NCBI RefSeq assembly: GCF_001642835.1
Contig: NZ_LXEI01000001.1
Location: 248,001-312,000 of the forward strand
Length of the DNA stretch: 64,000 nucleotides
Reading direction: 5' to 3'
Source: Pseudotamlana agarivorans
GTDB taxonomy: Bacteria > Bacteroidota > Bacteroidia > Flavobacteriales > Flavobacteriaceae
Shown here: positions 1 to 64,000 of the stretch, piece after piece
How the letters are laid out: every line of letters begins with the position of its first letter
Position numbering within the stretch: position 1 is the first letter of the stretch
Program-made: the position numbers and the translations under genes
The notes under the pieces: model-generated
What the model saw: the letters and a program-made list of their open reading frames with translations, nothing else
The model's database searches: none
Told to the model about the DNA's origin: nothing

Positions 1-114
1 GGTAGAAACATTTCAAAAAACACAACTATTAAAATACCTGCTCATAATATCCCTGCATTTAAGCCTGCAAAAGTTTTTGTTGAGGGCGTTAAAACAAATG
101 TGGACGTAAAATAA
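1..114 (+). CDS. HU-family DNA-binding protein, C-terminal part
   Basis: The first 37 codons of the window are an open frame ending in TAA. They read as the C-terminus of an HU/IHF-type nucleoid protein: it starts with the GRN of the DNA-binding arm and continues through PAHNIPAFKPAK to the end of the last helix. HU proteins are small homodimers that bend and compact DNA. The gene starts before the window, so its length and promoter cannot be seen. Next on the same strand, 64 bp on, is a tiny basic protein gene. The family assignment is firm from the arm-to-helix motif. Confidence 0.9.
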   Translation, partial: GRNISKNTTIKIPAHNIPAFKPAKVFVEGVKTNVDVK

Positions 115-178
115 GAATGCATTAGCTGAATTTGATTTCAGCATTAAAACGAATTATTAATCTTAAAAGACACTATTT

Positions 179-271
179 ATGCCAAGTGGTAAAAAACGTA
201 AAAGACATAAGGTAGCGACACACAAACGTAAGAAACGTAGACGCGCTAACCGTCACAAGAAGAAAAAATAA
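179..271 (+). CDS. 30-residue Lys/Arg/His-rich protein
   Basis: The ATG at 179 opens a 30-codon frame, MPSGKKRKRHKVATHKRKKR and on, ending in KKKK, in which well over half the residues are basic. Very similar tiny proteins sit next to rng-type RNase genes in many Bacteroidota and are sometimes labelled ribosomal protein THX-like; I know of no firm function for this one. The composition implies rRNA or nucleic-acid binding (inference). The stop codon abuts a strong hairpin terminator, so this gene ends its transcription unit. It was chosen as real because of the conserved MPSGKKRKRHK start and the terminator placed exactly at its end. Confidence 0.75.
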   Translation: MPSGKKRKRHKVATHKRKKRRRANRHKKKK

Positions 272-309
272 ATCAAAAAAGTAGTTAGATTAACTACTTT
301 TTTTGATTT
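270..309 (+). terminator. Terminator after the small basic protein
   Basis: AAATCAAAAAAGTAGTTA (270-287) is matched by TAACTACTTTTTTTGATTT after a 3-base loop. The GTAGTTA/TAACTAC core followed by a T run is a typical intrinsic terminator. The A/T-rich flanks make it usable on both strands. Confidence 0.8.
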
Positions 310-609
310 AAGAAACAAAGAGTTCTTTGAAATGAGTTTTAAGGCTTTAAAAAAAGTCTGTAAAACTCCACGGATTTTAAAAAATCCTGTGGTCTGGTGT
401 GCAAACATCAGATAAAATAATGTATAATCCATCTATACCATTTGGTTGATGGTTATTGGTTTCTAGTTACTAGTTAATGGTTGCTGGTTTTTAGTTATGG
501 GTTTAAAAGTGTCAAATGCTTTTAACCTTAAACTTCTAATCTCAAACTATTAACTTTTAACTCTTAACTTTTAACTTCTAACCAGACTGTATGGATAAAA
601 ATTAACGCA
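310..609 (+). other. Gene-free leader region before rng
   Basis: This stretch holds no open reading frame I would support. It contains a short hairpin (CCACGGATTTT, 367-377, with a matching arm to about 394) and then the iterated AGTTA-type inverted repeat described separately at 449-586. No consensus TAnnTTTG promoter was found, so the start of the rng transcript is not located. Confidence 0.6.
449..586. repeat. Iterated GTTA/TAAC imperfect inverted repeat upstream of rng
   Basis: The left half is made of short units around AGTTA/GGTT (449-510). The right half is made of units around TAACTTTTAACT (524-586), and read on the other strand it matches the left half with an 8-9 base period. The result is a long imperfect hairpin. 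It contains AACCTTAAACTT (524-535), which recurs at 40199-40210 in the right arm of the element around the four-helix-bundle gene. Confidence 0.6.
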
Positions 610-2157
610 ATGGATAAAGAATTGATTATTCGATCTAGTTCCGACAATGTTGATTTTGCCTTATTAAAAGATGGAAAACTTATTGAATTACAAAAGGATG
701 AAGATAGTAACGACTTTTCTGTTGGCGATGTGTTTATAGCCAAAATAAGGAAAGCTGTTCCTGGACTAAATGCTGCATTTGTTAATGTAGGTTATGAGAA
801 AGATGCCTTTTTGCATTATCATGATTTAGGTCCAAAATTACCTTCTCTTTTAAAATTCACAAAACGTGTAAGCACAGGTAAACTAAAAGATTTTTCTTTA
901 AAAAATTTCCCATTTGAGAAAGATATTGAGAAAGACGGCAAAATTGTCGACGCCTTAAAATCTAATCAGTCTCTATTAGTACAAATCGTAAAAGAACCTA
1001 TCTCTACCAAAGGCCCAAGAATAAGCTCAGAGCTTTCTATTGCCGGTAGATATATTGTTTTAGTCCCTTTTTCAAACCGCATTTCTATTTCTCAAAAAAT
1101 AGAAGACCGCGAAGAAAAAGACCGATTAAAACGCCTGGTAAAAAGTATTACACCACCAGGTTTTGGGGTTATTGTTCGTACTGTAGCACAAGGCAAAAAA
1201 GTAGCAGAACTAGATAAAGATTTACAAAATTTGCTTAGTCGTTGGACGGCAATGTGTAAAAAGCTACACAAAGCGCATCATCCTAGTAAAGTATTAGGTG
1301 AAATGAATAAAGCCTCTTCTATTTTAAGAGACATATTCAACGACACCTTTACAAGTATTCATGTTGATGATGAAACGCTTTTTTATCAAATTAAAGATTA
1401 TTTGCAAGAAATTGCACCAAAAAAAGAATCAATAGTGAAATTGTATCAGTCTAATGTTCCGATTTTCGAGAAATTTGGAATCGAAAGACAAATTAAAACT
1501 TCCTTTGGCAAAACCGTTTCTATGGCAAAAGGCGCCTACTTGGTGATAGAACACACCGAAGCCCTACATGTTATAGATGTAAACAGCGGAAACCGTTCTA
1601 ACAAAGCCAACAACCAGGAGGACACAGCACTAGAGGTTAATCTTATTGCGGCTACCGAAATGGCGCGCCAATTACGTTTACGTGATATGGGTGGTATTAT
1701 CGTAGTCGATTTTATAGATATGACCAATGCCGAAAACAGGCAAAAACTTTTCAATCATCTTCGCGATGAAATGAAAGACGATAGAGCCAAACACAAAATA
1801 TTACCTCCAAGTAAATTTGGATTGATACAAATTACAAGACAGCGTGTACGTCCAGAAATGAACATTAAAACACGAGAAGAAAATCCAGATGCCATTTCCA
1901 ATGGTGCCGAAGTAGAAGCGCCAATAGGCATTGTACAAAAGATAAACTTCGATCTTGAAAAACTATTTAAAAAAGACTATAAAAAGGTGACCCTAAACAC
2001 ACATCCTTTCATAGCAGCCTTCTTAACAAAAGGCATTCCATCTGTACGTTCTAAATGGTTTTTAGAACATAAAAAATGGGTGAAAATATTACCAAGAGAT
2101 GCTTACACATATTTAGAGTACCACTTTTTCGATAAAGATGGTAATCAAATTAAATAA
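610..2157 (+). CDS. rng: Ribonuclease G/E family endoribonuclease
   Basis: A 515-residue protein of the Rne/Rng family, which cleaves single-stranded A/U-rich RNA in rRNA maturation and mRNA decay. The N-terminus carries the S1 RNA-binding domain (about residues 37-115, motif GDVFIAKIRKAVPGLNAAFV). The catalytic domain has the magnesium-binding aspartates D323 in DVNSGNRSNK and D367 in VVDFIDM, spaced as in E. coli RNase E. The C-terminal part keeps the small-domain helices, but I see no CPxC zinc-link motif after RQRVRPEMN, where E. coli RNase E/G have it. The protein is short, like RNase G, with no degradosome scaffold tail. A terminator follows at once. The ATG at 610 gives the expected N-terminus MDKELIIRSS. 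Confidence 0.95.
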   Translation: MDKELIIRSSSDNVDFALLKDGKLIELQKDEDSNDFSVGDVFIAKIRKAVPGLNAAFVNVGYEKDAFLHYHDLGPKLPSLLKFTKRVSTGKLKDFSLKNFPFEKDIEKDGKIVDALKSNQSLLVQIVKEPISTKGPRISSELSIAGRYIVLVPFSNRISISQKIEDREEKDRLKRLVKSITPPGFGVIVRTVAQGKKVAELDKDLQNLLSRWTAMCKKLHKAHHPSKVLGEMNKASSILRDIFNDTFTSIHVDDETLFYQIKDYLQEIAPKKESIVKLYQSNVPIFEKFGIERQIKTSFGKTVSMAKGAYLVIEHTEALHVIDVNSGNRSNKANNQEDTALEVNLIAATEMARQLRLRDMGGIIVVDFIDMTNAENRQKLFNHLRDEMKDDRAKHKILPPSKFGLIQITRQRVRPEMNIKTREENPDAISNGAEVEAPIGIVQKINFDLEKLFKKDYKKVTLNTHPFIAAFLTKGIPSVRSKWFLEHKKWVKILPRDAYTYLEYHFFDKDGNQIK

Positions 2158-2199
2158 CTAAAAACCCCGTACTATTCATTTAGTTTGGGGTTTTTTAGT
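2157..2199 (+). terminator. Terminator after rng
   Basis: ACTAAAAACCCC (2157-2168) pairs with GGGGTTTTTTAGT (2187-2199) around an 18-base loop, with a T run in the descending arm. It overlaps the rng stop codon. Confidence 0.85.
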
Positions 2200-2262
2200 T
2201 TTATATTCTTTCTGAAACACGAAACATCGCTCTCAAATAACTTGTTTTATTTTTATTTGGGC

Positions 2263-2420
2263 AATTGCAAGCACCGCGCTTTCAGCTATATCTTTTTTGT
2301 GCAAAACATAGTTTCGGGAAAACATTATGTAACATTTTTAAATCCAAGTTAGAGTTTAAACAAAGTTTTCGACAAGTACAAAAAAGGATGCCGCTTCAAT
2401 CGCTATTGCGGGGCTTCGAT
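2263..2420. repeat. Dispersed flavobacterial intergenic repeat
   Basis: Read on the minus strand this starts with AGCGATTGAAGCGGCATCC and ends with GATATAGCTGAAAGCGCGG. Those are the two halves of a hairpin-forming repeat I recognise from intergenic DNA of many flavobacteria. Here the halves are separated by a long AT-rich loop. A related copy lies at about 5722-5806. It lies downstream of both neighbours (rng on plus, the DUF445 gene on minus). Confidence 0.5.
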
Positions 2421-2425
2421 TTCAT

Positions 2426-3721
2426 TTAGACATGTAAGTCTAAAACAAACAACTTAAAAATCATAATAAGCATACCAACAATACCTCCAACAATAGCACC
2501 GTTTAAACGAATATACTGAAGATCTTCCCCTACCTTACTTTCTATTTGCTTTACCAATTCTACATTAGAAAGTTTTTGCAGACTTTCGTTTACCAACTCA
2601 CCTATTTTATGATGATGTGTTTCTATAAGTTGTAAAATGGTCGTTTTTAACCAAGCATCGGTCTGCTGTAATTTTGAGGTATCGTCGTGAAAAGATGTGA
2701 GCATGTCGTTCACCTTATCTTTAATAAGCATGGTGTACTCGTTGTCATTTTCAAACAAATGCGTTTTTATCATGCTTTTAACTCGGGTTAATGCTTGCTG
2801 AACGATTCCTGAATCGATTAAACGTTCCAAAAATTGTTCTCCAAAGGCATTAACATCAGACTGAGCTTTTTCATCACCAGAACTCAAACGCTCTGCATAG
2901 TTATAAAGCTGCTCATCCAAGGCTTTAATGATTTTATGATCTCCTGGATTGCTTTGAATTTCTTCAATAAGCCTAACTAATTGTTCCTGTATACCTTCGG
3001 CAATGCGTTGTGGCTTTATGGCGCCCAGAACTTTTCCGGCCTCCACTAAAAACCCTTTTATAAGGGTGCCTTCCTTTTGCTTATTAACAAGCGTATGCAC
3101 CTCAGCAACTAAAAACTCTAAGGTCGATGGCGAGGCTATTTTTTCTTTTAACACCTCTAAAAACACATGTAACACACCGTAATGATCTTTATGAGTTACC
3201 GTTTGCTTTAATAAATTCCCTAAGGGCTCTGCCACATTATTTCCCTTAATAGCGGGTCTAATAACACCTTCAAGAGTCTGAACAACATCCTCATGATCCA
3301 ACTTCAAGACTAAGGCTTCTAACTCTGGTTTTAATGTTTTTCGTATCGATTCTTGATTTTCCTGCTTCAGTAAATAATCTACAATGGGTTTTGCCATAGA
3401 CACCCCAGCAATTTTATCGCGAATCATGTCTTTAGACAACCATTCATTATTCACTAAATCGACAATCCCGGCCGATAGTTTTTCTCTACTTTTTACAATA
3501 ATGTTCGTATGCTTTTTAACAACCGGAATAGGAATTTCCTGAAACAAAGCACGCACTGCAAACCAATCGGCAACACCTCCTACAACAGCAGCCTCGAAAC
3601 CTGCAAGTAGTATTTCAAGAGTATATCCTTGGTAGATATTAAAATATTTTAAAACCAAGCCTCCTACCATACAAATGACAGCAATGGCTAACGAACGGTT
3701 TCCTAATCTATTTTTTTTCAT
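2426..3721 (-). CDS. DUF445 family membrane protein
   Basis: 431 residues with the DUF445 signature near the N-terminus (GGVADWFAVRALF, about 47-59, then IPIPVVKKHTNIIVKSREKL). One hydrophobic segment lies at residues 10-28 and a second at about 408-428, with a long helical, coiled-coil-rich stretch between them. This suggests an inner-membrane protein with a large soluble middle. The family is widespread but of unknown function (E. coli YjiN is a member). It is transcribed alone, towards rng. The start codon at 3721 gives a Lys/Arg-rich N-terminus before the first membrane segment. Family call is firm, function unknown. Confidence 0.88.
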   Translation of the reverse strand: MKKNRLGNRSLAIAVICMVGGLVLKYFNIYQGYTLEILLAGFEAAVVGGVADWFAVRALFQEIPIPVVKKHTNIIVKSREKLSAGIVDLVNNEWLSKDMIRDKIAGVSMAKPIVDYLLKQENQESIRKTLKPELEALVLKLDHEDVVQTLEGVIRPAIKGNNVAEPLGNLLKQTVTHKDHYGVLHVFLEVLKEKIASPSTLEFLVAEVHTLVNKQKEGTLIKGFLVEAGKVLGAIKPQRIAEGIQEQLVRLIEEIQSNPGDHKIIKALDEQLYNYAERLSSGDEKAQSDVNAFGEQFLERLIDSGIVQQALTRVKSMIKTHLFENDNEYTMLIKDKVNDMLTSFHDDTSKLQQTDAWLKTTILQLIETHHHKIGELVNESLQKLSNVELVKQIESKVGEDLQYIRLNGAIVGGIVGMLIMIFKLFVLDLHV

Positions 3722-3755
3722 ACATTTTTTAATCTGAGTCTATCTTAAAAGCTTT

Positions 3756-3867
3756 GGTGGAATAGTTGTCATACAGATGAAAAATGAGGAAGAATCTCCT
3801 TAACACGAAGATTTCTCCTCGTTCGTTACACCCCTTGTCGAAATGACGAGAAACAATTCATTCCACC
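3756..3867. repeat. REP-like palindromic element
   Basis: The outer arms GGTGGAATAGTTGT (3756-3769) and ACAATTCATTCCACC (3853-3867) are inverted repeats. Inside are GTCAT (3768 onward) and its mate ATGAC (3843-3847), with nested GAGGAAGAATCT/AGATTTCTCCTC. On the minus strand it begins GTCATTTCGACAAGG, a pattern common between genes of flavobacteria. It occupies the DUF445 upstream region; the rest of 3868-4063 shows nothing recognisable. Confidence 0.6.
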
Positions 3868-4063
3868 TATAAAAACAAAATCTACTTTTCGGACTCATGT
3901 AATTTTAATCTAAAATACAAAAAGCATATTAAGTACATGACAACTCTAGAATAACAGTTAGTCTACAAAATTTATGTTAAAAACCTTAAAACCTTGTTAA
4001 CATATAAACTTTTAGGGATTTTGGGTTCGTAGCTACACCAAACGTTTAACTAAAACATTTAAA

Positions 4064-4441
4064 ATGAAAAAACTAATTAAAACATGTAGCTTAATTGTCA
4101 TCGTAACATTAATTTTCACTTCTTGTAGTAAGGATGACAACCCTGCCGACAACAATTTATTTGCTGGTACTTACCGAGGTGAAATAGGATATAACAGTGA
4201 AGGCACTACAGTAAGCACAGAAAACGGAAGTGTTTTTGTGACAAAAATCGACGATAAATATGATTTTGATTTTTCAAACGACGATATTCCAAGTATTCGA
4301 GGTATAGAGTTTGAAGAAGGTGAAGAAACCAATATTAATATAGGTGGTAGCGAAACCAGTTATATTAAAATTGATGAAAGCACTTTAAATATATTTTACA
4401 ACGAAAATGGCGAAACCTGGACTGCAAATTGCACTAGGTAA
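4064..4441 (+). CDS. Small hypothetical lipoprotein
   Basis: 125 residues with a lipoprotein signal peptide: KK, a hydrophobic core, then the lipobox FTSC with Cys21 as the lipidated residue, followed by SKDDN. The mature part is acidic, with Asp/Glu-rich stretches (EEGEETNINI) and alternating residues that suggest a small beta-sheet domain. I do not recognise the family. An SKDD sequence directly after the Cys is typical of Bacteroidota lipoproteins, some of which are surface exposed. It stands alone, with its own terminator at 4461-4506 and 340 bp upstream free of genes. Confidence 0.75.
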   Translation: MKKLIKTCSLIVIVTLIFTSCSKDDNPADNNLFAGTYRGEIGYNSEGTTVSTENGSVFVTKIDDKYDFDFSNDDIPSIRGIEFEEGEETNINIGGSETSYIKIDESTLNIFYNENGETWTANCTR

Positions 4442-4460
4442 ATTTTAAAATTTTCAAAGT

Positions 4461-4506
4461 AAAAGAGGCTGTCTTAAAGTTGAATTTAAGACAGCCTTTT
4501 TTTTTA
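4461..4506 (+). terminator. Terminator after the small lipoprotein
   Basis: AGGCTGTCTTAAA and TTTAAGACAGCCT form a perfect 13-bp stem with a 6-base loop, followed by a T run. It is convergent with the aldo/keto reductase gene and A-rich on its left flank, so it may serve both. Confidence 0.9.
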
Positions 4507-4552
4507 AAACTAAATGGTCTCTAAGAACCCATTTATATAAATTATAATTTCC

Positions 4553-5593
4553 CTAAACCGCAGGATTAGGAATTTCGGCATGCACAGCATTGATTTGTTC
4601 CATGAGGTCATCAGATAATGTGACATGGACACTATCGATGTTTTCCTTTAACTGTGCCATGGTTGTTGCTCCAATAATATTACTCGTTACAAAGGGTTGC
4701 TGATTTACAAAAGCCAAACTCATTTGCGCTAAAGTCATATTATTTTCTTCGGCAATTTTTAAATACCTTTTAGTAGCCTCGATACATGATGCACTACTGT
4801 ATCGTGAAAACCTAGGAAAAAGATTTAATCTCGATTTATCGGTATCCGTCCCTTTGATATATTTTCCAGATAACACACCAAAAGCCATTGGGGAATACGC
4901 TAATAAGCCCAGATCTTCCCGCATTGAAATTTCAGCCATATCGCCTTCAAAAGCACGATTAATTAAACTATACGCATTTTGAATGGTACGCATTCTAGGC
5001 AAACTATGTGCTTTAGATTCTTCTAATAAGCGCATAGCACCCCAAGCTTTTTCGTTAGACATTCCAACATGACCAATTTTACCTGCTCGTATTTGATCGT
5101 CTAGTTTCGTTAGAACTTCATGAAAGTTATCTTCCCAAAAATCGTCTGGATTATGTTTGTAATCTCTAGTGCCAAAGGTATTCGTATCGCGTTCTGGCCA
5201 ATGGATTTGATAAAGATCTATATAATCGGTTTGTAAACGTTTTAGCTCCTTATCCACGGCCTCTTGAATAGAGTTTCCGCTTAAGGCCGTGGTTCTAATG
5301 TGCGCAGAGTAATCGCTAGAACGCCCAATAATTTTACTGGCTAGAATAACCTGGTCCCGTTTACCTGATTTTTTTAACCAATTCCCTATTATCGTGCTTG
5401 TAGCTCCCGAAGTTTCTGGGTTTGCTGGCACAGGGTACATTTCGGCGGTATCTAAAAAATTAACCCCTTCACTTAAGGCATAATCTAATTGCTTGAAGGC
5501 CTCGGCTTCGGTATTTTGATTTCCGAAAGTCATGGTGCCCAAACATATTTTACTAACTTTTATATTGGTTTTAGGTAGAATACTGTATTTCAT
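4553..5593 (-). CDS. Tas-like NADP(H)-dependent aldo/keto reductase
   Basis: 346 residues, the same length as E. coli Tas, and similar to it along the whole chain (LGTMTFG at 18-24, DTAEMYPVP at 48-56, the fixed C-terminal block FVTSNIIGATTMAQLKENI). The catalytic tetrad of the fold is visible as D48, Y53, K87 and H131 (QIHWP). These soluble enzymes reduce aldehydes or ketones with NADPH in a TIM barrel; the physiological substrate of Tas homologues is unclear. The gene is separated from the upstream ompA-like gene by a terminator, so it has its own promoter. The ATG start gives the family's usual MKYS-LPKTNIKVSK opening. Confidence 0.9.
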   Translation of the reverse strand: MKYSILPKTNIKVSKICLGTMTFGNQNTEAEAFKQLDYALSEGVNFLDTAEMYPVPANPETSGATSTIIGNWLKKSGKRDQVILASKIIGRSSDYSAHIRTTALSGNSIQEAVDKELKRLQTDYIDLYQIHWPERDTNTFGTRDYKHNPDDFWEDNFHEVLTKLDDQIRAGKIGHVGMSNEKAWGAMRLLEESKAHSLPRMRTIQNAYSLINRAFEGDMAEISMREDLGLLAYSPMAFGVLSGKYIKGTDTDKSRLNLFPRFSRYSSASCIEATKRYLKIAEENNMTLAQMSLAFVNQQPFVTSNIIGATTMAQLKENIDSVHVTLSDDLMEQINAVHAEIPNPAV

Positions 5594-5663
5594 AGTGTTT
5601 ATTTCCTGGTGTATAAAGGCTGATTTTTGCCCTTAAGTATCATTTTTATTTAAGTAATAAAGT

Positions 5664-5705
5664 TAAAAAAACCTTTCAGCCATCAATGTATCTGAAAGGT
5701 TTTTA
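5664..5705 (-). terminator. Terminator downstream of the OmpA-like gene
   Basis: Perfect 9-bp stem ACCTTTCAG (5671-5679)/CTGAAAGGT (5692-5700), with a T run on the minus strand from the A stretch at 5665-5671. It separates the OmpA-like gene from the aldo/keto reductase. Confidence 0.85.
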
Positions 5706-5721
5706 TAGTATATCAACTTGC

Positions 5722-5806
5722 GTTAGCGATTGCAGTGGAAAGCCCACAGCGAGGTACGAGCGCGGACTTGCAACGTAAAGCGCGACCCTTGGGTAACGCC
5801 CAAATC
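5722..5806. repeat. GC-richer dispersed intergenic repeat
   Basis: A patch noticeably richer in G and C than its surroundings, beginning TTGCGTTAGCGATTGCAGTGG and ending AAAGCGCGACCCTTGGG. It is made of quasi-palindromic pieces (AAAGCCC, GCGCGAC) and resembles the repeat at 2263-2420 (AGCGATTG, AAGCGCG). It lies in the 3' region of the OmpA-like gene, before its terminator. Confidence 0.5.
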
Positions 5807-5818
5807 ACTGATCTACAA

Positions 5819-6781
5819 TTAATGCTGTTCTTGTAACAATCTGGATAATTTGTCTAATTTTGGTGTTAAAATCACTTCAATACGACGGTTTGTAACACGA
5901 CCAGATGGCGAATCGTTAGAGGCAATTGGTGCAAATTCACCGCGACCTGCTGCCGTTAAATTTTCTGGATTGATCGCTTTATTCTCTCTTAGGATATTCA
6001 CAATGGAAGTCGCTCTTTTGGTAGATAAATCCCAGTTGGTAGTCAGGGGACCATTACCTGAATAAGGCACATTATCGGTATGACCTTCGATTAACACAGC
6101 GATATCGGGGTTCTGTCCTAAAACATTACCCAATTGTTGCACAGCACGACGACCTTCGCTACCGACAGCCCAACTTCCTGAATTGAAAAGTAATTTATTT
6201 TCCATAGACACATAGACTTTTCCGTCTTTTTGTTCTACAGTTAAACCTTTACCTTCAAAATCGGTTAAAGCACTAGAAATAGCGTCTTTTAAATTATTCA
6301 TGGCAGCATCTTTAGCAGCAATAACACTTTCTAATTCGGCCACACGGTTAGAACGATCTTCTAGCTCTTTTTTAAGGCGCTCAAGACGTGTAATTTCGGC
6401 AGATAAAGCTTGTTCCTTAGCTTCCAACTCCGCTAACAACTCACGGTTTTTCTCTGAGTTTGACGCGATGGCTCTAGAGCTATTTTTCTCAAGTGCCGCA
6501 TACGAATCCTTTAAAGCCTCTAGATTTGCAGCGGTAGCATCGTACTCAGCTTGCAGCTTATTACGCTCGGCAAGGGTTTCGTCGTAAGCTTTCTTGGTTT
6601 GTTTAAAATCGTTTTCCGCCTGAGCTTTCGATTTTAATAAAGATTCGTAATCTTCATTTAATTTGCGGTTTTCTTTCTTTAACTCGGCGTATTTAGCTTC
6701 TAGATCCTTGTATATTTTAGGAGACACACAAGAGGCTAAAATAGCCATTGTAAAAATGGTAAAAACACTTTTTTTAATCAT
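5819..6781 (-). CDS. OmpA-family lipoprotein with coiled coil
   Basis: 320 residues. A lipoprotein signal ends at LASC (Cys18). Residues from about 23 to 170 are heptad-rich with Lys/Glu/Ala (KAQAENDFKQTKKAYDETL) and should form a long coiled coil. The last 130 residues are an OmpA peptidoglycan-binding domain with IEGHTDNVPY and the closing NRRIEVILTPK. The expected role is to tether the outer membrane to peptidoglycan through a long stalk. The gene starts 30 bp after xth on the same strand, so the two are probably co-transcribed; the terminator at 5664-5705 ends the unit. Confidence 0.9.
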   Translation of the reverse strand: MIKKSVFTIFTMAILASCVSPKIYKDLEAKYAELKKENRKLNEDYESLLKSKAQAENDFKQTKKAYDETLAERNKLQAEYDATAANLEALKDSYAALEKNSSRAIASNSEKNRELLAELEAKEQALSAEITRLERLKKELEDRSNRVAELESVIAAKDAAMNNLKDAISSALTDFEGKGLTVEQKDGKVYVSMENKLLFNSGSWAVGSEGRRAVQQLGNVLGQNPDIAVLIEGHTDNVPYSGNGPLTTNWDLSTKRATSIVNILRENKAINPENLTAAGRGEFAPIASNDSPSGRVTNRRIEVILTPKLDKLSRLLQEQH

Positions 6782-6811
6782 GTTAATTGGGTTCTATAAT
6801 TAGTAATTTAG

Positions 6812-7573
6812 TTAAATTTCAAGTTCTAGTAAAATCGGACAATGGTCGCTGTGTACCGCGTCGCTTAGTATAACGGCTCTTTTAATTTTTTCTTGTATGG
6901 TTTCCGACACCATCGCATAATCTAATCGCCAACCTTTGTTATTAGCTCTGGCATTGGCGCGGTAGCTCCACCAGCTATATTGTTGTAATTCTGGATTCAC
7001 AAATCGAAAAGAATCAATAAAACCACTAGCTATAAAATCGCCTATCCACTCACGCTCTACAGGTAAAAATCCAGACACACCTTTCATTTTAGGGTTATGA
7101 ATATCTATTTCTTCATGGCAAATATTATAATCGCCACAAATAACAAGATTAGGATGTTCTAATTTTAACTGATCGATATAAGCTTGGAACATACTCATGT
7201 ACTCTAACTTGTGCCCTAATCTGGCATCATTAGTTCCCGATGGCAAATACAAACTCATGATGGAAACGCCATCGAAATCTACTCTTAAATTACGGCCTTC
7301 GAAATCCATAGATTCGATGCCTGTACCGTACTCTACATGATTGGGCTCCGTTTTACACAAAATAGCCACGCCACTATACCCTTTTTTTTGAGCGCTAAAC
7401 CAATAGTGATAATTATATCCTGCGTCTTCAAATAGTGTTAAGTCCAACTGTTCTTTTAAGGCTTTAATTTCTTGTAAACAAATAACATCTGGATTGGCAC
7501 TTATTAACCATTCTATAAAACCTTTATTTAAAGCGGCTCTAACCCCATTGACATTGTATGATATAATTTTCAT
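6812..7573 (-). CDS. xth: Exodeoxyribonuclease III / AP endonuclease
   Basis: 253 residues of the exonuclease III family: N7 and E35 (ICLQEIKA) are metal and active-site residues, followed by the catalytic GDYNICHEEIDI motif and the terminal SDHCPILLELE with its catalytic Asp-His pair. The enzyme cuts DNA at abasic sites and degrades 3' ends during base-excision repair in the cytoplasm. Its length matches bacterial ExoA/Xth. It is the first gene of a probable two-gene unit with the OmpA-like gene and is divergent from the large outer-membrane protein gene. The ATG start gives the canonical MKIISYNVNGVRAA. Confidence 0.95.
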   Translation of the reverse strand: MKIISYNVNGVRAALNKGFIEWLISANPDVICLQEIKALKEQLDLTLFEDAGYNYHYWFSAQKKGYSGVAILCKTEPNHVEYGTGIESMDFEGRNLRVDFDGVSIMSLYLPSGTNDARLGHKLEYMSMFQAYIDQLKLEHPNLVICGDYNICHEEIDIHNPKMKGVSGFLPVEREWIGDFIASGFIDSFRFVNPELQQYSWWSYRANARANNKGWRLDYAMVSETIQEKIKRAVILSDAVHSDHCPILLELEI

Positions 7574-7645
7574 TCGTTTATTTTTTGCTATTAAAAGCTC
7601 CTAAAATTGTAGGAAACCTTTCGTTTTTCGACAAAATTGTACAGA

Positions 7646-7677
7646 TTGCTGCTAAAATAAATAATACGTTACTTTTA
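7646..7677 (+). promoter_or_regulatory. Possible promoter of the large outer-membrane protein gene
   Basis: TTG at 7646-7648 is followed after 21 bp by TACTTTTA (7670-7677), one mismatch from the Bacteroidota -7 element TAnnTTTG. It lies 75 bp before the ATG. The mismatch in the last base makes this tentative. Confidence 0.4.
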
Positions 7678-7751
7678 CGCTATTATTTTACGGCAGTTTT
7701 AACAAGTTACACTTTCAAAATAATTCTGGTTTTTTTCAGTTTAAGTATCCG

Positions 7752-10700
7752 ATGAAATTTTTTACTTCTATACTATTGGTTTTTATAGGTTTTTGTGGGT
7801 TTGCACAAAATCTACCCAATAACTATAGATCTAAAAAAGTAGCTGTAAAAGACTCTATTTTTATTGAACAAGTTAGTATAAATTCTAGCGTGTTTTCTAT
7901 TAAAACCAAGAACAGTACCATAATTGATTCAAGCTATTACAAAGTAGATTTTGCTAAGGCACTTTTAACCTTTAAAAAACCTGTAGACACCGATAGTATT
8001 ATTATCGATTATTTAAAGTTTCCTGACTTCCTTACCAGGACCTATAAAAATTTAGATGAAAGCATTATTGTGAATAACAACAGTTCCCATCAAAACTTAT
8101 ACAAACTGAAACAATCTAATAGCTCGAATCAATTTATTCCGTTTGATGGCTTATCGACTTCGGGAAGCATTTCGCGAGGTGTTACGGTTGGTAACAATCA
8201 AAATTCGGTATTAAATAGTGAGCTAGACCTTCAAATCACAGGAAAATTAAACGAAAAAGTATCTTTGCGTGCTTCCATTCAGGATGCTAATATTCCGTTA
8301 CAAGAAAGTGGTTATTCGCAACGTTTGGATGAATTTGACCAGGTTTTTATTGAAATGTTTAGCGACCGTTGGAATATACGCGCTGGTGATATCGATCTTG
8401 TGAATACCGACTCTTATTTTGCTAAATTCTCCAAGCGTGTGCAGGGATTAAACTTTAACATAAACCTAGGTTCTGAAGAGAAGGAAACTCATCTTTTTGC
8501 TGCTGGTGCATTAGTTCGCGGACAATTTACACGCAGCCAATTTACCGCTCAAGAAGGCAATCAAGGGCCTTATAAATTACAAGGTCCCAATGGCGAATTG
8601 TTTGTATTAATCGTATCGGGTAGTGAAACCGTTTATGTCAATGGCGTGGCTTTAAAACGAGGTGAAAATGAAGATTACATTATCGATTATAACGCTGGTG
8701 AGATTATATTTAACCCCACCTTTCCTATAACCTCCGAAATGCGTATCACCATCGACTATCAATTTAGTGAGCGCAACTATACCCGTTTTGTGGGATATGG
8801 CGGCGGTCGCTACGCGAGCAAAAAGTTTAGTTTAGGGGTTTCCATCTACTCTGAAAATGATGCTAAAAACCAACCCCTGCAGCAAAATCTCTCGGAAGAC
8901 CAAGTGGAAATTCTAGCACAGGCCGGAAATGACCAAACTAAAATGGTTGCCCCATCGGAGTCGCGCGCAGAATACAACCAAAACCGCATTCTTTATAAAA
9001 AAGAACTCATTAACGGCGAAGAAGCTTTTGTGTTTTCAAACGATCCGGATGACGAATTATATAACGTGACCTTTACTTTGGTAGGTCCCAATCAAGGTGC
9101 ATACAACTTAAGTAGCATTAATGCCATTAATAATATTTATGAATATGTTGGCGACGGACTAGGTTTATACGCACCAATTATACAACTAGTAGCACCTAAA
9201 AAATTACAAATAGCAGTTGTAAATGGGGCTTACAACCCCACCGAAAAAACAAGCATACGTTTTGAAGGTTCCGGAAGTAAAAACGATCAAAATTTATTTT
9301 CGGATATCGATGATGATCAAAATGATGGTCTGGCCGGAAAAATCACCATCAATCAAGTCCTCGTAAAAAAAGAAAATCAATGGAATGTCAACCTATTTTT
9401 AGATCATGATTATGTAAGTGCCAATTATCGGAATATTGAAGGGTTATATAACCCAGAATTTAATCGCGATTGGAACTTAGATCCCACACCATTAAACGGG
9501 ATAGGCTATAATCTAGGAAATCAAAACCTATTAAATACAGGTATCAAACTCTTTCACAAGAAAAAAGGACTTATTGATTATACCTATGAACACCTTAATT
9601 TCGCCGACGGATTTAACGGAAACAGACACATTGCAAATATTAATTTACAGCTAAACAAATTCAATATAAGCTCCTACTCTAGTTTTTTAAATGCTAATGC
9701 TCTAGTAAACAATTCAACCTTTTCAAGATCATACAACCGCATTACCTATAATATGAACAAAAGTTGGGTGGGTACCAAAATAGCTTTTGAAGACAACGTA
9801 CAAAAAAACAACAGCACCCAAGAACTCACGGCTTTAAGTCAGCGGTTCAAATCCTACGAAGCCTTTGTTGGCGTTGGTGATAGCACCAAAGTTTTTGTTG
9901 AAGTAGGTTATATAAACCGAACAAACGACAGTATTAGAAATAACACCCTTCAAAAGGTAAACACTTCCAACACGATTTATTTGGATTCGAAACTCATTCA
10001 AAAGCAAAATACCAATTTGAGTTTGTATGCCAATTACCGTAGTTTAAAAGATGAAGATGATACTATTGATGACGAGCACTCTTTAAACTCGAGGCTCCAG
10101 TTTAGTCAGAAATTATTCAACAATATTATTTTCTTTAGTACCATTTTTGAAACCAATTCGGGTAGCTTGCCGCTTCAGGATTTCACTTACGTGGAAGTTG
10201 AGCCTGGCCAAGGTTCGTACACATGGATTGACTACAACGGCAATGGCATCCAAGAGCTCGAAGAGTTTGAATTGGCTCAATTTCAAGACCAAGGCACCTA
10301 TATTCGCGTGTTATTACCTAATCGTGTCTATGTAAAAACACATCAAAACCGATGGAGTCTATCCCTTACCTTAAACCCTGCGCAATGGTCGGTTTCCAAC
10401 CATAAAACCAAAAAGTTTTTATCGCATTTTTATAACCAAACCAGCTATTTAACCGATAGTAAATTACGACGCGAAGGCAGCCGATTTAACCTCAACCCCT
10501 TTGAAAATAGTGAAGATGACTTACTAGGCTTACAGCTTAATTTTAGAAATGTTTTCTTTTTTAACCGTGGCAAACAACATTATACCACCTCATACACCTA
10601 TTTGGAAAACAGTACCCGAAATTTACTTTCGGTGGGCTTTATTGAAAATAGTTTAAGCAGCCATCAATTAAATTTCAATCATAAAATTGCCGAAAACTGG

Positions 10701-11174
10701 TTAGTTAACTTGTTATCGGCATTGAACACGAATGAAAGCAAAAGTGAAAATTTCACAAGCAAAAATTACAACTTAGACGAAACGGTTTTAAATCCGAAGT
10801 TATCTTACTTATTCAACACCAACTCTAGTTTCGATATTTATTATCAAAGCACTACAAAAACCAATACGATTGGTGACCAAGAAACGCTAAAACAACAAAA
10901 GTACGGGAGTTCGTTTTCCTTTGGAAACAGTGAGAAGAGTGCCATAAATGGGGAGTTCAACTTTATTTCAAATGCCTTTAATGGCGATTCAAACACCCCA
11001 GTGGCCTATCAGATTTTAGAAGGCTTACAGCCTGGAAAAAACTTTACTTGGAGCTTATTGGCTCAACGAAAACTGACTAAATTTTTGGATTTGAATTTGA
11101 GTTACTTCGGAAGAAAAACCGAAACTAGCCGAACCATTCATTCTGGATCTGTACAATTGAAGGCTTATTTTTAA
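7752..11174 (+). CDS. Large outer-membrane beta-barrel protein with SprA-like segment
   Basis: 1140 residues with a signal peptide (cleavage after FCGFAQ, about residue 19). Residues about 140-200 (GSISRGVTVGNNQNSVLN, then LRASIQDANIPLQ) resemble a repeated segment of SprA, the translocon barrel of type IX secretion. The rest shows alternating hydrophobic strands typical of a very large beta-barrel. Near residue 825 a DYNGNGIQELEEFELAQF segment looks like a calcium-binding loop. The chain ends in an aromatic-terminated strand (QLKAYF), as outer-membrane barrels do. I do not know a characterised homologue, and it is shorter than SprA. It is monocistronic as far as can be seen. Confidence 0.7.
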   Translation: MKFFTSILLVFIGFCGFAQNLPNNYRSKKVAVKDSIFIEQVSINSSVFSIKTKNSTIIDSSYYKVDFAKALLTFKKPVDTDSIIIDYLKFPDFLTRTYKNLDESIIVNNNSSHQNLYKLKQSNSSNQFIPFDGLSTSGSISRGVTVGNNQNSVLNSELDLQITGKLNEKVSLRASIQDANIPLQESGYSQRLDEFDQVFIEMFSDRWNIRAGDIDLVNTDSYFAKFSKRVQGLNFNINLGSEEKETHLFAAGALVRGQFTRSQFTAQEGNQGPYKLQGPNGELFVLIVSGSETVYVNGVALKRGENEDYIIDYNAGEIIFNPTFPITSEMRITIDYQFSERNYTRFVGYGGGRYASKKFSLGVSIYSENDAKNQPLQQNLSEDQVEILAQAGNDQTKMVAPSESRAEYNQNRILYKKELINGEEAFVFSNDPDDELYNVTFTLVGPNQGAYNLSSINAINNIYEYVGDGLGLYAPIIQLVAPKKLQIAVVNGAYNPTEKTSIRFEGSGSKNDQNLFSDIDDDQNDGLAGKITINQVLVKKENQWNVNLFLDHDYVSANYRNIEGLYNPEFNRDWNLDPTPLNGIGYNLGNQNLLNTGIKLFHKKKGLIDYTYEHLNFADGFNGNRHIANINLQLNKFNISSYSSFLNANALVNNSTFSRSYNRITYNMNKSWVGTKIAFEDNVQKNNSTQELTALSQRFKSYEAFVGVGDSTKVFVEVGYINRTNDSIRNNTLQKVNTSNTIYLDSKLIQKQNTNLSLYANYRSLKDEDDTIDDEHSLNSRLQFSQKLFNNIIFFSTIFETNSGSLPLQDFTYVEVEPGQGSYTWIDYNGNGIQELEEFELAQFQDQGTYIRVLLPNRVYVKTHQNRWSLSLTLNPAQWSVSNHKTKKFLSHFYNQTSYLTDSKLRREGSRFNLNPFENSEDDLLGLQLNFRNVFFFNRGKQHYTTSYTYLENSTRNLLSVGFIENSLSSHQLNFNHKIAENWLVNLLSALNTNESKSENFTSKNYNLDETVLNPKLSYLFNTNSSFDIYYQSTTKTNTIGDQETLKQQKYGSSFSFGNSEKSAINGEFNFISNAFNGDSNTPVAYQILEGLQPGKNFTWSLLAQRKLTKFLDLNLSYFGRKTETSRTIHSGSVQLKAYF

Positions 11175-11210
11175 GAGGTTGTTGTATTTGGATTCTAAAG
11201 TGAATTATTG

Positions 11211-11260
11211 TTACACGGAGATTCGCAGAGGCTTCACAGAGAATCACTGAGGTTACAGAA
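11211..11260. repeat. CACAGAG-type intergenic repeat
   Basis: Units of the form CACGGAG / CGCAGAG / CACAGAG / CACTGAG follow each other at short spacing. This is a degenerate tandem pattern I know from intergenic DNA of Bacteroidota. It lies just after the barrel protein stop codon. Confidence 0.4.
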
Positions 11261-11276
11261 GTTAACTTTGAAATAA

Positions 11277-11346
11277 AAACGAGGAAGCTTTTGAAAAGTA
11301 ATATGCCCTAACAAACAGAATAACGTTTCAAAAAACTTCCTCATTT
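11277..11346. terminator. Bidirectional terminator between convergent genes
   Basis: AAAACGAGGAAGCTTTTGAAA (from 11277) and TTTCAAAAAACTTCCTCATTTT (to about 11346) are inverted repeats with a roughly 30-base loop. The site sits between two genes that converge, so it probably ends both transcripts. Confidence 0.6.
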
Positions 11347-11396
11347 TAGCAATTTACATAACGGAAATTAATGAGAGAGCGTCCAATATGCACAGG

Positions 11397-14300
11397 TTAA
11401 TTTTTTATAAATTTTATAGTTTTTGGTGTGCCATTTTTCACCTCAACCTTCAGCAAATAAATTCCTGAAATTAATCCAGATACATTAATAGAATCTGACT
11501 GAGATACATTCTGTTTTGAAAATATTTCTTGACCTAATAGATTATAAACACTAGCTTTAAATTCAAATGTTGAACCTGTTTTCACATGAATAACATCGCT
11601 TACTGGGTTTGGCCAGTAGCTAATTAGTGATTCATTATTAGCGATATCATCCACATTTAAAGTGGCTTCAATGTACTTGTTTCGTGTGGTATTTGTTGAA
11701 GTTGGCGCATTTTGGTCAAAATAAATGTCAGCACTATTTTCCATGATATCATCTATAACCACATCATCCTTTGCTTTTATCATATACTTCAAGTAACCAT
11801 GGCTGGCGGGTTCATCGTTCGCACTGAAATCCAAGTAAATATTATTAAAATTAAATTTCACGATTTGACCCGTATCCGAACCTATATTTTCAACAGTCAT
11901 AGGGTGTGAACTTTCTAAAACCGTTAAGGAATGCTTTTCAAATTTGTCATCTAATTTGTCAATCACATAAATATCTTTTGCCGAAAAATTACCTTCATTT
12001 TGAAACCGAATGGTATAGGTTAGCCATTTTTCATTTAACGGAATTTCATTTAAAGCATTAGGTAATCCAGGAGAAACTAATTTATCATTAGGATCGAGAG
12101 CCGCCATAACAGCTGCACTAAACGGTCCGTTGGAAATAACTTCGGAATGATTTGTGGCTGAAGTCGAACTAAAGGAACTTGTTGGTGGCGCATAAGGCGC
12201 TCCAAAATCATGAAACCCCGTTTTAGAAGCCGGATTTCTAGGAATCAACTTTACTGAGTTCATTTCTGTAAAATCGGCACTAGTAATACTTTTAACACCA
12301 TAGCCTATAGATTCTGAAACATGAGATGAACTAAACAATTCGGTTTCCACCTCGATCACATAGGTTTCTTGCGGATTGAGTTTTGGCAATATAAACTGAA
12401 GCTTAACCGTATCGGTTTGTTTGGTAATTATAGGTGTAATTGACTGTACAGATGATGTATATTCACCATTTTCTAAATTGGTTTCCCATCTATGGCTTCT
12501 AGGCTCAATGGTTAGTTTATCGATGATATGAAGGTTGGAATTTGAATTTAAACTGGTAACCTTCACACTTTTTATATCAGGTAAAACCATACTTATATTT
12601 TGGTTTTCGTTATATAAAACATAATCGATGGTTACACTATTAAATGTTTTTGAAGCCGATGCATTGCCTACCGCTGTTGTAAAGGTGTTGTTAAACCCAT
12701 CACGAGAAAACGCCCAAGCACCTTCCTTAGCCGCCGATTTGATAACAACCGACTCTGAATCTTTTGGTAATAATTTAAAACTAGGCAATACGGTATTCGT
12801 GCTTGTATCAGAAACATTAAAACTATGTTGACGTGATCCTGGTGTAACAAAGGTTTGTATTACCGGAAGTATAATTTCGTAGTCTCCCGCATTATCATGA
12901 TAAGGAAAATAATAGCTACCATCGGCATTGGTATAGGTTTCGTAAATATCGCCAGAATGGGTTTTCAAAGTTACTTTCTGATTTGGATGAACCTCATCAG
13001 CATCCATCTGCCCATTACCATTCGCGTCTACATATACATGACCCGATATACCAAAAGCCTCACCGTCATTTAAAAACTGAGTTGCCGTTTGTGATGAGAA
13101 AATTTTAACCCATCTAGATGATGCACAAGACCAAAATACACCATTGGCATCTAAAGCTAGGGCATCCGGACGATAGAAACCATTATAAGGTATAATTCCT
13201 GTTGTGCCTTCAATAATGATACTAGAAAAATTAGGGGTGCTCGATTCGGGATGCTCAATGCTTATAATTTTAGCCAGATCGTTGGTTAGTAAATGCAACA
13301 CACCATCTGTATCGCAAACCGCATCAACAATTCTTCTAATATCAGCATTCATGCTATTATCTATTTCATTAAAACTTGTACCATGAAACAAGTAAACACC
13401 ACTGGCACAAACAGTAGCCACATCGCCATTTGGCAAGGGTAGTATCTTTTTTACGGCGCCTAAGTTTTTAGTTGCTGTATAGGTGGTAGTGGTTCCAGAA
13501 GCTACATTAAACTTTTTTAGAGTAAAAGTGGCATTTTGGAATTTTGGAAAGTAAACATCCCCATGAATATCGACAGTAAAATCAAAATAATTGGAATAAT
13601 CATCTTCATCTAAAGTTATGGTCTGTATAAATTGACTGTTCTTGTAAACAAATAATTTCTTGCTTTTATTACTAAACACCCAAACCTGATCTTTGTAATT
13701 TTTTACCGCGGTGAACGTCGATGTTCCTAAATCGGGCAATGTGGTTAAGTAAGGCATATATAATTTTTTCATAACGGGACTACCTGCTATAATGGGATAA
13801 CCATCGCTGTCTAATACAAAGGGGCCATGACCACCTAATTTGTATTGTTTCTCTATGGTTCCATCGGCTTTAAAGTGACTTAAAATACCGTCATCAGTAT
13901 GGTTATACCACCATGTTCCTCCAGATTTATCAGGAAAAGCTGTATTATATCGCTTTACTAAATTATAGGATATGTTACCTGGTTCGTGATCGGTAACACC
14001 ACCCCACTCTCCTTGTTTATAAGTAAGCGCTTCATATCTTGTTTCTTGATTCGTGCCATAATTAGCACTGCTATTGCAGAAGTATATTTTGTCTTTACTC
14101 TTGTTTACAGCGCTTGGGGAATAGGACATGAGGAAACCTAAATCGCGAATATCATTCATCGATCTCACCGTCCAAACAGGGTTAGATCCATTAAGTTTTA
14201 GTTCGACAATCCCGGAAAGGTTAATAGCAACTGCCAAAACCGTACCTTCCGAATCTATTTCTAAATTATTAAACCGTACACTTTGTACATTTCCATGGGT

Positions 14301-15212
14301 AAACTCATATTGGGTTGTAGCACCTGTAGCCATGTTCACCTTATAAATGGCACCTCCACCGTTTGTGTTATTGGCACACCAGAAATTCCCTTGTCCGTCA
14401 TAACTGAAATCGGATACATATTTATATTTAACATCATCACCAGTAAGATAAGTGGTTTCTATAGCGGCTGTGTCAGTATTTAATTTAACAAACTCTTGTG
14501 TAGACGCAGCGCTATATCTTGTAGAAAGAAAAAGGGCATCATCAACAAACATAAATTTAGCTAACTGATAATTACGAGAAAATCCAGGTTCGCCTATATA
14601 GGTTAAGGTATTATTTTGAAATTTATACAATTGGTAGTAAAGCCCATGAGTTATGATATAAGTCGTATTAGTAGCACCATCATAGGCAAAAAGTATGGTG
14701 TTTTGATAATTCGATACTCCTGAAGTTGGATAGGTTTTAAATCCGAAGGTTTTAGTTTTTAAATCATAATAATATATACCCGTATTACCAGCGGTATTAT
14801 TAAGAAATATTAAGCCATCGGCGTTTACAAGCGCATCCGTAGGTTTAGCCTCATTTCCAGTTAATGAAGTTCTAGGCATGGCTAAATTAGGGATATTTTC
14901 CCAGCTGCCATCCATCTTCTTTATGGATATACCGGCATTGGTAATATACACTTCATCATCGTTGTAATAATTAGGCACGACTTTAACAATGTTAATACTA
15001 TTTAAACCGTAACTTTCCTCTACAACCCCAAGGTTATTATTACGATCACAAAAAGATAACTTCCCTTGGGCTTCAGGAATGGTATTGCCACATTGATTTT
15101 GGTAATAGGTTACTTTGGTTCCCATAGGGTAGGTTTCTACCTTTTCCACCTGTGCATTAAGCGACTGGTTTAAAAGAAGAAATAAAGATAAAAGACAAGT
15201 AAAGTTTTTCAT
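11397..15212 (-). CDS. T9SS-exported beta-propeller protein
   Basis: 1271 residues with a signal peptide (cleavage after SLNAQ). Residues about 30-720 carry YncE/SMP-30-like repeats with FSYDGQGNFWCA and ALDANGVFWSCA motifs, indicating one or two propellers. Then comes an SdrD-B-like beta domain (GHVYVDANGNGQMDADEVHP, about 745-820), a beta domain with DPNDKLVSPG and YTIRFQNEGNFSAKDIYVID (about 1065-1190), and a C-terminal type IX sorting domain (YWPNPVSDVIHV ... ISGIYLLKVE ... IKFIKN). It should cross the outer membrane by T9SS and be surface bound or released. The ligand or substrate is unknown. The gene lies 205 bp downstream of a small lipoprotein on the same strand, next to a LytTR two-component system that might control it. 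Confidence 0.85.
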   Translation of the reverse strand: MKNFTCLLSLFLLLNQSLNAQVEKVETYPMGTKVTYYQNQCGNTIPEAQGKLSFCDRNNNLGVVEESYGLNSINIVKVVPNYYNDDEVYITNAGISIKKMDGSWENIPNLAMPRTSLTGNEAKPTDALVNADGLIFLNNTAGNTGIYYYDLKTKTFGFKTYPTSGVSNYQNTILFAYDGATNTTYIITHGLYYQLYKFQNNTLTYIGEPGFSRNYQLAKFMFVDDALFLSTRYSAASTQEFVKLNTDTAAIETTYLTGDDVKYKYVSDFSYDGQGNFWCANNTNGGGAIYKVNMATGATTQYEFTHGNVQSVRFNNLEIDSEGTVLAVAINLSGIVELKLNGSNPVWTVRSMNDIRDLGFLMSYSPSAVNKSKDKIYFCNSSANYGTNQETRYEALTYKQGEWGGVTDHEPGNISYNLVKRYNTAFPDKSGGTWWYNHTDDGILSHFKADGTIEKQYKLGGHGPFVLDSDGYPIIAGSPVMKKLYMPYLTTLPDLGTSTFTAVKNYKDQVWVFSNKSKKLFVYKNSQFIQTITLDEDDYSNYFDFTVDIHGDVYFPKFQNATFTLKKFNVASGTTTTYTATKNLGAVKKILPLPNGDVATVCASGVYLFHGTSFNEIDNSMNADIRRIVDAVCDTDGVLHLLTNDLAKIISIEHPESSTPNFSSIIIEGTTGIIPYNGFYRPDALALDANGVFWSCASSRWVKIFSSQTATQFLNDGEAFGISGHVYVDANGNGQMDADEVHPNQKVTLKTHSGDIYETYTNADGSYYFPYHDNAGDYEIILPVIQTFVTPGSRQHSFNVSDTSTNTVLPSFKLLPKDSESVVIKSAAKEGAWAFSRDGFNNTFTTAVGNASASKTFNSVTIDYVLYNENQNISMVLPDIKSVKVTSLNSNSNLHIIDKLTIEPRSHRWETNLENGEYTSSVQSITPIITKQTDTVKLQFILPKLNPQETYVIEVETELFSSSHVSESIGYGVKSITSADFTEMNSVKLIPRNPASKTGFHDFGAPYAPPTSSFSSTSATNHSEVISNGPFSAAVMAALDPNDKLVSPGLPNALNEIPLNEKWLTYTIRFQNEGNFSAKDIYVIDKLDDKFEKHSLTVLESSHPMTVENIGSDTGQIVKFNFNNIYLDFSANDEPASHGYLKYMIKAKDDVVIDDIMENSADIYFDQNAPTSTNTTRNKYIEATLNVDDIANNESLISYWPNPVSDVIHVKTGSTFEFKASVYNLLGQEIFSKQNVSQSDSINVSGLISGIYLLKVEVKNGTPKTIKFIKN

Positions 15213-15299
15213 GATGGTTTCTTTTTAGTTGTTTTATTAGCCATTAGAATAAAATGTCGAATTATTCTAGTTATAATAGCTATGAAACCATTCAAAGTA

Positions 15300-15320
15300 G
15301 GTATGTTTATGGGTATGTTT
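15300..15320 (+). promoter_or_regulatory. Tandem GGTATGTTT direct repeat upstream of the propeller gene
   Basis: GGTATGTTT occurs at 15300-15308 and again at 15312-15320, a 12-bp period, about 90 bp upstream of the propeller gene's ATG. Direct repeats are what LytTR regulators bind, but their usual period is nearer 21 bp, so the link is weak. Confidence 0.25.
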
Positions 15321-15417
15321 TGAATTCTTATATAAAAGCTCGACTGAGAAAATTATAGATTGGTCTATAGAACCTCACAACTCAAAATTGTGATGTACGA
15401 TGGGAGTTTCAATGCCA

Positions 15418-15825
15418 TTAATTATAATCACTACAATCGATAGCATCTAATTCTTTTTTAGCTTGCTGCACAGCTTCGTCATAACCGTAATCAAAAATTG
15501 GGATACAATCATAAATATCTTCCAAGGCGTCATAATACCTTAATACAGCAGCTTTGTATTCATTACAGCTTTGAACTGATGGATTATTACTTAAATTAGC
15601 TGATGCCTGGCTGAGATCCTCTATAGCATTTCCATATTGATCTTCCCAATTAGAACCGTCACAACCTCCTATTCCTAGGGCGTCAACCACATCGTCTTTA
15701 CCACATGAGCTTAGAAGAAAGCATCCTGAAACACAGGTTATCATTAATAACTTTAAAGTTCTAAAAAACAGCGAACTGCTTTTAACTTTAACGGTGGTCT
15801 TGTTTAAATTTTTCATGTTTTTCAT
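15418..15825 (-). CDS. Small Cys-containing lipoprotein, paralogue A
   Basis: 135 residues: a basic N-terminus, a hydrophobic segment and a lipobox FLLSSC with Cys41 as acceptor, followed by GKDD. The mature protein is predicted helical with conserved NNPSV, YK, YYDAL and YDCIP segments and four further cysteines. The protein encoded at 18931-19290 shares 19 of 30 positions across that central block, so the two are paralogues. Both flank the 7TM kinase/LytTR pair and both point away from the kinase promoter side. I do not recognise the family. The start at 15825 gives a long n-region; the ATG three codons later is equally possible. Confidence 0.65.
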   Translation of the reverse strand: MKNMKNLNKTTVKVKSSSLFFRTLKLLMITCVSGCFLLSSCGKDDVVDALGIGGCDGSNWEDQYGNAIEDLSQASANLSNNPSVQSCNEYKAAVLRYYDALEDIYDCIPIFDYGYDEAVQQAKKELDAIDCSDYN

Positions 15826-15830
15826 TTTAA

Positions 15831-15840
15831 GTTAGTATTC
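15831..15840 (-). promoter_or_regulatory. GAATACTAA motif before lipoprotein A
   Basis: On the minus strand GAATACTAAC ends 6 bp before the ATG. It shares GAATACTAA with the two copies upstream of the kinase gene (16026 and 16047). It could be a regulator site or part of a conserved 5' leader; a one-mismatch version stands in the same place before paralogue B. Confidence 0.3.
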
Positions 15841-15989
15841 AGATTATATTTTTTTTAAAAATTTAAACCATTAAATACATCTTGGGAGATTACTTACTGT
15901 TTTAGAATTCATGATTTTGTGCTTACCAAACTGATTCAAATTTATACAGGACATATGTAAATAAAAACCTATAATTAGAATTTGGTACC

Positions 15990-16020
15990 TTTAAGTTAGA
16001 ATTCGGAAATTCAACTTAAA
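15990..16020. promoter_or_regulatory. Palindrome in the divergent lipoprotein/kinase spacer
   Basis: TTTAAGTTAGAATT (15990-16003) and AAATTCAACTTAAA (16007-16020) form an inverted repeat that is complete except for one bulged base, with a 3-base loop. No T run follows it on the plus strand, so an operator is as likely as a terminator. Confidence 0.35.
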
Positions 16021-16025
16021 ACACT

Positions 16026-16056
16026 GAATACTAAATAATACGAACCGAATACTAAA
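16026..16056 (+). promoter_or_regulatory. Direct repeat with 21-bp period, candidate LytTR operator
   Basis: GAATACTAAA occurs exactly at 16026-16035 and 16047-16056, with an 11-bp gap, about 41 bp before the kinase ATG. LytTR-domain regulators bind pairs of short direct repeats two helical turns apart. A LytTR regulator is encoded in the operon that follows, so autoregulation is the natural reading. Confidence 0.45.
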
Positions 16057-16096
16057 AAAATGACCACTCTATTAAATGGATGCTTAAATTAGCTAG

Positions 16097-18124
16097 ATGA
16101 TGAAAAAAGTAGCTTCTCTGTTTTTTTACATTTTAGGAATTTATAGTCTATCAGCTCAGATAGTTGTAGATTCCATAAGCACAAAGTTGTCTTTACAGAA
16201 CCATAGCAATGTAGAAGCTATTCACAGAAACAAGTCGATTCCCTTTGAAGAAATAACCCAAGTGACCACTTGGAAACCTTACGATTCAAGCTTTATTGCA
16301 ACTAAGAAAATGGCGGTCTGGATTCGTTTTAACCTTGAAAACAAATCGGATAAACCAACCGAAACATACGTATACCTTTTAAACCCTCAAATTGACATCT
16401 ATAAACAAACAAACAACAGTGTCAAACATGCTGTTAATGGGGTATTTATCTCCTTATCATCACGCACTAACAAAAATGAATTTTACTTTACAAAAATTGC
16501 TTTGCAGCCTTTCGAGTCAGCTACTTGTTATATCAAGCTGAGTCACAAATTCATTGAAACAAAGAATAATTACCCATGGCTGTTTTCCAAAACGCAGTAT
16601 TTGCAAACGGTTTACAACATCACCAAAGAACACGCTAAACCTATAGGTTTTATATATTTCTATTTAATATCCCTCTCTTGTATTTTTGTGTTTGTATTAG
16701 TGTTTTGGATCCGACTGCAATCACGACTCTATCTCTACTACTTAGGATATTTACTATTCCAAATCCTTTATGGTTTATTAACCTTACAAAGAACTTCGGC
16801 AGGCCTTGGCAATATATTTTTAAATGCTCCAATACTGTCCTATTTTATTTTTGAACCCGTACAATTTACCTTTATAGGATTCTACATTTTATTTATAAGG
16901 CAATTATTAGATGTTAAAAAACACAACAAGTTATTGGGCAAAGCCATGCGGTATTTGGCCATATTTTGCTTTGTATATTCGGTTTCTAACTTTTTCTTTA
17001 ACTATTACTTTAGAGATGCTTATGTCAGCGAAATTATTTTTTCACTAGTTCGGTTTATCATTTTACCCCTTACTGTGGTCTTTATTTTTTGGATTATTAT
17101 TAAAGTTAAGCATCCACTTTTAAAGTATTTTATAATAGGACAGACCTTCTTCTTTATAGGTGCTGTACTGTCTTTTTATGTCGCCTTTACTGAAATTCAT
17201 TTTATGCCCGGGAATTATTTTAATTTCCCATATTCGTTAAATATCATCTTTCAAGCAGGCTTGCTCATTGAAGTATTTTGCTTCTCGATTGCTATTGGCG
17301 AAAATATTTTTCTCATGCAGCGAGAAAAAGATGAGGCCAATGAAAAACTAATTAGCCAATTACAAGCCCATCGCGTTTTACAAGAAGGGATGCACCGTGA
17401 ACTTGACAAAACAATCAATCAGAAAACCGAAGAATTGGTGCAACTATATTCTAAAATTGAAAAACAAAAGGAGGAACAGTTAAAAAAAGCGTTTACGGAA
17501 CGTATTCGAGAAATGGAGATGTTGGCTTTGCGTTCGCAAATGAATCCGCACTTTATTTTCAACAGTTTAAATGCTTTAAAATACCTCGTTATGACTTCAC
17601 GAAATGACGATGCTGTTACTTATCTCGACAATTTCTCTATTTTGTTAAGAAGTATTTTGCAAAACAGTACTAGGGATGTCATTACTGTTGAAGAAGAGCT
17701 AGAAATTTTAGAGCTTTACTTATCTTTAGAAAAAAGTCGTATTGGCGACAGCTTTGAATATCACATTCAATTGGCATCAAAAGAAGCTTTATCTCAATAC
17801 ACTATACCGCCCCTACTACTACAACCCTTTGTTGAAAATGCCATTTGGCATGGACTAAGCCCGAGCACTAAGGCAGAAAAAAGACTGTTGATTAATTTCG
17901 ATACTCACGAAACCTTAAGAATAACTATTGAAGACAACGGCGTGGGCAGAAAAGCCAGCGGTGAAATAAAAAAAATGCATAAATCTATGGGTACCAATAT
18001 TACGCAAGAACGTATGTCGCTTTATAATCATATAAACGATTCTAAAATGCATTTAAAAATTGAAGACCTTGAAAAAAACGGAGTTGCACAAGGCACGAGA
18101 ATTATAATTACTTACAACTTTTAA
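16097..18124 (+). CDS. 7TM-DISM sensor histidine kinase, LytS-like
   Basis: 675 residues. A signal peptide is followed by a periplasmic beta-rich domain of the 7TMR-DISMED2 type (about 25-175, MAVWIRFNLENKSD). Seven membrane helices span about 180-400. A coiled coil (about 405-475) precedes the His_kinase domain with phosphoacceptor H485 in SQMNPHFIFNSLNALK, then a HATPase domain with PFVENAIWHG and DNGVGRK. It should sense an extracellular, possibly carbohydrate-like, ligand and phosphorylate the regulator encoded 3 bp downstream. The ATG chosen is one codon before a second ATG (ATGATGAAAAAA); either is possible. Confidence 0.9.
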   Translation: MMKKVASLFFYILGIYSLSAQIVVDSISTKLSLQNHSNVEAIHRNKSIPFEEITQVTTWKPYDSSFIATKKMAVWIRFNLENKSDKPTETYVYLLNPQIDIYKQTNNSVKHAVNGVFISLSSRTNKNEFYFTKIALQPFESATCYIKLSHKFIETKNNYPWLFSKTQYLQTVYNITKEHAKPIGFIYFYLISLSCIFVFVLVFWIRLQSRLYLYYLGYLLFQILYGLLTLQRTSAGLGNIFLNAPILSYFIFEPVQFTFIGFYILFIRQLLDVKKHNKLLGKAMRYLAIFCFVYSVSNFFFNYYFRDAYVSEIIFSLVRFIILPLTVVFIFWIIIKVKHPLLKYFIIGQTFFFIGAVLSFYVAFTEIHFMPGNYFNFPYSLNIIFQAGLLIEVFCFSIAIGENIFLMQREKDEANEKLISQLQAHRVLQEGMHRELDKTINQKTEELVQLYSKIEKQKEEQLKKAFTERIREMEMLALRSQMNPHFIFNSLNALKYLVMTSRNDDAVTYLDNFSILLRSILQNSTRDVITVEEELEILELYLSLEKSRIGDSFEYHIQLASKEALSQYTIPPLLLQPFVENAIWHGLSPSTKAEKRLLINFDTHETLRITIEDNGVGRKASGEIKKMHKSMGTNITQERMSLYNHINDSKMHLKIEDLEKNGVAQGTRIIITYNF

Positions 18125-18127
18125 GTC

Positions 18128-18886
18128 ATGGCAAACATCATTATTATTGACGACGAAATGCACTGTGTAAATGTGTTGACTAACCTTATTGAAAAAACGC
18201 ATGCTGATTACACCATAACAGGGGCATTTACCAACCCCATTTTAGGACTTGACTATATATTGAACAATCCGCCAGACTTATTGTTTTTAGATATCGAAAT
18301 GCCCAATTTAAATGGCTTTGCCCTATTAGACAAACTCTTACCAATCGATTTCGATATCATTTTCACTACGGCTTACGACAGGTATGCTATTCGAGCCTTT
18401 CAATACAGCGCCATAAACTATCTTTTAAAACCCATTACAGAACAAAACATGGTTAAAGCCCTATCTAGCTGGGAAAAACGACGAAAAAAAACAAGTCATG
18501 AGCAATGGCAAATACTACAAAAAAATTTAGGAGAAAGTACTTTAGAGCACTCTAAAATCGCTTTACCTACGGGCGTAGGGTATCATATTGTAGAAATTAA
18601 AGACATCCTGAGATGCCAATCTGACAACAATTACACCAACTTCTATTTTAAGGATGAAAACAAAATATTAATTAGCAGAACTTTAAAAGAAATTGATGAT
18701 ATATTAAGTGAACATGGTTTTTTAAGAGTACATCAATCCCATTTAATTAATCCGCAATGCGTAAAAGGAATTTTAAAACAAGATGGAGGTAGTTTAGTTA
18801 TGAATGATGGCACCGAAATTCCTGTTTCAAGGCAAAAACGCACCCAGATTAACGACATATTAAAATCCATGTTAAGATTTAAATAA
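18128..18886 (+). CDS. LytTR-family response regulator
   Basis: 252 residues. The receiver domain (1-120) has D8, D9, phosphoacceptor D55 in LLFLDIEMPN, and the conserved T/K positions (TAYDRYAIRAF, YLLKPI). The LytTR DNA-binding domain (about 145-250) has the DILRCQSDNNYTNFYF and FLRVHQSHLINP motifs. It starts 3 bp after the kinase stop, so the two form one operon and a cognate pair. LytTR proteins bind paired direct repeats; candidates are listed upstream of the kinase gene. Likely targets are the flanking paralogous small proteins and perhaps the T9SS propeller gene (inference). Confidence 0.93.
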   Translation: MANIIIIDDEMHCVNVLTNLIEKTHADYTITGAFTNPILGLDYILNNPPDLLFLDIEMPNLNGFALLDKLLPIDFDIIFTTAYDRYAIRAFQYSAINYLLKPITEQNMVKALSSWEKRRKKTSHEQWQILQKNLGESTLEHSKIALPTGVGYHIVEIKDILRCQSDNNYTNFYFKDENKILISRTLKEIDDILSEHGFLRVHQSHLINPQCVKGILKQDGGSLVMNDGTEIPVSRQKRTQINDILKSMLRFK

Positions 18887-18930
18887 CTAGTTACAAATTA
18901 CAGCCTAAATAAAACAACTTCAACCAAAGT

Positions 18931-19290
18931 TTAACCTGTTCTAAGAGCAGGTTGTTCTACTTCTAAATCATCGGTAATAGCTCTTGGGATACAGTCGTAT
19001 TTATCCAGCAAAGCATCATAATATACCTCTGTCGCTTTTTTATATTTAGAACAATTCTCTACAGTTGGATTATTTCTGAATTCACTCCCTGCAGCATTAA
19101 AATAGGACAAGGCCTTTTCCAAGCGATCAGACCAAATGAAATCATTTAAAGGTTCGGAAACCGGAAGATTTTTAGCAATATTCGACTTTTTACTATTAGA
19201 AAAAATAGTAAAATAAGTAAGTGATGCTGTTTTAAGCTTAAAGGAATTGATATGGTTTTCTATATGTTTAAAATTTTTCATCTGCTTCAT
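18931..19290 (-). CDS. Small Cys-containing protein, paralogue B
   Basis: 119 residues, related to the lipoprotein at 15418-15825 through NNPTV, YK, YYDAL and YDCIP in the same order and spacing. The start regions are also alike at DNA level (both begin with ATGAA and a second ATG followed by AAAAATTT). Unlike paralogue A it has no lipobox and only a weak hydrophobic stretch, and its C-terminus after YDCIP is shorter and different (ending ALRTG). It may be a decayed or cytoplasmic copy. It converges with the response regulator across a 44-bp gap. Function unknown. Confidence 0.55.
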   Translation of the reverse strand: MKQMKNFKHIENHINSFKLKTASLTYFTIFSNSKKSNIAKNLPVSEPLNDFIWSDRLEKALSYFNAAGSEFRNNPTVENCSKYKKATEVYYDALLDKYDCIPRAITDDLEVEQPALRTG

Positions 19291-19408
19291 TTTTTACATT
19301 AATATTCCGACATAAAGGACTAACACCCCAGGAAAGCATTAGTTGTGATTAAGTTGATGTCAATCTCAACAGATATAAAAGTATAAAGTAGTTAAAGAAA
19401 AGGATATC

Positions 19409-19418
19409 ACATATGTAA
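19409..19418 (-). promoter_or_regulatory. ACATATGTAA element shared with lipoprotein A upstream region
   Basis: ACATATGTAA stands 119 bp upstream of the ATG of paralogue B and, identically, 126 bp upstream of paralogue A (15951-15960), in the same orientation. A shared 10-mer in two AT-rich spacers could be chance; the similar position is what makes it worth noting. Confidence 0.25.
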
Positions 19419-19510
19419 CAATATATAGAACTATTGTTACATGGCTACAAACGGCAGTAAAACAAAGGGGTTATGACTCTTATGAATTAAAATAACAGTT
19501 AAAGGAGTCC

Positions 19511-20434
19511 CTATTCAAAAGACCTTAAATCATCTATTTTCTCAAAATAGTTGATCATAGTTTTAACAGCATTGATATAAAATTGAGGTTGAATTTTCTC
19601 AAAAGTATCTGTGGGTTCATGGTAATCTTCATGATCGTCGACTCCAAAATACAGAAAAGGAATATTTTCCAAAAAGAAACGCATATGATCTGAAGCATAG
19701 GTCCAATCCTCTCGGCCATCATGACCGTCATGACCTGCTTCCAAAATGATACCACAGGCAGGATTAGACTTTTTATAAATCGATTTTAAACGAGCATTGT
19801 GTGAAGTGCCAACCACAAATAAGGTATTGGTTTCGCTTCGACTTACCATATCCAGGTTTAAATTAAGGACTATTTTGGTGGCCTGAGCCACAGCACTTTT
19901 CATAAAGTATTTAGAACCCTGCAAATTTAATTCTTCGGCATCAAAAGCAGCAAAAATTACAGAATGTTTAGGCGGATGTTTTTTGAAGTATTCGGCAAAA
20001 CTAAAAAGCGCACATACACCAGACGCATTATCATCGGCACCATTATAGATTTCTCCGTTTTTAATTCCTTCGTGATCGTAATGCGCACTAATAACAACAT
20101 AGGAATCTGGAAAATGGGTTCCTTTAATTTCACCCAGAATATTTGTGGCGTTATAACTGACCTTTCCTTCGGTAAAACTAAATTTTTGTTCGTAATTTTT
20201 AGTGAAAGGCAAAACGCCTAAAGCATGAAATTGATTAATAATAAACTGCTTTGCCTTTATAGCTCCAGCCGCTCCTGTTCGTCGCCCTTCAAAAGCATCA
20301 GAAGACAATGATTTTAAATGCTTGAGTAAGGTAGTCTCAGAAAAATAATTAGACTCACAAGGTGATGTTTGAGCATGTAGGTTTACAAATAAGCATAAAC
20401 CGGTAAAGTATGTGATTACATAGGCTCTAAACAT
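19511..20434 (-). CDS. M28-family secreted zinc peptidase
   Basis: 307 residues with a signal peptide (cleavage near LHAQ, residue 22). The co-catalytic zinc motifs of family M28 are all present: SAHYDHEG (first His), NGADDNASG (bridging Asp), AEELNLQGS (catalytic and ligand Glu), NLDMVSR (Asp) and DYHEPTD (last His). These enzymes act as aminopeptidases or glutaminyl cyclases in the periplasm or outside the cell; the sequence alone does not decide between them. The gene stands alone behind the sdh operon and its terminator. No lipobox is seen. Confidence 0.88.
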   Translation of the reverse strand: MFRAYVITYFTGLCLFVNLHAQTSPCESNYFSETTLLKHLKSLSSDAFEGRRTGAAGAIKAKQFIINQFHALGVLPFTKNYEQKFSFTEGKVSYNATNILGEIKGTHFPDSYVVISAHYDHEGIKNGEIYNGADDNASGVCALFSFAEYFKKHPPKHSVIFAAFDAEELNLQGSKYFMKSAVAQATKIVLNLNLDMVSRSETNTLFVVGTSHNARLKSIYKKSNPACGIILEAGHDGHDGREDWTYASDHMRFFLENIPFLYFGVDDHEDYHEPTDTFEKIQPQFYINAVKTMINYFEKIDDLRSFE

Positions 20435-20463
20435 GGTGAATTTTATAGACTTTGGGAATTATT

Positions 20464-20499
20464 TACAAAAAAGCCCATATCTAAAAACGATATGGGCTC
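20464..20499 (-). terminator. Terminator of the sdh operon
   Basis: AGCCCATATC (20472-20481) and GATATGGGCT (20489-20498) form a perfect 10-bp stem with a 7-base loop; on the minus strand the stem is followed by TTTTTT. It lies just after sdhB. Confidence 0.92.
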
Positions 20500-20520
20500 C
20501 ATTTTATTATTGAATGCGTC

Positions 20521-21270
20521 TTATTTAAGCGCTGCTTTCATAAGTTCTCTATTCATTCTTGCGATATTGTCTAATGAAATTCCTTTAGGACATTCCACCT
20601 CACAAGCTCCAGTGTTGGTACAGTTACCAAAACCTTCAAGATCCATTTGTGCTACCATGTTTTTAACACGTTCGGCAGCTTCAACCTGACCTTGTGGTAA
20701 TAATGCATATTGTGATACTTTAGCACCTACGAATAACATCGCAGATGAGTTTTTACAAGTCGCCACACAAGCCCCACAACCAATGCAAGTTGCAGCATCC
20801 ATAGCTTCATCGGCAGCGATTTTAGATATCGGTAATGAGTTAGCATCTTGCGTATTACCCGAAGTATTTACAGAAATATACCCTCCAGCGTGTTGAATAC
20901 GCTCAAAAGCCATTCTATCAACAATTAAATCTTTAATTACAGGGAAAGCTGCTGCTCTCCAAGGCTCGATAGTAATGGTATCACCATCTTTAAACATTCT
21001 CATGTGTAACTGGCAAGTAGTAACTCCTCTATCAGGACCGTGTGCTTCACCGTTAATATATAAAGAACACATACCGCATATTCCTTCACGACAATCATGA
21101 TCGAAAGCTACTGGCTCTTCACCAGAGTTTACCAATTGTTCGTTTAAAACATCCATCATTTCAAGGAAAGACATATGTTCTGAAATATCAGATACTTTAT
21201 AATCGACCATTTGACCCTTTGCATTTGAGTCTTTTTGTCTCCAAATTCTAAGTGTTAAATTCATATTCAT
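20521..21270 (-). CDS. sdhB: Succinate dehydrogenase/fumarate reductase iron-sulfur subunit
   Basis: 249 residues. The plant-type ferredoxin domain carries C60, C65, C68 and C86 for the 2Fe-2S cluster. The helical domain has CIGCGAC (C162, C165, C168) with C172, and a second group C217, C223 and C227, for the 4Fe-4S and 3Fe-4S clusters. It passes electrons from the flavin of SdhA to the haem membrane anchor SdhC and menaquinone. It is last in the sdhC-sdhA-sdhB operon, 10 bp after sdhA, with a strong terminator behind it. Start may be M1 or M3. Confidence 0.97.
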
Positions 21271-21280
21271 AATGTCAATC

Positions 21281-23293
21281 TTATTTGTATGAACGTTGTT
21301 TCAGTTCAATGTCTTTAAATTCTAATTCTTCTTTGTGTAATACCGCATCTGCAGGCTCTCCTTTATACTCCCAAGCAGCAACGTATGCATAATTTACATC
21401 GTCACGTTTTGCTTCTCCTTCTTGCTCGCCATCAAGCTCAACAGACTCTTCTCTAAAGTGACCACCACAAGATTCAGCTCTGTTTAAAGCATCTTTAGCA
21501 AATAACTCTCCTAATTCAAGGAAATCTGCTACACGTCCAGCTTTTTCTAATTCAGGATTTAACTCATTCGCATTTCCTGGAACTTTAACTTCTTTCCAGA
21601 ATTCTTCACGAATGGCTTTAATTTCGGCCATAGCTTCAGTTAAGCCTTGAGCATTTCTAGACATTCCTACTTTATCCCACATTACTTTTCCAAGTTTTTT
21701 GTGGAAGTAATCTACAGATTTTGTTCCCTTGTTGTTTATGAAGAAATCGATACGATCTTTCACTTCTTTCTCAACAGCATCAAATTCTGGTGTATTAGTT
21801 GGGATTTTTCCTGTTCTAATATCATGAGATAAATAATCACCAATTGTATAAGGTAATACGAAATAACCATCGGCTAAACCTTGCATTAAAGCCGAAGCTC
21901 CAAGTCTGTTTGCACCGTGATCGGAGAAGTTAGCTTCACCAATACAGTATAAACCTTCAACCGTTGTCATTAAGTTATAATCAACCCAAACACCACCCAT
22001 GGTGTAGTGTGTTGCAGGATAAATCATCATCGGCGTTTTGTATGGATTTTGATCGACGATCTTCTCATACATTTGGAATAAGTTTCCGTATTTAGCCTCT
22101 ACAATCGCTTGTCCTAATTCGTAGATTTTCTCTGCAGAAGGATTTGCGATGTTATGAATTTTTGCTTGCTCTTTACCGTAACGCTCAATTGCTGAAGCGA
22201 AATCTAAGTAAACCGCTTCACCAGTAGCATTAACACCAAATCCAGCATCACAACGCTCTTTAGCGGCTCTCGATGCTACATCACGAGGTACTAAGTTACC
22301 AAAGGCAGGGTAACGTCTTTCTAAGTAATAATCACGATCTGCTTCAGCAATTTCAGTAGGTTTTAATTTCCCTTGCTGAATCGCTTTAGCGTCTTCGATT
22401 TTTGCAGGTACCCAAATACGACCATCATTACGTAAAGACTCCGACATCAAGGTTAATTTAGACTGGTAGTCTCCCGAACGTGGAATACAAGTTGGGTGAA
22501 TTTGTGTATAACAAGGGTTTGCGAAATACGCCCCTTTTTTATGAATTTTCCATGCTGCAGTAGCATTAGAACCCATCGCATTTGTTGAAAGGAAATAAAC
22601 GTTTCCGTAACCGCCTGTTGCAATAACAACAGCATGTGCTGAGTGACGCTCAATTTCACCAGTAATTAAATTACGAGCGATAATTCCTCTAGCTTTTCCG
22701 TCAATTTTAACAACGTCAAGCATTTCATGACGGTTAAACATTTCAATTTTACCACGAGCAATTTGTCTGTTCATCGCAGAGTAAGCTCCTAGTAATAATT
22801 GTTGTCCAGTTTGTCCTTTTGCATAGAATGTTCTTGATACAAGAACCCCACCAAATGAACGGTTATCTAATAATCCACCATAATCACGTGCAAAAGGAAC
22901 CCCTTGAGCAACACATTGGTCGATAATATTTCCTGAAACCTCAGCCAAACGGTAAACGTTAGCCTCACGAGATCGGTAATCGCCTCCTTTTACAGTATCG
23001 TAAAACAATCTGTAATTAGAATCGCCATCACCTTGGTAGTTTTTTGCTGCATTGATCCCCCCTTGTGCTGCAATAGAGTGCGCACGACGTGGAGAATCTT
23101 GGTAAGCAAATGCTTTTACATTATATCCTAATTCGGCTAATGTTGCAGATGCCGAACCTCCTGCTAAACCTGTTCCAACAACAATAATATCAATATTACG
23201 CTTGTTTGCAGGGTTTACTAAATTAATATGATTTTTATAATCTGTCCATTTATCTTTAAGTGGACCTTTTGGTATTTTTGAATCTAAAGCCAT
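21281..23293 (-). CDS. sdhA: Succinate dehydrogenase/fumarate reductase flavoprotein subunit
   Basis: 670 residues. The FAD-binding [10 protein letters not shown] motif lies at 40-49, and the His that binds FAD covalently should be H72 in [14 protein letters not shown]. Substrate-site motifs HYTMGG and [18 protein letters not shown] follow. The protein is longer than E. coli SdhA and matches the type found in Bacteroidota and epsilonproteobacteria, which pairs with a single diheme anchor and works with menaquinone. It oxidises succinate to fumarate in the citric acid cycle, or the reverse. It sits 11 bp after sdhC in the operon. Confidence 0.97.
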
Positions 23294-23304
23294 TCTATTG
23301 AAGA

Positions 23305-23985
23305 TTAATGGTTAAAAAAATGATGGTAAAGTGCAATAAAAATAAACCCTAAAGGAATAATTATTGAATATGCTTTACCTATAGTTTGTAAGGTCTTTTT
23401 TCTTCCTGCTGTACCTCCCATTGATTGGAAAGCCGAAGTAAACCCGTGTAATAAGTGCAATGCTAAAAACACAAAAGCAACAACATAAGCACCAACACGA
23501 ATTGGGTTTGCGAATTTATGAACTAATTCTTCATAATAGCGATACCCTTCTACACCCGCCATCGTACCAGACCAATCGCCTTTAACGAACTTCGTGTTAA
23601 TTTCAGGAAACCAAAAATCAATAAAGTGTAAGATGATGAAAGCTAAAATAGCAACCCCACTCCAAATCATGTTTCTGCTTACCCAAGTAGAGTTTGCAGC
23701 ACCATTATTTTTAGCGTAAGCTACACCATTTGCTTTTTTGTTTTTTAATTCTAATATGAATCCCATTACAAAATGAAAAATCACACCAAAAAGTAAAACA
23801 GGCTGTAAAGCAAATTGTATTAATGGGTTTGTCCCCATAAAGTGAGACACTTCATTAAAAAGCTCAGGACTGAAAACCGATAAAATATTAATAGCAAAAT
23901 GCTGAAGTAAGAAAAACATGAGGAAGAATGCAGAAAGCGCCATGGCTACCTTTCTTCCTATCGAAGATTTAAAAAATCCGCTCAT
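23305..23985 (-). CDS. sdhC: Succinate dehydrogenase cytochrome b subunit
   Basis: 226 residues with five hydrophobic segments, as in the single-subunit diheme anchors (b558 type). Candidate haem histidines occur in [29 protein letters not shown] and [13 protein letters not shown]. The anchor binds two b haems and exchanges electrons with menaquinone across the inner membrane. It is first in the operon; a good promoter lies upstream (24012-24042). The ATG start gives [20 protein letters not shown], typical of the family. Confidence 0.94.
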
Positions 23986-24011
23986 TAGTTAAGTTATTTT
24001 TAAGATTCTAG

Positions 24012-24042
24012 CAAAGGTAGTTCAGAACCGAAATATAGGCAA
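24012..24042 (-). promoter_or_regulatory. Bacteroidota-type promoter of sdhCAB
   Basis: On the minus strand TTG (24042-24040) is followed after 20 bp by TACCTTTG (24019-24012), a perfect match to TTG-N17-23-TAnnTTTG. The start of transcription would be about 20 bp before the sdhC ATG. Confidence 0.8.
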
Positions 24043-24124
24043 ATAACATTTGTCATGTTTTTGTTATTTAGAATCATTATAATTAACTAAGTATTTATAC
24101 TTACAAAATACGTAGTTTTCCTAC

Positions 24125-25993
24125 CTACTCCACTACGATTTTTTTAGTTAGCTCCCCTTCCTTACCAGAAACCTTAACGAAATACACACCTCTTGAGATG
24201 GCAGAAAGATCGATAGCTTCTTGATTAGAAGGTGTAAAAGCCGCTTTTTCAAAAACGGTTCTACCGCTTAAATCGTAAATTAATAAACTTTCTACTCTAC
24301 TATTATCTCCGCCCTGCATATAAAGTATCCCGTCGGTAGGGTTAGGAAAAAACTTTAAGGCCACATTATTAATATTATTTGAGCTAACTCCAAGAAGGCA
24401 ATTGGACTGACTTACACCAATCATAGCAGTTCGACCTCCAAAACAAGATGAAAAAGGAAGACTTGCTTCACTTTCTGCTTGAATAGCATTTGCCGCCATG
24501 CGGTTTTCATTTGATAGATCTCGTATTTGTTCTCCAAGTGATGTTCTGTAATGCATCACATCATTAAACTCTTTAATAACATGCCCTAATTGATGTGCAT
24601 GGCCAATTTCATGCAAAGCTACACTTTGAAAATCGACTGAAAAACCTGGTAACCCACTTCCAAAAAACCAATTGGTCTCATTATCAAAGACCATATCTAT
24701 GGCCGTCGGAAACACCTCTGAATCATTCAACATGTCGCTCTGACTAAGACAAAGTGTAAAAGAATAGGACGTATTACCTAAGGTGCCATCAGGTAATTCA
24801 TTACCATTGTCGAAACGAATAATATTCACTCCATCGGTGATATCAGATTCATCTACTGAAGACACGCCGCCAATACTAAAATTAACACCAGTTTCACAAC
24901 GCCAAGTCTCTAAAGCCGTAAGGAAATCATCTTTCGCTCCAGGATGCTCATTATCCGCATTAAAACTAGTTTCTAAATCAAATTCATAGCCACCACTACC
25001 ATCGTTATTTACCAATCGTGTAGGAAACGCATAATTTTTTAATCCACTACCAGCATCAATATTAAAAACAATATTTAACAAAGCATAGGTTATTGTTAAA
25101 TCGGTTGCCGACTCAATCACATTGGCATTCGCATCGGTAACACGAATACTTCCAGTTCCCGCTTTAGCAGGTACCTCAACAACAATAGAGGTTGGTGACC
25201 AGCTCACAATTTGTGTATCTAGAGCATCGGTAAAGACTGCATTTCCCATATTATCTTCACCACCGGTATCGGCATCTCTAAAACTCACTTTTCCTCGAGC
25301 GCTCCCAAAATTACCGGTAGCGCCACTTGCAAGGGAAACGGTAATAGTAGAACGCGTGCCGGCTGTAGTACTTGTTGGAGAAAATGTTATTCCTGTTGGA
25401 ACCACTTCCTGCTTAGATTGGACTAATTTTGAAGTTTCATCCGTAATATTAAATGGTTTTACCTCGATATAATTCATTTGAGTATAATTAGAAAGGGTTT
25501 TATAAAACCCTTTAACGATACCAGATTTAGCCGTAAAAACATTTGCAACTACATCTTTATACAAATTGTATTTATAAAATCCTTGTACGCCACTGTATAC
25601 TTTATAAAGATCGACATTATCCACACCAACATAACCACTTTCTATAAGTGTAAATACACCCAAATCTTTGGGTTCTAGCTGCAAGCTATGGGTAACCAAC
25701 TGACAATCGTAGCCCACAGTTCCTCCTCTAGTAATCACTTCGACCGTGGATACAGCTAACCCTTTAAAAACCTTATAAACTTCAATCGTATTTTTTGTGT
25801 AAATATGATCATCATCACCCCAAAATGATGTCTTTGAAATCACTTTGCCTTCAACAATCAAATCTGACTGTTTAACTTGTTGCTCTAAGGCAACCTCTTT
25901 GAAATAAACTTGAGAAAAAACGAATGGACCTGTAAGAAAAATCAAGAACCAAACAAAGTTTATTGTTACGAAAGTATTTTTTTTAATCCCCAT
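24125..25993 (-). CDS. T9SS-exported matrixin-like metalloprotease
   Basis: 622 residues from the ATG at 25993, chosen over the one eight codons upstream because it gives a normal signal peptide (MGIKKNTF..., cleavage after FVFSQ). Residues about 190-300 look like an IPT/TIG beta domain (ITFSPTSTTAGTRSTITVS). The catalytic region has HEIGHAHQLGH, followed by DVMHY, which resembles a metzincin zinc site and Met-turn, with Gln where the usual Gly stands. The C-terminus is a T9SS sorting domain (FFPNPTDGILYMQG ... SRGVYFVKVSGKEG). It should be a secreted zinc protease of unknown substrate. It is monocistronic and divergent from the aminopeptidase P gene. Confidence 0.85.
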   Translation of the reverse strand: MGIKKNTFVTINFVWFLIFLTGPFVFSQVYFKEVALEQQVKQSDLIVEGKVISKTSFWGDDDHIYTKNTIEVYKVFKGLAVSTVEVITRGGTVGYDCQLVTHSLQLEPKDLGVFTLIESGYVGVDNVDLYKVYSGVQGFYKYNLYKDVVANVFTAKSGIVKGFYKTLSNYTQMNYIEVKPFNITDETSKLVQSKQEVVPTGITFSPTSTTAGTRSTITVSLASGATGNFGSARGKVSFRDADTGGEDNMGNAVFTDALDTQIVSWSPTSIVVEVPAKAGTGSIRVTDANANVIESATDLTITYALLNIVFNIDAGSGLKNYAFPTRLVNNDGSGGYEFDLETSFNADNEHPGAKDDFLTALETWRCETGVNFSIGGVSSVDESDITDGVNIIRFDNGNELPDGTLGNTSYSFTLCLSQSDMLNDSEVFPTAIDMVFDNETNWFFGSGLPGFSVDFQSVALHEIGHAHQLGHVIKEFNDVMHYRTSLGEQIRDLSNENRMAANAIQAESEASLPFSSCFGGRTAMIGVSQSNCLLGVSSNNINNVALKFFPNPTDGILYMQGGDNSRVESLLIYDLSGRTVFEKAAFTPSNQEAIDLSAISRGVYFVKVSGKEGELTKKIVVE

Positions 25994-26105
25994 AATACTA
26001 TGTATATAATTAAACACGAATGTGTTATACTCAAAAATACTAAATAATAATGTATAATTTATTTAGAATCATTACTTTTATCCTCCTTTTAAATTTCCTA
26101 TAAAA

Positions 26106-27398
26106 ATGAAATACACACCTATTAATAGTAAGCTATTTGTAAAAAATCGTGAAAATTTTAAAGCAAAAATGCTCCCTAACAGCTTAGCTGTTTTTAACTC
26201 CAATGATATTTATCCGGTAAGTGCAGACAGCACCCTACCTTTTGAACAGCATCGCGACATCTTCTTTTTAAGTGGCGTAGACCAAGAAGAAAGCATTTTA
26301 GTTCTTTTTCCGGACTGCCCAAAAGAGAAACACCGTGAGATTTTATTCCTTAAAGAAACCAATGAACATATTGCCATTTGGGAAGGCGAAAAATTAACTA
26401 AAGAAAAAGCCTTTGAAACGAGCGGTATAAAAACCGTTTATTGGTTACAAGACATGGAAAAAATCATGTTTGAAATCATGACACAATGCGACACGGTTTA
26501 TATAAACACCAATGAGCATTATCGTGCTAATGTTGATGTTGAAACTCGTGAAGATCGCTACACCAAATGGTTAAAAGATAAATACCCTGCACACCGTGTA
26601 GCTAAAAGCAACCCTATTTTACAACGTTTAAGATCGGTTAAAGACCCTATTGAAATTGACTTAATCCAACAAGCATGTAACATTACTGAAAAAGGATTTC
26701 GTCGTATTTTAAATTTTGTAAAACCAGGCGTTTGGGAACATGAAATTGAAGCCGAATTTATGCACGAATTTTTACGCAACCGTTCAAAAAAATTCGCTTA
26801 CACCCCTATTATCGCTTCAGGAAACAATGCTAATGTTTTGCATTATGTTGAAAACAACCAACAATGTAAAGCTGGCGAGCTTATTTTAATGGATGTAGGT
26901 GCTGAATACGCTAATTATTCTAGTGACATGACACGTAGTGTTCCTGTGTCAGGTAAGTTTACTAGCCGCCAAAAAGATGTTTACAACGCCGTTTTAAACG
27001 TGAAAAAACAAGCTGAAAGCATGCTTATTCCGGGAACCGATTGGGCACAGTACCATGTTGAGGTTGGTAAATTAATGACTAGCGAATTACTCGGTCTAGG
27101 TTTACTAGACAAAGCTGATGTACAAAATGAAAACCCAGAATGGCCTGCATACAAGAAATACTTTATGCATGGTACCTCACACCATATTGGATTAGACACC
27201 CACGATTACGGCATTTTAACTGAACCGATGGAGCCTAATATGGTATTCACAGTTGAACCTGGTATTTATATCCCTAATGAAGGTTTTGGTATTCGACTTG
27301 AAGATGATTTAGTCATTCAAGAAACTGGAGCTCCTGTAAATCTTATGATAAACATTCCTATTGAAGTTGAAGAAATAGAAGAAATTATGAATGCTTAA
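26106..27398 (+). CDS. Aminopeptidase P family protein (M24)
   Basis: 430 residues with the N-terminal creatinase-like domain (about 1-170) and the pita-bread M24 domain. Metal ligands are visible in LMDVGAEYANYSSDMTRSVP (two Asp), HGTSHHIGLDTHD (His), FTVEPGIYIP (Glu) and RLEDDLVI (Glu). The enzyme removes N-terminal residues preceding proline, in the cytoplasm, with two Mn/Co ions. Length and motifs match Xaa-Pro aminopeptidase (PepP type). It stands alone, with a terminator at its end. Confidence 0.94.
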   Translation: MKYTPINSKLFVKNRENFKAKMLPNSLAVFNSNDIYPVSADSTLPFEQHRDIFFLSGVDQEESILVLFPDCPKEKHREILFLKETNEHIAIWEGEKLTKEKAFETSGIKTVYWLQDMEKIMFEIMTQCDTVYINTNEHYRANVDVETREDRYTKWLKDKYPAHRVAKSNPILQRLRSVKDPIEIDLIQQACNITEKGFRRILNFVKPGVWEHEIEAEFMHEFLRNRSKKFAYTPIIASGNNANVLHYVENNQQCKAGELILMDVGAEYANYSSDMTRSVPVSGKFTSRQKDVYNAVLNVKKQAESMLIPGTDWAQYHVEVGKLMTSELLGLGLLDKADVQNENPEWPAYKKYFMHGTSHHIGLDTHDYGILTEPMEPNMVFTVEPGIYIPNEGFGIRLEDDLVIQETGAPVNLMINIPIEVEEIEEIMNA

Positions 27399-27446
27399 TA
27401 CCTACTAAACAGGTATTCCATTCTATTTTCCTAGAATCACATAAAA

Positions 27447-27484
27447 AGAAAGAGGCTGCTTGATTAACAAGACAGCCTCTTTTG
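27447..27484. terminator. Terminator between aminopeptidase P and aspartokinase
   Basis: AGAGGCTG...CAGCCTCT stem with an inner CTTG/CAAG-like extension and a T run on the plus strand. The A-rich left flank gives a T run on the minus strand too, fitting its place between convergent genes. Confidence 0.88.
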
Positions 27485-27507
27485 CATACAAATACTGAGT
27501 AATATTT

Positions 27508-28830
27508 TTAAAGAGTGACTAATTCAAATAAATAATCGTTGAGTTTTTGCAGCGTATTAATTTTATCTTTAGAATCTATTAATAACGAAATGTTATTTTG
27601 ACTTCCTCCGTAGGAAATCATTCTAATTTTTACATCTTGTAATATTTTAAATAGCTTGAAGGTATCATCATGATTTACAACTTCATGTCCTACCAAACAT
27701 ACAATGCTTTGATTTTTATCTACTTCAATAGTTGCAATTTTATCTAATTCAACTAAAATAGCATCCAAATTAGAGTCATCATCTATAGTTAGAGATACAG
27801 CTACTTCCGAAGTAGTAATCATATCAATAGATGTTTTGTAAGTCTCAAAAATCTCGAAGACTTTCTTTAAGAAACCATGTGCTTGTAACATTCTGGCCGA
27901 CTTAATTTTTATAGCCGTAATACCATCTTTAGCGGCAATAGCTTTAATACCATCGCCCGTTGTAATATTAGAAATTAAGGTACCATGAGCTGAAGGTTCC
28001 ATCGTATTTTTTAAACGCACTGGAATATTATCGGCTCTAACAGGAGTTACCGTTTGAGGGTGTAATATTTTAGCACCAAAGTAAGCTAACTCGGCAGCTT
28101 CATCGAATGACAGGTTTGAAATTGGATGTGTATTTTCAACATGTCTTGGATCATTATTATGCATCCCGTCAATGTCAGTCCAAATTTGAACTTCATCAGC
28201 AATAAAAGCAGCACCAATAATAGTTGCCGTATAATCACTTCCACCACGTTGTAAGTTTGAAATCTCCCCTTCAGTATCTAAACAAATAAAACCTTGAGTG
28301 ATGTAAATTTGAGAATCTTTAGTAGCCTCAAAAACCGCTTTAAAGTTTTCTTTAATATAAGCGATGTCTGGCTCCTTATTTTCATCAATACGCATAAAGC
28401 TTAAAGCAGGCAACAACGCCGAGCTCACACCTTCTTGATTCAAATACGCATTAAACATATAAGTTGAAAGCAATTCACCTTGAGCCACAATTTGATTGGC
28501 TAATGTTTCAGAAAAAGGTTTTGCAGTAGCCTGTTCTAGTACATTAAAAACTTCAGCAACATAAATCTTCACCTCTGCATTCAATGCTTCATTCTGCAAC
28601 AAATCATCGATAACCACTTTGTAATTTTCATGTAGCGCAGAAACTTTTGCAACAGCATCAGTTACATTTCCTGATTTTATATCCTGCCCAATAGCTACCA
28701 ATTGATTTGTAGTTCCAGACATAGCTGAAAGCACAACTACCTTTTTCTCACCATCGTTAATAATATTTTTAACGTTGGCCATATTTACCACCGAACCTAC
28801 CGAGGTTCCTCCAAATTTTAATACTTTCAT
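27508..28830 (-). CDS. lysC: Aspartate kinase
   Basis: 440 residues from ATG 28830, which gives MKVLKFGGTSVGS, the standard start of the family; the longer frame to 28875 would run through the likely promoter (TAATTTCG at 28855-28848). The kinase domain has KFGGTSVG, RGGSDYTATIIGA and WTDIDGMHNNDPRHV. Two ACT domains at the C-terminus (about 300-440; TSEVAVSLTID, MISYGGSQNNISLLID) bind effector amino acids. It phosphorylates aspartate at the start of lysine, threonine and methionine synthesis. It is monofunctional: no homoserine dehydrogenase part follows. The divergent neighbour is a conserved protein of unknown function. Confidence 0.92.
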   Translation of the reverse strand: MKVLKFGGTSVGSVVNMANVKNIINDGEKKVVVLSAMSGTTNQLVAIGQDIKSGNVTDAVAKVSALHENYKVVIDDLLQNEALNAEVKIYVAEVFNVLEQATAKPFSETLANQIVAQGELLSTYMFNAYLNQEGVSSALLPALSFMRIDENKEPDIAYIKENFKAVFEATKDSQIYITQGFICLDTEGEISNLQRGGSDYTATIIGAAFIADEVQIWTDIDGMHNNDPRHVENTHPISNLSFDEAAELAYFGAKILHPQTVTPVRADNIPVRLKNTMEPSAHGTLISNITTGDGIKAIAAKDGITAIKIKSARMLQAHGFLKKVFEIFETYKTSIDMITTSEVAVSLTIDDDSNLDAILVELDKIATIEVDKNQSIVCLVGHEVVNHDDTFKLFKILQDVKIRMISYGGSQNNISLLIDSKDKINTLQKLNDYLFELVTL

Positions 28831-28938
28831 GGTCATTAATTTGACCGCGAAATTATAATTCATTTGCGTAACCACGATGTTTATTAAAAAAAAAGTTTAT
28901 TTTTACACATATTGTTAAATAATTAACAGAAAGTATTC

Positions 28939-29595
28939 ATGAAAACGGTATCGAATTGTGTCGAAGACATTTTAATCACGCAACCTTATTTAGAAGAAGC
29001 CTTATCAAGAAACATCATAAACTTTAGCGCTCTGGCCATCGAGCTAGTAGAACCAATAAGTAAAATGCTAAAAAAAGATGTTAAACCTGGAGCCATCATG
29101 ATGGCTTTACGCCGATACAATCCTCCTGCGACTTTATCAAATTCTGTGAAAATGAAAAAAGCCATTCAGAATTTAGGCGATATCACAGTGCGCTCAAATC
29201 TTACCGATTTTACTGTAAAAAACTCTGACACGTTAATAGACAACCATTCCAAAATTCTGGAGCGCATTAAAACGGAGTCGAAACCCTTTTACACCTTCAC
29301 GAGAGGGATTCATGAAAGCAATCTTATTATTTCGAGCAGCTTAAACGATTTTATCAAAGACGAACTTAAAGGTGAAACTTTATTGGCTGTTCAGGAAGGT
29401 TTATCGGCCATTAGCATTAACTTACCTCAAGACAACTCTAAAATAGCTGGTTTGTATTATCACTTTTTCAAACGCTTAGCTTGGGATGGTGTGGTCATGT
29501 ATGAAGTGATTTCAACCACCAACGAGTTTACCATTTTAGTGGAAGATGAATATGTAGACAAGGCATTTACAGCTATAAAGCGTGTGAAATCATAA
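28939..29595 (+). CDS. Conserved hypothetical protein next to aspartokinase
   Basis: 218 soluble residues, no signal peptide or membrane segment. The N-terminal half is helical with PYLEEALSRNIINFSALA and VKPGAIMMALRRY. The C-terminal half (about 110-215) alternates strands and helices (TFTRGIHESNLIISSS, LSAISINLPQD, VVMYEVISTTNEFTILVED) in a way that resembles two ACT-like folds. This is my reading of the pattern, not a recognised family. It is divergent from the aspartokinase gene across about 100 bp, and the next gene, an alpha/beta hydrolase, starts 51 bp later from its own promoter. Confidence 0.7.
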   Translation: MKTVSNCVEDILITQPYLEEALSRNIINFSALAIELVEPISKMLKKDVKPGAIMMALRRYNPPATLSNSVKMKKAIQNLGDITVRSNLTDFTVKNSDTLIDNHSKILERIKTESKPFYTFTRGIHESNLIISSSLNDFIKDELKGETLLAVQEGLSAISINLPQDNSKIAGLYYHFFKRLAWDGVVMYEVISTTNEFTILVEDEYVDKAFTAIKRVKS

Positions 29596-29620
29596 TTTTA
29601 GATTTTTCCTAGCTATCTTT

Positions 29621-29628
29621 TATCTTTG
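29621..29628 (+). promoter_or_regulatory. -7 element of the hydrolase gene
   Basis: TATCTTTG matches TAnnTTTG exactly. Its TTG at 29626 would be an in-frame start codon for the next gene, but being inside the promoter it cannot be translated from this transcript. The ATG at 29647 is the likely start. The upstream -33 TTG is not clear. Confidence 0.6.
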
Positions 29629-29646
29629 CCATTCACAATTGAGGGT

Positions 29647-30423
29647 ATGAATTTAGATTTTAAAGGCACCAACATTCACTATACCGATTCTGGAAAGGGC
29701 AGCGCTTTAGTATTGCTTCACGGCTTTTTAGAAAGCACCCAAATATGGAAACAGTTACAACCAGAATTATCTAAAAAATTCAGAGTTATTTGTATCGATT
29801 TACTAGGTCATGGCCAAACTGGCTGCTTAGGTTATGTACATACTATGGAACAAATGGCCGAAGCTGTTGAAGCTGTCCTTAAACATTTGCGCATTAGACG
29901 TTCAACCATTATTGGGCATTCGATGGGTGGCTATGTAGCCCTCGCTTTCGCGGAAAAAAAGCCAGACGATTTAAAAGGGCTTTGCCTATTAAACTCAACA
30001 GCTAGTGCCGATAGTGCTGAAAGAAAAATAAACAGAGAACGCACTATTGAAGTCGTTAAAAAAAATCACGAAACTTTTATTAAAATAGCCGTTACGAACC
30101 TATTTCGTCCCAAGAACCGAATTGTATTCAAGGAAAGAATAAAAGAACTAATAGCCAGTGCTCAAAAAACACCTTTACAAGGTATTGTAGCTGCTTTAGA
30201 AGGTATGAAAATCAGAGATGATCGCGAAGCTCTACTTCATTTTACTCCTTTTAAAAAAATGATCATTGCTGGAAAAAAAGATCCTGTTTTAGACTATAAT
30301 ACCATTTTAGAACAAGTTGAAGGCACACAAGTAAAACTGGTTACCTTTCCCGATGGCCACATGAGTTTTATTGAAAATGAAAGTGAATTACTACACGAAA
30401 TAATGCATTTCGTCGAAAAATAA
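29647..30423 (+). CDS. Alpha/beta hydrolase
   Basis: 258 residues from ATG 29647. The fold's landmarks are in order: oxyanion-hole LLHGF (23-27), nucleophile S92 in GHSMGG, an acid in the AGKKDPVLDYN loop, and the catalytic His in PDGHMSF near the end. There is no signal peptide, so it acts in the cytoplasm. Similar proteins are esterases, or MenH-like or lactone hydrolases; the substrate cannot be told from the sequence. It has its own promoter just upstream, and no gene follows closely except a small protein 62 bp on. Confidence 0.88.
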   Translation: MNLDFKGTNIHYTDSGKGSALVLLHGFLESTQIWKQLQPELSKKFRVICIDLLGHGQTGCLGYVHTMEQMAEAVEAVLKHLRIRRSTIIGHSMGGYVALAFAEKKPDDLKGLCLLNSTASADSAERKINRERTIEVVKKNHETFIKIAVTNLFRPKNRIVFKERIKELIASAQKTPLQGIVAALEGMKIRDDREALLHFTPFKKMIIAGKKDPVLDYNTILEQVEGTQVKLVTFPDGHMSFIENESELLHEIMHFVEK

Positions 30424-30485
30424 CGCTCTTTGTCGTTTTGTTTGGATTTCTTTTATACATTTAAAGCACCCCAAACCAAAAAACC

Positions 30486-30761
30486 ATGAAAATAACGTCA
30501 AACAAACTAGCGTTAATTCCAAAAATGTATTGCACACTTTTTAATCATGAGTATCAGGTTTCTAAAAATGTAACCTCTCATGTAAAAGAGTACCGCTGCA
30601 AAAACTGTAAAAAAGAATTAACCACAGATAGCAACGGGAATTTAACCGAATTAACACCAACTTTTCGAGAAATTAACGCCATTTTAGAACGCGTTTACCA
30701 ATCAAAAACAGAGCGTTTAAAAGAAAAAGTGATGAACACTTCGGTTTATCAGCAAGTTTAA
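30486..30761 (+). CDS. Small protein with CxxC motif (zinc-ribbon-like)
   Basis: 91 residues. C16 in MYCTLFNHEY is followed by C38 and C41 in YRCKNCKKEL. The spacing (C, then F and H, then CxxC) resembles DUF1660-like small zinc-binding proteins of phages and bacteria, but I cannot confirm the family. The C-terminal half is helical and charged (FREINAILERVYQSKTERLKE). No signal peptide, so cytoplasmic. It is convergent with thiL with only 29 bp between stop codons and no obvious terminator. Confidence 0.65.
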   Translation: MKITSNKLALIPKMYCTLFNHEYQVSKNVTSHVKEYRCKNCKKELTTDSNGNLTELTPTFREINAILERVYQSKTERLKEKVMNTSVYQQV

Positions 30762-30790
30762 ACAAGCAGGTCTTCCCTCTTAACGCTTGT

Positions 30791-31837
30791 TTATTCAGTA
30801 AAATTTTTCCAGCCTTGAGCTTTAATCGGAATTCGAGTATCTGCTCTGGTCACTAAGTGCAAGCCTTCTTTAGCTTCCTTCATATAACCAATAACTGTAA
30901 AATTTGGATTGGCCTTAATTTTAGGATAGTCTTCCTGAGAAATTGTGAATAACAACTCATAATCTTCTCCTCCATTTAACGCCACGGTAGTACTATCAAT
31001 ATTGAACTCCTCACAGGTAGAAATCACTTGAGGATCTAAAGGAATTTTTTCTTCATATAAATCGCAACCCACATCACTTTGTTTACAAATGTGTATGATT
31101 TCTGATGATAATCCATCACTAACATCAATCATAGAGCTTGGTTTAACACCCAATTCAGATAACAAGTTAGGGATATCCTTTCGAGCTTCAGGTTTTAATT
31201 GCCTTTCGATAATATAAGTGTAAGGCTCTAAATCTGGTTGATTGTTAGGATTCACTTTATAAACTTCCTTTTCTCTTTCAAGTACTTGCAAGCCCATATA
31301 TGCCGCACCTAAATCGCCCGAAACTACTAGTAAATCATTAGGTTTAGCGCCACTTCTATATACTTCTTGTTCAGCTTCAACTTCGCCTATAGCCGTCACA
31401 GAAATAAGCAATCCAGAAGTCGAAGAAGTAGTATCGCCACCAATAACATCAACATTATATATGCTAGCCGCTGTCTCGATACCATCATATAATGCTTCCA
31501 AAGCCTCCAACGGAAAACGGTTGGAAACCGCGATAGAAACCGTAATCTGAGTCGCTTTGGCATTCATAGCGTAAATATCAGACAAATTTACAACGACCGA
31601 TTTATACCCTAAATGCTTCAATGGCGCATAACTTAAATCAAAATGCACCCCTTCTACCAATAAATCGGTGCTTATTACAACACGTTTATTATCAAAATTT
31701 AAAACAGCAGCATCATCACCTATACCTTTTATTGTTGAAGTTTGCTTAATCTTGAAGTTTTGAGTTAAATGCTCTATTAACCCAAATTCACCTAATGCAC
31801 TTAATGGCGTCCGTTGTTGATTCTTATCTTCTATCAT
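30791..31837 (-). CDS. thiL: Thiamine-monophosphate kinase
   Basis: 348 residues from ATG 31837, chosen over the frame's first ATG because a perfect TATTTTTG promoter element lies at 31849-31842 and MIEDKNQQRTPLSALGEFGLI is the usual Bacteroidota N-terminus. AIRS-type motifs include GIGDDAAVL, STDLLVEGVHFDL, VVNLSDIYAMNAKA, GGDTTSS and DVSDGLSSEI. It phosphorylates thiamine monophosphate to the active diphosphate, using ATP. It is monocistronic. The promoter position would leave little or no 5' leader. Confidence 0.93.
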   Translation of the reverse strand: MIEDKNQQRTPLSALGEFGLIEHLTQNFKIKQTSTIKGIGDDAAVLNFDNKRVVISTDLLVEGVHFDLSYAPLKHLGYKSVVVNLSDIYAMNAKATQITVSIAVSNRFPLEALEALYDGIETAASIYNVDVIGGDTTSSTSGLLISVTAIGEVEAEQEVYRSGAKPNDLLVVSGDLGAAYMGLQVLEREKEVYKVNPNNQPDLEPYTYIIERQLKPEARKDIPNLLSELGVKPSSMIDVSDGLSSEIIHICKQSDVGCDLYEEKIPLDPQVISTCEEFNIDSTTVALNGGEDYELLFTISQEDYPKIKANPNFTVIGYMKEAKEGLHLVTRADTRIPIKAQGWKNFTE

Positions 31838-31841
31838 GATG

Positions 31842-31863
31842 CAAAAATAAGAAGCTATTTTTG
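31842..31863. promoter_or_regulatory. Back-to-back -7 elements, thiL and lipoprotein operon
   Basis: CAAAAATA (31842-31849) and TATTTTTG (31856-31863) form a perfect inverted repeat with a 6-bp centre, and each arm is an exact TAnnTTTG element for the gene on its side. A -33 TTG at the right distance is not obvious for either. TACCTTTA at 31871 is a second, weaker candidate for the plus-strand operon. Confidence 0.45.
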
Positions 31864-31918
31864 TTTTTACTACCTTTATCACAAAACAAAACCTTTTTAG
31901 TTAATTAATAAAAACACC

Positions 31919-33274
31919 TTGAAAAGAATCTCCAAATACCTAAGCATTGTTTTCGTGTTCCTTTTAATAGTAACAACAAATTCCTGCAAAACAGAATCCA
32001 TTGACGATCCAACAGAAATTACTGATGGCGATGGCGATGGTGTTGAAGATGAAAACGATAACTGCCCAGAAACTGCAAATCCAGACCAGGAAGACAGCGA
32101 CAACGATGGTATTGGCGATGCTTGCGACACCGATTATCCTTTTGAACCACTTGCTTATTGCGAAGACGGTTTTGCAGATATCTATCCTTGTCAAGAATAC
32201 AATTTAATGGCTCATATGCCTATTGAAACACTGGCTGAAACCGGTGCTTCGGGAACAGATTGCTGGGGATGGACCGACCCTACAACGCAAAAAGAATATG
32301 CCTTATTTTGCGCTTCTAGTGGTGTTTCTTTTGTAGACATCAGCCAGCCAAACGCTCCTGTTTTCCTTGGTAAATTACCAACAGCTACTATTAATAGCTC
32401 TTGGCGTGATGTGAAAGTCTACAACAACCATGCATATATCGTGGCTGATAATGCTAGCGATCATGGCATGCAAATTTTCGATCTTACCAGACTTAGAAAT
32501 GTGAGTAATCCTCCCGAAACATTCACTGCCGATAGCCGTTACACAGGTTTTGGTAGCGCCCACAATATGGTTATTAATGAAGCATCTGGTTTTGCCTATG
32601 CCGTTGGCACGACGAGATCGGGCACTTATGCTGGTGGGCCGCTATTCATAAATATTCAAGACCCCATAAACCCAACCGATGCTGGCGGATTTCCTGGCTA
32701 TGCTCATGATGCCCAAGTGATCACCTATAATGGTCCTGATACACGGTATGCGAATAGAGAAATCCTTATTGGTAGTAATGAAAATGAAGTAGTTATTGTT
32801 GATGTTACAGACAAATCTAACCCATTAAAAATATCATCTATAACTTATAATAATGTAGGCTACACCCATCAAGGGTGGTTTACTGAAGATATGACTTATT
32901 TTATTCTAGGAGATGAATTAGATGAGGTTAACATTGGTAACCAAACCAGAACCATTATTTTCGATTTCACCGACTTGGAAGCCCCTAAATACTACATGGA
33001 TTACCTAGGCCCAACAGCGGCTATAGACCACAATGGGTATATTAAAGATGATGTTTATTACCAAGCAAGCTACACAGCAGGTTTTCGCGAAATCAACATT
33101 TCAAATATTGAAGGCAAAACTATTTCTGAAACTGGTTATTTCGATACATACCCAGAAAACGACAATACCAGTTTTAATGGGGCTTGGAGCGTTTACCCGT
33201 TTTTTCCTAGTGGCAATATTATTGTAAGCGACATTAACCGTGGCTTGTTTGTGATAAGAAAAAAAGACTTGTAA
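31919..33274 (+). CDS. Choice-of-anchor-B (LVIVD-repeat) lipoprotein
   Basis: 451 residues starting at TTG 31919; a stop codon lies in frame just upstream and there is no ATG before the signal peptide, so the TTG is required. Cys23 in TTNSC is the lipid acceptor. Residues about 38-75 are thrombospondin type-3-like calcium repeats (DGDGDGVEDENDNCPETANP). The rest is a beta-propeller of the choice-of-anchor-B family, with LVIVD-like repeats (GVSFVDISQPNAPVFLG, VVIVDVTDKSNPLKIS) and HNMVI, HQGWF and DHNGY motifs. It is the first of four tightly spaced lipoprotein genes ending in an MbnP/MauG pair. The ligand is unknown. Confidence 0.85.
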   Translation: MKRISKYLSIVFVFLLIVTTNSCKTESIDDPTEITDGDGDGVEDENDNCPETANPDQEDSDNDGIGDACDTDYPFEPLAYCEDGFADIYPCQEYNLMAHMPIETLAETGASGTDCWGWTDPTTQKEYALFCASSGVSFVDISQPNAPVFLGKLPTATINSSWRDVKVYNNHAYIVADNASDHGMQIFDLTRLRNVSNPPETFTADSRYTGFGSAHNMVINEASGFAYAVGTTRSGTYAGGPLFINIQDPINPTDAGGFPGYAHDAQVITYNGPDTRYANREILIGSNENEVVIVDVTDKSNPLKISSITYNNVGYTHQGWFTEDMTYFILGDELDEVNIGNQTRTIIFDFTDLEAPKYYMDYLGPTAAIDHNGYIKDDVYYQASYTAGFREINISNIEGKTISETGYFDTYPENDNTSFNGAWSVYPFFPSGNIIVSDINRGLFVIRKKDL

Positions 33275-33282
33275 TTTAACCT

Positions 33283-34623
33283 ATGCGTTATTTTAAAATT
33301 ATAATTACTCTGGTTTGCCTGTACGCATCAAGCTGCTCTAATAACGACGACTCTCAAGAAAAGCCAGACTACACTCCTGGAGATATTGACTTTGTAAAAA
33401 CTTTTGGCGGCTCCTTAAATGACAGCGGGAAATCTATCATTAAAACCAACGATGGCGGCTATGCTGTTTTTGGACACACTCAAAGCAACGATCTCGATGT
33501 CACCAATAAACCCGACGATTCGTTTGACTATTGGCTTCTAAAATTTAATCAAAATAATGAGCTAGAATGGCAAAAATCATACGGAGGAAGCCTGGACGAT
33601 AGAGGCACAAGCTGCATTCTAACATCAGATGGCGGCTATGCTATTTTTGGCTATAGTCAAAGTAGCGATCGCGATGTCTCGGAAAATAACGGCGCTACAG
33701 ATTTTTGGATGACCAAACTTAATACGACCGGAGATATCCTTTGGGAAAAATCTTTTGGGTTTTCAGGGCCCGATAATGGTAGAAAAGTCATTCAAACAGC
33801 AGATGGGGGCTACCTCCTTATTGGCGACCTAGACGTCACAGCATCAGGCGGTGAAGGCATTAGCAAATTAGCCTTTGCAAAACGACATGCTGGAGGTGAT
33901 TGTTGGGCGATAAAACTAAATCACTTAGGAGAAAAACAATGGAGCCATTATTACGGCGGAACATTTACCGACACACCTTACGATGTCGTACAAACCGAAG
34001 ATCTAGGATATCTCATTGTAGGCTCCTCCGATAGTGATGATGTAGACATAAACAACAACAAAGGGACTTACGATTTTTGGGTGGTAAAAATAAACGCCAC
34101 AGGCACTTTAGTTTGGGAAAAATCTTTTGGAGGCTCTGGTATCGACGAAGCATTTTCTATAACAGCAACTCACGACGGCCATTATATGATTGTAGGCGAT
34201 ACTAGAAGTGACGATTTAGACGTTAGTTATAATCATGGTGCGGCCGATTTATGGGTGGTTAAAATATCGCCAGACGGAACACTCATTTGGGAAAAGACTT
34301 ATGGTGGAACAAGTTTCGACTCGGGTCGATCGATTTCTAAAACGCAAGATCAAGGCTTTATTATTTCAGGAAACTCAAGAAGTATAGATGCCGATGTTTC
34401 GGAAAACAAAGGCCAAAATGATGCTTGGATTATAAAAATCGATGCTTCAGGAAACTTGATTTGGGAAAAAACTATTGGTGGAAGCGCTGTTGATTTAGCT
34501 TTTAATGCCATCGAACTTAATAACAATAACATTATCGGCGTTGGAGAATCGAACAGTTCCAACGAAGATATACCTTCAAATAAAGGTTTTTCAGATTTAC
34601 TACTTTTTAAACTAAAACAATAA
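33283..34623 (+). CDS. Lipoprotein with seven GG-D/W-K propeller repeats
   Basis: 446 residues; lipobox ASSC with Cys18. The mature part is seven repeats of about 55-60 residues, each built as FGGS..D.G.S...T.DGGY...G...S.D.D (about 30 residues) and then a DFW/KI/WEK strand, which indicates a seven-bladed beta-propeller. Such repeats are common in Bacteroidota surface proteins; no function is known. It begins 8 bp after the choice-of-anchor-B gene and ends 1 bp before the MbnP-like gene, so all are co-transcribed. The repeat DNA is diverged, so blades are not recent copies. Confidence 0.82.
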   Translation: MRYFKIIITLVCLYASSCSNNDDSQEKPDYTPGDIDFVKTFGGSLNDSGKSIIKTNDGGYAVFGHTQSNDLDVTNKPDDSFDYWLLKFNQNNELEWQKSYGGSLDDRGTSCILTSDGGYAIFGYSQSSDRDVSENNGATDFWMTKLNTTGDILWEKSFGFSGPDNGRKVIQTADGGYLLIGDLDVTASGGEGISKLAFAKRHAGGDCWAIKLNHLGEKQWSHYYGGTFTDTPYDVVQTEDLGYLIVGSSDSDDVDINNNKGTYDFWVVKINATGTLVWEKSFGGSGIDEAFSITATHDGHYMIVGDTRSDDLDVSYNHGAADLWVVKISPDGTLIWEKTYGGTSFDSGRSISKTQDQGFIISGNSRSIDADVSENKGQNDAWIIKIDASGNLIWEKTIGGSAVDLAFNAIELNNNNIIGVGESNSSNEDIPSNKGFSDLLLFKLKQ

Positions 34624-34624
34624 C

Positions 34625-35395
34625 ATGAATAAAATACTTGCTACAACCTGCCTCCTATGTATGATCCTGTGCTCATGCCATAAAGATTTAGACGATGACG
34701 TTTTTCCGACTTCAGTCACATTCAATTTTAACCATTCATGGGACGACACACCTGTAACAGCCACGGATTTTAACAGCCTAAAATTCACCAATGCTCATGG
34801 AGAACTGCTTAGTATTTCAAAATTACGCTACCTCATTTCTAGGATTACTTTTGAAAAACCAAATGGCGAATATTTTACGTTTGACGACTATTTCCTTGTC
34901 GATTTAACTCAAGAAAACACCCTATCTCTCACCCCAAATAACACCATACCACCAGGAGAATACAGCCATGTATATTTCACTTTTGGTTTTAATAATGAAG
35001 ACAATTACATGAATTACACCGATTTGAATTCGGCATCATGGAACGTCCCAGAAATGCTTGGTGGCGGTTACCATTTTATGCAGTTAGAAGGCAAGTTTAT
35101 AGATGCAACGAATACTGAAACTGGCTATGCGTATCACTACATAAGAGCGGTAGACAACACCCAATCGCCATTGGTTTTTGAAGACACCTTTTTTACTGTT
35201 GACATAGGAGCTGTTAACCTAAGTAAGAGCACAAATTTTAACATGAATATGAATATTGCCGAATGGTTTAAAAACCCAAACACCTGGGATTTAAATCAAC
35301 TAAACAACATGCTAATGCCTAACTTTGATGCCCAAATGATGATGTACCAAAATCGTCAAAACGTCTTCAGTTTAGAATCTGTAAATCCGTTTTAA
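34625..35395 (+). CDS. MbnP-family lipoprotein
   Basis: 256 residues, lipobox ILCSC with Cys18. The mature protein fits the MbnP family (VTFNFNHSW, LRYLISRITFEKPNG, YSHVYFTFGF, GYHFMQLEGKF, NMNMNIAEWFKNPNTWD). In methanotrophs MbnP is the partner of MbnH, a MauG-like diheme enzyme that oxidises a tryptophan of MbnP to kynurenine, and the pair is linked to copper. Here the mature chain has W39, W139, W214 and W221 as candidates. The next gene, 3 bp on, is the MauG-like enzyme, which strongly supports the family assignment. Metal bound here is unknown. Confidence 0.85.
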   Translation: MNKILATTCLLCMILCSCHKDLDDDVFPTSVTFNFNHSWDDTPVTATDFNSLKFTNAHGELLSISKLRYLISRITFEKPNGEYFTFDDYFLVDLTQENTLSLTPNNTIPPGEYSHVYFTFGFNNEDNYMNYTDLNSASWNVPEMLGGGYHFMQLEGKFIDATNTETGYAYHYIRAVDNTQSPLVFEDTFFTVDIGAVNLSKSTNFNMNMNIAEWFKNPNTWDLNQLNNMLMPNFDAQMMMYQNRQNVFSLESVNPF

Positions 35396-35398
35396 ACT

Positions 35399-36463
35399 TT
35401 GAAAAAATGGCCGACATATCTTTTTATTCTTGTCATTTTCATAAGCACAGCTTGCTCTAAAGAAAATGAAGCTAGCTATGTCCCAACCCCTAGCCCTTTA
35501 AATATTCCACCTTTATTTGAATCGCTTATTTTATCACCTGTCATACCAGCAAACAATCCCCAAACTATAGAAGGAATTGCACTTGGTAAAAAGCTTTTTT
35601 TCGACCCTATTTTATCGATAGACAACAGTTTGGCCTGTGCCAATTGTCATGCGCCAGAATTAGCATTTTCAGATTCGGAAAGCATCAGCTCGGGTGTTAA
35701 TGGGACTTTAGGAAGTAGAAATGCGATGCCTCTTTTTAATTTAGCTTGGAATTACGACGAACTTTTCTTCTGGGACGGCAAAACCTTTAGCTTAGAACAT
35801 CAAGTATTTGTTCCAGTTACAGATCCCTTGGAGATGCAAAACACATGGCCCGTCGTTGAAAACAAATTACAGCAACATGCCGAATATCCGGAGCTCTTTG
35901 AAAAAGCCTTTGGGACTTCAAAAATTGATTCGGTTTTGGTTGGAAAAGCCATAGCCCAATTTGAACGCAGCCTAATTTCTGCGAATTCAAAATTTGACAA
36001 ATATTTACTTGGTGAAGCCGATTTAACCCCCGAAGAACGCAACGGATTTGAGGTCTTTATGGACGAAAACCGCGGCGATTGTTTTCATTGCCACGGCAGT
36101 GACAAAAATCCGTTATGGACAGACAACATATTCCATAACAACGGTTTAGATGAAAACTTTAAAGATCTGGGGCTAGGCGCGATAACCGGCGACCCTGCCG
36201 ATAACGGCAAATTTAAAACGCCATCACTGAGAAACTTAGCTTTTACAGCACCTTACATGCATGACGGACGCTTCCTAACTTTGGAAGACGTTATCAACCA
36301 CTACAGCGAAGGTTTAAAAAATTCAGCGACCATAGATCCGCTCATGAAAAAAGTGGCAAATGGTGGTGTAAATTTATCAGATAAAGACAAAGCCGATTTA
36401 AAAAAATTTCTACTTTCCCTATCTGATTATGAATTTGTTAATAATTCTTCTATTAACAAATAA
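35399..36463 (+). CDS. Diheme cytochrome c peroxidase / MauG-MbnH-like lipoprotein
   Basis: 354 residues from TTG 35399 (no ATG available before the lipobox STAC, Cys19). Two CxxCH haem-binding motifs are present: C80-C83-H84 (CANCH) and C228-C231-H232 (CFHCH), each in its own cytochrome c domain, with the family motifs LFFDPILS, FFWDGKTFSLEHQ and PYMHDGRFLTLEDVINHY. Such enzymes either reduce peroxide or, in the MauG/MbnH branch, use high-valent haem to modify a partner protein. The adjacent MbnP gene favours the latter. It is the last gene of the four-lipoprotein operon. No clear terminator follows. Confidence 0.88.
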   Translation: MKKWPTYLFILVIFISTACSKENEASYVPTPSPLNIPPLFESLILSPVIPANNPQTIEGIALGKKLFFDPILSIDNSLACANCHAPELAFSDSESISSGVNGTLGSRNAMPLFNLAWNYDELFFWDGKTFSLEHQVFVPVTDPLEMQNTWPVVENKLQQHAEYPELFEKAFGTSKIDSVLVGKAIAQFERSLISANSKFDKYLLGEADLTPEERNGFEVFMDENRGDCFHCHGSDKNPLWTDNIFHNNGLDENFKDLGLGAITGDPADNGKFKTPSLRNLAFTAPYMHDGRFLTLEDVINHYSEGLKNSATIDPLMKKVANGGVNLSDKDKADLKKFLLSLSDYEFVNNSSINK

Positions 36464-36524
36464 TAACAAAAAACTATAAAACTATTAACTAATATAATGT
36501 TAGGTTATGTGGTAATGCATGACT

Positions 36525-36540
36525 TATATTGTATATTTGC
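36525..36540 (+). promoter_or_regulatory. Promoter of the suf operon
   Basis: TATATTGTATATTTGC contains a perfect -7 element TATATTTG (36532-36539). The same 16-mer with one change stands before sufE (43601-43616). A -33 TTG is not clear. It gives a leader of about 117 bases before the first ATG; the leader has no recognisable riboswitch. Confidence 0.65.
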
Positions 36541-36660
36541 ACTCTATTTTAAAAATCGGTTTAAATAGAATAAATTAATATAATTTTAACCACTGATTTT
36601 TAAAGATAGTAGTTGCCATGTACAACAATAAATATAACATGATAAAATCGAACATAAATT

Positions 36661-36990
36661 ATGATAAAAGTTTCTGAAACTGCTAAAAAGAAAGTGATTG
36701 AGCTTATGACCGATGATGGTTATGACGCCTCAACAGATTATGTGCGCGTTGGAGTGAAAAGCGGTGGTTGTTCTGGTTTGTCGTACGATTTAAAATTCGA
36801 CAAAGAACAACAAGATGATGACAAAGTATTTGAAGACAATGGTGTAAAAATCATTGTTGACAAAAAAAGTTTTTTATATCTAATTGGCACCACTTTAGAA
36901 TATTCAGGTGGATTGAATGGGACGGGATTTGTTTTTAACAATCCAAATGCCAACCGAACTTGTGGTTGTGGCGAATCATTTTCGCTATAA
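36661..36990 (+). CDS. HesB/IscA/SufA-type iron-sulfur carrier
   Basis: 109 residues with the A-type carrier cysteines C37 (SGGCSGLSY), C101 and C103 (TCGCGESF). A-type proteins accept a cluster from the SufBCD scaffold and pass it to apoproteins. It is the first gene behind the suf promoter, 137 bp before sufB; the spacer holds an inverted repeat. SufA and IscA cannot be told apart reliably by sequence, so I leave out the symbol, but the context says SufA role. Confidence 0.92.
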   Translation: MIKVSETAKKKVIELMTDDGYDASTDYVRVGVKSGGCSGLSYDLKFDKEQQDDDKVFEDNGVKIIVDKKSFLYLIGTTLEYSGGLNGTGFVFNNPNANRTCGCGESFSL

Positions 36991-37016
36991 CAGAGGTTGA
37001 GAATTAATTTAAAAAA

Positions 37017-37109
37017 TTAAAGTTAAAAGTAAACGAAGTTTCGAAACTGTTAAGTGGGTTAATAAAATACCTAAACTCAACTTTATAACATGCTTACTTT
37101 CAACTTTAC
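37017..37109. repeat. ORF-less inverted-repeat element between the sufA-like gene and sufB
   Basis: TTAAAGTTAAAAGTAAAC (37017-37034) matches the reverse complement of 37092-37109 at 15 of 18 positions, with a 57-bp loop. The loop has a short inner hairpin (AGTTTCGAAACT). The AAGTTAAAAGT vocabulary is the same as in the repeat upstream of rng. It fills most of the spacer before sufB, so it would be a large hairpin in the suf mRNA. Confidence 0.55.
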
Positions 37110-37127
37110 AACAATATTATTAAAAAT

Positions 37128-38576
37128 ATGAGCAAGTATACCGAGGATGATTTACGCGAGGAGCTAAAAACCAAAGAATACGAATACGGGTTTTATACCG
37201 ATATTGAATCTGATACGTTTCCTAATGGGTTAAACGAAGATATTGTACGCGCTATTTCTAAGAAGAAAGAGGAGCCACAATGGATGACCGATTGGAGACT
37301 TGAAGCCTTTAGAGTTTGGGAACAAATGACAGAGCCAGAATGGGCAAACGTTCATTATACAAAACCAGATTTTCAAGGGATTTCATATTATTCTGCCCCA
37401 AACAGCAAGCCTAAGTACGATAGCATTGATGAAGTAGATCCAGAATTATTAGCGACTTTCGAAAAGCTAGGTATTTCTCTTGATGAGCAAAAGAAATTAG
37501 CAGGCGTAGCCATGGATGTGGTTGTTGATTCTGTTTCTGTTGCTACAACATTCAAGAAAACTTTAGGAGAAAAGGGTATTATTTTCATGAGTATTTCTGA
37601 GGCTATTAAAGAGCATCCAGAATTAGTAAAAAAATATTTAGGGACTGTAGTGCCTCAAAAAGATAATTTCTATGCCGCTTTAAACTCGGCCGTATTTAGT
37701 GATGGTTCTTTCTGTTACATTCCAAAAGGCGTAAAATGTCCAATGGAATTATCAACTTATTTCAGAATCAATCAAGCAGGTACCGGACAATTTGAGCGTA
37801 CGCTAGTTATTGCTGATGAAGGGAGTTACGTAAGTTACTTAGAAGGTTGTACGGCACCAAGTAGAGATGAAAATCAATTACACGCTGCCGTTGTAGAGCT
37901 TATTGCTTTAGACGATGCCGAAATAAAATACTCAACCGTTCAAAACTGGTTCCCAGGAAATGCCGAAGGTAAAGGTGGTGTTTACAACTTCGTAACCAAA
38001 CGTGGTTTATGTGAGAAAAACGCTAAAATTTCATGGACACAAGTAGAAACCGGTTCTGCTGTAACATGGAAATACCCATCTTGTATTTTAAAAGGTGATA
38101 ACTCGGTAGGTGAATTTTATTCTATTGCCGTAACCAACAATTACCAACAAGCCGATACAGGAACAAAAATGATTCACTTGGGAAAAAATACCAAATCAAC
38201 CATTATTTCTAAAGGAATTTCAGCAGGAAAATCACAAAACAGTTACCGTGGATTAGTACAAATTAATTCAAGAGCAGAAAACGCCCGTAACTTTTCACAA
38301 TGTGATAGTTTACTTATGGGTAATGAATGTGGCGCACATACGTTCCCATATATAGAAGCTAAAAATAAAACGGCAAAAATAGAACACGAAGCTACAACAA
38401 GTAAAATTGGTGAAGATCAAATTTTCTACTGTAACCAACGTGGTATCGATACAGAAAAGGCGATTGCTTTAATTGTAAACGGATTTAGTAAAGAGGTTTT
38501 AAATAAACTTCCAATGGAATTCGCTGTTGAAGCACAAAAATTATTAGAAATTAGTTTAGAAGGTAGTGTAGGATAA
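37128..38576 (+). CDS. sufB: SufB, Fe-S cluster scaffold subunit
   Basis: 482 residues, the usual length of SufB, with the typical N-terminal [20 protein letters not shown], the core beta-helix motifs ([21 protein letters not shown]) and the C-terminal [25 protein letters not shown]. SufB is the scaffold on which the SufBC2D complex builds a new cluster; C-rich core positions are kept ([19 protein letters not shown]). It is followed after 24 bp by a small lipoprotein gene and then sufC. Confidence 0.97.
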
Positions 38577-38600
38577 AACAGGAATCTATAGCGATTTAAA

Positions 38601-38987
38601 ATGAAAAAAATATTTTTTATCACATTAATTCTTACAGCATTTATAAGCTGTAAATCCGAATCTAAAACAGAGAACACCGTTTATAGCGACGACGAACTCA
38701 CAACCATAAAAGGTGAATTTGTGTATTTTGACGGTGCTGGGGTTATCCAAACACACCGTAAAATATATGGTGTTTTAGACTCTGAAAAATTAAAGGAGCT
38801 TAATAGCAAAGCAGATAAAATCAAAACAAAACCAACAGATATGGTTTTGGTGGAGATTAAAGGAAAAGTTACAGATCAAAAAGACGACGTTATACTTTGG
38901 GACAATAAGGTTGAAATTGTAGAAATACTTAAAGTAACACCTAACTCGAAAGAAAATAACGAAGTTGTAAAAATAGGAAACGAATAG
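38601..38987 (+). CDS. Small lipoprotein inside the suf operon
   Basis: 128 residues; lipobox AFISC with Cys17, then KSESKTENT. The mature part is about 110 residues with beta strands (IKGEFVYFDGAGVIQT, MVLVEIKGKVTDQKDDVILW) that look like a single OB-like or NlpE-like barrel; this is a shape guess, and no cysteine remains after the lipid Cys. It lies 24 bp after sufB and 4 bp before sufC, so it is translated with the cytoplasmic SUF machinery although it is exported to an outer or inner membrane. Why it is there is unknown. Confidence 0.75.
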   Translation: MKKIFFITLILTAFISCKSESKTENTVYSDDELTTIKGEFVYFDGAGVIQTHRKIYGVLDSEKLKELNSKADKIKTKPTDMVLVEIKGKVTDQKDDVILWDNKVEIVEILKVTPNSKENNEVVKIGNE

Positions 38988-38991
38988 AAGT

Positions 38992-39744
38992 ATGTTAAAA
39001 ATTGAGAATTTACACGCACGTGTTGAGGATAAAAACATTTTAAAAGGTATTAACCTTGAAGTGAAACCAGGCGAAGTTCATGCCATTATGGGACCAAACG
39101 GTTCAGGAAAAAGTACGCTTTCTTCTGTAATTGCAGGTAAAGAAGAGTATGAAGTAACCGAAGGTAAAATCTATTTTGAAGGTGAAGACATTGAAGAATT
39201 AGCTGCTGAAGAACGCGCACATAAAGGTGTGTTTTTGTCGTTTCAATACCCAGTTGAAATCCCTGGTGTATCGGTAACAAACTTTATCAAAACAGCGATT
39301 AACGAATCTAGAAAAGCAAAAGGTTTAGAGGAAATGCCTGCTAAAGATATGCTTAAGCTTATTCGCGAAAAGTCTGAAATGTTAGAAATCGATCGTAAAT
39401 TTTTATCACGTTCGTTAAACGAAGGTTTTTCTGGTGGTGAGAAAAAACGTAACGAGATTTTTCAAATGGCGATGCTTGAACCTAAATTGGCTATTCTTGA
39501 TGAAACCGATTCTGGATTAGATATCGATGCCCTTCGTATCGTTGCCAACGGTGTAAACAAACTAAAAAGTAAAGACAATGCTGTAGTTGTTATTACACAC
39601 TACCAACGTTTACTTGATTATATCGTTCCAGATTTCGTACACGTTTTACACAACGGGAAAATTGTAAAATCTGGTGGTAAAGAATTAGCTCACGAGCTAG
39701 AAGCCAAAGGTTACGATTGGATTAAAGAAGAAGCCTCTTTATAG
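38992..39744 (+). CDS. sufC: SufC, ATPase of the SUF scaffold
   Basis: 250 residues, an ABC-type ATPase with Walker A GPNGSGKST, the signature LNEGFSGGEKKRNEI, Walker B LAILDETDSGLD and an H-loop (VVVITHYQRLLD). SufC dimerises with SufB and SufD and drives cluster assembly with ATP. No membrane segment, as expected. The next gene, a four-helix-bundle protein, begins 32 bp later inside an inverted-repeat element. Confidence 0.97.
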   Translation: MLKIENLHARVEDKNILKGINLEVKPGEVHAIMGPNGSGKSTLSSVIAGKEEYEVTEGKIYFEGEDIEELAAEERAHKGVFLSFQYPVEIPGVSVTNFIKTAINESRKAKGLEEMPAKDMLKLIREKSEMLEIDRKFLSRSLNEGFSGGEKKRNEIFQMAMLEPKLAILDETDSGLDIDALRIVANGVNKLKSKDNAVVVITHYQRLLDYIVPDFVHVLHNGKIVKSGGKELAHELEAKGYDWIKEEASL

Positions 39745-39751
39745 TTTTTCT

Positions 39752-40208
39752 GTTTAAGGTTTAATGTTTCAAGTTCATGGCAACGATAACTAAATTTGAA
39801 GATTTAGAAACATGGAAAGAAGCTAGGCGTCTTTTTAATCAAATAAAAGACATTGCTAACGAAACAGATTTAAAAACAGATTATCGATTAAAAGACCAAA
39901 TAAAAGCGTCGTCCGGATCCGTAATGGATAATATCGCTGAAGGCTTTGAAAGAGATGGAAACTTAGAATTTCGTCAATTTCTTTCAATAGCAAAAGGTTC
40001 AGCTGGAGAAGCAAGGTCACAATTATATAGAGTTTTTGATTCAGAATATATTTCAGAAGAAAAATTCAGAACATTAGTATCAGATTATGAACAATTAAGC
40101 AAGCGATTATCCGCTTTCATTTTATATCTGAACAAAAAAGATTTTAAAGGAAACAAGTTTAAGTAATTAGGGTTGAGTCAACAACTTGAAACTTTTTAAA
40201 CCTTAAAC
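39752..40208 (+). mobile_element. Inverted-repeat element carrying a four-helix-bundle (IVP) gene
   Basis: The left arm (39752-39775) reads GTTTAAGGTTTAA, a short middle, then GTTTCAAGTT. The reverse complement of the right arm (40183-40208) reads the same 13 bases, a different middle, then the same 10 bases. The arms frame exactly one gene, that of the 23S rRNA intervening-sequence protein family, and nothing else. In mRNA the arms would pair and put the gene in the loop, just as the family's genes sit in hairpin intervening sequences of 23S rRNA. No target-site duplication or transposase is seen, so mobility is inferred. Confidence 0.6.
39777..40166 (+). CDS. Four-helix-bundle protein of the 23S rRNA IVP family
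   Basis: 129 residues of the S23/intervening-sequence protein family (TIGR02436-type): [17 protein letters not shown] at the start, then [20 protein letters not shown] and [21 protein letters not shown], and a last helix before a basic tail ([10 protein letters not shown]). Known members form pentameric four-helix bundles, and some (Avd) assist diversity-generating retroelements; neither a reverse transcriptase nor a variable repeat is seen here. The gene interrupts sufC and sufD and is flanked by inverted repeats, so it looks inserted rather than part of SUF. The ATG at 39777 begins right at the end of the left repeat. Confidence 0.88.
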
Positions 40209-40226
40209 TTGAAACGATTTATAACA

Positions 40227-41540
40227 ATGGATTTAAAAGACAAATTAGTATCATCATTTTTAGCATTTGAAAACAAGGTCGATGTCGACACTCACGTTCA
40301 TAATGTTAGATCTGAAGCTATAAAAATATTTGAAGAAAAAGGCTTTCCTACGAAAAAGGAAGAAGCTTGGAAATACACCTCTTTAAATAAATTATTAAAA
40401 GAAGATTATAGCGTTTTCCCAAAGCAAGAAAATGCATTAGATTATAAAGATGTTAAAAAATATTTCATCCACGAAATCGACACATATCATGTGGTTTTCA
40501 TCGATGGAAAATATTCATCACATTTATCCAACACCACACATGATGGTATCGATGTGTGCTTAATGTCTTCTGCTTTAACAAATCCGAAATACCGCTTAAT
40601 TATTGAAAACCATTTCAATAAAGCAGCGACTACCGATAGTTTACCATCGTTAAACACGGCGTTTTCACAAGAAGGTGTTTATATACACATTCCTAAAAAT
40701 AAAATTGCCGATAAACCCATTCAGTTTATCAATTTTTCAACAGGAAACGAATCGGCAACCCTACTTCAGCCTCGTAATTTAATTGTTGCTGAAGAGAATG
40801 CGCATGTTCAAATTATCGAGCGTCACCAAAGTTTAACAGAAAACCCTGTTTTAACCAATAGTGTAACCGAAATTTTCACTAAAAAACGTGCTATTGTCGA
40901 TTATTACAAAATTCAAAATGATGCCGAAAATGCCTCATTAATTGATAATACCTTCATTAAGCAACAACGTGAAAGTATTGCTTCGGTACATACATTCTCA
41001 TTTGGTGGAAAATTAACTAGAAATAATCTTAATTTCTTCCAAGAAGGAGAACGCATCGATTCTATATTAAAAGGGGTAACTATTCTTGGCGACAAACAAC
41101 ATGTCGATCACAATACTTTGGTACACCATATCGAACCTAATTGTGAGAGTCATCAAGATTACAAAGGTATTTTTGGTGATAGCTCTACAGGAGTTTTCAA
41201 CGGAAAAATTATTGTAGAAAAAGAAGCCCAAAAAACCAACGCTTTCCAAGCGAACAACAATATTTTAGTAAGCGATAAAGCAACGATCAATACTAAACCA
41301 CAATTGGAGATTTTTGCCGACGACGTAAAATGTTCTCACGGTTGTACTATTGGTCAACTAGACGAAAGTGCCATGTTTTACATGCAATCGCGTGGTATTC
41401 CTAAAAAAGAAGCTAAGGCACTTTTAATGTATGCCTTTAGTAATAACGTGTTAAGTTCGGTTAAAATACCTGAAATTAAACAACGTATCAATAAAATTAT
41501 AGCTAACAAATTGGGGGTTAGCATAGGTTTCGACCTTTAA
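40227..41540 (+). CDS. sufD: SufD, Fe-S cluster scaffold subunit
   Basis: 437 residues from ATG 40227; the TTG 18 bp upstream lies in the right repeat arm and is unlikely to be used. The sequence has the SufB/SufD C-terminal beta-helix (GIFGDSSTGVFNGKIIVEKEAQ) and the family end motif CSHGCTIGQLDESAMFYMQSRGIPKKEAKALLMYAFSNNVL. It partners SufB and SufC in the scaffold complex. The 39-nt spacing after the inserted element leaves translation independent of sufC. Confidence 0.95.
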   Translation: MDLKDKLVSSFLAFENKVDVDTHVHNVRSEAIKIFEEKGFPTKKEEAWKYTSLNKLLKEDYSVFPKQENALDYKDVKKYFIHEIDTYHVVFIDGKYSSHLSNTTHDGIDVCLMSSALTNPKYRLIIENHFNKAATTDSLPSLNTAFSQEGVYIHIPKNKIADKPIQFINFSTGNESATLLQPRNLIVAEENAHVQIIERHQSLTENPVLTNSVTEIFTKKRAIVDYYKIQNDAENASLIDNTFIKQQRESIASVHTFSFGGKLTRNNLNFFQEGERIDSILKGVTILGDKQHVDHNTLVHHIEPNCESHQDYKGIFGDSSTGVFNGKIIVEKEAQKTNAFQANNNILVSDKATINTKPQLEIFADDVKCSHGCTIGQLDESAMFYMQSRGIPKKEAKALLMYAFSNNVLSSVKIPEIKQRINKIIANKLGVSIGFDL

Positions 41541-41564
41541 TTTCTCTTAAACAAATTATTTTTT

Positions 41565-41630
41565 GAGCTCCTTCCCGCTTTCGGTTAAAGTACCAAAAGC
41601 GGGATCCAAGGACTCTCTGAGAGGAGCTTC
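41565..41630. repeat. REP-like hairpin between sufD and sufS
   Basis: CCCGCTTT (41574-41581) pairs with AAAGCGGG, and outer GAGCTCCTT with AAGGACTC. This is another frequent flavobacterial palindromic repeat. It occurs within the operon and is not followed by a T run, so it is not a clear terminator. Confidence 0.5.
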
Positions 41631-41666
41631 AACAACGCCTCAATCGGGGCCCAGACCAAACAAGCC

Positions 41667-42881
41667 ATGATCAACGTAGAAGACATCAGAAAAGATTTTC
41701 CCATTCTTTCTCGCAAAGTAAATGGCAAACCTTTAGTATATTTTGATAATGCAGCAACATCACAAACCCCAAAACAGGTTATTGATGTTATTGTAGACTA
41801 CTATTCAAATTACAATGCTAATATTCATCGTGGTGTTCATACTTTAAGTCAGGAGGCCACCGATTTATACGAGCAAGCACGTTATAAAATACAAGCGCAT
41901 TTTAATGCTAAGTTTTCTCATGAAATCATTTTCACTTCGGGAACTACCCATGGTATCAATTTAGTCGCAAATGGATTTTCATCACTTCTAAAAAAAGGTG
42001 ATGATATTATTGTATCGGCCTTAGAGCATCACTCTAATATTGTGCCTTGGCAAATGCTTTGTGAACGCACTGGAGCCACTTTAAAAGTTATTCCTATGAA
42101 TGACGATGGCGAATTGGTAATGAGTGAGTTTGATAAACTCCTTTCTGCAAATACGAAACTCGTTTTTACAAATCACGTTTCAAACGCATTAGGCACCGTA
42201 AATCCTATTGAATACATTATTGAAAAAGCCCATGAAGTTGGAGCAGCCGTTCTTATTGACGGAGCTCAATCTGCGCCACATATCAAACCTGATGTTCAAA
42301 AATTAGACGTCGATTTTTATGTGGTTTCTGCTCATAAAATGTGTGGTCCTACAGGCGTTGGCGCTTTATATGGAAAAGAAGCTTGGCTGAAAAAATTACC
42401 GCCATATCAAGGTGGTGGTGAAATGATTGCCGAAGTTACTTTTGAAAAAACCACCTATGCCGAATTGCCTCATAAGTTTGAAGCTGGTACACCAAATATT
42501 GCCGGCGGTATTGTTTTTGGAGCAGCTATCGATTATATGAACAACATCGGTTTTGAAGCCATAGCAAATTATGAAAATGAGCTACTGGAATACGCTACGG
42601 AAAAGCTTTTAAACATTGAAGGTTTAAAAATTTACGGTACTTCAAAACACAAAACCTCGGTGATTTCATTCAACTTAGAAGGCATTCACCCTTACGATGT
42701 AGGTACTATTTTAGACAAACTTGGTATTGCCGTTAGAACGGGACACCACTGTGCACAGCCTATCATGGATTACTATAAAATTCCAGGAACCGTTAGAGCA
42801 TCATTAGCTTTTTATAATACTAAAGCGGAAATAGATAGTCTTGTGGAAGGCGTTAAAAAAGCAAAAATGATGTTAGCTTAA
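41667..42881 (+). CDS. sufS: SufS, cysteine desulfurase
   Basis: 404 residues, class II desulfurase (SufS/CsdA type). K224 in SAHKMCGPTG binds PLP and C362 in RTGHHCAQP carries the persulfide, at positions close to E. coli SufS K226 and C364. Motifs YFDNAATSQTP and FTSGTTHGINLV fit. It removes sulfur from cysteine and hands it to SufE, encoded two genes on. The ATG start matches the family's first residues. Confidence 0.97.
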   Translation: MINVEDIRKDFPILSRKVNGKPLVYFDNAATSQTPKQVIDVIVDYYSNYNANIHRGVHTLSQEATDLYEQARYKIQAHFNAKFSHEIIFTSGTTHGINLVANGFSSLLKKGDDIIVSALEHHSNIVPWQMLCERTGATLKVIPMNDDGELVMSEFDKLLSANTKLVFTNHVSNALGTVNPIEYIIEKAHEVGAAVLIDGAQSAPHIKPDVQKLDVDFYVVSAHKMCGPTGVGALYGKEAWLKKLPPYQGGGEMIAEVTFEKTTYAELPHKFEAGTPNIAGGIVFGAAIDYMNNIGFEAIANYENELLEYATEKLLNIEGLKIYGTSKHKTSVISFNLEGIHPYDVGTILDKLGIAVRTGHHCAQPIMDYYKIPGTVRASLAFYNTKAEIDSLVEGVKKAKMMLA

Positions 42882-43025
42882 GGAAATACCTTCAGTTTTC
42901 TTTATTTTATCAGATTGTCGGTTATATGTCATAACATTGCTTTTGAAGTCAAGCTGAACCTTCTGAAATAAAAGTTTCAATAATTTATTTTAACTTCGCT
43001 AACAAACCTCGTTAAGTTTTTGATT

Positions 43026-43502
43026 ATGAAACTCGTAAACATTCTTTTTATAGTCTTATTGTCATTAAAAACTTGTGATACTTTAAGTACTACTAAAGCA
43101 AAAACTCAAGCTGGTGTTTCTAAAGAACAGCAAGCGGCTTCCGAAGGCTTAATTACTTTTGAATATCTGGCAACCACAAGAAATTCATATTATAAAATTA
43201 GAGTTATTGAAAACCTCATAGTCGTTAGTAAAAAGCGAGGAAAACCTGGAGCACCTGTCATGCTTCCACAACCAGAATGGGAACGGTTACTTGAACTTCT
43301 AGATGGTATTCAACTAAAAGAAATTCCAAAATTAAAAGCACCAAGTAAAAATTACGCCTTTGACGGTGCAGCACAAACCACACTAAAAGTCACCCTTAAC
43401 GAACATACCTACCAAACTCAAGCCTTCGACCAAGGCAATCCGCCAGAAGCCATTAAGGCACTAGTAAAAGAAATTACAGATCTGGCTACTAATATGGAAT
43501 AA
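43026..43502 (+). CDS. Hypothetical lipoprotein between sufS and sufE
   Basis: 158 residues from ATG 43026; the frame's TTG 6 bp upstream is not needed. A hydrophobic N-terminus ends at SLKTC (Cys17), a fair lipobox. The mature part has a Thr/Lys/Gln-rich linker (25-45) and a compact beta/alpha domain (ITFEYLATTRNSYYKIRV, LKVTLNEHTYQTQAFDQGNPPEAI). I know no function; similar proteins occur beside suf genes in relatives (from memory, not checked). It is preceded by 140 bp with a degenerate repeat. Confidence 0.7.
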   Translation: MKLVNILFIVLLSLKTCDTLSTTKAKTQAGVSKEQQAASEGLITFEYLATTRNSYYKIRVIENLIVVSKKRGKPGAPVMLPQPEWERLLELLDGIQLKEIPKLKAPSKNYAFDGAAQTTLKVTLNEHTYQTQAFDQGNPPEAIKALVKEITDLATNME

Positions 43503-43600
43503 GGAAAGAGAAACCAATTAAGCTTCCTTAAAGAAAATAAAAACACAAGAATCTGATATTTCAGTGGTATTTTAAAACCTTAATTTACCTAATAACTGTA

Positions 43601-43616
43601 TATATTGTATTTTTGC
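43601..43616 (+). promoter_or_regulatory. Promoter in front of sufE, twin of the suf operon promoter
   Basis: TATATTGTATTTTTGC carries a perfect -7 element TATTTTTG (43609-43616) and differs in one base from 36525-36540. It starts about 17 bp before sufE. The shared sequence upstream of the -7 element could be a common regulator contact. Confidence 0.6.
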
Positions 43617-43632
43617 TTAAAATTTGAGATTA

Positions 43633-44055
43633 ATGAGTATAGAAGAGATACAAAATGAAATCATAGATGAATTCTCAATGTTTGAAGATTGGGAAGAACG
43701 CTACCAATATATGATTGATTTAGGGAAAGATTTACCCCTTATCGAAGACCAATACAAAACGGACAGCAACATCATTAAAGGTTGCCAAAGTAAAGTTTGG
43801 GTACATGCCGAAATGCAAGACGATAAATTGGTATTTACTGCCGATAGTGATGCCATCATCACCAAAGGTATTATTGCGATTCTGATTCGTACTTTTTCTA
43901 ATCAGCATCCTAAAGATATCATTCATTCAGAAACTGATTTTATTGATAAAATCGGCCTTAAAGAACATTTATCGCCAACCCGAGCAAATGGTCTAATCAG
44001 TATGATAAAGCAATTAAAAATGTATGCAATTGCTTATCAGACTCAGTTGAAATAA
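43633..44055 (+). CDS. sufE: SufE, sulfur acceptor
   Basis: 140 residues from ATG 43633; the TTG 9 bp upstream was rejected because ATG gives MSIEEIQNEIIDEFSMFEDW, the family start. The active cysteine is C51 in NIIKGCQSKVW, at the E. coli SufE number. SufE takes persulfide sulfur from SufS and delivers it to SufBCD. It has its own promoter in addition to the operon. Confidence 0.95.
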   Translation: MSIEEIQNEIIDEFSMFEDWEERYQYMIDLGKDLPLIEDQYKTDSNIIKGCQSKVWVHAEMQDDKLVFTADSDAIITKGIIAILIRTFSNQHPKDIIHSETDFIDKIGLKEHLSPTRANGLISMIKQLKMYAIAYQTQLK

Positions 44056-44088
44056 TTTCTGTAAAAAAACAGGAAGCATAACAAACAG

Positions 44089-44108
44089 ATTTCCGCCTGC
44101 GCGGAAAT
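44089..44108. repeat. Short perfect palindrome before the DUF59 gene
   Basis: ATTTCCGC (44089-44096) and GCGGAAAT (44101-44108) with loop CTGC. Such TTCCGC palindromes recur in flavobacterial spacers; a weaker copy stands near 56835. There is no T run. Confidence 0.45.
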
Positions 44109-44128
44109 GAAAATAAAATTATAAGATT

Positions 44129-44452
44129 ATGAGTGAAAATATAGATACCGCCGAACTCGGCGAAAAAATTGTAAACGTTTTAAAAACTATTTACGATCCT
44201 GAAATTCCAGTAGACATTTACGAATTAGGATTAATCTACGATGTTTTTGTTAACGAAGACAATGATGTTAAGATCTTAATGACTTTAACAACACCTAATT
44301 GTCCTGTTGCTGAAACCCTTCCTTTAGAGGTAGAAGAGAAAGTAAAATCTCTTGACGAAGTTAAGGATGCCGAAGTTGAAATTACTTTCGATCCACCTTG
44401 GACTCAAGAACTGATGAGCGAAGAGGCGAAATTGGAATTGGGTATGCTTTAG
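44129..44452 (+). CDS. DUF59 / MIP18-family (SufT-like) assembly protein
   Basis: 107 residues with the DUF59 core: KTIYDPEIPVDIYELGLIYDV, then TLTTPNCPVAETLP with a conserved cysteine, and VEITFDPPWT. MIP18/SufT-like proteins help iron-sulfur cluster maturation or transfer, in an auxiliary way. Its place between sufE and a DUF2480 gene in the SUF locus agrees. Whether it matches SufT proper cannot be settled here. Confidence 0.9.
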   Translation: MSENIDTAELGEKIVNVLKTIYDPEIPVDIYELGLIYDVFVNEDNDVKILMTLTTPNCPVAETLPLEVEEKVKSLDEVKDAEVEITFDPPWTQELMSEEAKLELGML

Positions 44453-44543
44453 AATTAATTAATAATTAAAAGTTAACAATTAATTGCTCCTGTTTCTTCC
44501 ACAAAATATCACTTAACGGTATATTAAAAAAACAAACATTTAT

Positions 44544-45050
44544 ATGGCTGATGAAATCATCAATCGCGTAGCGAATAGCAAATTAATCACGATAAACCTA
44601 GAGGATTATTACCCTAAAGGCAACCGTGTGTTATTTGACATTAAAGATTGGCTTTACGAAGGTTTTGTGCTTCGTGAAAAAGACTTTAGAGAGCAGGTTG
44701 CCAACTTCGATTGGAATCAATTTCAAGACCAGTATGTTGCCTTAACCTGTAGTTCTGATGCCATCATTCCAGGATGGGCCTATATGTTGCTTAGTATTCA
44801 ATTGCAACCTTTTGCAAAAAAAATTGTAGTTGGTAGTTTGGACAACCTTGAAACGTCCATATACCAAGACGTGATTAAGCAATTGGATGTTTCTGAATTT
44901 AAAGGAAAACCTATTATTATAAAAGGTTGCTCGAACAAACCAGTCCCTCAAAATGCCTACATCATGCTTGCTAATAAATTGCAGCCGGTTGCTAAATCCA
45001 TTATGTATGGCGAAGCCTGTTCGTCCGTACCCTTATACAAAAACAAATAA
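44544..45050 (+). CDS. DUF2480 family protein
   Basis: 168 residues, cytoplasmic, of a family restricted to Bacteroidota and close relatives. It has cysteines in TCSSDAI, IKGCSNKPVP and GEACSSVPLY, and repeats a WAYMLLSIQLQPFAKKIVVG / NAYIMLANKLQPVAKSIMYG segment twice, pointing to an internal duplication. Function is unknown; the regular position at the end of SUF loci suggests an iron-sulfur link (inference). Confidence 0.88.
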   Translation: MADEIINRVANSKLITINLEDYYPKGNRVLFDIKDWLYEGFVLREKDFREQVANFDWNQFQDQYVALTCSSDAIIPGWAYMLLSIQLQPFAKKIVVGSLDNLETSIYQDVIKQLDVSEFKGKPIIIKGCSNKPVPQNAYIMLANKLQPVAKSIMYGEACSSVPLYKNK

Positions 45051-45107
45051 CCCTTAATATTAAACAAACTTTTTAAATCAATCCATTTTATTAAAAACTT
45101 AAAAACT

Positions 45108-46052
45108 ATGAAAAAAACGCTACTAATTTGTGCCTTATTTATGGGTTTTATTTCCTTAAACGCACAAACTAAAGAAGAATTAGAAGCCTTAAAATCTCAA
45201 AAAGAAGATTCTATTAGCGCACTACAATCTGAAGTTGATGCCCTTAAAAAACAAATAGAAAAATTCCCAGGTTGGCATTATGGTGCTTTTGGTACTATTG
45301 GTGCTAATTTATCAGAATTCAACAATTGGTATGCTCAGGGTACACCTAACAATTCAGCAGGTAACGTTACCATTACAGTTAACCCTTTTGCGAAGTTAAA
45401 CCGCGAAAAATATTTTTGGTATAATACAGCAAACATCAATTTAAGCTGGGTGAAATTTGATGATAAAGATGATCCAACAGATGATGATAGCTACCGACAA
45501 GCTACTGATGTTTTTACTTTAACATCGCTTTATGGTTATAAAATTAGTAAAACATTGGCCGCTTCTACCTTAGGTGAGTACAGAACAACTTTACTAAACA
45601 ATTTTAACGATCCTGGTTACTTAGATTTAGGTATTGGTGTAACCTGGACACCAATTAGCGATTTAGTAGTGGTTATACACCCTTTAAACTACAATATTGT
45701 ATTTAGCGACGAATCTACCGTATTCGATTCCTCTTTAGGTGCTAAAATAGTTGCTAACTACTCGAAATCTATTGGGAAATTAAAATTAAAGTCTAATTTA
45801 TCGATGTTCCAATCGTATAAAAGTTCTGATTTATCAAACTGGACATGGACAAACACTTTTGCTTACGAAGTATGGAAAGGTATTGGTTTAGGATTTGAAT
45901 TTGGTTTAAGAGACAACAAACAAGAAGCTTTAAATTTTGCACTTGACAACTACGATCCGACGGCTATCCCAGCACAAACGGAGCCTACGTTTGACAACGT
46001 TGATAACGACTTACAAACCTATTGGACCTTTGGTTTAAGCTATGCTTTTTAA
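45108..46052 (+). CDS. DUF3078 outer-membrane protein, copy 1
   Basis: 314 residues: signal peptide ending SLNAQ, a short coiled coil (LEALKSQKEDSISALQSEVDALKKQIE, about 23-48), then the DUF3078 beta-barrel (FGTIGANLSEFNNWYAQG ... NINLSWVKFDDKD) closing with FGLSYAF, an aromatic C-terminus typical of outer-membrane barrels. Function of the family is unknown. It is separated from the following paralogue by a terminator. Confidence 0.88.
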   Translation: MKKTLLICALFMGFISLNAQTKEELEALKSQKEDSISALQSEVDALKKQIEKFPGWHYGAFGTIGANLSEFNNWYAQGTPNNSAGNVTITVNPFAKLNREKYFWYNTANINLSWVKFDDKDDPTDDDSYRQATDVFTLTSLYGYKISKTLAASTLGEYRTTLLNNFNDPGYLDLGIGVTWTPISDLVVVIHPLNYNIVFSDESTVFDSSLGAKIVANYSKSIGKLKLKSNLSMFQSYKSSDLSNWTWTNTFAYEVWKGIGLGFEFGLRDNKQEALNFALDNYDPTAIPAQTEPTFDNVDNDLQTYWTFGLSYAF

Positions 46053-46077
46053 CACCATTACCCTATAACACTTAACT

Positions 46078-46104
46078 AAAGCGCCTTAATCGGCGCTTTT
46101 ACTT
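46078..46104 (+). terminator. Terminator between the two DUF3078 genes
   Basis: AAAGCGCC (46078-46085) and GGCGCTTT around a 6-base loop, followed by TACTTTTT. A compact GC stem with a U-rich tail. Confidence 0.85.
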
Positions 46105-46131
46105 TTTCCTTAATTTTAAACAACAACACGT

Positions 46132-47064
46132 ATGAAAAAATCATTACATATTTTTTGTTTTTTAGTTTTGAGTACTCTTGCCATTCATGCTCAAAAAACC
46201 CCGACAGTTAAAGACACTATTATTACCCCCGAAGGCTGGACTACCGTTGGTAAAATAAATTTACTTGTCAACCAATCGGCATTTTCAAACTGGCAACCTG
46301 GTGGCGATAACAACTTGGCTGCGAACCTATCTGTAAACTATGATTTCAATTATGATAAAGGCCCTTGGTCATGGGATAATAAAATCTTAGCGAGTTACGG
46401 ACTTAACATTAACGAAGATGATGGCAGACGTAAAACAGATGACCGTTTAGAGCTTAACTCGGTTGTAGGAAGGGCTATGAAAAAAAAATACTGGAACTTT
46501 TCCTTCTATATGAACTTTAAAACCCAGTTTACCGATGGCTACGATTATAACGACGATTTTATGGGTGACAATGAGTTGTACCCAACATCTGGATTTTTCA
46601 AACCAGCTTATTGGAGTTTTGGTCCTGGTTTTCTATGGAAAAAAAGCAACAACTTAAATGTGAATATTGCACCACTTTCATCTAGGTTCACTTTCATTAC
46701 CGATGAAATATTTACCATTAACGACGATGACGAAAACAACGTTTTTTATGAGTCTAGTAATGATGTAGAAACTTTTGGTGTGCCGCCTGGAAAGAATCTA
46801 TTATATGAGTTTGGTCTTAACATTAGAGCCTATTACAAGCTTGACATTATGAAAAATATATCAATGGAAAACACTTTAAGCTTGTACTCCGATTACCTTC
46901 ATAAACCCTTGAATACCGATATCGATTATACTTTGAATGTGGTAATGAAAATAAACGACGTATTTTCAACCAATTTCACTTTCCAAACTGTTTATGATGA
47001 CGATGCCTTTAAAGGATTTCAAATTCGTGAAGTTTTCGGACTTGGTATCAACGTTAATTTTTAA
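46132..47064 (+). CDS. DUF3078 outer-membrane protein, copy 2
   Basis: 310 residues: signal peptide ending AIHAQ and a DUF3078 barrel with KINLLVNQSAFSNWQPGGDNN, NLNVNIAPLSSRFTFITDE and the end VFGLGINVNF. It is a distant paralogue of the preceding gene and lacks its N-terminal coiled coil. The family is expected in the outer membrane, with function unknown. It converges with the pbp1A gene across a composite terminator. Confidence 0.88.
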   Translation: MKKSLHIFCFLVLSTLAIHAQKTPTVKDTIITPEGWTTVGKINLLVNQSAFSNWQPGGDNNLAANLSVNYDFNYDKGPWSWDNKILASYGLNINEDDGRRKTDDRLELNSVVGRAMKKKYWNFSFYMNFKTQFTDGYDYNDDFMGDNELYPTSGFFKPAYWSFGPGFLWKKSNNLNVNIAPLSSRFTFITDEIFTINDDDENNVFYESSNDVETFGVPPGKNLLYEFGLNIRAYYKLDIMKNISMENTLSLYSDYLHKPLNTDIDYTLNVVMKINDVFSTNFTFQTVYDDDAFKGFQIREVFGLGINVNF

Positions 47065-47091
47065 CGTATAAACCACTTCTGTTCATAACAA

Positions 47092-47220
47092 AAAAGGTCT
47101 TAAAAGTTAAAACAAGCGTCATTCTGTGCTCGACACAGAATCTCATGATATTGAACTTCAATGATTATGAGAATCTGAAATAAATTCAGATTGACGTAAA
47201 ATTAACTTTTAAGACCTTTT
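47092..47220. terminator. Split bidirectional terminator with a REP pair in the loop
   Basis: AAAAGGTCTTAAAAGTTAA (47092-47110) and its exact reverse complement (47202-47220) make a perfect 19-bp stem between convergent genes. The loop is not short: 47115-47197 holds a palindromic repeat, CGTCATTCTG...CAGAATCTCAT against ATGAGAATCTG...CAGATTGACG. The simplest reading is that a REP-like pair inserted into the loop of a terminator. Confidence 0.8.
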
Positions 47221-47243
47221 AAATTTCAACTTACCCATTAGAG

Positions 47244-49496
47244 CTAATCGCCCTTAAACTTTTTCTTTTTATTCTTACTCTTAAACAAACGCTTAAAAAA
47301 TCCATCACGCTTTTCTGGTTCGCAATTTAAATCTGAAATAACTTGTTGAGATGACGCTTCAAAATGAGCTTTGGTAATTTCCGCGAAAGCGTTATCGGCA
47401 TTTAAAGCTTTATAAAATTCACCAAAAATGGGCAATGCAGAATTGGCTCCCTGCCCCATTCCTGTGGTTTTAAATCCGATGCTATGATTATCATTCCCCA
47501 CCCAAGTCACGGTAACTAACTTTGGTGTAATGCCTACAAACCAACCATCTTTATTGTTTTGCGTGGTTCCTGTTTTACCTGCAATATCATTTTTTAAACC
47601 GTAACTACTTCTTAATCGTTTAGCAGTACCATGATTTACCGTGGCCTTCATCATGTGAAGCATCACTTGCCTAGTATAATCACTAAAGGCTTCTTCTTCT
47701 GCTATTTCAGGCTCAAAAGAAGCGATAACATTGCCATGACGATCTTCAATTTTCGTGATATAATACGGTTTGGCAACATGACTATTATTTACAAAACTGG
47801 TATAAGCACCCGTAAGTTCTTTTAAATTGATTTGGGCCACACCAAGAGCCAAGGAAGGTTCGTTAGGCAATTCCTTAGTGATGCCCATACGCTTGGCTTG
47901 CTCGATAACCTTAGAAATACCAACCTTATTCAACACCTTAACAGCAATGGTGTTTACCGAATGACTTAAGGCTTTCTCTAAAGAATAATTCTCATAAGCA
48001 TCCTCTTCGCTGCTACCAGAATTACTTGGCGTCCAGTTTTTGTAATTCGTATAAGTCACTTCTGCCAATGAGAAATATTCACAAGGATCCATACCATTTT
48101 GAATGGCGGCCGTATACACAAAAGGCTTAAAGGTTGACCCCACTTGGCGCTCACTTTGCGACACATGATCGTATTTAAAAAAGCGGTAATCGACACCTCC
48201 TATATAAGTTCGTACAGCTCCGGTTTTAGGGTCGACGGCCAACATGCCTGTGTTTAAAAATTTTAAAAACTGACTAATACTATCTCTTACACTCAAATTT
48301 TGAATGGTGTCACCTTCCCAAGAAAACAATTCAACATCGCGTTTTACAGCCAACGAATCCTGAATTTGAGCATCCGATAAACCTTGCTCCTTGTACAGCT
48401 TATATTTGGGTAATCTTTTAACCTCTGCATCAATTAATTTGGAGTTCGTCCAAGGTCCTGCTTTTCCATAAGATGCCTCAAAATCCTTTTGAAGTTTAGC
48501 CATATGCGTTTTCATGGCTTCTTCCGCAAGCTGCTGCATTTTTAAATCTAAGGTGGTATATACTTTTAATCCATCTTTATATAAATCGTAAGCATCGCCA
48601 TTTGAATTTTTAAGGGTATCCAAAATGGCTGATAATTCTTTTTTAACCTGCTCTCTAAAATAAGGTGCCACGCCTTGGTCATGATTAAACGACCGGTAAT
48701 TTAACTCCACAGGCGTTTCTGTAATAACTTCTAAGGAATCGGCCGACAAGTAGCCATACTTTTCCATTTGAGAAAGTACCACATCACGACGTTCTTGGCT
48801 GCGATCTAAATGTAATCTAGGATTATAATAGGTATTTGCTTTTAAGCTTCCTATTAAGGTTGCCGCCTCAGAAATGCTTAACTCCTTTGTTGATTTATTA
48901 AAGAATTTTTGAGAAGCACTTTCAATACCATAGGTGTTATCTGAAAAAGGAACCGTATTGAAGTAAAGGGTTAGGATTTCATTTTTAGTGTAAATTTCTT
49001 CCAAACGCTTGGCAATGATACTTTCTTTGAATTTATTGACCACAATCCCAAAAAACCAGTAGTCGTCTCTCCCAAAAAGGTTTTTAGCCAACTGAAGTGT
49101 GATGGTACTTCCGCCTCCAGACGATTTGTCTTGAAGCAAAATACTTTTCACGAAAACACGTAGTAAACTTACATTATCGATGCCGTCGTGATTAAAAAAA
49201 CGCACATCTTCTGTAGCCACTAAAGCATCTATTAAATGCTTGGGGAAATCTTCAAACTCTAAAGGCTGTCTGTCATAGATATAATATTTACCAATGAGTT
49301 CACCATCCTTATCTAGCACTTCGGTAGATTCTTCCTGAATGATAAAACTTAAATCTTGCGTGGTTGGCACCTTTCCGAAAAGTCCGAGATAAATACTAAA
49401 GTACAAACCCACAAAAAATAAAAAAACAGCTACCACTAAAAGTAGCAACCGTTTTATCCATTTATTCTGTAATATCTTTTTAATACTATGTTTCAT
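47244..49496 (-). CDS. Class A penicillin-binding protein (PBP1A type)
   Basis: 750 residues. A cytoplasmic basic start and one membrane helix (about 18-40) are followed by the GT51 glycosyltransferase domain (ALVATEDVRFFNHDGID, GGGSTITLQLAKNLF) and a transpeptidase domain with the SxxK motif in GSTFKPFVYTAA, SVN in LSHSVNTIAVK and KTGTT. It polymerises and cross-links peptidoglycan in the periplasm. A basic C-terminal tail (FKRLFKSKNKKKKFKGD) is visible. It begins 24 bp after hflX, so the two are likely one transcript. Confidence 0.95.
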   Translation of the reverse strand: MKHSIKKILQNKWIKRLLLLVVAVFLFFVGLYFSIYLGLFGKVPTTQDLSFIIQEESTEVLDKDGELIGKYYIYDRQPLEFEDFPKHLIDALVATEDVRFFNHDGIDNVSLLRVFVKSILLQDKSSGGGSTITLQLAKNLFGRDDYWFFGIVVNKFKESIIAKRLEEIYTKNEILTLYFNTVPFSDNTYGIESASQKFFNKSTKELSISEAATLIGSLKANTYYNPRLHLDRSQERRDVVLSQMEKYGYLSADSLEVITETPVELNYRSFNHDQGVAPYFREQVKKELSAILDTLKNSNGDAYDLYKDGLKVYTTLDLKMQQLAEEAMKTHMAKLQKDFEASYGKAGPWTNSKLIDAEVKRLPKYKLYKEQGLSDAQIQDSLAVKRDVELFSWEGDTIQNLSVRDSISQFLKFLNTGMLAVDPKTGAVRTYIGGVDYRFFKYDHVSQSERQVGSTFKPFVYTAAIQNGMDPCEYFSLAEVTYTNYKNWTPSNSGSSEEDAYENYSLEKALSHSVNTIAVKVLNKVGISKVIEQAKRMGITKELPNEPSLALGVAQINLKELTGAYTSFVNNSHVAKPYYITKIEDRHGNVIASFEPEIAEEEAFSDYTRQVMLHMMKATVNHGTAKRLRSSYGLKNDIAGKTGTTQNNKDGWFVGITPKLVTVTWVGNDNHSIGFKTTGMGQGANSALPIFGEFYKALNADNAFAEITKAHFEASSQQVISDLNCEPEKRDGFFKRLFKSKNKKKKFKGD

Positions 49497-49520
49497 AAAT
49501 ATCCAAGATACAAAAGGTTA

Positions 49521-50732
49521 TTAATCTTCTTCCTCATAATCGGGGTAAAGAAAGTGGTTATAAGGAAAACGAGTCACATGAATGTCTCGTACTTCATCAT
49601 ACACCCGTTTTTTAAATTCTTCTAAGTTTTTCTTGTTAAGCGCAGAAATAAATAAGGCATTATTGCCTACTTTACTCATCCAAGTACTTTTCCATTCTTC
49701 TAAAGAATAGTGTTTTTCGGTACGTTCGGTTGCTAAATCATCCTCTTCGATAGGTTCTTGTTGATAAGCATCAATTTTATTAAAAACCATGATGGTAGGT
49801 TTATCGCTGCTATCAATTTCACCTAAAATCTTTTCAACCGAGGCGATGTGCTCTTCAAAATTAGGGTGTGAAATGTCAACTACATGTAATAATAAATCGG
49901 CTTCTCTAACCTCATCAAGGGTACTTTTAAAACTATCTACCAACTGGGTAGGCAATTTTCTAATAAACCCTACCGTATCACTAAGTAAAAAAGGCAGGTT
50001 TTGAATCACCACTTTTCTAACGGTCGTATCCAAAGTAGCGAAGAGTTTATTTTCGGCAAACACATCACTTTTACTAATCACATTCATGAGGGTTGACTTC
50101 CCAACGTTGGTATACCCTACAAGCGCCACACGAACCATTTTACCACGGTTACCGCGTTGTACAGCCATTTGCTTATCAATGGTTTTGATACGCGATTTTA
50201 ACAAGGCTATTTTATCACGAACAATACGTCTATCGGTTTCAATTTCGGTTTCACCAGGTCCGCGCATACCAATACCCCCTTTTTGACGTTCAAGGTGAGT
50301 CCACATACCACGTAAACGGGGTAGTAAATATTCACATTGCGCCAATTCTACCTGCGTTCTCGCATAACTAGTTTGGGCACGTTGAGCGAAAATATCTAAA
50401 ATTAAATTGGTTCTATCTAAAACCTTAACATTTAGAATTTTACTAATATTTCGTTCTTGTGCTGCCGATAACTCGTCATCAAAAATAGCTGTGCTAATAT
50501 CGTTCGCTTCAATGAACTCGCGCACATCTTCCATCTTCCCAGTTCCAATAAAAGTTTTAGAGTTTGGCATCTCCATTTTCTGGGTAAAACGCTTCACCGC
50601 ATAGCCACCAGCGGTAAACGTTAAAAACTCCAATTCATCTAAATATTCTTTAGATTTTTCTTCATCTTGATCTTTAGTAATGATACCGATTAATACGGCT
50701 CTTTCTAAAGCGACATCCTTCTTTTCTATCAT
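49521..50732 (-). CDS. hflX: GTPase HflX
   Basis: 403 residues from ATG 50732; the apparent TTG start at 50753 falls in the -7 promoter element. The HflX N-terminal domain (about 1-190, LEFLTFTAGGYAV, GIGMRGPGETEIETDRR) is followed by the G domain with GYTNVGKST, DTVGFIRKLP and NKIDAYQ. HflX binds the 50S subunit and splits stalled or heat-damaged ribosomes. It heads a two-gene unit with pbp1A. Confidence 0.95.
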   Translation of the reverse strand: MIEKKDVALERAVLIGIITKDQDEEKSKEYLDELEFLTFTAGGYAVKRFTQKMEMPNSKTFIGTGKMEDVREFIEANDISTAIFDDELSAAQERNISKILNVKVLDRTNLILDIFAQRAQTSYARTQVELAQCEYLLPRLRGMWTHLERQKGGIGMRGPGETEIETDRRIVRDKIALLKSRIKTIDKQMAVQRGNRGKMVRVALVGYTNVGKSTLMNVISKSDVFAENKLFATLDTTVRKVVIQNLPFLLSDTVGFIRKLPTQLVDSFKSTLDEVREADLLLHVVDISHPNFEEHIASVEKILGEIDSSDKPTIMVFNKIDAYQQEPIEEDDLATERTEKHYSLEEWKSTWMSKVGNNALFISALNKKNLEEFKKRVYDEVRDIHVTRFPYNHFLYPDYEEED

Positions 50733-50750
50733 ATAAATAAATATATTATA

Positions 50751-50758
50751 CAAAGTTA
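50751..50758 (-). promoter_or_regulatory. -7 element of hflX
   Basis: On the minus strand TAACTTTG matches TAnnTTTG. Its TTG is in frame with hflX but should not be a start codon. The ATG at 50732 would be about 15 bases from the transcription start. No clear -33 TTG. Confidence 0.6.
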
Positions 50759-50837
50759 CACAATTGCTACCATTATAATTAAAAAAGAATTTTAGACTTA
50801 CAGATATTATTAAACCTCAATTTTAAACTATAAGTCT

Positions 50838-50845
50838 TATTTTTG
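50838..50845 (+). promoter_or_regulatory. -7 element directly before the endonuclease/phosphatase gene
   Basis: TATTTTTG is an exact -7 element ending 5 bp before ATG 50851. If used, transcription would start at or within a few bases of the start codon, giving a leaderless message. The upstream -33 TTG is not convincing. Confidence 0.5.
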
Positions 50846-50850
50846 AAATT

Positions 50851-51819
50851 ATGACAAATACCTTCGACGATATTCCAGTGCGCCACGATTTACAAGCGGT
50901 TGCTTTTTATAATCTTGAAAATTTATTCGATTTAATACATGATACTCACATTCATGATGAAGATTTTCTACCAACTTCAGCAAAACGATGGACGCATAAA
51001 CGGTATGAAAATAAACTGAGGAAATTAGGTTATGCCATTTCGAATATAGGCCGAAGAGAAACAGGGAAAAACCCTGCTATTGTTGGGGTGGCTGAAATTG
51101 AAAACAAAAAGGTTTTAAACGATTTATTACAGTCGAAACACTTAGAGCATTTAAACTACAATTATGTGCACTACAACTCCTTGGACGAACGTGGCATTGA
51201 TGTGGCCTTGTTATACGACCAGGATGTTTTTAGTGTTACCCACTCCGAACCGTTTAGAATAGAACTTTTCCACGGCAGTGGTTTACCCGATTACACCCGC
51301 GATATCCTACTAGTTTCTGGACTTTTAGACGATGAAGAAATACACGTTATTGTAAACCATTGGCCATCGCGTCGTGAAGGGGAAGTATTATCTGAACCGA
51401 AACGATTAGCCACTTCTGCAAAAGTTAGCGAGATCATTTCAGGATTAAAAGCTGTTAACGAGGATGCTAAAATCATTGTTATGGGCGATTTTAATGAAGA
51501 CTCCAACAACCCTGGTATTCAAGAATTAGTTAAAACCTCGAGTTTATTTAATCTTATGGAAACCTTGCGTTCCTACAACCGCGGCTCGACCTACTATAAC
51601 AGAAAATGGGATTTGTTCGATCAAATATTAATCTCTACAAACTTTTTTAAAGTTTCTGAAAACAACTTTGAGTTTAGCAAAGCCAATATTTTTGATGAAG
51701 ACTTCCTAAAAACCTTTAGCGGCCCCTATAAAGGCACACCTTACAGAACGTACATCGGCAAACGCTATAATGGCGGTTATAGCGATCACTTTCCAGTGTA
51801 TGCTATTTTTAAGAAGTAA
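50851..51819 (+). CDS. Endonuclease/exonuclease/phosphatase family protein
   Basis: 322 residues with EEP-fold motifs: FYNLENLFD near residue 21 (metal Asn/Glu), IVGVAEIENKKVL, VNHWPSRREG, MGDFNEDSNNPG and the terminal GGYSDHFPVYA. The last motif carries the catalytic Asp-His pair. There is no signal peptide, so it is cytoplasmic. Members hydrolyse phosphodiesters in DNA, RNA or lipids; the sequence does not say which. Divergent from hflX and monocistronic as far as can be seen. Confidence 0.9.
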   Translation: MTNTFDDIPVRHDLQAVAFYNLENLFDLIHDTHIHDEDFLPTSAKRWTHKRYENKLRKLGYAISNIGRRETGKNPAIVGVAEIENKKVLNDLLQSKHLEHLNYNYVHYNSLDERGIDVALLYDQDVFSVTHSEPFRIELFHGSGLPDYTRDILLVSGLLDDEEIHVIVNHWPSRREGEVLSEPKRLATSAKVSEIISGLKAVNEDAKIIVMGDFNEDSNNPGIQELVKTSSLFNLMETLRSYNRGSTYYNRKWDLFDQILISTNFFKVSENNFEFSKANIFDEDFLKTFSGPYKGTPYRTYIGKRYNGGYSDHFPVYAIFKK

Positions 51820-51882
51820 CTGACTTATATGTAGTTTCAACTTTTTGTTTTGCTATAGAAAGTTCAACGAGAAACGAAAACC

Positions 51883-52524
51883 ATGAATGAAGACGTTAAA
51901 AAATATCTAGATCGCCAAAAAACCTGGCAAAAGGCGCTAATAAAACTTAGAGACCTCATATTAGATTGTGAGCTTGATGAAACTTTCAAATGGAAGCACC
52001 CGTGCTATACGTATAACAAGAATAATGTGGTGCTTATTCATGAGTTTAAAGACTATTGTGGCCTCTCATTTTTTAAAGGCGTGCTTTTAGAAGATCCTGA
52101 AAAACTTCTCATTCAGCAAACCGAAAACATGCAAACGGCTAGACAAATGCGGTTTACGAGTTTAGAAGACATAACAGCACTTGAACCGGTTATAAAACAA
52201 TATGTAAAGGAAGCCATTGCCAAATCGGGACAAAAAATTGAAATGAAAAAAACTTCCGATTATACGGTACCTGCCGAATTGGAAGCCATTTTTAAAGACC
52301 ATGCCGATTTTAAAAAGGCATTTTATAAATTAACTCCAGGGCGTCAACGGGGTTATCTTTTACATTTCGACAAACCAAAACAGTCTAAAACCAAAACAAC
52401 GCGTATTGAAAAAAACATGGCTCGTATCCTCGATGGCTACGGACTAACCGATTGCACTTGTGGGTTATCCAAACGCAAACCTACCTGTGATGGGTCGCAT
52501 AAACAGTTGAAAAACTCTAAATAG
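51883..52524 (+). CDS. YdeI/DUF1801 protein with C-terminal CDGSH motif
   Basis: 213 residues. The first 115 are a DUF1801-type domain (FKWKHPCYTYNKNNVVLIHEF, YCGLSFFKG) and a YdeI/OmpD-associated segment follows (VPAELEAIFKDHADFKKAFYKLTPGRQRGYL). The C-terminus ends with CTCGLSKRKPTCDGSH, a perfect CDGSH iron-sulfur motif (C-x-C-x2-S-x3-P-x-C-D-G-S-H), which in mitoNEET-like proteins binds a labile 2Fe-2S cluster with three Cys and one His. I recall similar flavobacterial proteins with this tail; function unknown. A terminator follows. Confidence 0.85.
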   Translation: MNEDVKKYLDRQKTWQKALIKLRDLILDCELDETFKWKHPCYTYNKNNVVLIHEFKDYCGLSFFKGVLLEDPEKLLIQQTENMQTARQMRFTSLEDITALEPVIKQYVKEAIAKSGQKIEMKKTSDYTVPAELEAIFKDHADFKKAFYKLTPGRQRGYLLHFDKPKQSKTKTTRIEKNMARILDGYGLTDCTCGLSKRKPTCDGSHKQLKNSK

Positions 52525-52583
52525 TCATTACAAAAAAAATCAGCAACCTTCTTTGAAAAAACTCGGACGGTAAAACATTAATT

Positions 52584-52622
52584 AAAAAAAACGGCTAGAA
52601 CCTATGCTCTAGCCGTTTTTTA
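52584..52622. terminator. Bidirectional terminator before the TonB receptor
   Basis: ACGGCTAGA (52591-52599) pairs with TCTAGCCGT (52608-52616); an A run on the left and a T run on the right make it work for both convergent genes. Confidence 0.92.
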
Positions 52623-52649
52623 AATTAAAATATAGAACTTACTTTATAA

Positions 52650-55466
52650 TTATGGATTATAAGTTAGTGACAAGAAATAGGTTTGTCCTATGTTCCCTGC
52701 TCCGATAACTTGAATATATTCCTCTCCAAATAAATTATTTGCAGAAGCTTTTACCATAGATTTAATCGCAGGTATGCGGTAGCTAATTTGAGCATCAAAA
52801 ACCACGCGTTCTGGAATCGTTCCGAAAGCAAACGGCGATACCCATTCGTACTCAGAATTCCATCTTAGATTCGTGTTAAATCCAAAATTGCTAAATAACT
52901 TTTCAGATCCAAAAGTTAATTTTGCAGCATGTTCTGGAGTATTAAATTCTGGAACGAAATCTGGATCAATCGTTTGGTCATAATCTAAAAGTTTTGTGTA
53001 ATTGTAGGAACCGCTAACAAAGAATGTTTTAAAATCTCTTTCAACACCAAAACCTAAACCAATAGTTTCAATTGGTACTTCAGCATTAGTATACACTTGG
53101 TGCACTAAAAATTGTTGAGATAAAATGGCAGCTCCAATTCCACCATACTCAGGCGCTATAGAGGCATCCATAAAGTAAGGAGTAACAACCTTTTTTGTGT
53201 AAATAAAATCGGTGTATTTATTATAATAACCATTTAAATCGAAAGTAAATCTACCAATTCCAGCTCTATATCCAAGTTCGAAAGATTCTACTTTTTCTGC
53301 TTTTACAGCTTCTACCTTTTTAATTTCTAATAAATCAATAGCCGCTTGTGGATTAGATGAACTAAAGCTATTCGCAAATTTTTGCACAGATCCTACAGAG
53401 AAAGAACTATCATAAATATGATTACCTGTAATATCTACAGTTTGTAGGTCTGGCCCTAAAATAGGGTTACTAAAATTAATAACTTGCGAGTAGTTTTCTA
53501 AATTGTCTTTTGCTGAACCTACTAAAGCAATAAATCCATAATTGGCTCCATTATATAAATCACTAGACGTAGGGTTTCTAAAACCAGTTTGGAAAGAAGC
53601 TCTAAGGTTACGAGTTTTTCTTTTACCTAAAGCGTAGTTAACAGATAATCTTGGTGAAAAACTCCCCTCTAAATCTGTTAATTTATCATACCTAACCGAT
53701 CCCGTTAATTTTAAACGATCATCTAACAATTTCTTTTGTAGTTGTCCATAAACACCATATACGTCGTAATCAATTTTTCCGTTAGCATCGTTAAACACAG
53801 TTCCTTTAGAGTTTAAGCCATACTTTTTAAAAGTTCCTCCTAATTGAAATTCTGCAAATTTTATAATATCCTGGAAATTGTAGTTAATATCACTTTGCAA
53901 TGTGTATGAATTATCTTGAAATCTCGAACCATTGGTTAAATCATTACTTGTAGTAACGGTATTAAAAGCATTGTTAAAAGCAGCGGTACCTGGGTCGAAA
54001 CGTGGCTGACCGCCAATAGAATTAGGTAAATTACCATTGTAACCTTCTACAGTACTATAATCGGCAAACTCACGAGCCATTGTCAACAACGTGTTATTGT
54101 CAAAAGTTGGATTATCATTTCTAAACGTCGCTAAAGCATTATCGTAGTCTGTAAACCATTCATTATTATTTTTAGCACTTTTGCTCACGTTAATTGCGGT
54201 TCTTACCATATCGTAAGAATCTCCAGCATCATCAACCGTATAATAAGCTCTAAAAGTTAAATTACTTGATGTATAAGACAATCCTGTTTGTAATACTAAG
54301 AAGTTTTTAAGGGTTGCACGGGTGTTAGTACCACTAAAGTTTGTAGTACCATAAGAGATTTTTTGTTGTATTTTGATTTCAGAATCTAGGGTAGGTTTGA
54401 TATGAAAAGACAAGTCTCCATTGAAGTTCTCAATCTTACCGTCATTTAAATCGGCGTCATTATACCCTGTTCTACTAACAGGTCCACCGGCAGCAGCACT
54501 ATTACCTGTTATTTCATCACCGTATATATTTACAGCATCGAAATATTGAACTGGAGGCAAGCCTATGTCAACTATATTCTTACTATTCTGGTCATTGGCA
54601 ATCCAATCAGAACCTTCAATGTAGCTAATATTCAATTTTAAGGCTACTTTATCGGTCATTTTATATGCCCATCGCAGTCCAAAATCATTAAAATCATTAA
54701 CTCCAGCTGCCTCTTGGCTAGTGTATCCATGCGTATAGTATACAGATATTCCTGGTTTTTCAAACGGACTTTTACTATTGATAAACATAATACCGTTGAA
54801 GGCATTTGCTCCATATAAGGCCGATGATGCTCCTGGTAAAATTTCGATATTATCCACATCCAATTGATTTACCCCTAAGGAGTTTCCTATAGAAGCATTA
54901 AATACAGGAATTGTAAATTCTGCACCGTCTGCAATTTGTAAAAATCGTGTGTTAGTACCTTGGGCAAATCCACGTGTGTTAATGGTTTTACTTACTAAGT
55001 TATTACTATTAAGTTGTACTTCCTTAACATTTACAAGTTCATCATAAAAGTTAGGGCTTGTTCCATTGATAATAGATTTTTCAGAAAAAGTTTCGATCGT
55101 TACCGGAGTTTCAATCTTTTTTTCTGTAGATCTAGAAGCCGCTACTACGACTTGAGTTAAATCGGTAATTTTCTCCTTATTCATTTGCACAAGCAAATTG
55201 ATTCCGTTTGCTGGTTCGAATAAGGTTTTCGTTAATGTAATATATTCAATATAACTAAAAGTTACATCAACAGGGTAGCTGCCTTGATATGGAATATTAA
55301 ATTCCCCAGTAAAATCTGATGAAGCTTCTATGCTGTTGTTAATTTTAATTTCTACACCAATTAATGGTGTACCGTCATCCCCTATAATTTTTCCTTTGAT
55401 GTAATTTTGAGAGAAGGTTGAGAGACTAACTAGTAGTAGTAATATAGTTGTTAATTTGATTTTCAT
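52650..55466 (-). CDS. TonB-dependent receptor, SusC-like N-domain
   Basis: 938 residues. Signal peptide (cleavage after LSTFSQ), carboxypeptidase-like regulatory domain (about 22-105, KGKIIGDDGTPLIGVEIKI), plug domain with NTRGFAQGTNTRFLQIADGAEF and LPGASSALYGANAFNGIMFINSKSP, and a large barrel. It imports a ligand across the outer membrane with TonB/ExbBD energy; the ligand is unknown. It starts 16 bp after the DUF547 gene and is probably co-transcribed with it. No SusD-like gene is beside it. Confidence 0.93.
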   Translation of the reverse strand: MKIKLTTILLLLVSLSTFSQNYIKGKIIGDDGTPLIGVEIKINNSIEASSDFTGEFNIPYQGSYPVDVTFSYIEYITLTKTLFEPANGINLLVQMNKEKITDLTQVVVAASRSTEKKIETPVTIETFSEKSIINGTSPNFYDELVNVKEVQLNSNNLVSKTINTRGFAQGTNTRFLQIADGAEFTIPVFNASIGNSLGVNQLDVDNIEILPGASSALYGANAFNGIMFINSKSPFEKPGISVYYTHGYTSQEAAGVNDFNDFGLRWAYKMTDKVALKLNISYIEGSDWIANDQNSKNIVDIGLPPVQYFDAVNIYGDEITGNSAAAGGPVSRTGYNDADLNDGKIENFNGDLSFHIKPTLDSEIKIQQKISYGTTNFSGTNTRATLKNFLVLQTGLSYTSSNLTFRAYYTVDDAGDSYDMVRTAINVSKSAKNNNEWFTDYDNALATFRNDNPTFDNNTLLTMAREFADYSTVEGYNGNLPNSIGGQPRFDPGTAAFNNAFNTVTTSNDLTNGSRFQDNSYTLQSDINYNFQDIIKFAEFQLGGTFKKYGLNSKGTVFNDANGKIDYDVYGVYGQLQKKLLDDRLKLTGSVRYDKLTDLEGSFSPRLSVNYALGKRKTRNLRASFQTGFRNPTSSDLYNGANYGFIALVGSAKDNLENYSQVINFSNPILGPDLQTVDITGNHIYDSSFSVGSVQKFANSFSSSNPQAAIDLLEIKKVEAVKAEKVESFELGYRAGIGRFTFDLNGYYNKYTDFIYTKKVVTPYFMDASIAPEYGGIGAAILSQQFLVHQVYTNAEVPIETIGLGFGVERDFKTFFVSGSYNYTKLLDYDQTIDPDFVPEFNTPEHAAKLTFGSEKLFSNFGFNTNLRWNSEYEWVSPFAFGTIPERVVFDAQISYRIPAIKSMVKASANNLFGEEYIQVIGAGNIGQTYFLSLTYNP

Positions 55467-55482
55467 GATAATTGCTTGTTGA

Positions 55483-56199
55483 TTAATAGGTTTCTTTGTT
55501 TAAGGTCCAATCAAAGCTAGAATAGGTTAATTTGGTTTGTTCTGTAATTTGTTTGTTTTCTAAATAGTTGTTAATAAAGATTATAAGGTTTTTAAATTCT
55601 GAAGCATGCCATTTGAAAATTGGAGAAATGATAGCCTCGTTAGTAGTGTTTGAGAAATAGTTTTTACTAGTATCGTTCACAAAAGCTTTAACAGCAGTTT
55701 CTAATTGCAATTCTAAATTTTCGGCTGTATATGGCTCTCTGTTTAGTGAAGGAGCAGACACACAAGTATTATTTAACGTAAAATAAATTCTAGGATCCTC
55801 TAAGCCTTTCATGATGGTGTTTTCAATATAATCTAGTGATACCTTTTTACCTTCAACACTAATAAAATCGACTTGGAAAGGCTTGTCAATATATTTAATA
55901 GACTTCAATGGGTAGTAGCTAGACACTAACTTTAGCACATTGATGTTGTATACGTTAATCCAATAGGCTTTTACTTCATTACTCGACCAAGTACTGGTTG
56001 GTGAAATTTTGGAAAGCCCCATTACAATGTCATCAAGTGATTCCTTATTTCTAACTAACTTGTCATAGTTTACAAAACCTTCTTCCGACACGTGTTTTTT
56101 CAGAAAGGTCTTTAAATCTGAATTATCTATCGTCTGGGAATACCCCCAACACGTACAGATAAGAAATAAGATACTGGTTAATTTAATTTTAAAGTTCAT
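55483..56199 (-). CDS. DUF547 family exported protein
   Basis: 238 residues from ATG 56199, chosen because MNFKIKLTSILFLICTCWGYSQ is a clean signal peptide; the upstream ATG at 56286 would put 29 untypical residues before it. The DUF547 block is visible (EVKAYWINVYNINVLKLVSSYYP, FTLNNTCVSAPSL, LINRE-like LNREPYTA, FKWHASEF). In other bacteria the domain occurs in periplasmic proteins of unknown role. It precedes the TonB receptor by 16 bp, so it may work in the same uptake process. Confidence 0.88.
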   Translation of the reverse strand: MNFKIKLTSILFLICTCWGYSQTIDNSDLKTFLKKHVSEEGFVNYDKLVRNKESLDDIVMGLSKISPTSTWSSNEVKAYWINVYNINVLKLVSSYYPLKSIKYIDKPFQVDFISVEGKKVSLDYIENTIMKGLEDPRIYFTLNNTCVSAPSLNREPYTAENLELQLETAVKAFVNDTSKNYFSNTTNEAIISPIFKWHASEFKNLIIFINNYLENKQITEQTKLTYSSFDWTLNKETY

Positions 56200-56304
56200 A
56201 ATTTTTGATTTGGTTTTTGCTATATAATTTCTAATTTTAAGATTTATTAAACACGTATTATCGCAGTGTGCTATAGGATTTTTCACTACAAAAAATACTG
56301 GGCG

Positions 56305-56335
56305 AAAATATCTATTCTATGCACGCATAACAATT
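56305..56335 (-). promoter_or_regulatory. Probable promoter of the DUF547-TonB unit
   Basis: On the minus strand TTG (56335-56333) and TATTTTCG (56312-56305) are 20 bp apart; only the seventh base of the -7 element differs from TAnnTTTG. It gives a leader of about 100 bases to ATG 56199 and puts the upstream ATG 56286 very near the transcription start. Confidence 0.5.
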
Positions 56336-56775
56336 AGAAAGTCATTTCTACGAAATATTTATTTTAACACTATTTAAATTATCAAGTAGAAAAAATGAAG
56401 TACAGATAAATAGGAGTAATTCACAAAAACCCTACTTTCTTTAGTCTTTCATAAAACCTAGCAAACCCTTAACATGCATAAGGTTGCTGTAATTTCATAC
56501 ATTTAAAATATAAAAAAGATAGCTTAAGCGCATTATCCACTGTTATACTTAAACGTTATTATTTTTAAAGGAGATTTTTGAAGTAATAATGACGTACGCA
56601 AAACTTATTTTACTAGCTAAATCATATCTAATTGTGACATTATATGGATGTAACTCTTTGAAAGGATTAACTCTATTGGTACCTCATTCGTGGGGATATT
56701 ATTTAAACATTAACCAGCATGCGAAGAGTGCCTAAAACCATAAAAAATAAAGAATAAGACAATCCCATTTATTAA
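56336..56775. other. Gene-free spacer between DUF547 promoter and nrdD terminator
   Basis: About 440 bp with no convincing gene. One 48-codon plus-strand frame (56589-56735, MTYAKLIL...) has a purine-rich AAAGGAGA upstream, but this phylum does not rely on Shine-Dalgarno sequences and the product resembles nothing I know. I see no RNA structure. Confidence 0.5.
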
Positions 56776-56799
56776 CTAAAAAATCCCCCGAAGGGGATT
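56776..56799 (-). terminator. Terminator after nrdD
   Basis: AATCCCC (56782-56788), loop CGAA, GGGGATT (56793-56799); on the minus strand the stem runs into TTTTTT. Confidence 0.88.
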
Positions 56800-56866
56800 C
56801 AAATACATTTTAGGATCATTTATAAATACTACGCTTCCGCGGAAAGCACTTAGATATTCTGTTTTT

Positions 56867-58663
56867 TTAAACCATTTCTGCTTTCTTTTCCTTGCGTTCA
56901 TAGTATCTTAAACCATGCTCTAATTGTCTTGGGGAACTAAAATTTGAAACTCTTTTTAAGTAACCTATAACACGAGTACCATAATCTATGTTTTGTGAGG
57001 CACATTTAGGGCATTTCTGAAGGGTTTGCTTATCGATATGTTGGCAATCATTACAAATGGTAATTTTTATATTGAAACAAAAATAATTACACCCTGCAGC
57101 AGCGGTGGTTTCTAAAAGTTTTAAAAATCCAGCTTTATTAGGTGTTTCTTCTAAATTTAAATGTAATGCCGATCCGCCATCCAAATATTGAATAATCTCT
57201 TCACCGTGTAAAATAATTTTGTCTAGGTGATTTATTTGCTGGCTTTCCACAGGATAAAAATAAGAGTTATAACAGGCTCTAGGCACAAACAAGCCGTCTT
57301 CTGCATCCCATTTAGCATTCTTAACCCCTAAATTTTCTGCTGGAACAAACTCGGTATTAAACATGTAACCATATTTCTCTTTCGCTTCTTTATTGGCGTC
57401 AAAAATGGTTTTCAATTGTTTTTTTACGAAGTCTTTATATGTTGTACTGTTTTCGGCTTTTATACCTATAAATTCGGCCGCTTCTACCATGCCATTAATT
57501 CCTATGGTTAAAAACTGTTTATCCAATGATATATAACCAGCATCATATACAGGAAGCATTCCTGCTTGCAAATAATCTTCTACAATACTTCTATAAGCCA
57601 CCTGATATTTTTGAATTTTGACAACCTCTTCCTTAAGATCTCTTCTTTGTTGAATAAGGCGATTCATATTTAGAGTGATCACATTTATAGACCCCGTTGA
57701 AACTCCTCCAGCACCAAGTGAATAACTAAAGGTGTTATCGCTAATCTCATTTCTTAACCTACAGCAAGAAGCTAAACTATCGGCGCGCTCCGACTGATAC
57801 ACAAAAAAAGAGTTGCCTTCACTTAACTCGGTGGCACACATGTTTGCAAAATCACGATCTACGGGTTTACCTTCAGCTACAAGCATGGCCGCGGTAACCA
57901 CAGGAAAGGTAATTACAGCCTTTTCACGTTCCTTATTAAACCATGACATAAAGTAGCTTTGTAGTTTTTTTAAATCATTCCATCTCGCTGGTGTTAAATC
58001 TGGAAAAACAAAATCACTAAACATACTATTAAAATAAAGCTCATCGTAGATAGAAATATTCCAAAAAACCGATTGATACCCACGAGCAGCTGCAGGTTGG
58101 TTGATAGCATAAACCACATGTTGCATATGATTTTCTATCGTTTTTGTATTGGTTTCTAAATAATTGGCCCCATAATCCTTTTTAGCAAAATAATCAAAAT
58201 ACAATAAAAATTCTACCGTTGCTAAAGCTCCAGCAAACTGAGAACTTACCGCAAACACCAAATTAACAAACTCGCCGCAGAAGCTTTCTAAATGCATAGG
58301 CGCTTTACTTTCACCGCCCAATTTAGTCATGCCATCTAACAAAAATGGATACATACTTATGGAGGCACAATACGGCTTTAATGAGGTTTCATCATGAACA
58401 TAAATCTCATGATTTTCAATTTGTCGTACGTATTCATTGGCTAAGTCTTCATCAAAAAGCGTGGCAATTTTATTTTTAACCAATTGTCTATTTACCTGAA
58501 TATTCACATCTTTATTGAGCTCAAACTCCATAGTCGCTATGTTTTTGGAAGCCACATTGGCATTGGCATCCATAGTAGATCCATCGGCAGCATTATTGGC
58601 ATTGATGTAATTGGAAATGAATTGAATTTTTTGTTCAATTTGTCTTGGGGTTAATCTGATCAT
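56867..58663 (-). CDS. nrdD: Anaerobic (class III) ribonucleoside-triphosphate reductase
   Basis: 598 residues with the NrdD core (NEYVRQIENHEIYVHD, CASISMYPFL, SLGAGGVSTGSINVITLNM), the C-terminal zinc site C537, C540, C551 and C554, and the glycyl radical at G567 in RVIGYLKRVS. There is no N-terminal ATP-cone, unlike E. coli NrdD, so it is a shorter form. It makes deoxyribonucleotides without oxygen; its radical is installed by NrdG, whose gene overlaps it by 4 bp (ATGA). A cobalamin riboswitch lies upstream of the pair. Confidence 0.95.
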   Translation of the reverse strand: MIRLTPRQIEQKIQFISNYINANNAADGSTMDANANVASKNIATMEFELNKDVNIQVNRQLVKNKIATLFDEDLANEYVRQIENHEIYVHDETSLKPYCASISMYPFLLDGMTKLGGESKAPMHLESFCGEFVNLVFAVSSQFAGALATVEFLLYFDYFAKKDYGANYLETNTKTIENHMQHVVYAINQPAAARGYQSVFWNISIYDELYFNSMFSDFVFPDLTPARWNDLKKLQSYFMSWFNKEREKAVITFPVVTAAMLVAEGKPVDRDFANMCATELSEGNSFFVYQSERADSLASCCRLRNEISDNTFSYSLGAGGVSTGSINVITLNMNRLIQQRRDLKEEVVKIQKYQVAYRSIVEDYLQAGMLPVYDAGYISLDKQFLTIGINGMVEAAEFIGIKAENSTTYKDFVKKQLKTIFDANKEAKEKYGYMFNTEFVPAENLGVKNAKWDAEDGLFVPRACYNSYFYPVESQQINHLDKIILHGEEIIQYLDGGSALHLNLEETPNKAGFLKLLETTAAAGCNYFCFNIKITICNDCQHIDKQTLQKCPKCASQNIDYGTRVIGYLKRVSNFSSPRQLEHGLRYYERKEKKAEMV

Positions 58664-59103
58664 AGGTTTTGGGGATTTATAAATAAATGATTTAATACCT
58701 TATTGGATTGTACTTCAATAAACTTCTGATTGGTTTTTTTACTATCAAGCCCTCCCAATTCCGGAATCCACTTACCTGTTTTTAACCAAGTTAACTCATC
58801 TAAAATGTGTTTTGGAACGGTGGTTTCCCCAGTATACAAGCAGGTTTTATAACCTTGCTTTTGGGCGATATTTAAATATTTCGAAAGCTTTTGGGCATGC
58901 CACTCCCCGCCCATAAACAACACGCAAGACGCAAGGCCTTTGTATCTGTTTAAGATATCCAAATAGATATTTTGTGTTAGCTTTTCTCCATTCTTTTCCT
59001 TCCAAAGGAAAGGTGAGTGACAGCCTTGACACTTTAATTGACAACCGCAAATACTAAAACAAATACTTATTTGTCCTGGTACTTCTTGCAACGCTATTTG
59101 CAT
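58660..59103 (-). CDS. nrdG: NrdG, radical-SAM activase of NrdD
   Basis: 147 residues from ATG 59103 (an in-frame ATG at 59118 adds five residues, MYYYN). The radical SAM cluster ligands are C21, C25 and C28 in CGCQLKCQGCHS (CxxxCxxC), and VLFMGGEW is the GGE-like S-adenosylmethionine site. It abstracts a hydrogen from the NrdD glycine to create the radical. It overlaps nrdD by 4 bp and is the first gene after the riboswitch. Confidence 0.93.
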   Translation of the reverse strand: MQIALQEVPGQISICFSICGCQLKCQGCHSPFLWKEKNGEKLTQNIYLDILNRYKGLASCVLFMGGEWHAQKLSKYLNIAQKQGYKTCLYTGETTVPKHILDELTWLKTGKWIPELGGLDSKKTNQKFIEVQSNKVLNHLFINPQNL

Positions 59104-59133
59104 ATTATAATAATACATATAACAGGGTAATAC

Positions 59134-59152
59134 CGATAAAACGAGTTTATCG
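59134..59152 (-). promoter_or_regulatory. Hairpin just before nrdG
   Basis: CGATAAA (59134-59140) and TTTATCG (59146-59152) form a perfect 7-bp hairpin about 30 bp upstream of the nrdG ATG. It may be part of the expression platform of the riboswitch or a translation block; its role is not clear. Confidence 0.35.
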
Positions 59153-59158
59153 AAACAT

Positions 59159-59208
59159 TAAAAAAACGATTAAATTGCAATAGGTATCCTTTATGAGGAT
59201 GGTTTAAT
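59159..59208 (-). terminator. Candidate riboswitch-controlled terminator
   Basis: On the minus strand ATTAAA (59208-59203), an inner ATCC/GGAT hairpin, and TTTAAT (59174-59169) are followed by TTTTTTT (59166-59160). The stem is AU-rich and weak, but its position between the riboswitch aptamer and nrdG fits an expression platform. Confidence 0.4.
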
Positions 59209-59244
59209 GCCAGTAACTTTTTTCCCGAAAGTTGAGCATATTAT

Positions 59245-59424
59245 GAAAGCGGCAGGTCTTCTGACTTACTCTGGTAGTTACGTCTTCCCATTTGAATTTT
59301 CAAATAGTGACTAAAGAATGTAACACCATTTTTTAAGAGTTTACAGCTGCGGGAACAGTTATGGATTTTCACCATATTCCCTTTTAATCCAAAACAGTGT
59401 ACAGACTGTTTTTAGAACCAAATT
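59245..59424 (-). promoter_or_regulatory. Cobalamin riboswitch upstream of nrdG-nrdD
   Basis: Read on the minus strand the segment contains GGGAATATGGTGAAAATCC, then AACTGTTCCCGCAGCTGTAA, and later AGTCAGAAGACCTGCCGC. These are the conserved core (GGTGAAAATCC, CCGC, CTGTAA) and the 3' B12 box region (AGTCAGAAGACCTGCC) of the adenosylcobalamin riboswitch in the right order and spacing. The 5' end is placed near AATTTGG. It would let cells turn off the B12-independent nrdGD when B12 is plentiful. An aptamer-only search (RF00174 model) has not been run. Confidence 0.88.
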
Positions 59425-59499
59425 CATAGTTTAAAAGTAGTAAAAAAGGACGCTGATTAGATTAATTCAAAAATTGATTTTTCAACAAGATATTAACCG

Positions 59500-59877
59500 C
59501 TATAGCGCTTGAAATAAAACTAAAGTAAGTCCTATAACCACAACGGGCAAAAACCACAACACCCAAATATTATAATCTAGCTTTTTGTTTTTAAGCATTT
59601 TAACATTGCGTATTTTTCGTTTTCTACCGCCGTACTGCATCCAATTTTTAAAATAAATGAAGATAACAACCAACACGAATAATATCCATGCTTTTGATGA
59701 CGACATAGTTTGCACATTCATTTGCCTAAAAAATCCCGCAAAGAAAACGCCTAGAAGCAGTAACAAACTACATTGCAAAAATGACACGTAAAAGGTAGCA
59801 ATCTCGTTGGCTTTCTTACTTTTTTTAGCTTTGTAGTATTGAAAAAAATGAAAGAATAATTTATCGAATGTGGTCAT
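59500..59877 (-). CDS. Small hypothetical membrane protein
   Basis: 125 residues with three hydrophobic segments (about 28-48, 62-76 and 106-124) separated by basic stretches (RKRKIRNVKMLKNKK). I do not recognise the family. It lies 32 bp after the DUF5689 gene and before the riboswitch on the same strand; it may be co-transcribed with the genes upstream. The C-terminal end FQAL is hydrophobic. Confidence that it is real comes from its length and membrane pattern, not from homology. Confidence 0.6.
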   Translation of the reverse strand: MTTFDKLFFHFFQYYKAKKSKKANEIATFYVSFLQCSLLLLLGVFFAGFFRQMNVQTMSSSKAWILFVLVVIFIYFKNWMQYGGRKRKIRNVKMLKNKKLDYNIWVLWFLPVVVIGLTLVLFQAL

Positions 59878-59908
59878 GTATATTTTTAAAAGTCCTCAAA
59901 GTTAAAAA

Positions 59909-61354
59909 CTATTCGATATAATCAATACGAATATCGTCTAATTCGTAAACCCCATCGAAAGATTCTTGTCCGCCACCCGTATATTTAAAAGCGATATGCA
60001 TTACGCCTGTGGCACAAGACAAATCGACCACACCAGAATTAAACCACGGCACAAACGAATTGGAATCTTTTACCACGTAAGCAGCCGATAACACAGCCCA
60101 AGTGGCTTGTAACACACCTGCTTCGGTACCGTCCCAATCCTGACTGCAAAGTACTTCCATAAAACTACTATCTGCCAAACTGTTTGAAGTTTTAAAACGT
60201 AAAGTTTCACCTTCTTGGTCATCTAAATTTATGGGCGGTGTAATGAGCCAACCAATATTACTCGTATCACCAGAACTAGCACTTTGGAACCTTGCTGAAC
60301 GCCCTAACGAAGCATTTGATGAAGTTGACGAATAAGCTTCCCAGGCTTGAGTACCTGCTTCAATATAATTGGTCCACCCCGTGATTTCTATAGGCTTATT
60401 GTTTTTCTGTGCCTCAAAATCTTCGGTAAGTAAATTTCCAGATCCGAAAGATTCGGCAAGTCCGCAATGAAGTTCTAATGGGTCACAACGTTCGGAGTTA
60501 CTTAAAAGGACATCAGCAGAACTGTTTACAACTAACACATTAAAATCATCGCCATAATCCCGACTATAAATACCAGAAACACTTCCTTTTCCTTGCGGAA
60601 CAATTAGTGATTTAAAATCGGCATAGGTACTGGTTTGCATCATTACTGAAACACCAGAGTCGCAGGACTCCAAAACGCGAAAACCATCAAATTCATCATA
60701 AGCTTCACTGGAAAAACTTGCACCTAATTCGAAGCGATTCAACTGCATGTTTTCTAACTGAATGAAGGTGTTTTCATCTTTAGATGTTAAATCTTGTAAT
60801 TGCAGCTGCTTAGGCTGTATCTCTGCAATTTCAGGACTTCTACTAATAATGGAAGAGATTTCCGAAGCCTGAATTTGCTCGACACGAACACCATCACCTT
60901 TTCCAATACATAGCACCCCACTGTTCTCACCTACGGTTAAACCGTTCATTTTTATATAAACTTTTTGTCCGAATTGAAAGGTTTCATACAAATTACTCTT
61001 ATTTAAAAGCAGGCAAAACCCGAGTCTCGGATCGGCGTCGGGATTACTCCAATCGATTTTATTCTGAATGATGAGTTCTTCAAAAAAATTTCCTGATTTA
61101 TCGGAAGAAACCACATACCCTTCAATAAACAAATCGGTTTCAGATTTTATAACGACAGTTGAATTTCCCCCGTTTACCGCTTGCTCATAAAGTGATTTTA
61201 TCGCTTTAAAAGTCGTCTTGTTTTCAGAAGGTATTTGGGGTTCCTTAATTGAAGTTTCAGGAAGTTCGTAATCGTCTGTTTTTACACAGGATTGGAGCAA
61301 ATCTATACACAATAAAAGCAGTAATACGAATCTAAGGCTGTTCATTATCTTCAT
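59909..61354 (-). CDS. DUF5689 lipoprotein with choice-of-anchor-J-like C-terminus
   Basis: 481 residues; lipobox LLQSC, Cys23. The DUF5689 block (about 42-265, DLFIEGYVVSSDKSGNFFEELIIQN ... VYIKMNGLTV) is followed by a jelly-roll part (ENF-like LLTEDFEAQ, WTNYIEAGTQAWEAYSS, NIGWLITPPINL) of the choice-of-anchor-J type. Such proteins are surface lipoproteins of Bacteroidota that often accompany a TonB receptor. It begins 12 bp after the receptor gene at 61367, supporting a joint role in binding or degrading a polymer; the ligand is unknown. Confidence 0.85.
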   Translation of the reverse strand: MKIMNSLRFVLLLLLCIDLLQSCVKTDDYELPETSIKEPQIPSENKTTFKAIKSLYEQAVNGGNSTVVIKSETDLFIEGYVVSSDKSGNFFEELIIQNKIDWSNPDADPRLGFCLLLNKSNLYETFQFGQKVYIKMNGLTVGENSGVLCIGKGDGVRVEQIQASEISSIISRSPEIAEIQPKQLQLQDLTSKDENTFIQLENMQLNRFELGASFSSEAYDEFDGFRVLESCDSGVSVMMQTSTYADFKSLIVPQGKGSVSGIYSRDYGDDFNVLVVNSSADVLLSNSERCDPLELHCGLAESFGSGNLLTEDFEAQKNNKPIEITGWTNYIEAGTQAWEAYSSTSSNASLGRSARFQSASSGDTSNIGWLITPPINLDDQEGETLRFKTSNSLADSSFMEVLCSQDWDGTEAGVLQATWAVLSAAYVVKDSNSFVPWFNSGVVDLSCATGVMHIAFKYTGGGQESFDGVYELDDIRIDYIE

Positions 61355-61366
61355 GAAAAATTTGTA

Positions 61367-64000
61367 TTAAAAACTAACATTTAGGTTTAAAAAATAGGTT
61401 GTCCCACGACCATACCAATATTTTGGTCCGAATACAGGAGTTTCTAGAGCTTTGTCATCTCGAAGCTCTCGATAGTTGGCATTTCTGCCTTGTTCAAAAC
61501 CACCAGTTTTATAACTGGCATTAAGCAAATTATTAACGCTAGCAAATAAACCCACATAGTGCTTACCAATTTTCCATGATTTTCCACCAACTAAATTCAC
61601 CACCATATAATCATCAAACCGCTCTTGTTTCAGCAGTTCCCTAGCAATATTTTCATCGTAATCATTAAATACTTGTCCGTCGTAATCGGTATTAAAATTG
61701 GAAGATCGAGTTAGTGGACTCACATCCAAAAACGTATTAGAGAAAAAATTTGCCGTAGCCCCGAACCACCAGTAATTGGGATCTCGATATTCGAAGCCAA
61801 TGGAATACGCGTTTTGAGGTCCAGAGGCTAGTCGATAATTTTTAAGTTTTGTTTCTCCAAAATACTTCGCACCATCAACAAATCCGGCGGTTATAGCTTC
61901 AGCATCTGGTTCTGTTGTTAGTAATAGATTGGGGTTGTTAGCATACGTAAATTGCCCCAGTGAGACTACTCCTTTAAGTTTTAAGGTTGAAGTGACATGG
62001 GCTTCAATACCCAATTCGGCTCCAAGATGTTTCTTTTCGATATCTTGTAAAATCTCCTGAACAAAAACGGCATGATCCCCGCCAACGCCATCAGCAAAAT
62101 AAAAAGCAATATCGTTAGCACGACCTATTTTTGTAAAATACCCCGTTAATTTAGCCTTAACTATCGAAGAACGAAAATGATAACTAACATCAACCGACCG
62201 GATGTTTTCAGTTGAAATTTGAGGTACGGTATTATGATTTTCTCTGGCATTTGAAAAGGTATTCTGAAGGCTTGGAGCTCGTGTTAAAACTCCTAAATTG
62301 CCATCAAAAAGATGTTTCCCCGAAAATTTATATGTGAATCCGCCTTTAAAACCAAATCCTGTAAAATTCATTTTTTTTCCTTTGCCTAAAGAGGTATCTG
62401 GAAATCCGCCATTTTGATACAAGCCTTCACGTTGGTATTGGGTTTGACTGAACTGTCCTGACAAATAAAAATCGATTTTGTTATACCTAAACTGCGCTTG
62501 AGTAAAAGCGCTTAAGGCTTTAGAAAAAAGGCGATAATGGTATTTAAATTTGTCTCCCTCTGTTACGAGACGGTTTGGGTGCTGTAAATCATTTTGCGCA
62601 TCATGACTATTGGAAGCAAAAGCATCGACATCTAAATAATACGAAGCACCTAAAAGATCCAGTACATTAGCAAAATTTTCAGAATTCAACCTGTTATAAT
62701 TAACCGCCGCATTAAGGGTTACATTATTATTTATAGCCGTATTTAAAATTGAATTTATGGTGAGCTGTGTATCATCTACACGGTCTTCGTACAAAGCATA
62801 AATCGCATGACCTCCTTGTGTGGCATGGGATATATTAGCCTCATACATATCGCTCCAATGTATTTGCCCATCATTTTGAAACGCTTTTAAGGCTTGATAG
62901 GCATACTCTAAATGGTCGGGATCATTCCGCTCAAAGTAACTTGGGAGTTTTTGGTAGTAGGTCGGACTCGGATTAGAACCTCCGCCTTGTGGCATGCCGT
63001 CGATTAAATCGGTGCCATTGTAATCCAATCGACTATTACCCATATGTCCAAACTGAAAAGCTATATTGGTATTAAGCGTAGTTTTAGAACTTAGATTCCA
63101 ATAATGATTAAGCATGAGTATGGGTTCGTTAACCTCTTTTAGTCTCGAATTGCGTTTTTCGCCATCTTGCCAACCCCAATACTCATTGTATTTTGTGCCT
63201 TTTATGTCGTAAACTTCCTGGGTGTTTGGTGATGATTTTCCACGTATATTAGGCGCGTAAATAGCTGTAAAATTTAAACTTTGGTTTCCGATAAATTGCT
63301 TTTCTACACTAGCAAAAAAGGAATTAGCACTATATAAAGTAGCATCCTGATACCCTTCCGAACCCCATCGTCTACCTAAAGACACGGTGTAAGCCCAATT
63401 ATTTTTTAACAAGCCCGAAGCATACTTCGCCATAATGCGGTGTGCATAACTTCGATTAGATGACGAGTAAGTTAACCGGCCACCAGAACGTGCTTCCGAA
63501 GGGCGTACATTAATATTGGTGCTCCCTAAAACACCACCAAAACTAGAACTGGAAGGCGCAAGACCAAAGGCTAATTCTTGATTGCGAAGCACATCATTTA
63601 ATCCGCCCCAATTACTCCAATAGGGTCGGCCATTAAAACTTTTGTTCATCGCTACCCCATTTATAAGCACATTGCTGTGGTTAGAGTCTAAGCCGCGAGG
63701 TCTAAAAAACGACGCACTAAATTCAAAAGCTGCAGTACGTTGAAAAACATCTAATGAAGCGGCAAGTAATCCTGAAATATTATCGGATGCGAGTGTGTCG
63801 TCGTGAAGTTCATCATCAGTCAAACTAATGGTAAACAAATCATTGTTTGGTGACAAATCCCGACTCAAAACCATATCGTTAATATTAATCGTTTTACCTT
63901 CGTAAACCACAATAGGGTAACGTTTTTGGCTGTAACCCTGTTTTGAAACCACAAGAATTTGTTCACCTAACGGAATAGGACCTTCAAGAGCAAATACGCC
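61367..64000 (-). CDS. TonB-dependent receptor, C-terminal 878 codons
   Basis: The frame is open to the window edge, so the start is missing. It begins within a carboxypeptidase-like regulatory domain (GVFALEGPIPLGEQILVVSK), goes into a plug domain with FFRPRGLDSNHSNVLINGVAMN and ends as a barrel with SVNNLLNASYKTGG and a final LNLNVSF. It is a large outer-membrane transporter of the kind paired with the DUF5689 lipoprotein 12 bp downstream. The substrate is unknown. Codon use looks like that of its neighbours. Confidence 0.92.
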   Translation of the reverse strand, partial: GVFALEGPIPLGEQILVVSKQGYSQKRYPIVVYEGKTININDMVLSRDLSPNNDLFTISLTDDELHDDTLASDNISGLLAASLDVFQRTAAFEFSASFFRPRGLDSNHSNVLINGVAMNKSFNGRPYWSNWGGLNDVLRNQELAFGLAPSSSSFGGVLGSTNINVRPSEARSGGRLTYSSSNRSYAHRIMAKYASGLLKNNWAYTVSLGRRWGSEGYQDATLYSANSFFASVEKQFIGNQSLNFTAIYAPNIRGKSSPNTQEVYDIKGTKYNEYWGWQDGEKRNSRLKEVNEPILMLNHYWNLSSKTTLNTNIAFQFGHMGNSRLDYNGTDLIDGMPQGGGSNPSPTYYQKLPSYFERNDPDHLEYAYQALKAFQNDGQIHWSDMYEANISHATQGGHAIYALYEDRVDDTQLTINSILNTAINNNVTLNAAVNYNRLNSENFANVLDLLGASYYLDVDAFASNSHDAQNDLQHPNRLVTEGDKFKYHYRLFSKALSAFTQAQFRYNKIDFYLSGQFSQTQYQREGLYQNGGFPDTSLGKGKKMNFTGFGFKGGFTYKFSGKHLFDGNLGVLTRAPSLQNTFSNARENHNTVPQISTENIRSVDVSYHFRSSIVKAKLTGYFTKIGRANDIAFYFADGVGGDHAVFVQEILQDIEKKHLGAELGIEAHVTSTLKLKGVVSLGQFTYANNPNLLLTTEPDAEAITAGFVDGAKYFGETKLKNYRLASGPQNAYSIGFEYRDPNYWWFGATANFFSNTFLDVSPLTRSSNFNTDYDGQVFNDYDENIARELLKQERFDDYMVVNLVGGKSWKIGKHYVGLFASVNNLLNASYKTGGFEQGRNANYRELRDDKALETPVFGPKYWYGRGTTYFLNLNVSF

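Follow-up and report, generated by a model that had tools for sequence, protein, structure and literature searches.

Intervening-sequence protein genes framed by inverted heptamer-like word arrays, from a cassette in the suf operon of Pseudotamlana agarivorans to other bacterial operons

Between sufC and sufD of Pseudotamlana agarivorans, a gene of the intervening-sequence protein (IVP, S23p) family lies in the loop of a predicted stem whose two arms are arrays of heptamer-like words. Genes of this family recur in other operons between inverted arms of their own, and the family of the arm words is associated with the family of the IVP protein. In Flavobacteriaceae, they are mostly read in the same direction as their neighbours, their presence varies between related species, and the suf-type protein evolves under purifying selection. 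With somewhat more confidence than doubt, these features can be read together as an operon-mRNA cassette of the intervening-sequence (IVS) type whose protein is matched to its own words, the cassette being either a slow selfish element or a processing hairpin partly exploited by its host.

The cassette between sufC and sufD

The features of the cassette are collected in Table 1, with positions counted in the window, i.e., the whole stretch of 64,000 nucleotides that was analysed. The first-pass annotation had claimed arms of 13 and 10 matching bases around a single IVP-family gene between sufC and sufD. The arms are present base for base, and the location is borne out by the ORF list and the sequence. 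The outer pair, GTTTAAGGTTTAA (39752-39764) and TTAAACCTTAAAC (40196-40208), matches at 13/13 bases and the inner pair, GTTTCAAGTT (39766-39775) and AACTTGAAAC (40183-40192), at 10/10. Both are successive parts (13 + 10 bp) of a single 23-bp stem, separated in the predicted fold by a small internal loop of 1 and 3 nt, with the gene in the terminal loop and its ATG one base after the end of the 5' arm. The minimum-energy RNA fold of 39745-40215 (471 nt) contains this stem (-100.9 kcal/mol, z -3.7), with 0/100 shuffles as good, and the duplex energy of the arms is -24.8 kcal/mol. A fixed-geometry inverted-repeat scan of 2,528 window positions has its maximum at the same cassette (18.0; 99th percentile 12.0).

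Table 1. Features of the suf region in the window.
Feature	Position	Strand	Basis
sufA-sufB spacer, decayed remnant of a second IVP cassette	36991..37127	+	spacer comparison, self-complementarity
sufC, upstream neighbour	38992..39744	+	ORF list
5' arm GTTTAAGGTTTAATGTTTCAAGTT, heptamer-like words GTTTAAG GTTTAAT GTTTCAA	39752..39775	+	sequence, inverted repeats, fold
IVP / four-helix-bundle gene, 129 aa	39777..40166	+	PF05635, TIGR02436, PDB matches
3' arm AACTTGAAACTTTTTAAACCTTAAAC, complement of the 5' arm	40183..40208	+	sequence, inverted repeats, fold, duplex energy
Further words prolonging the 3' array, in part overlapping: CTTAAACTTGAAAC	40202..40215	+	sequence, word-pattern matches
sufD, downstream neighbour, ATG at 40227	40227..41540	+	ORF list, sequence

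The protein matches the profiles PF05635 (2.4e-31, the only match in Pfam) and TIGR02436 (1.3e-28), with 2gsc (1.8e-6) and 2rld (2.2e-4) as solved relatives in the PDB. The cassette sits in the sufC-sufD spacer outside any rRNA gene, and positions 36000-43000 have no Rfam match. The annotation had also noted neither transposase nor reverse transcriptase near by, which agrees with what was found. No transposase is seen by eye among the ORFs listed for 35,000-45,000, and no match to PF00078, the reverse-transcriptase family, occurs in six Tamlana genomes (the own genome, G000, and G001 to G005), so that a reverse-transcriptase partner is not needed in Tamlana.

Site history and selection in the suf operon

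A SufC relative at E<=1e-70 is present in all 60 family genomes, and the IVP gene occupies few of the corresponding spacers: after removal of one duplicate row, 8/65 sufC-sufD spacers (6 Tamlana, 59 from other genera) hold it and 57/65 do not. Outside Tamlana, the cassette occurs, for example, in Flavobacterium johnsoniae strain CI04 (L231). Empty sites among relatives are plentiful; the annotation had named the opposite outcome, a gene fixed at this site throughout the Flavobacteriaceae, as fatal to its proposal. Within Tamlana, five of the six genomes have the IVP at sufC-sufD, and two of these five copies are broken, by in-frame stops in G002 and by a frameshift split in G001. The sixth genome (G005) has a hairpin of CAGT words without IVP, and similar CAGT spacers are found in other genera; among IVP-less spacers of 40-300 nt, 12/41 are self-complementary at p<=0.05. 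A comparison of the sufA-sufB spacer in the own genome and G001-G004 shows a full-length IVP in G003 and G004; in the window, G001, and G002, what is left of it is a decayed remnant.

Among the 80 nearest relatives of the window IVP, 67 lie in suf by the neighbour test and three more stand, by eye, upstream of a SufC-like start. A full frame runs from the matched start in 73 of the 80, with an early stop in the remaining seven. The dN/dS of the suf-type IVP has a median of 0.086 (IQR 0.063-0.124, 298 pairs), and IVP identity tracks SufC identity over 62 loci (rho 0.72, vs at most 0.24 in 300 permutations). Purifying selection acts on the suf-type protein, which is largely co-inherited with the operon.

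Inverted arms at other IVP loci

At least one IVP is found in 45/60 family genomes and 88/118 phylum genomes, and the six Tamlana genomes have 8 (own genome), 10, 13, 6, 14, and 5 matches, fragments counted. On inspection by eye, short words flank most copies, inverted from one side to the other and varying by locus. The annotation had asked for the same arms at other IVP genes and had considered their absence in close relatives fatal. Inverted arms do recur around the IVP genes of relatives, with a sequence that changes from locus to locus; a fixed mobile element with constant ends was rejected because the arms differ in this way. For 51 Tamlana loci, the mean own-pair arm score is 16.3 vs 9.64 (sd 0.35) for permuted pairs, with 0/20,000 permutations as high, and the own partner arm is best or tied best in 23/51. 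The 122 loci of Tamlana and the family (126 collected minus 4 with short flanks; related loci are not independent) give 15.1 vs 9.26 (sd 0.17), again 0/20,000; their own-pair score exceeds the 95th percentile of cross-locus pairs in 76 and the 99th in 43, and is not above the 95th in 46. In a draw across the phylum (29 loci, four in the own family), own pairs score 13.7 vs 8.95 (sd 0.36; 0/5,000), and 15/29 loci exceed the cross-locus 95th percentile. Own pairs in direct orientation are also raised (12.5 vs 9.5 for the 122 loci, 13.5 vs 9.7 for the 51 Tamlana loci); the arrays therefore share words unflipped too.

A strong flank, defined as a stretch with >=18 matches in 21 at one lag, is present in 36/236 IVP flanks, the best lag being 7 in 24.5 and 14 in 8.5, vs 1/231 random window stretches, which are mostly coding DNA. 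On the coding strand, the 5' arm usually has G over C (61 positive, 11 negative, n=77 Flavobacteriaceae loci with arms). Stem mismatches are not biased towards sense-strand G-U (111 vs 134 in 77 loci, 44 vs 42 in 65, 14 vs 18 in 11), and duplex energy has no strand preference over 117 loci (antisense -46.2 vs -47.2 kcal/mol). Strand-neutral mismatches and an antisense strand that pairs equally well argue against RNA-level selection on the stem, and, given the lack of G-U bias, the arms may be maintained at the DNA level.

Association of the word family with the protein family

Word similarity between loci at different sites (194 loci) stays at background until IVP identity reaches about 50% and rises beyond. 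With one locus for each of 41 sites, IVP pairs >50% identical have a crosswise inverted score of 20.7 vs 17.8 (sd 0.47). In a comparison of same-side arms, some N-terminal coding DNA is included and sites are loosely defined; crosswise and downstream-only scores with strict sites (distinct where no neighbouring frame is in common within 1.5 kb) were therefore preferred, and the result held. For 34 strict sites and IVP pairs >50% identical, the crosswise score is 20.8 vs 17.9 (sd 0.53), with p<=0.01 in 40/40 draws, and for the downstream noncoding arm taken by itself the score is 10.0 vs 8.4 (sd 0.33), with p<=0.01 in 38/40 draws, a test that is weaker at other identity cut-offs (30 to 32/40 draws). 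Nor does the trend depend on suf: with suf-type loci removed, different-site pairs score 17.2 below 40% IVP identity (4,060 pairs), 18.7 at 50-60% (184 pairs), and 22.2 above 60% (50 pairs).

The 80 nearest relatives of the window IVP carry, by eye, GTTT(A/C)-type words almost throughout. This includes the ten that lie at non-suf operons, which share 0 sites with the suf group under the strict test and score crosswise 26.8 with the suf copies in 670 pairs, vs a background of 17.6. Where IVPs are related, their words are related as well, even at unrelated operons, so that the word goes with the protein. Within the GTTT(A/C) subfamily, the two arms tend to agree in their choice of A or C (rho 0.72 over 68 loci) and a locus pairs better with its own arm (18.0 vs 14.5 in 73 intact loci; 0/5,000), common ancestry adding to both the correlation and the own-arm preference.

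Orientation and host operons

Both neighbours, called mechanically as the longest frames, are visible at 117/126 Flavobacteriaceae loci, and the IVP gene is co-directional with both in 112/117. The remaining loci have one opposed neighbour (4 and 1), and none is antisense in a co-directional spacer; for comparison, 34/49 gene pairs in the window are co-directional. The rule is weaker outside Flavobacteriaceae: of the 28 loci in the phylum draw at which both neighbours are visible, 21 are co-directional with both and two are antisense (L364, L365), as compared with 13/18 cyanobacterial loci (annotated neighbours) and three antisense (L374, L375, L386). Such a bias can arise simply from reliance of the cassette on the operon promoter. 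From the sequences of the neighbours, host operons include groES-groEL (L021), atpA-atpG (L048), hisH-hisA (L055), moaE-moaC (L003), ffh-folD (L005), and cysD-cysN (L002), which, on a reading of these neighbours, appear to have no function in common.

Gain, loss, and arrays without IVP

The cassette at the L047 site is in G004 only, and its arms are absent from all five empty sites. At groES-groEL, the cassette is in G001 only; four empties hold an unrelated short sequence, and the fifth, G004, an array without IVP whose words belong to the class of the G001 cassette. At atpA-atpG, the IVP is in G004. Its words recur without the gene as a hairpin in the own genome, similar arrays occur in G002 and G005, and a different repeat is found in G001 and G003. 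The thiD site was left out, as its upstream DNA is not orthologous. From these three comparisons, cassette and arms can therefore come or go jointly, and arms can stand alone. The exact boundaries that the annotation hoped to see in aligned empty sites did not emerge: insertion boundaries are not exact, spacers look replaced wholesale, and no target-site duplication is seen by eye.

In the own genome, the GTTT word pattern has 26 matches vs 7 for its control. Two fall at the sufC-sufD 3' array (G000:C1:288195-288208 and 288202-288215); among 11 further GTTT stretches, five are within long reading frames and six are intergenic arrays with no IVP in view. One array (L400, G000:C49 198699-198775) consists of eleven exact tandem GTTTAAG copies, also intergenic and with no IVP in view. 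A search for the CAGT pattern in Tamlana was uninformative, as its reversed-pattern control picked up other word arrays and outnumbered the pattern in four of six genomes. Other IVP-less spacers, L330-L333 (upstream of an acyl-CoA dehydrogenase-like gene), L309, and L311, often have CCTCCCC/GGGGAGG hairpins, which looks as if entire spacers were swapped between one repeat family and another. A separate repeat type in the window, between convergent frames, is a perfect 19-nt inverted repeat (47092-47110 / 47202-47220) around 91 nt, with an inner CATTCTG-type palindrome.

Small GIY-YIG genes are found at Tamlana spacers that hold an IVP in other species: hisH-hisA in G002 (L325) and G001 (L326), and cysD-cysN in G003 (L335), where the gene is framed by inverted CTGAGCCTGTCGAAG-type repeats. 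PF01541 matches L325 (3.2e-17) and L335 (3.4e-19), L326 being recognized by eye. IVP and GIY-YIG are reported to be among the proteins encoded by insertions in rRNA genes of CPR bacteria (PMC11270868), and the occurrence of both families there and at the same spacers here suggests a parallel cassette family.

Cyanobacterial plasmids and an rRNA gene

In tblastn searches of plasmids, the window protein matches 21 records and a cyanobacterial IVP protein 27; the latter matches no phage record. The 18 cyanobacterial plasmid loci analysed (hits H10, H11, H29, H31, H42, H47, and H48 left out), with L376/L389 and L382/L384 as close pairs, have an own-pair score of 17.2 vs 10.2 (sd 1.5), 29/20,000 permutations being as high; the score is >=14 in 10/18 and lower in 8/18. 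The arm words of the ten higher-scoring loci include GGGAGTA, GGTGACA, GGGAAAA, GGGAACA, and GGGTGTA. In a Geminocystis plasmid (L378), an IVP with GGGAAAA arms lies between AAA-family ATPase and ParB-family genes. Others neighbour cas genes, namely cas6-cas4 (L373 and L377, in two genera) and cas10-cmr3 (L381); given their heptamer-like arms, they may be spacer residents and not CRISPR parts, which is a caution against reading IVP genes beside cas genes as CRISPR components. A figure legend on CRISPR-linked genes includes IVP (PMC10910872).

Such arms are also found at one locus each in Gemmatirosa (27.0) and Azospirillum (23.5). The IVP of Azospirillum lipoferum (L390) is within the 23S rRNA gene (RF02541), between arms of GGACGGA/GGACAGA-type heptamers. 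The insertion lies in a hairpin of the RF02541 model near position 1218, which the arms prolong in the predicted fold (z -10.5). This hairpin is, we assume, helix 45; the abstract on the Coxiella IVS names the helix 45 site too. This single case is a bridge between rRNA IVSs and operon cassettes.

Possible explanations

In the reading preferred here, two inverted arrays of heptamer-like words would pair into a stem whose loop contains the IVP gene, and the cassette would persist mainly where it is transcribed by a host operon running in the same direction. The protein would probably bind its own stem, as RNA or as extruded DNA, and may play a role in the spread of the cassette, although no mechanism by which IVP proteins transpose is known to us. 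By analogy with rRNA, RNase III or a similar enzyme would probably cleave the stem and leave the cistrons separate and unligated. As presence varies between species and the stay at suf is long and under selection, the cassette would be a slow selfish element or a host-exploited processing hairpin. The IVS-like mRNA element of the first-pass annotation therefore survives in its anatomy, a gene in a stem-loop within an operon, which generalises to other loci; a freely moving element is disfavoured because inheritance at suf is largely vertical (rho 0.72) and neither exact boundaries nor target duplications are seen.

The many word arrays without IVP count against the cassette reading. Together with the strand-neutral stem mismatches, such arrays and hairpins (the eleven GTTTAAG copies of L400, the CAGT hairpins of sufC-sufD spacers) favour a passenger role, in which replication slippage grows heptamer arrays in operon spacers, hairpin-templated DNA correction keeps the arms complementary, and IVP genes merely land there. 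This account is quite unlikely: it leaves unexplained why the word family tracks the IVP family at unrelated sites and why orientation is biased, and the arms are absent at the five L047 empties and at four of the five groES-groEL empties. The low dN/dS (0.086), the vertical inheritance with SufC (62 loci), and the position of 67/80 nearest relatives in suf, plus three upstream of a SufC-like start, would suit a host regulator, i.e., a resident operon protein of minor mobility that binds the intercistronic hairpin and tunes cistron ratio or stability. Yet the IVP is in just 8/65 sufC-sufD spacers and broken in 2/5 Tamlana suf copies, the flanking operons appear by reading to lack a common function, and one copy is in rRNA, so a regulator of this kind is unlikely, if worth keeping in mind. 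Inverted ends and presence/absence between species are also expected of an ordinary non-autonomous transposon mobilized by a transposase in trans, with the IVP as cargo, but ends that vary by locus and follow the IVP, the orientation bias, and the lack of visible target duplication make it highly improbable.

More widely, and with more doubt than belief, IVPs might be phylum-spanning readers of seven-base words with subfamily-specific heptamer stems. Their cassettes would then colonise stem-loops of any transcribed RNA, operon mRNA or rRNA, and the heptanucleotide repeats of cyanobacteria and Bacteroidota would be their footprints, with or without the gene. The link by which the word follows the protein, in operons and one rRNA gene, joins the function of IVP (S23p) proteins and the origin of heptanucleotide repeats in cyanobacteria and other bacteria into one testable question.

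Comparison with known systems

Individual IVP genes are mentioned in Flavobacterium: one is differentially expressed in F. psychrophilum (PMC5787105) and another lies between guanylate kinase and a nicotinate-mononucleotide adenylyltransferase in F. columnare (PMC5524665). Among the titles and abstract openings surveyed in open-access PMC, none describes the word-IVP association. PF05635 resembles Avd, the accessory protein of diversity-generating retroelements (DGRs; PMC10053308), which have a reverse transcriptase as partner, whereas PF00078 is in 0/6 Tamlana genomes. REPIN/RAYT systems (PMC3116915 and others) likewise combine paired inverted repeats matched to a protein family with many gene-less copies, but their protein is a tyrosine (HUH) transposase and that of the cassette a four-helix bundle. 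DNA transposons and IS elements have constant ends and a target duplication, in contrast to cassette arms, which are locus- and subfamily-specific with no duplication seen.

Cyanobacterial STRRs are heptanucleotide short tandem repeats. The strongest IVP flanks, too, are tandem degenerate units of 7, and the 5' arm in the window consists of three 7-nt words. The TAACTGA heptamers of Beggiatoaceae are direct repeats upstream of start codons (PMC4679880); the main text of that article does not contain the terms S23, four helix, or intervening. Like the cassette arms, STRR and TAACTGA repeats have a unit of 7 and are intergenic.

The closest likeness in anatomy is with 23S rRNA IVSs carrying an S23p/IVP frame, as in Coxiella and Leptospira (PMC4990558): in both, the gene is in the loop of a terminal-inverted-repeat stem and the distribution is patchy. 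In the Coxiella IVS, the stem has 28 bp, interrupted by one mismatch and a bulge (PMC4990558), whereas the sufC-sufD cassette has 23 bp with a small internal loop, lies between cistrons of a protein operon, and has heptamer-like arms, and cleavage of its stem would follow by analogy with the rRNA IVS. The Azospirillum lipoferum IVS (L390) likewise has an IVP and inverted heptamer arms but, unlike the sufC-sufD cassette, lies inside a 23S rRNA gene.
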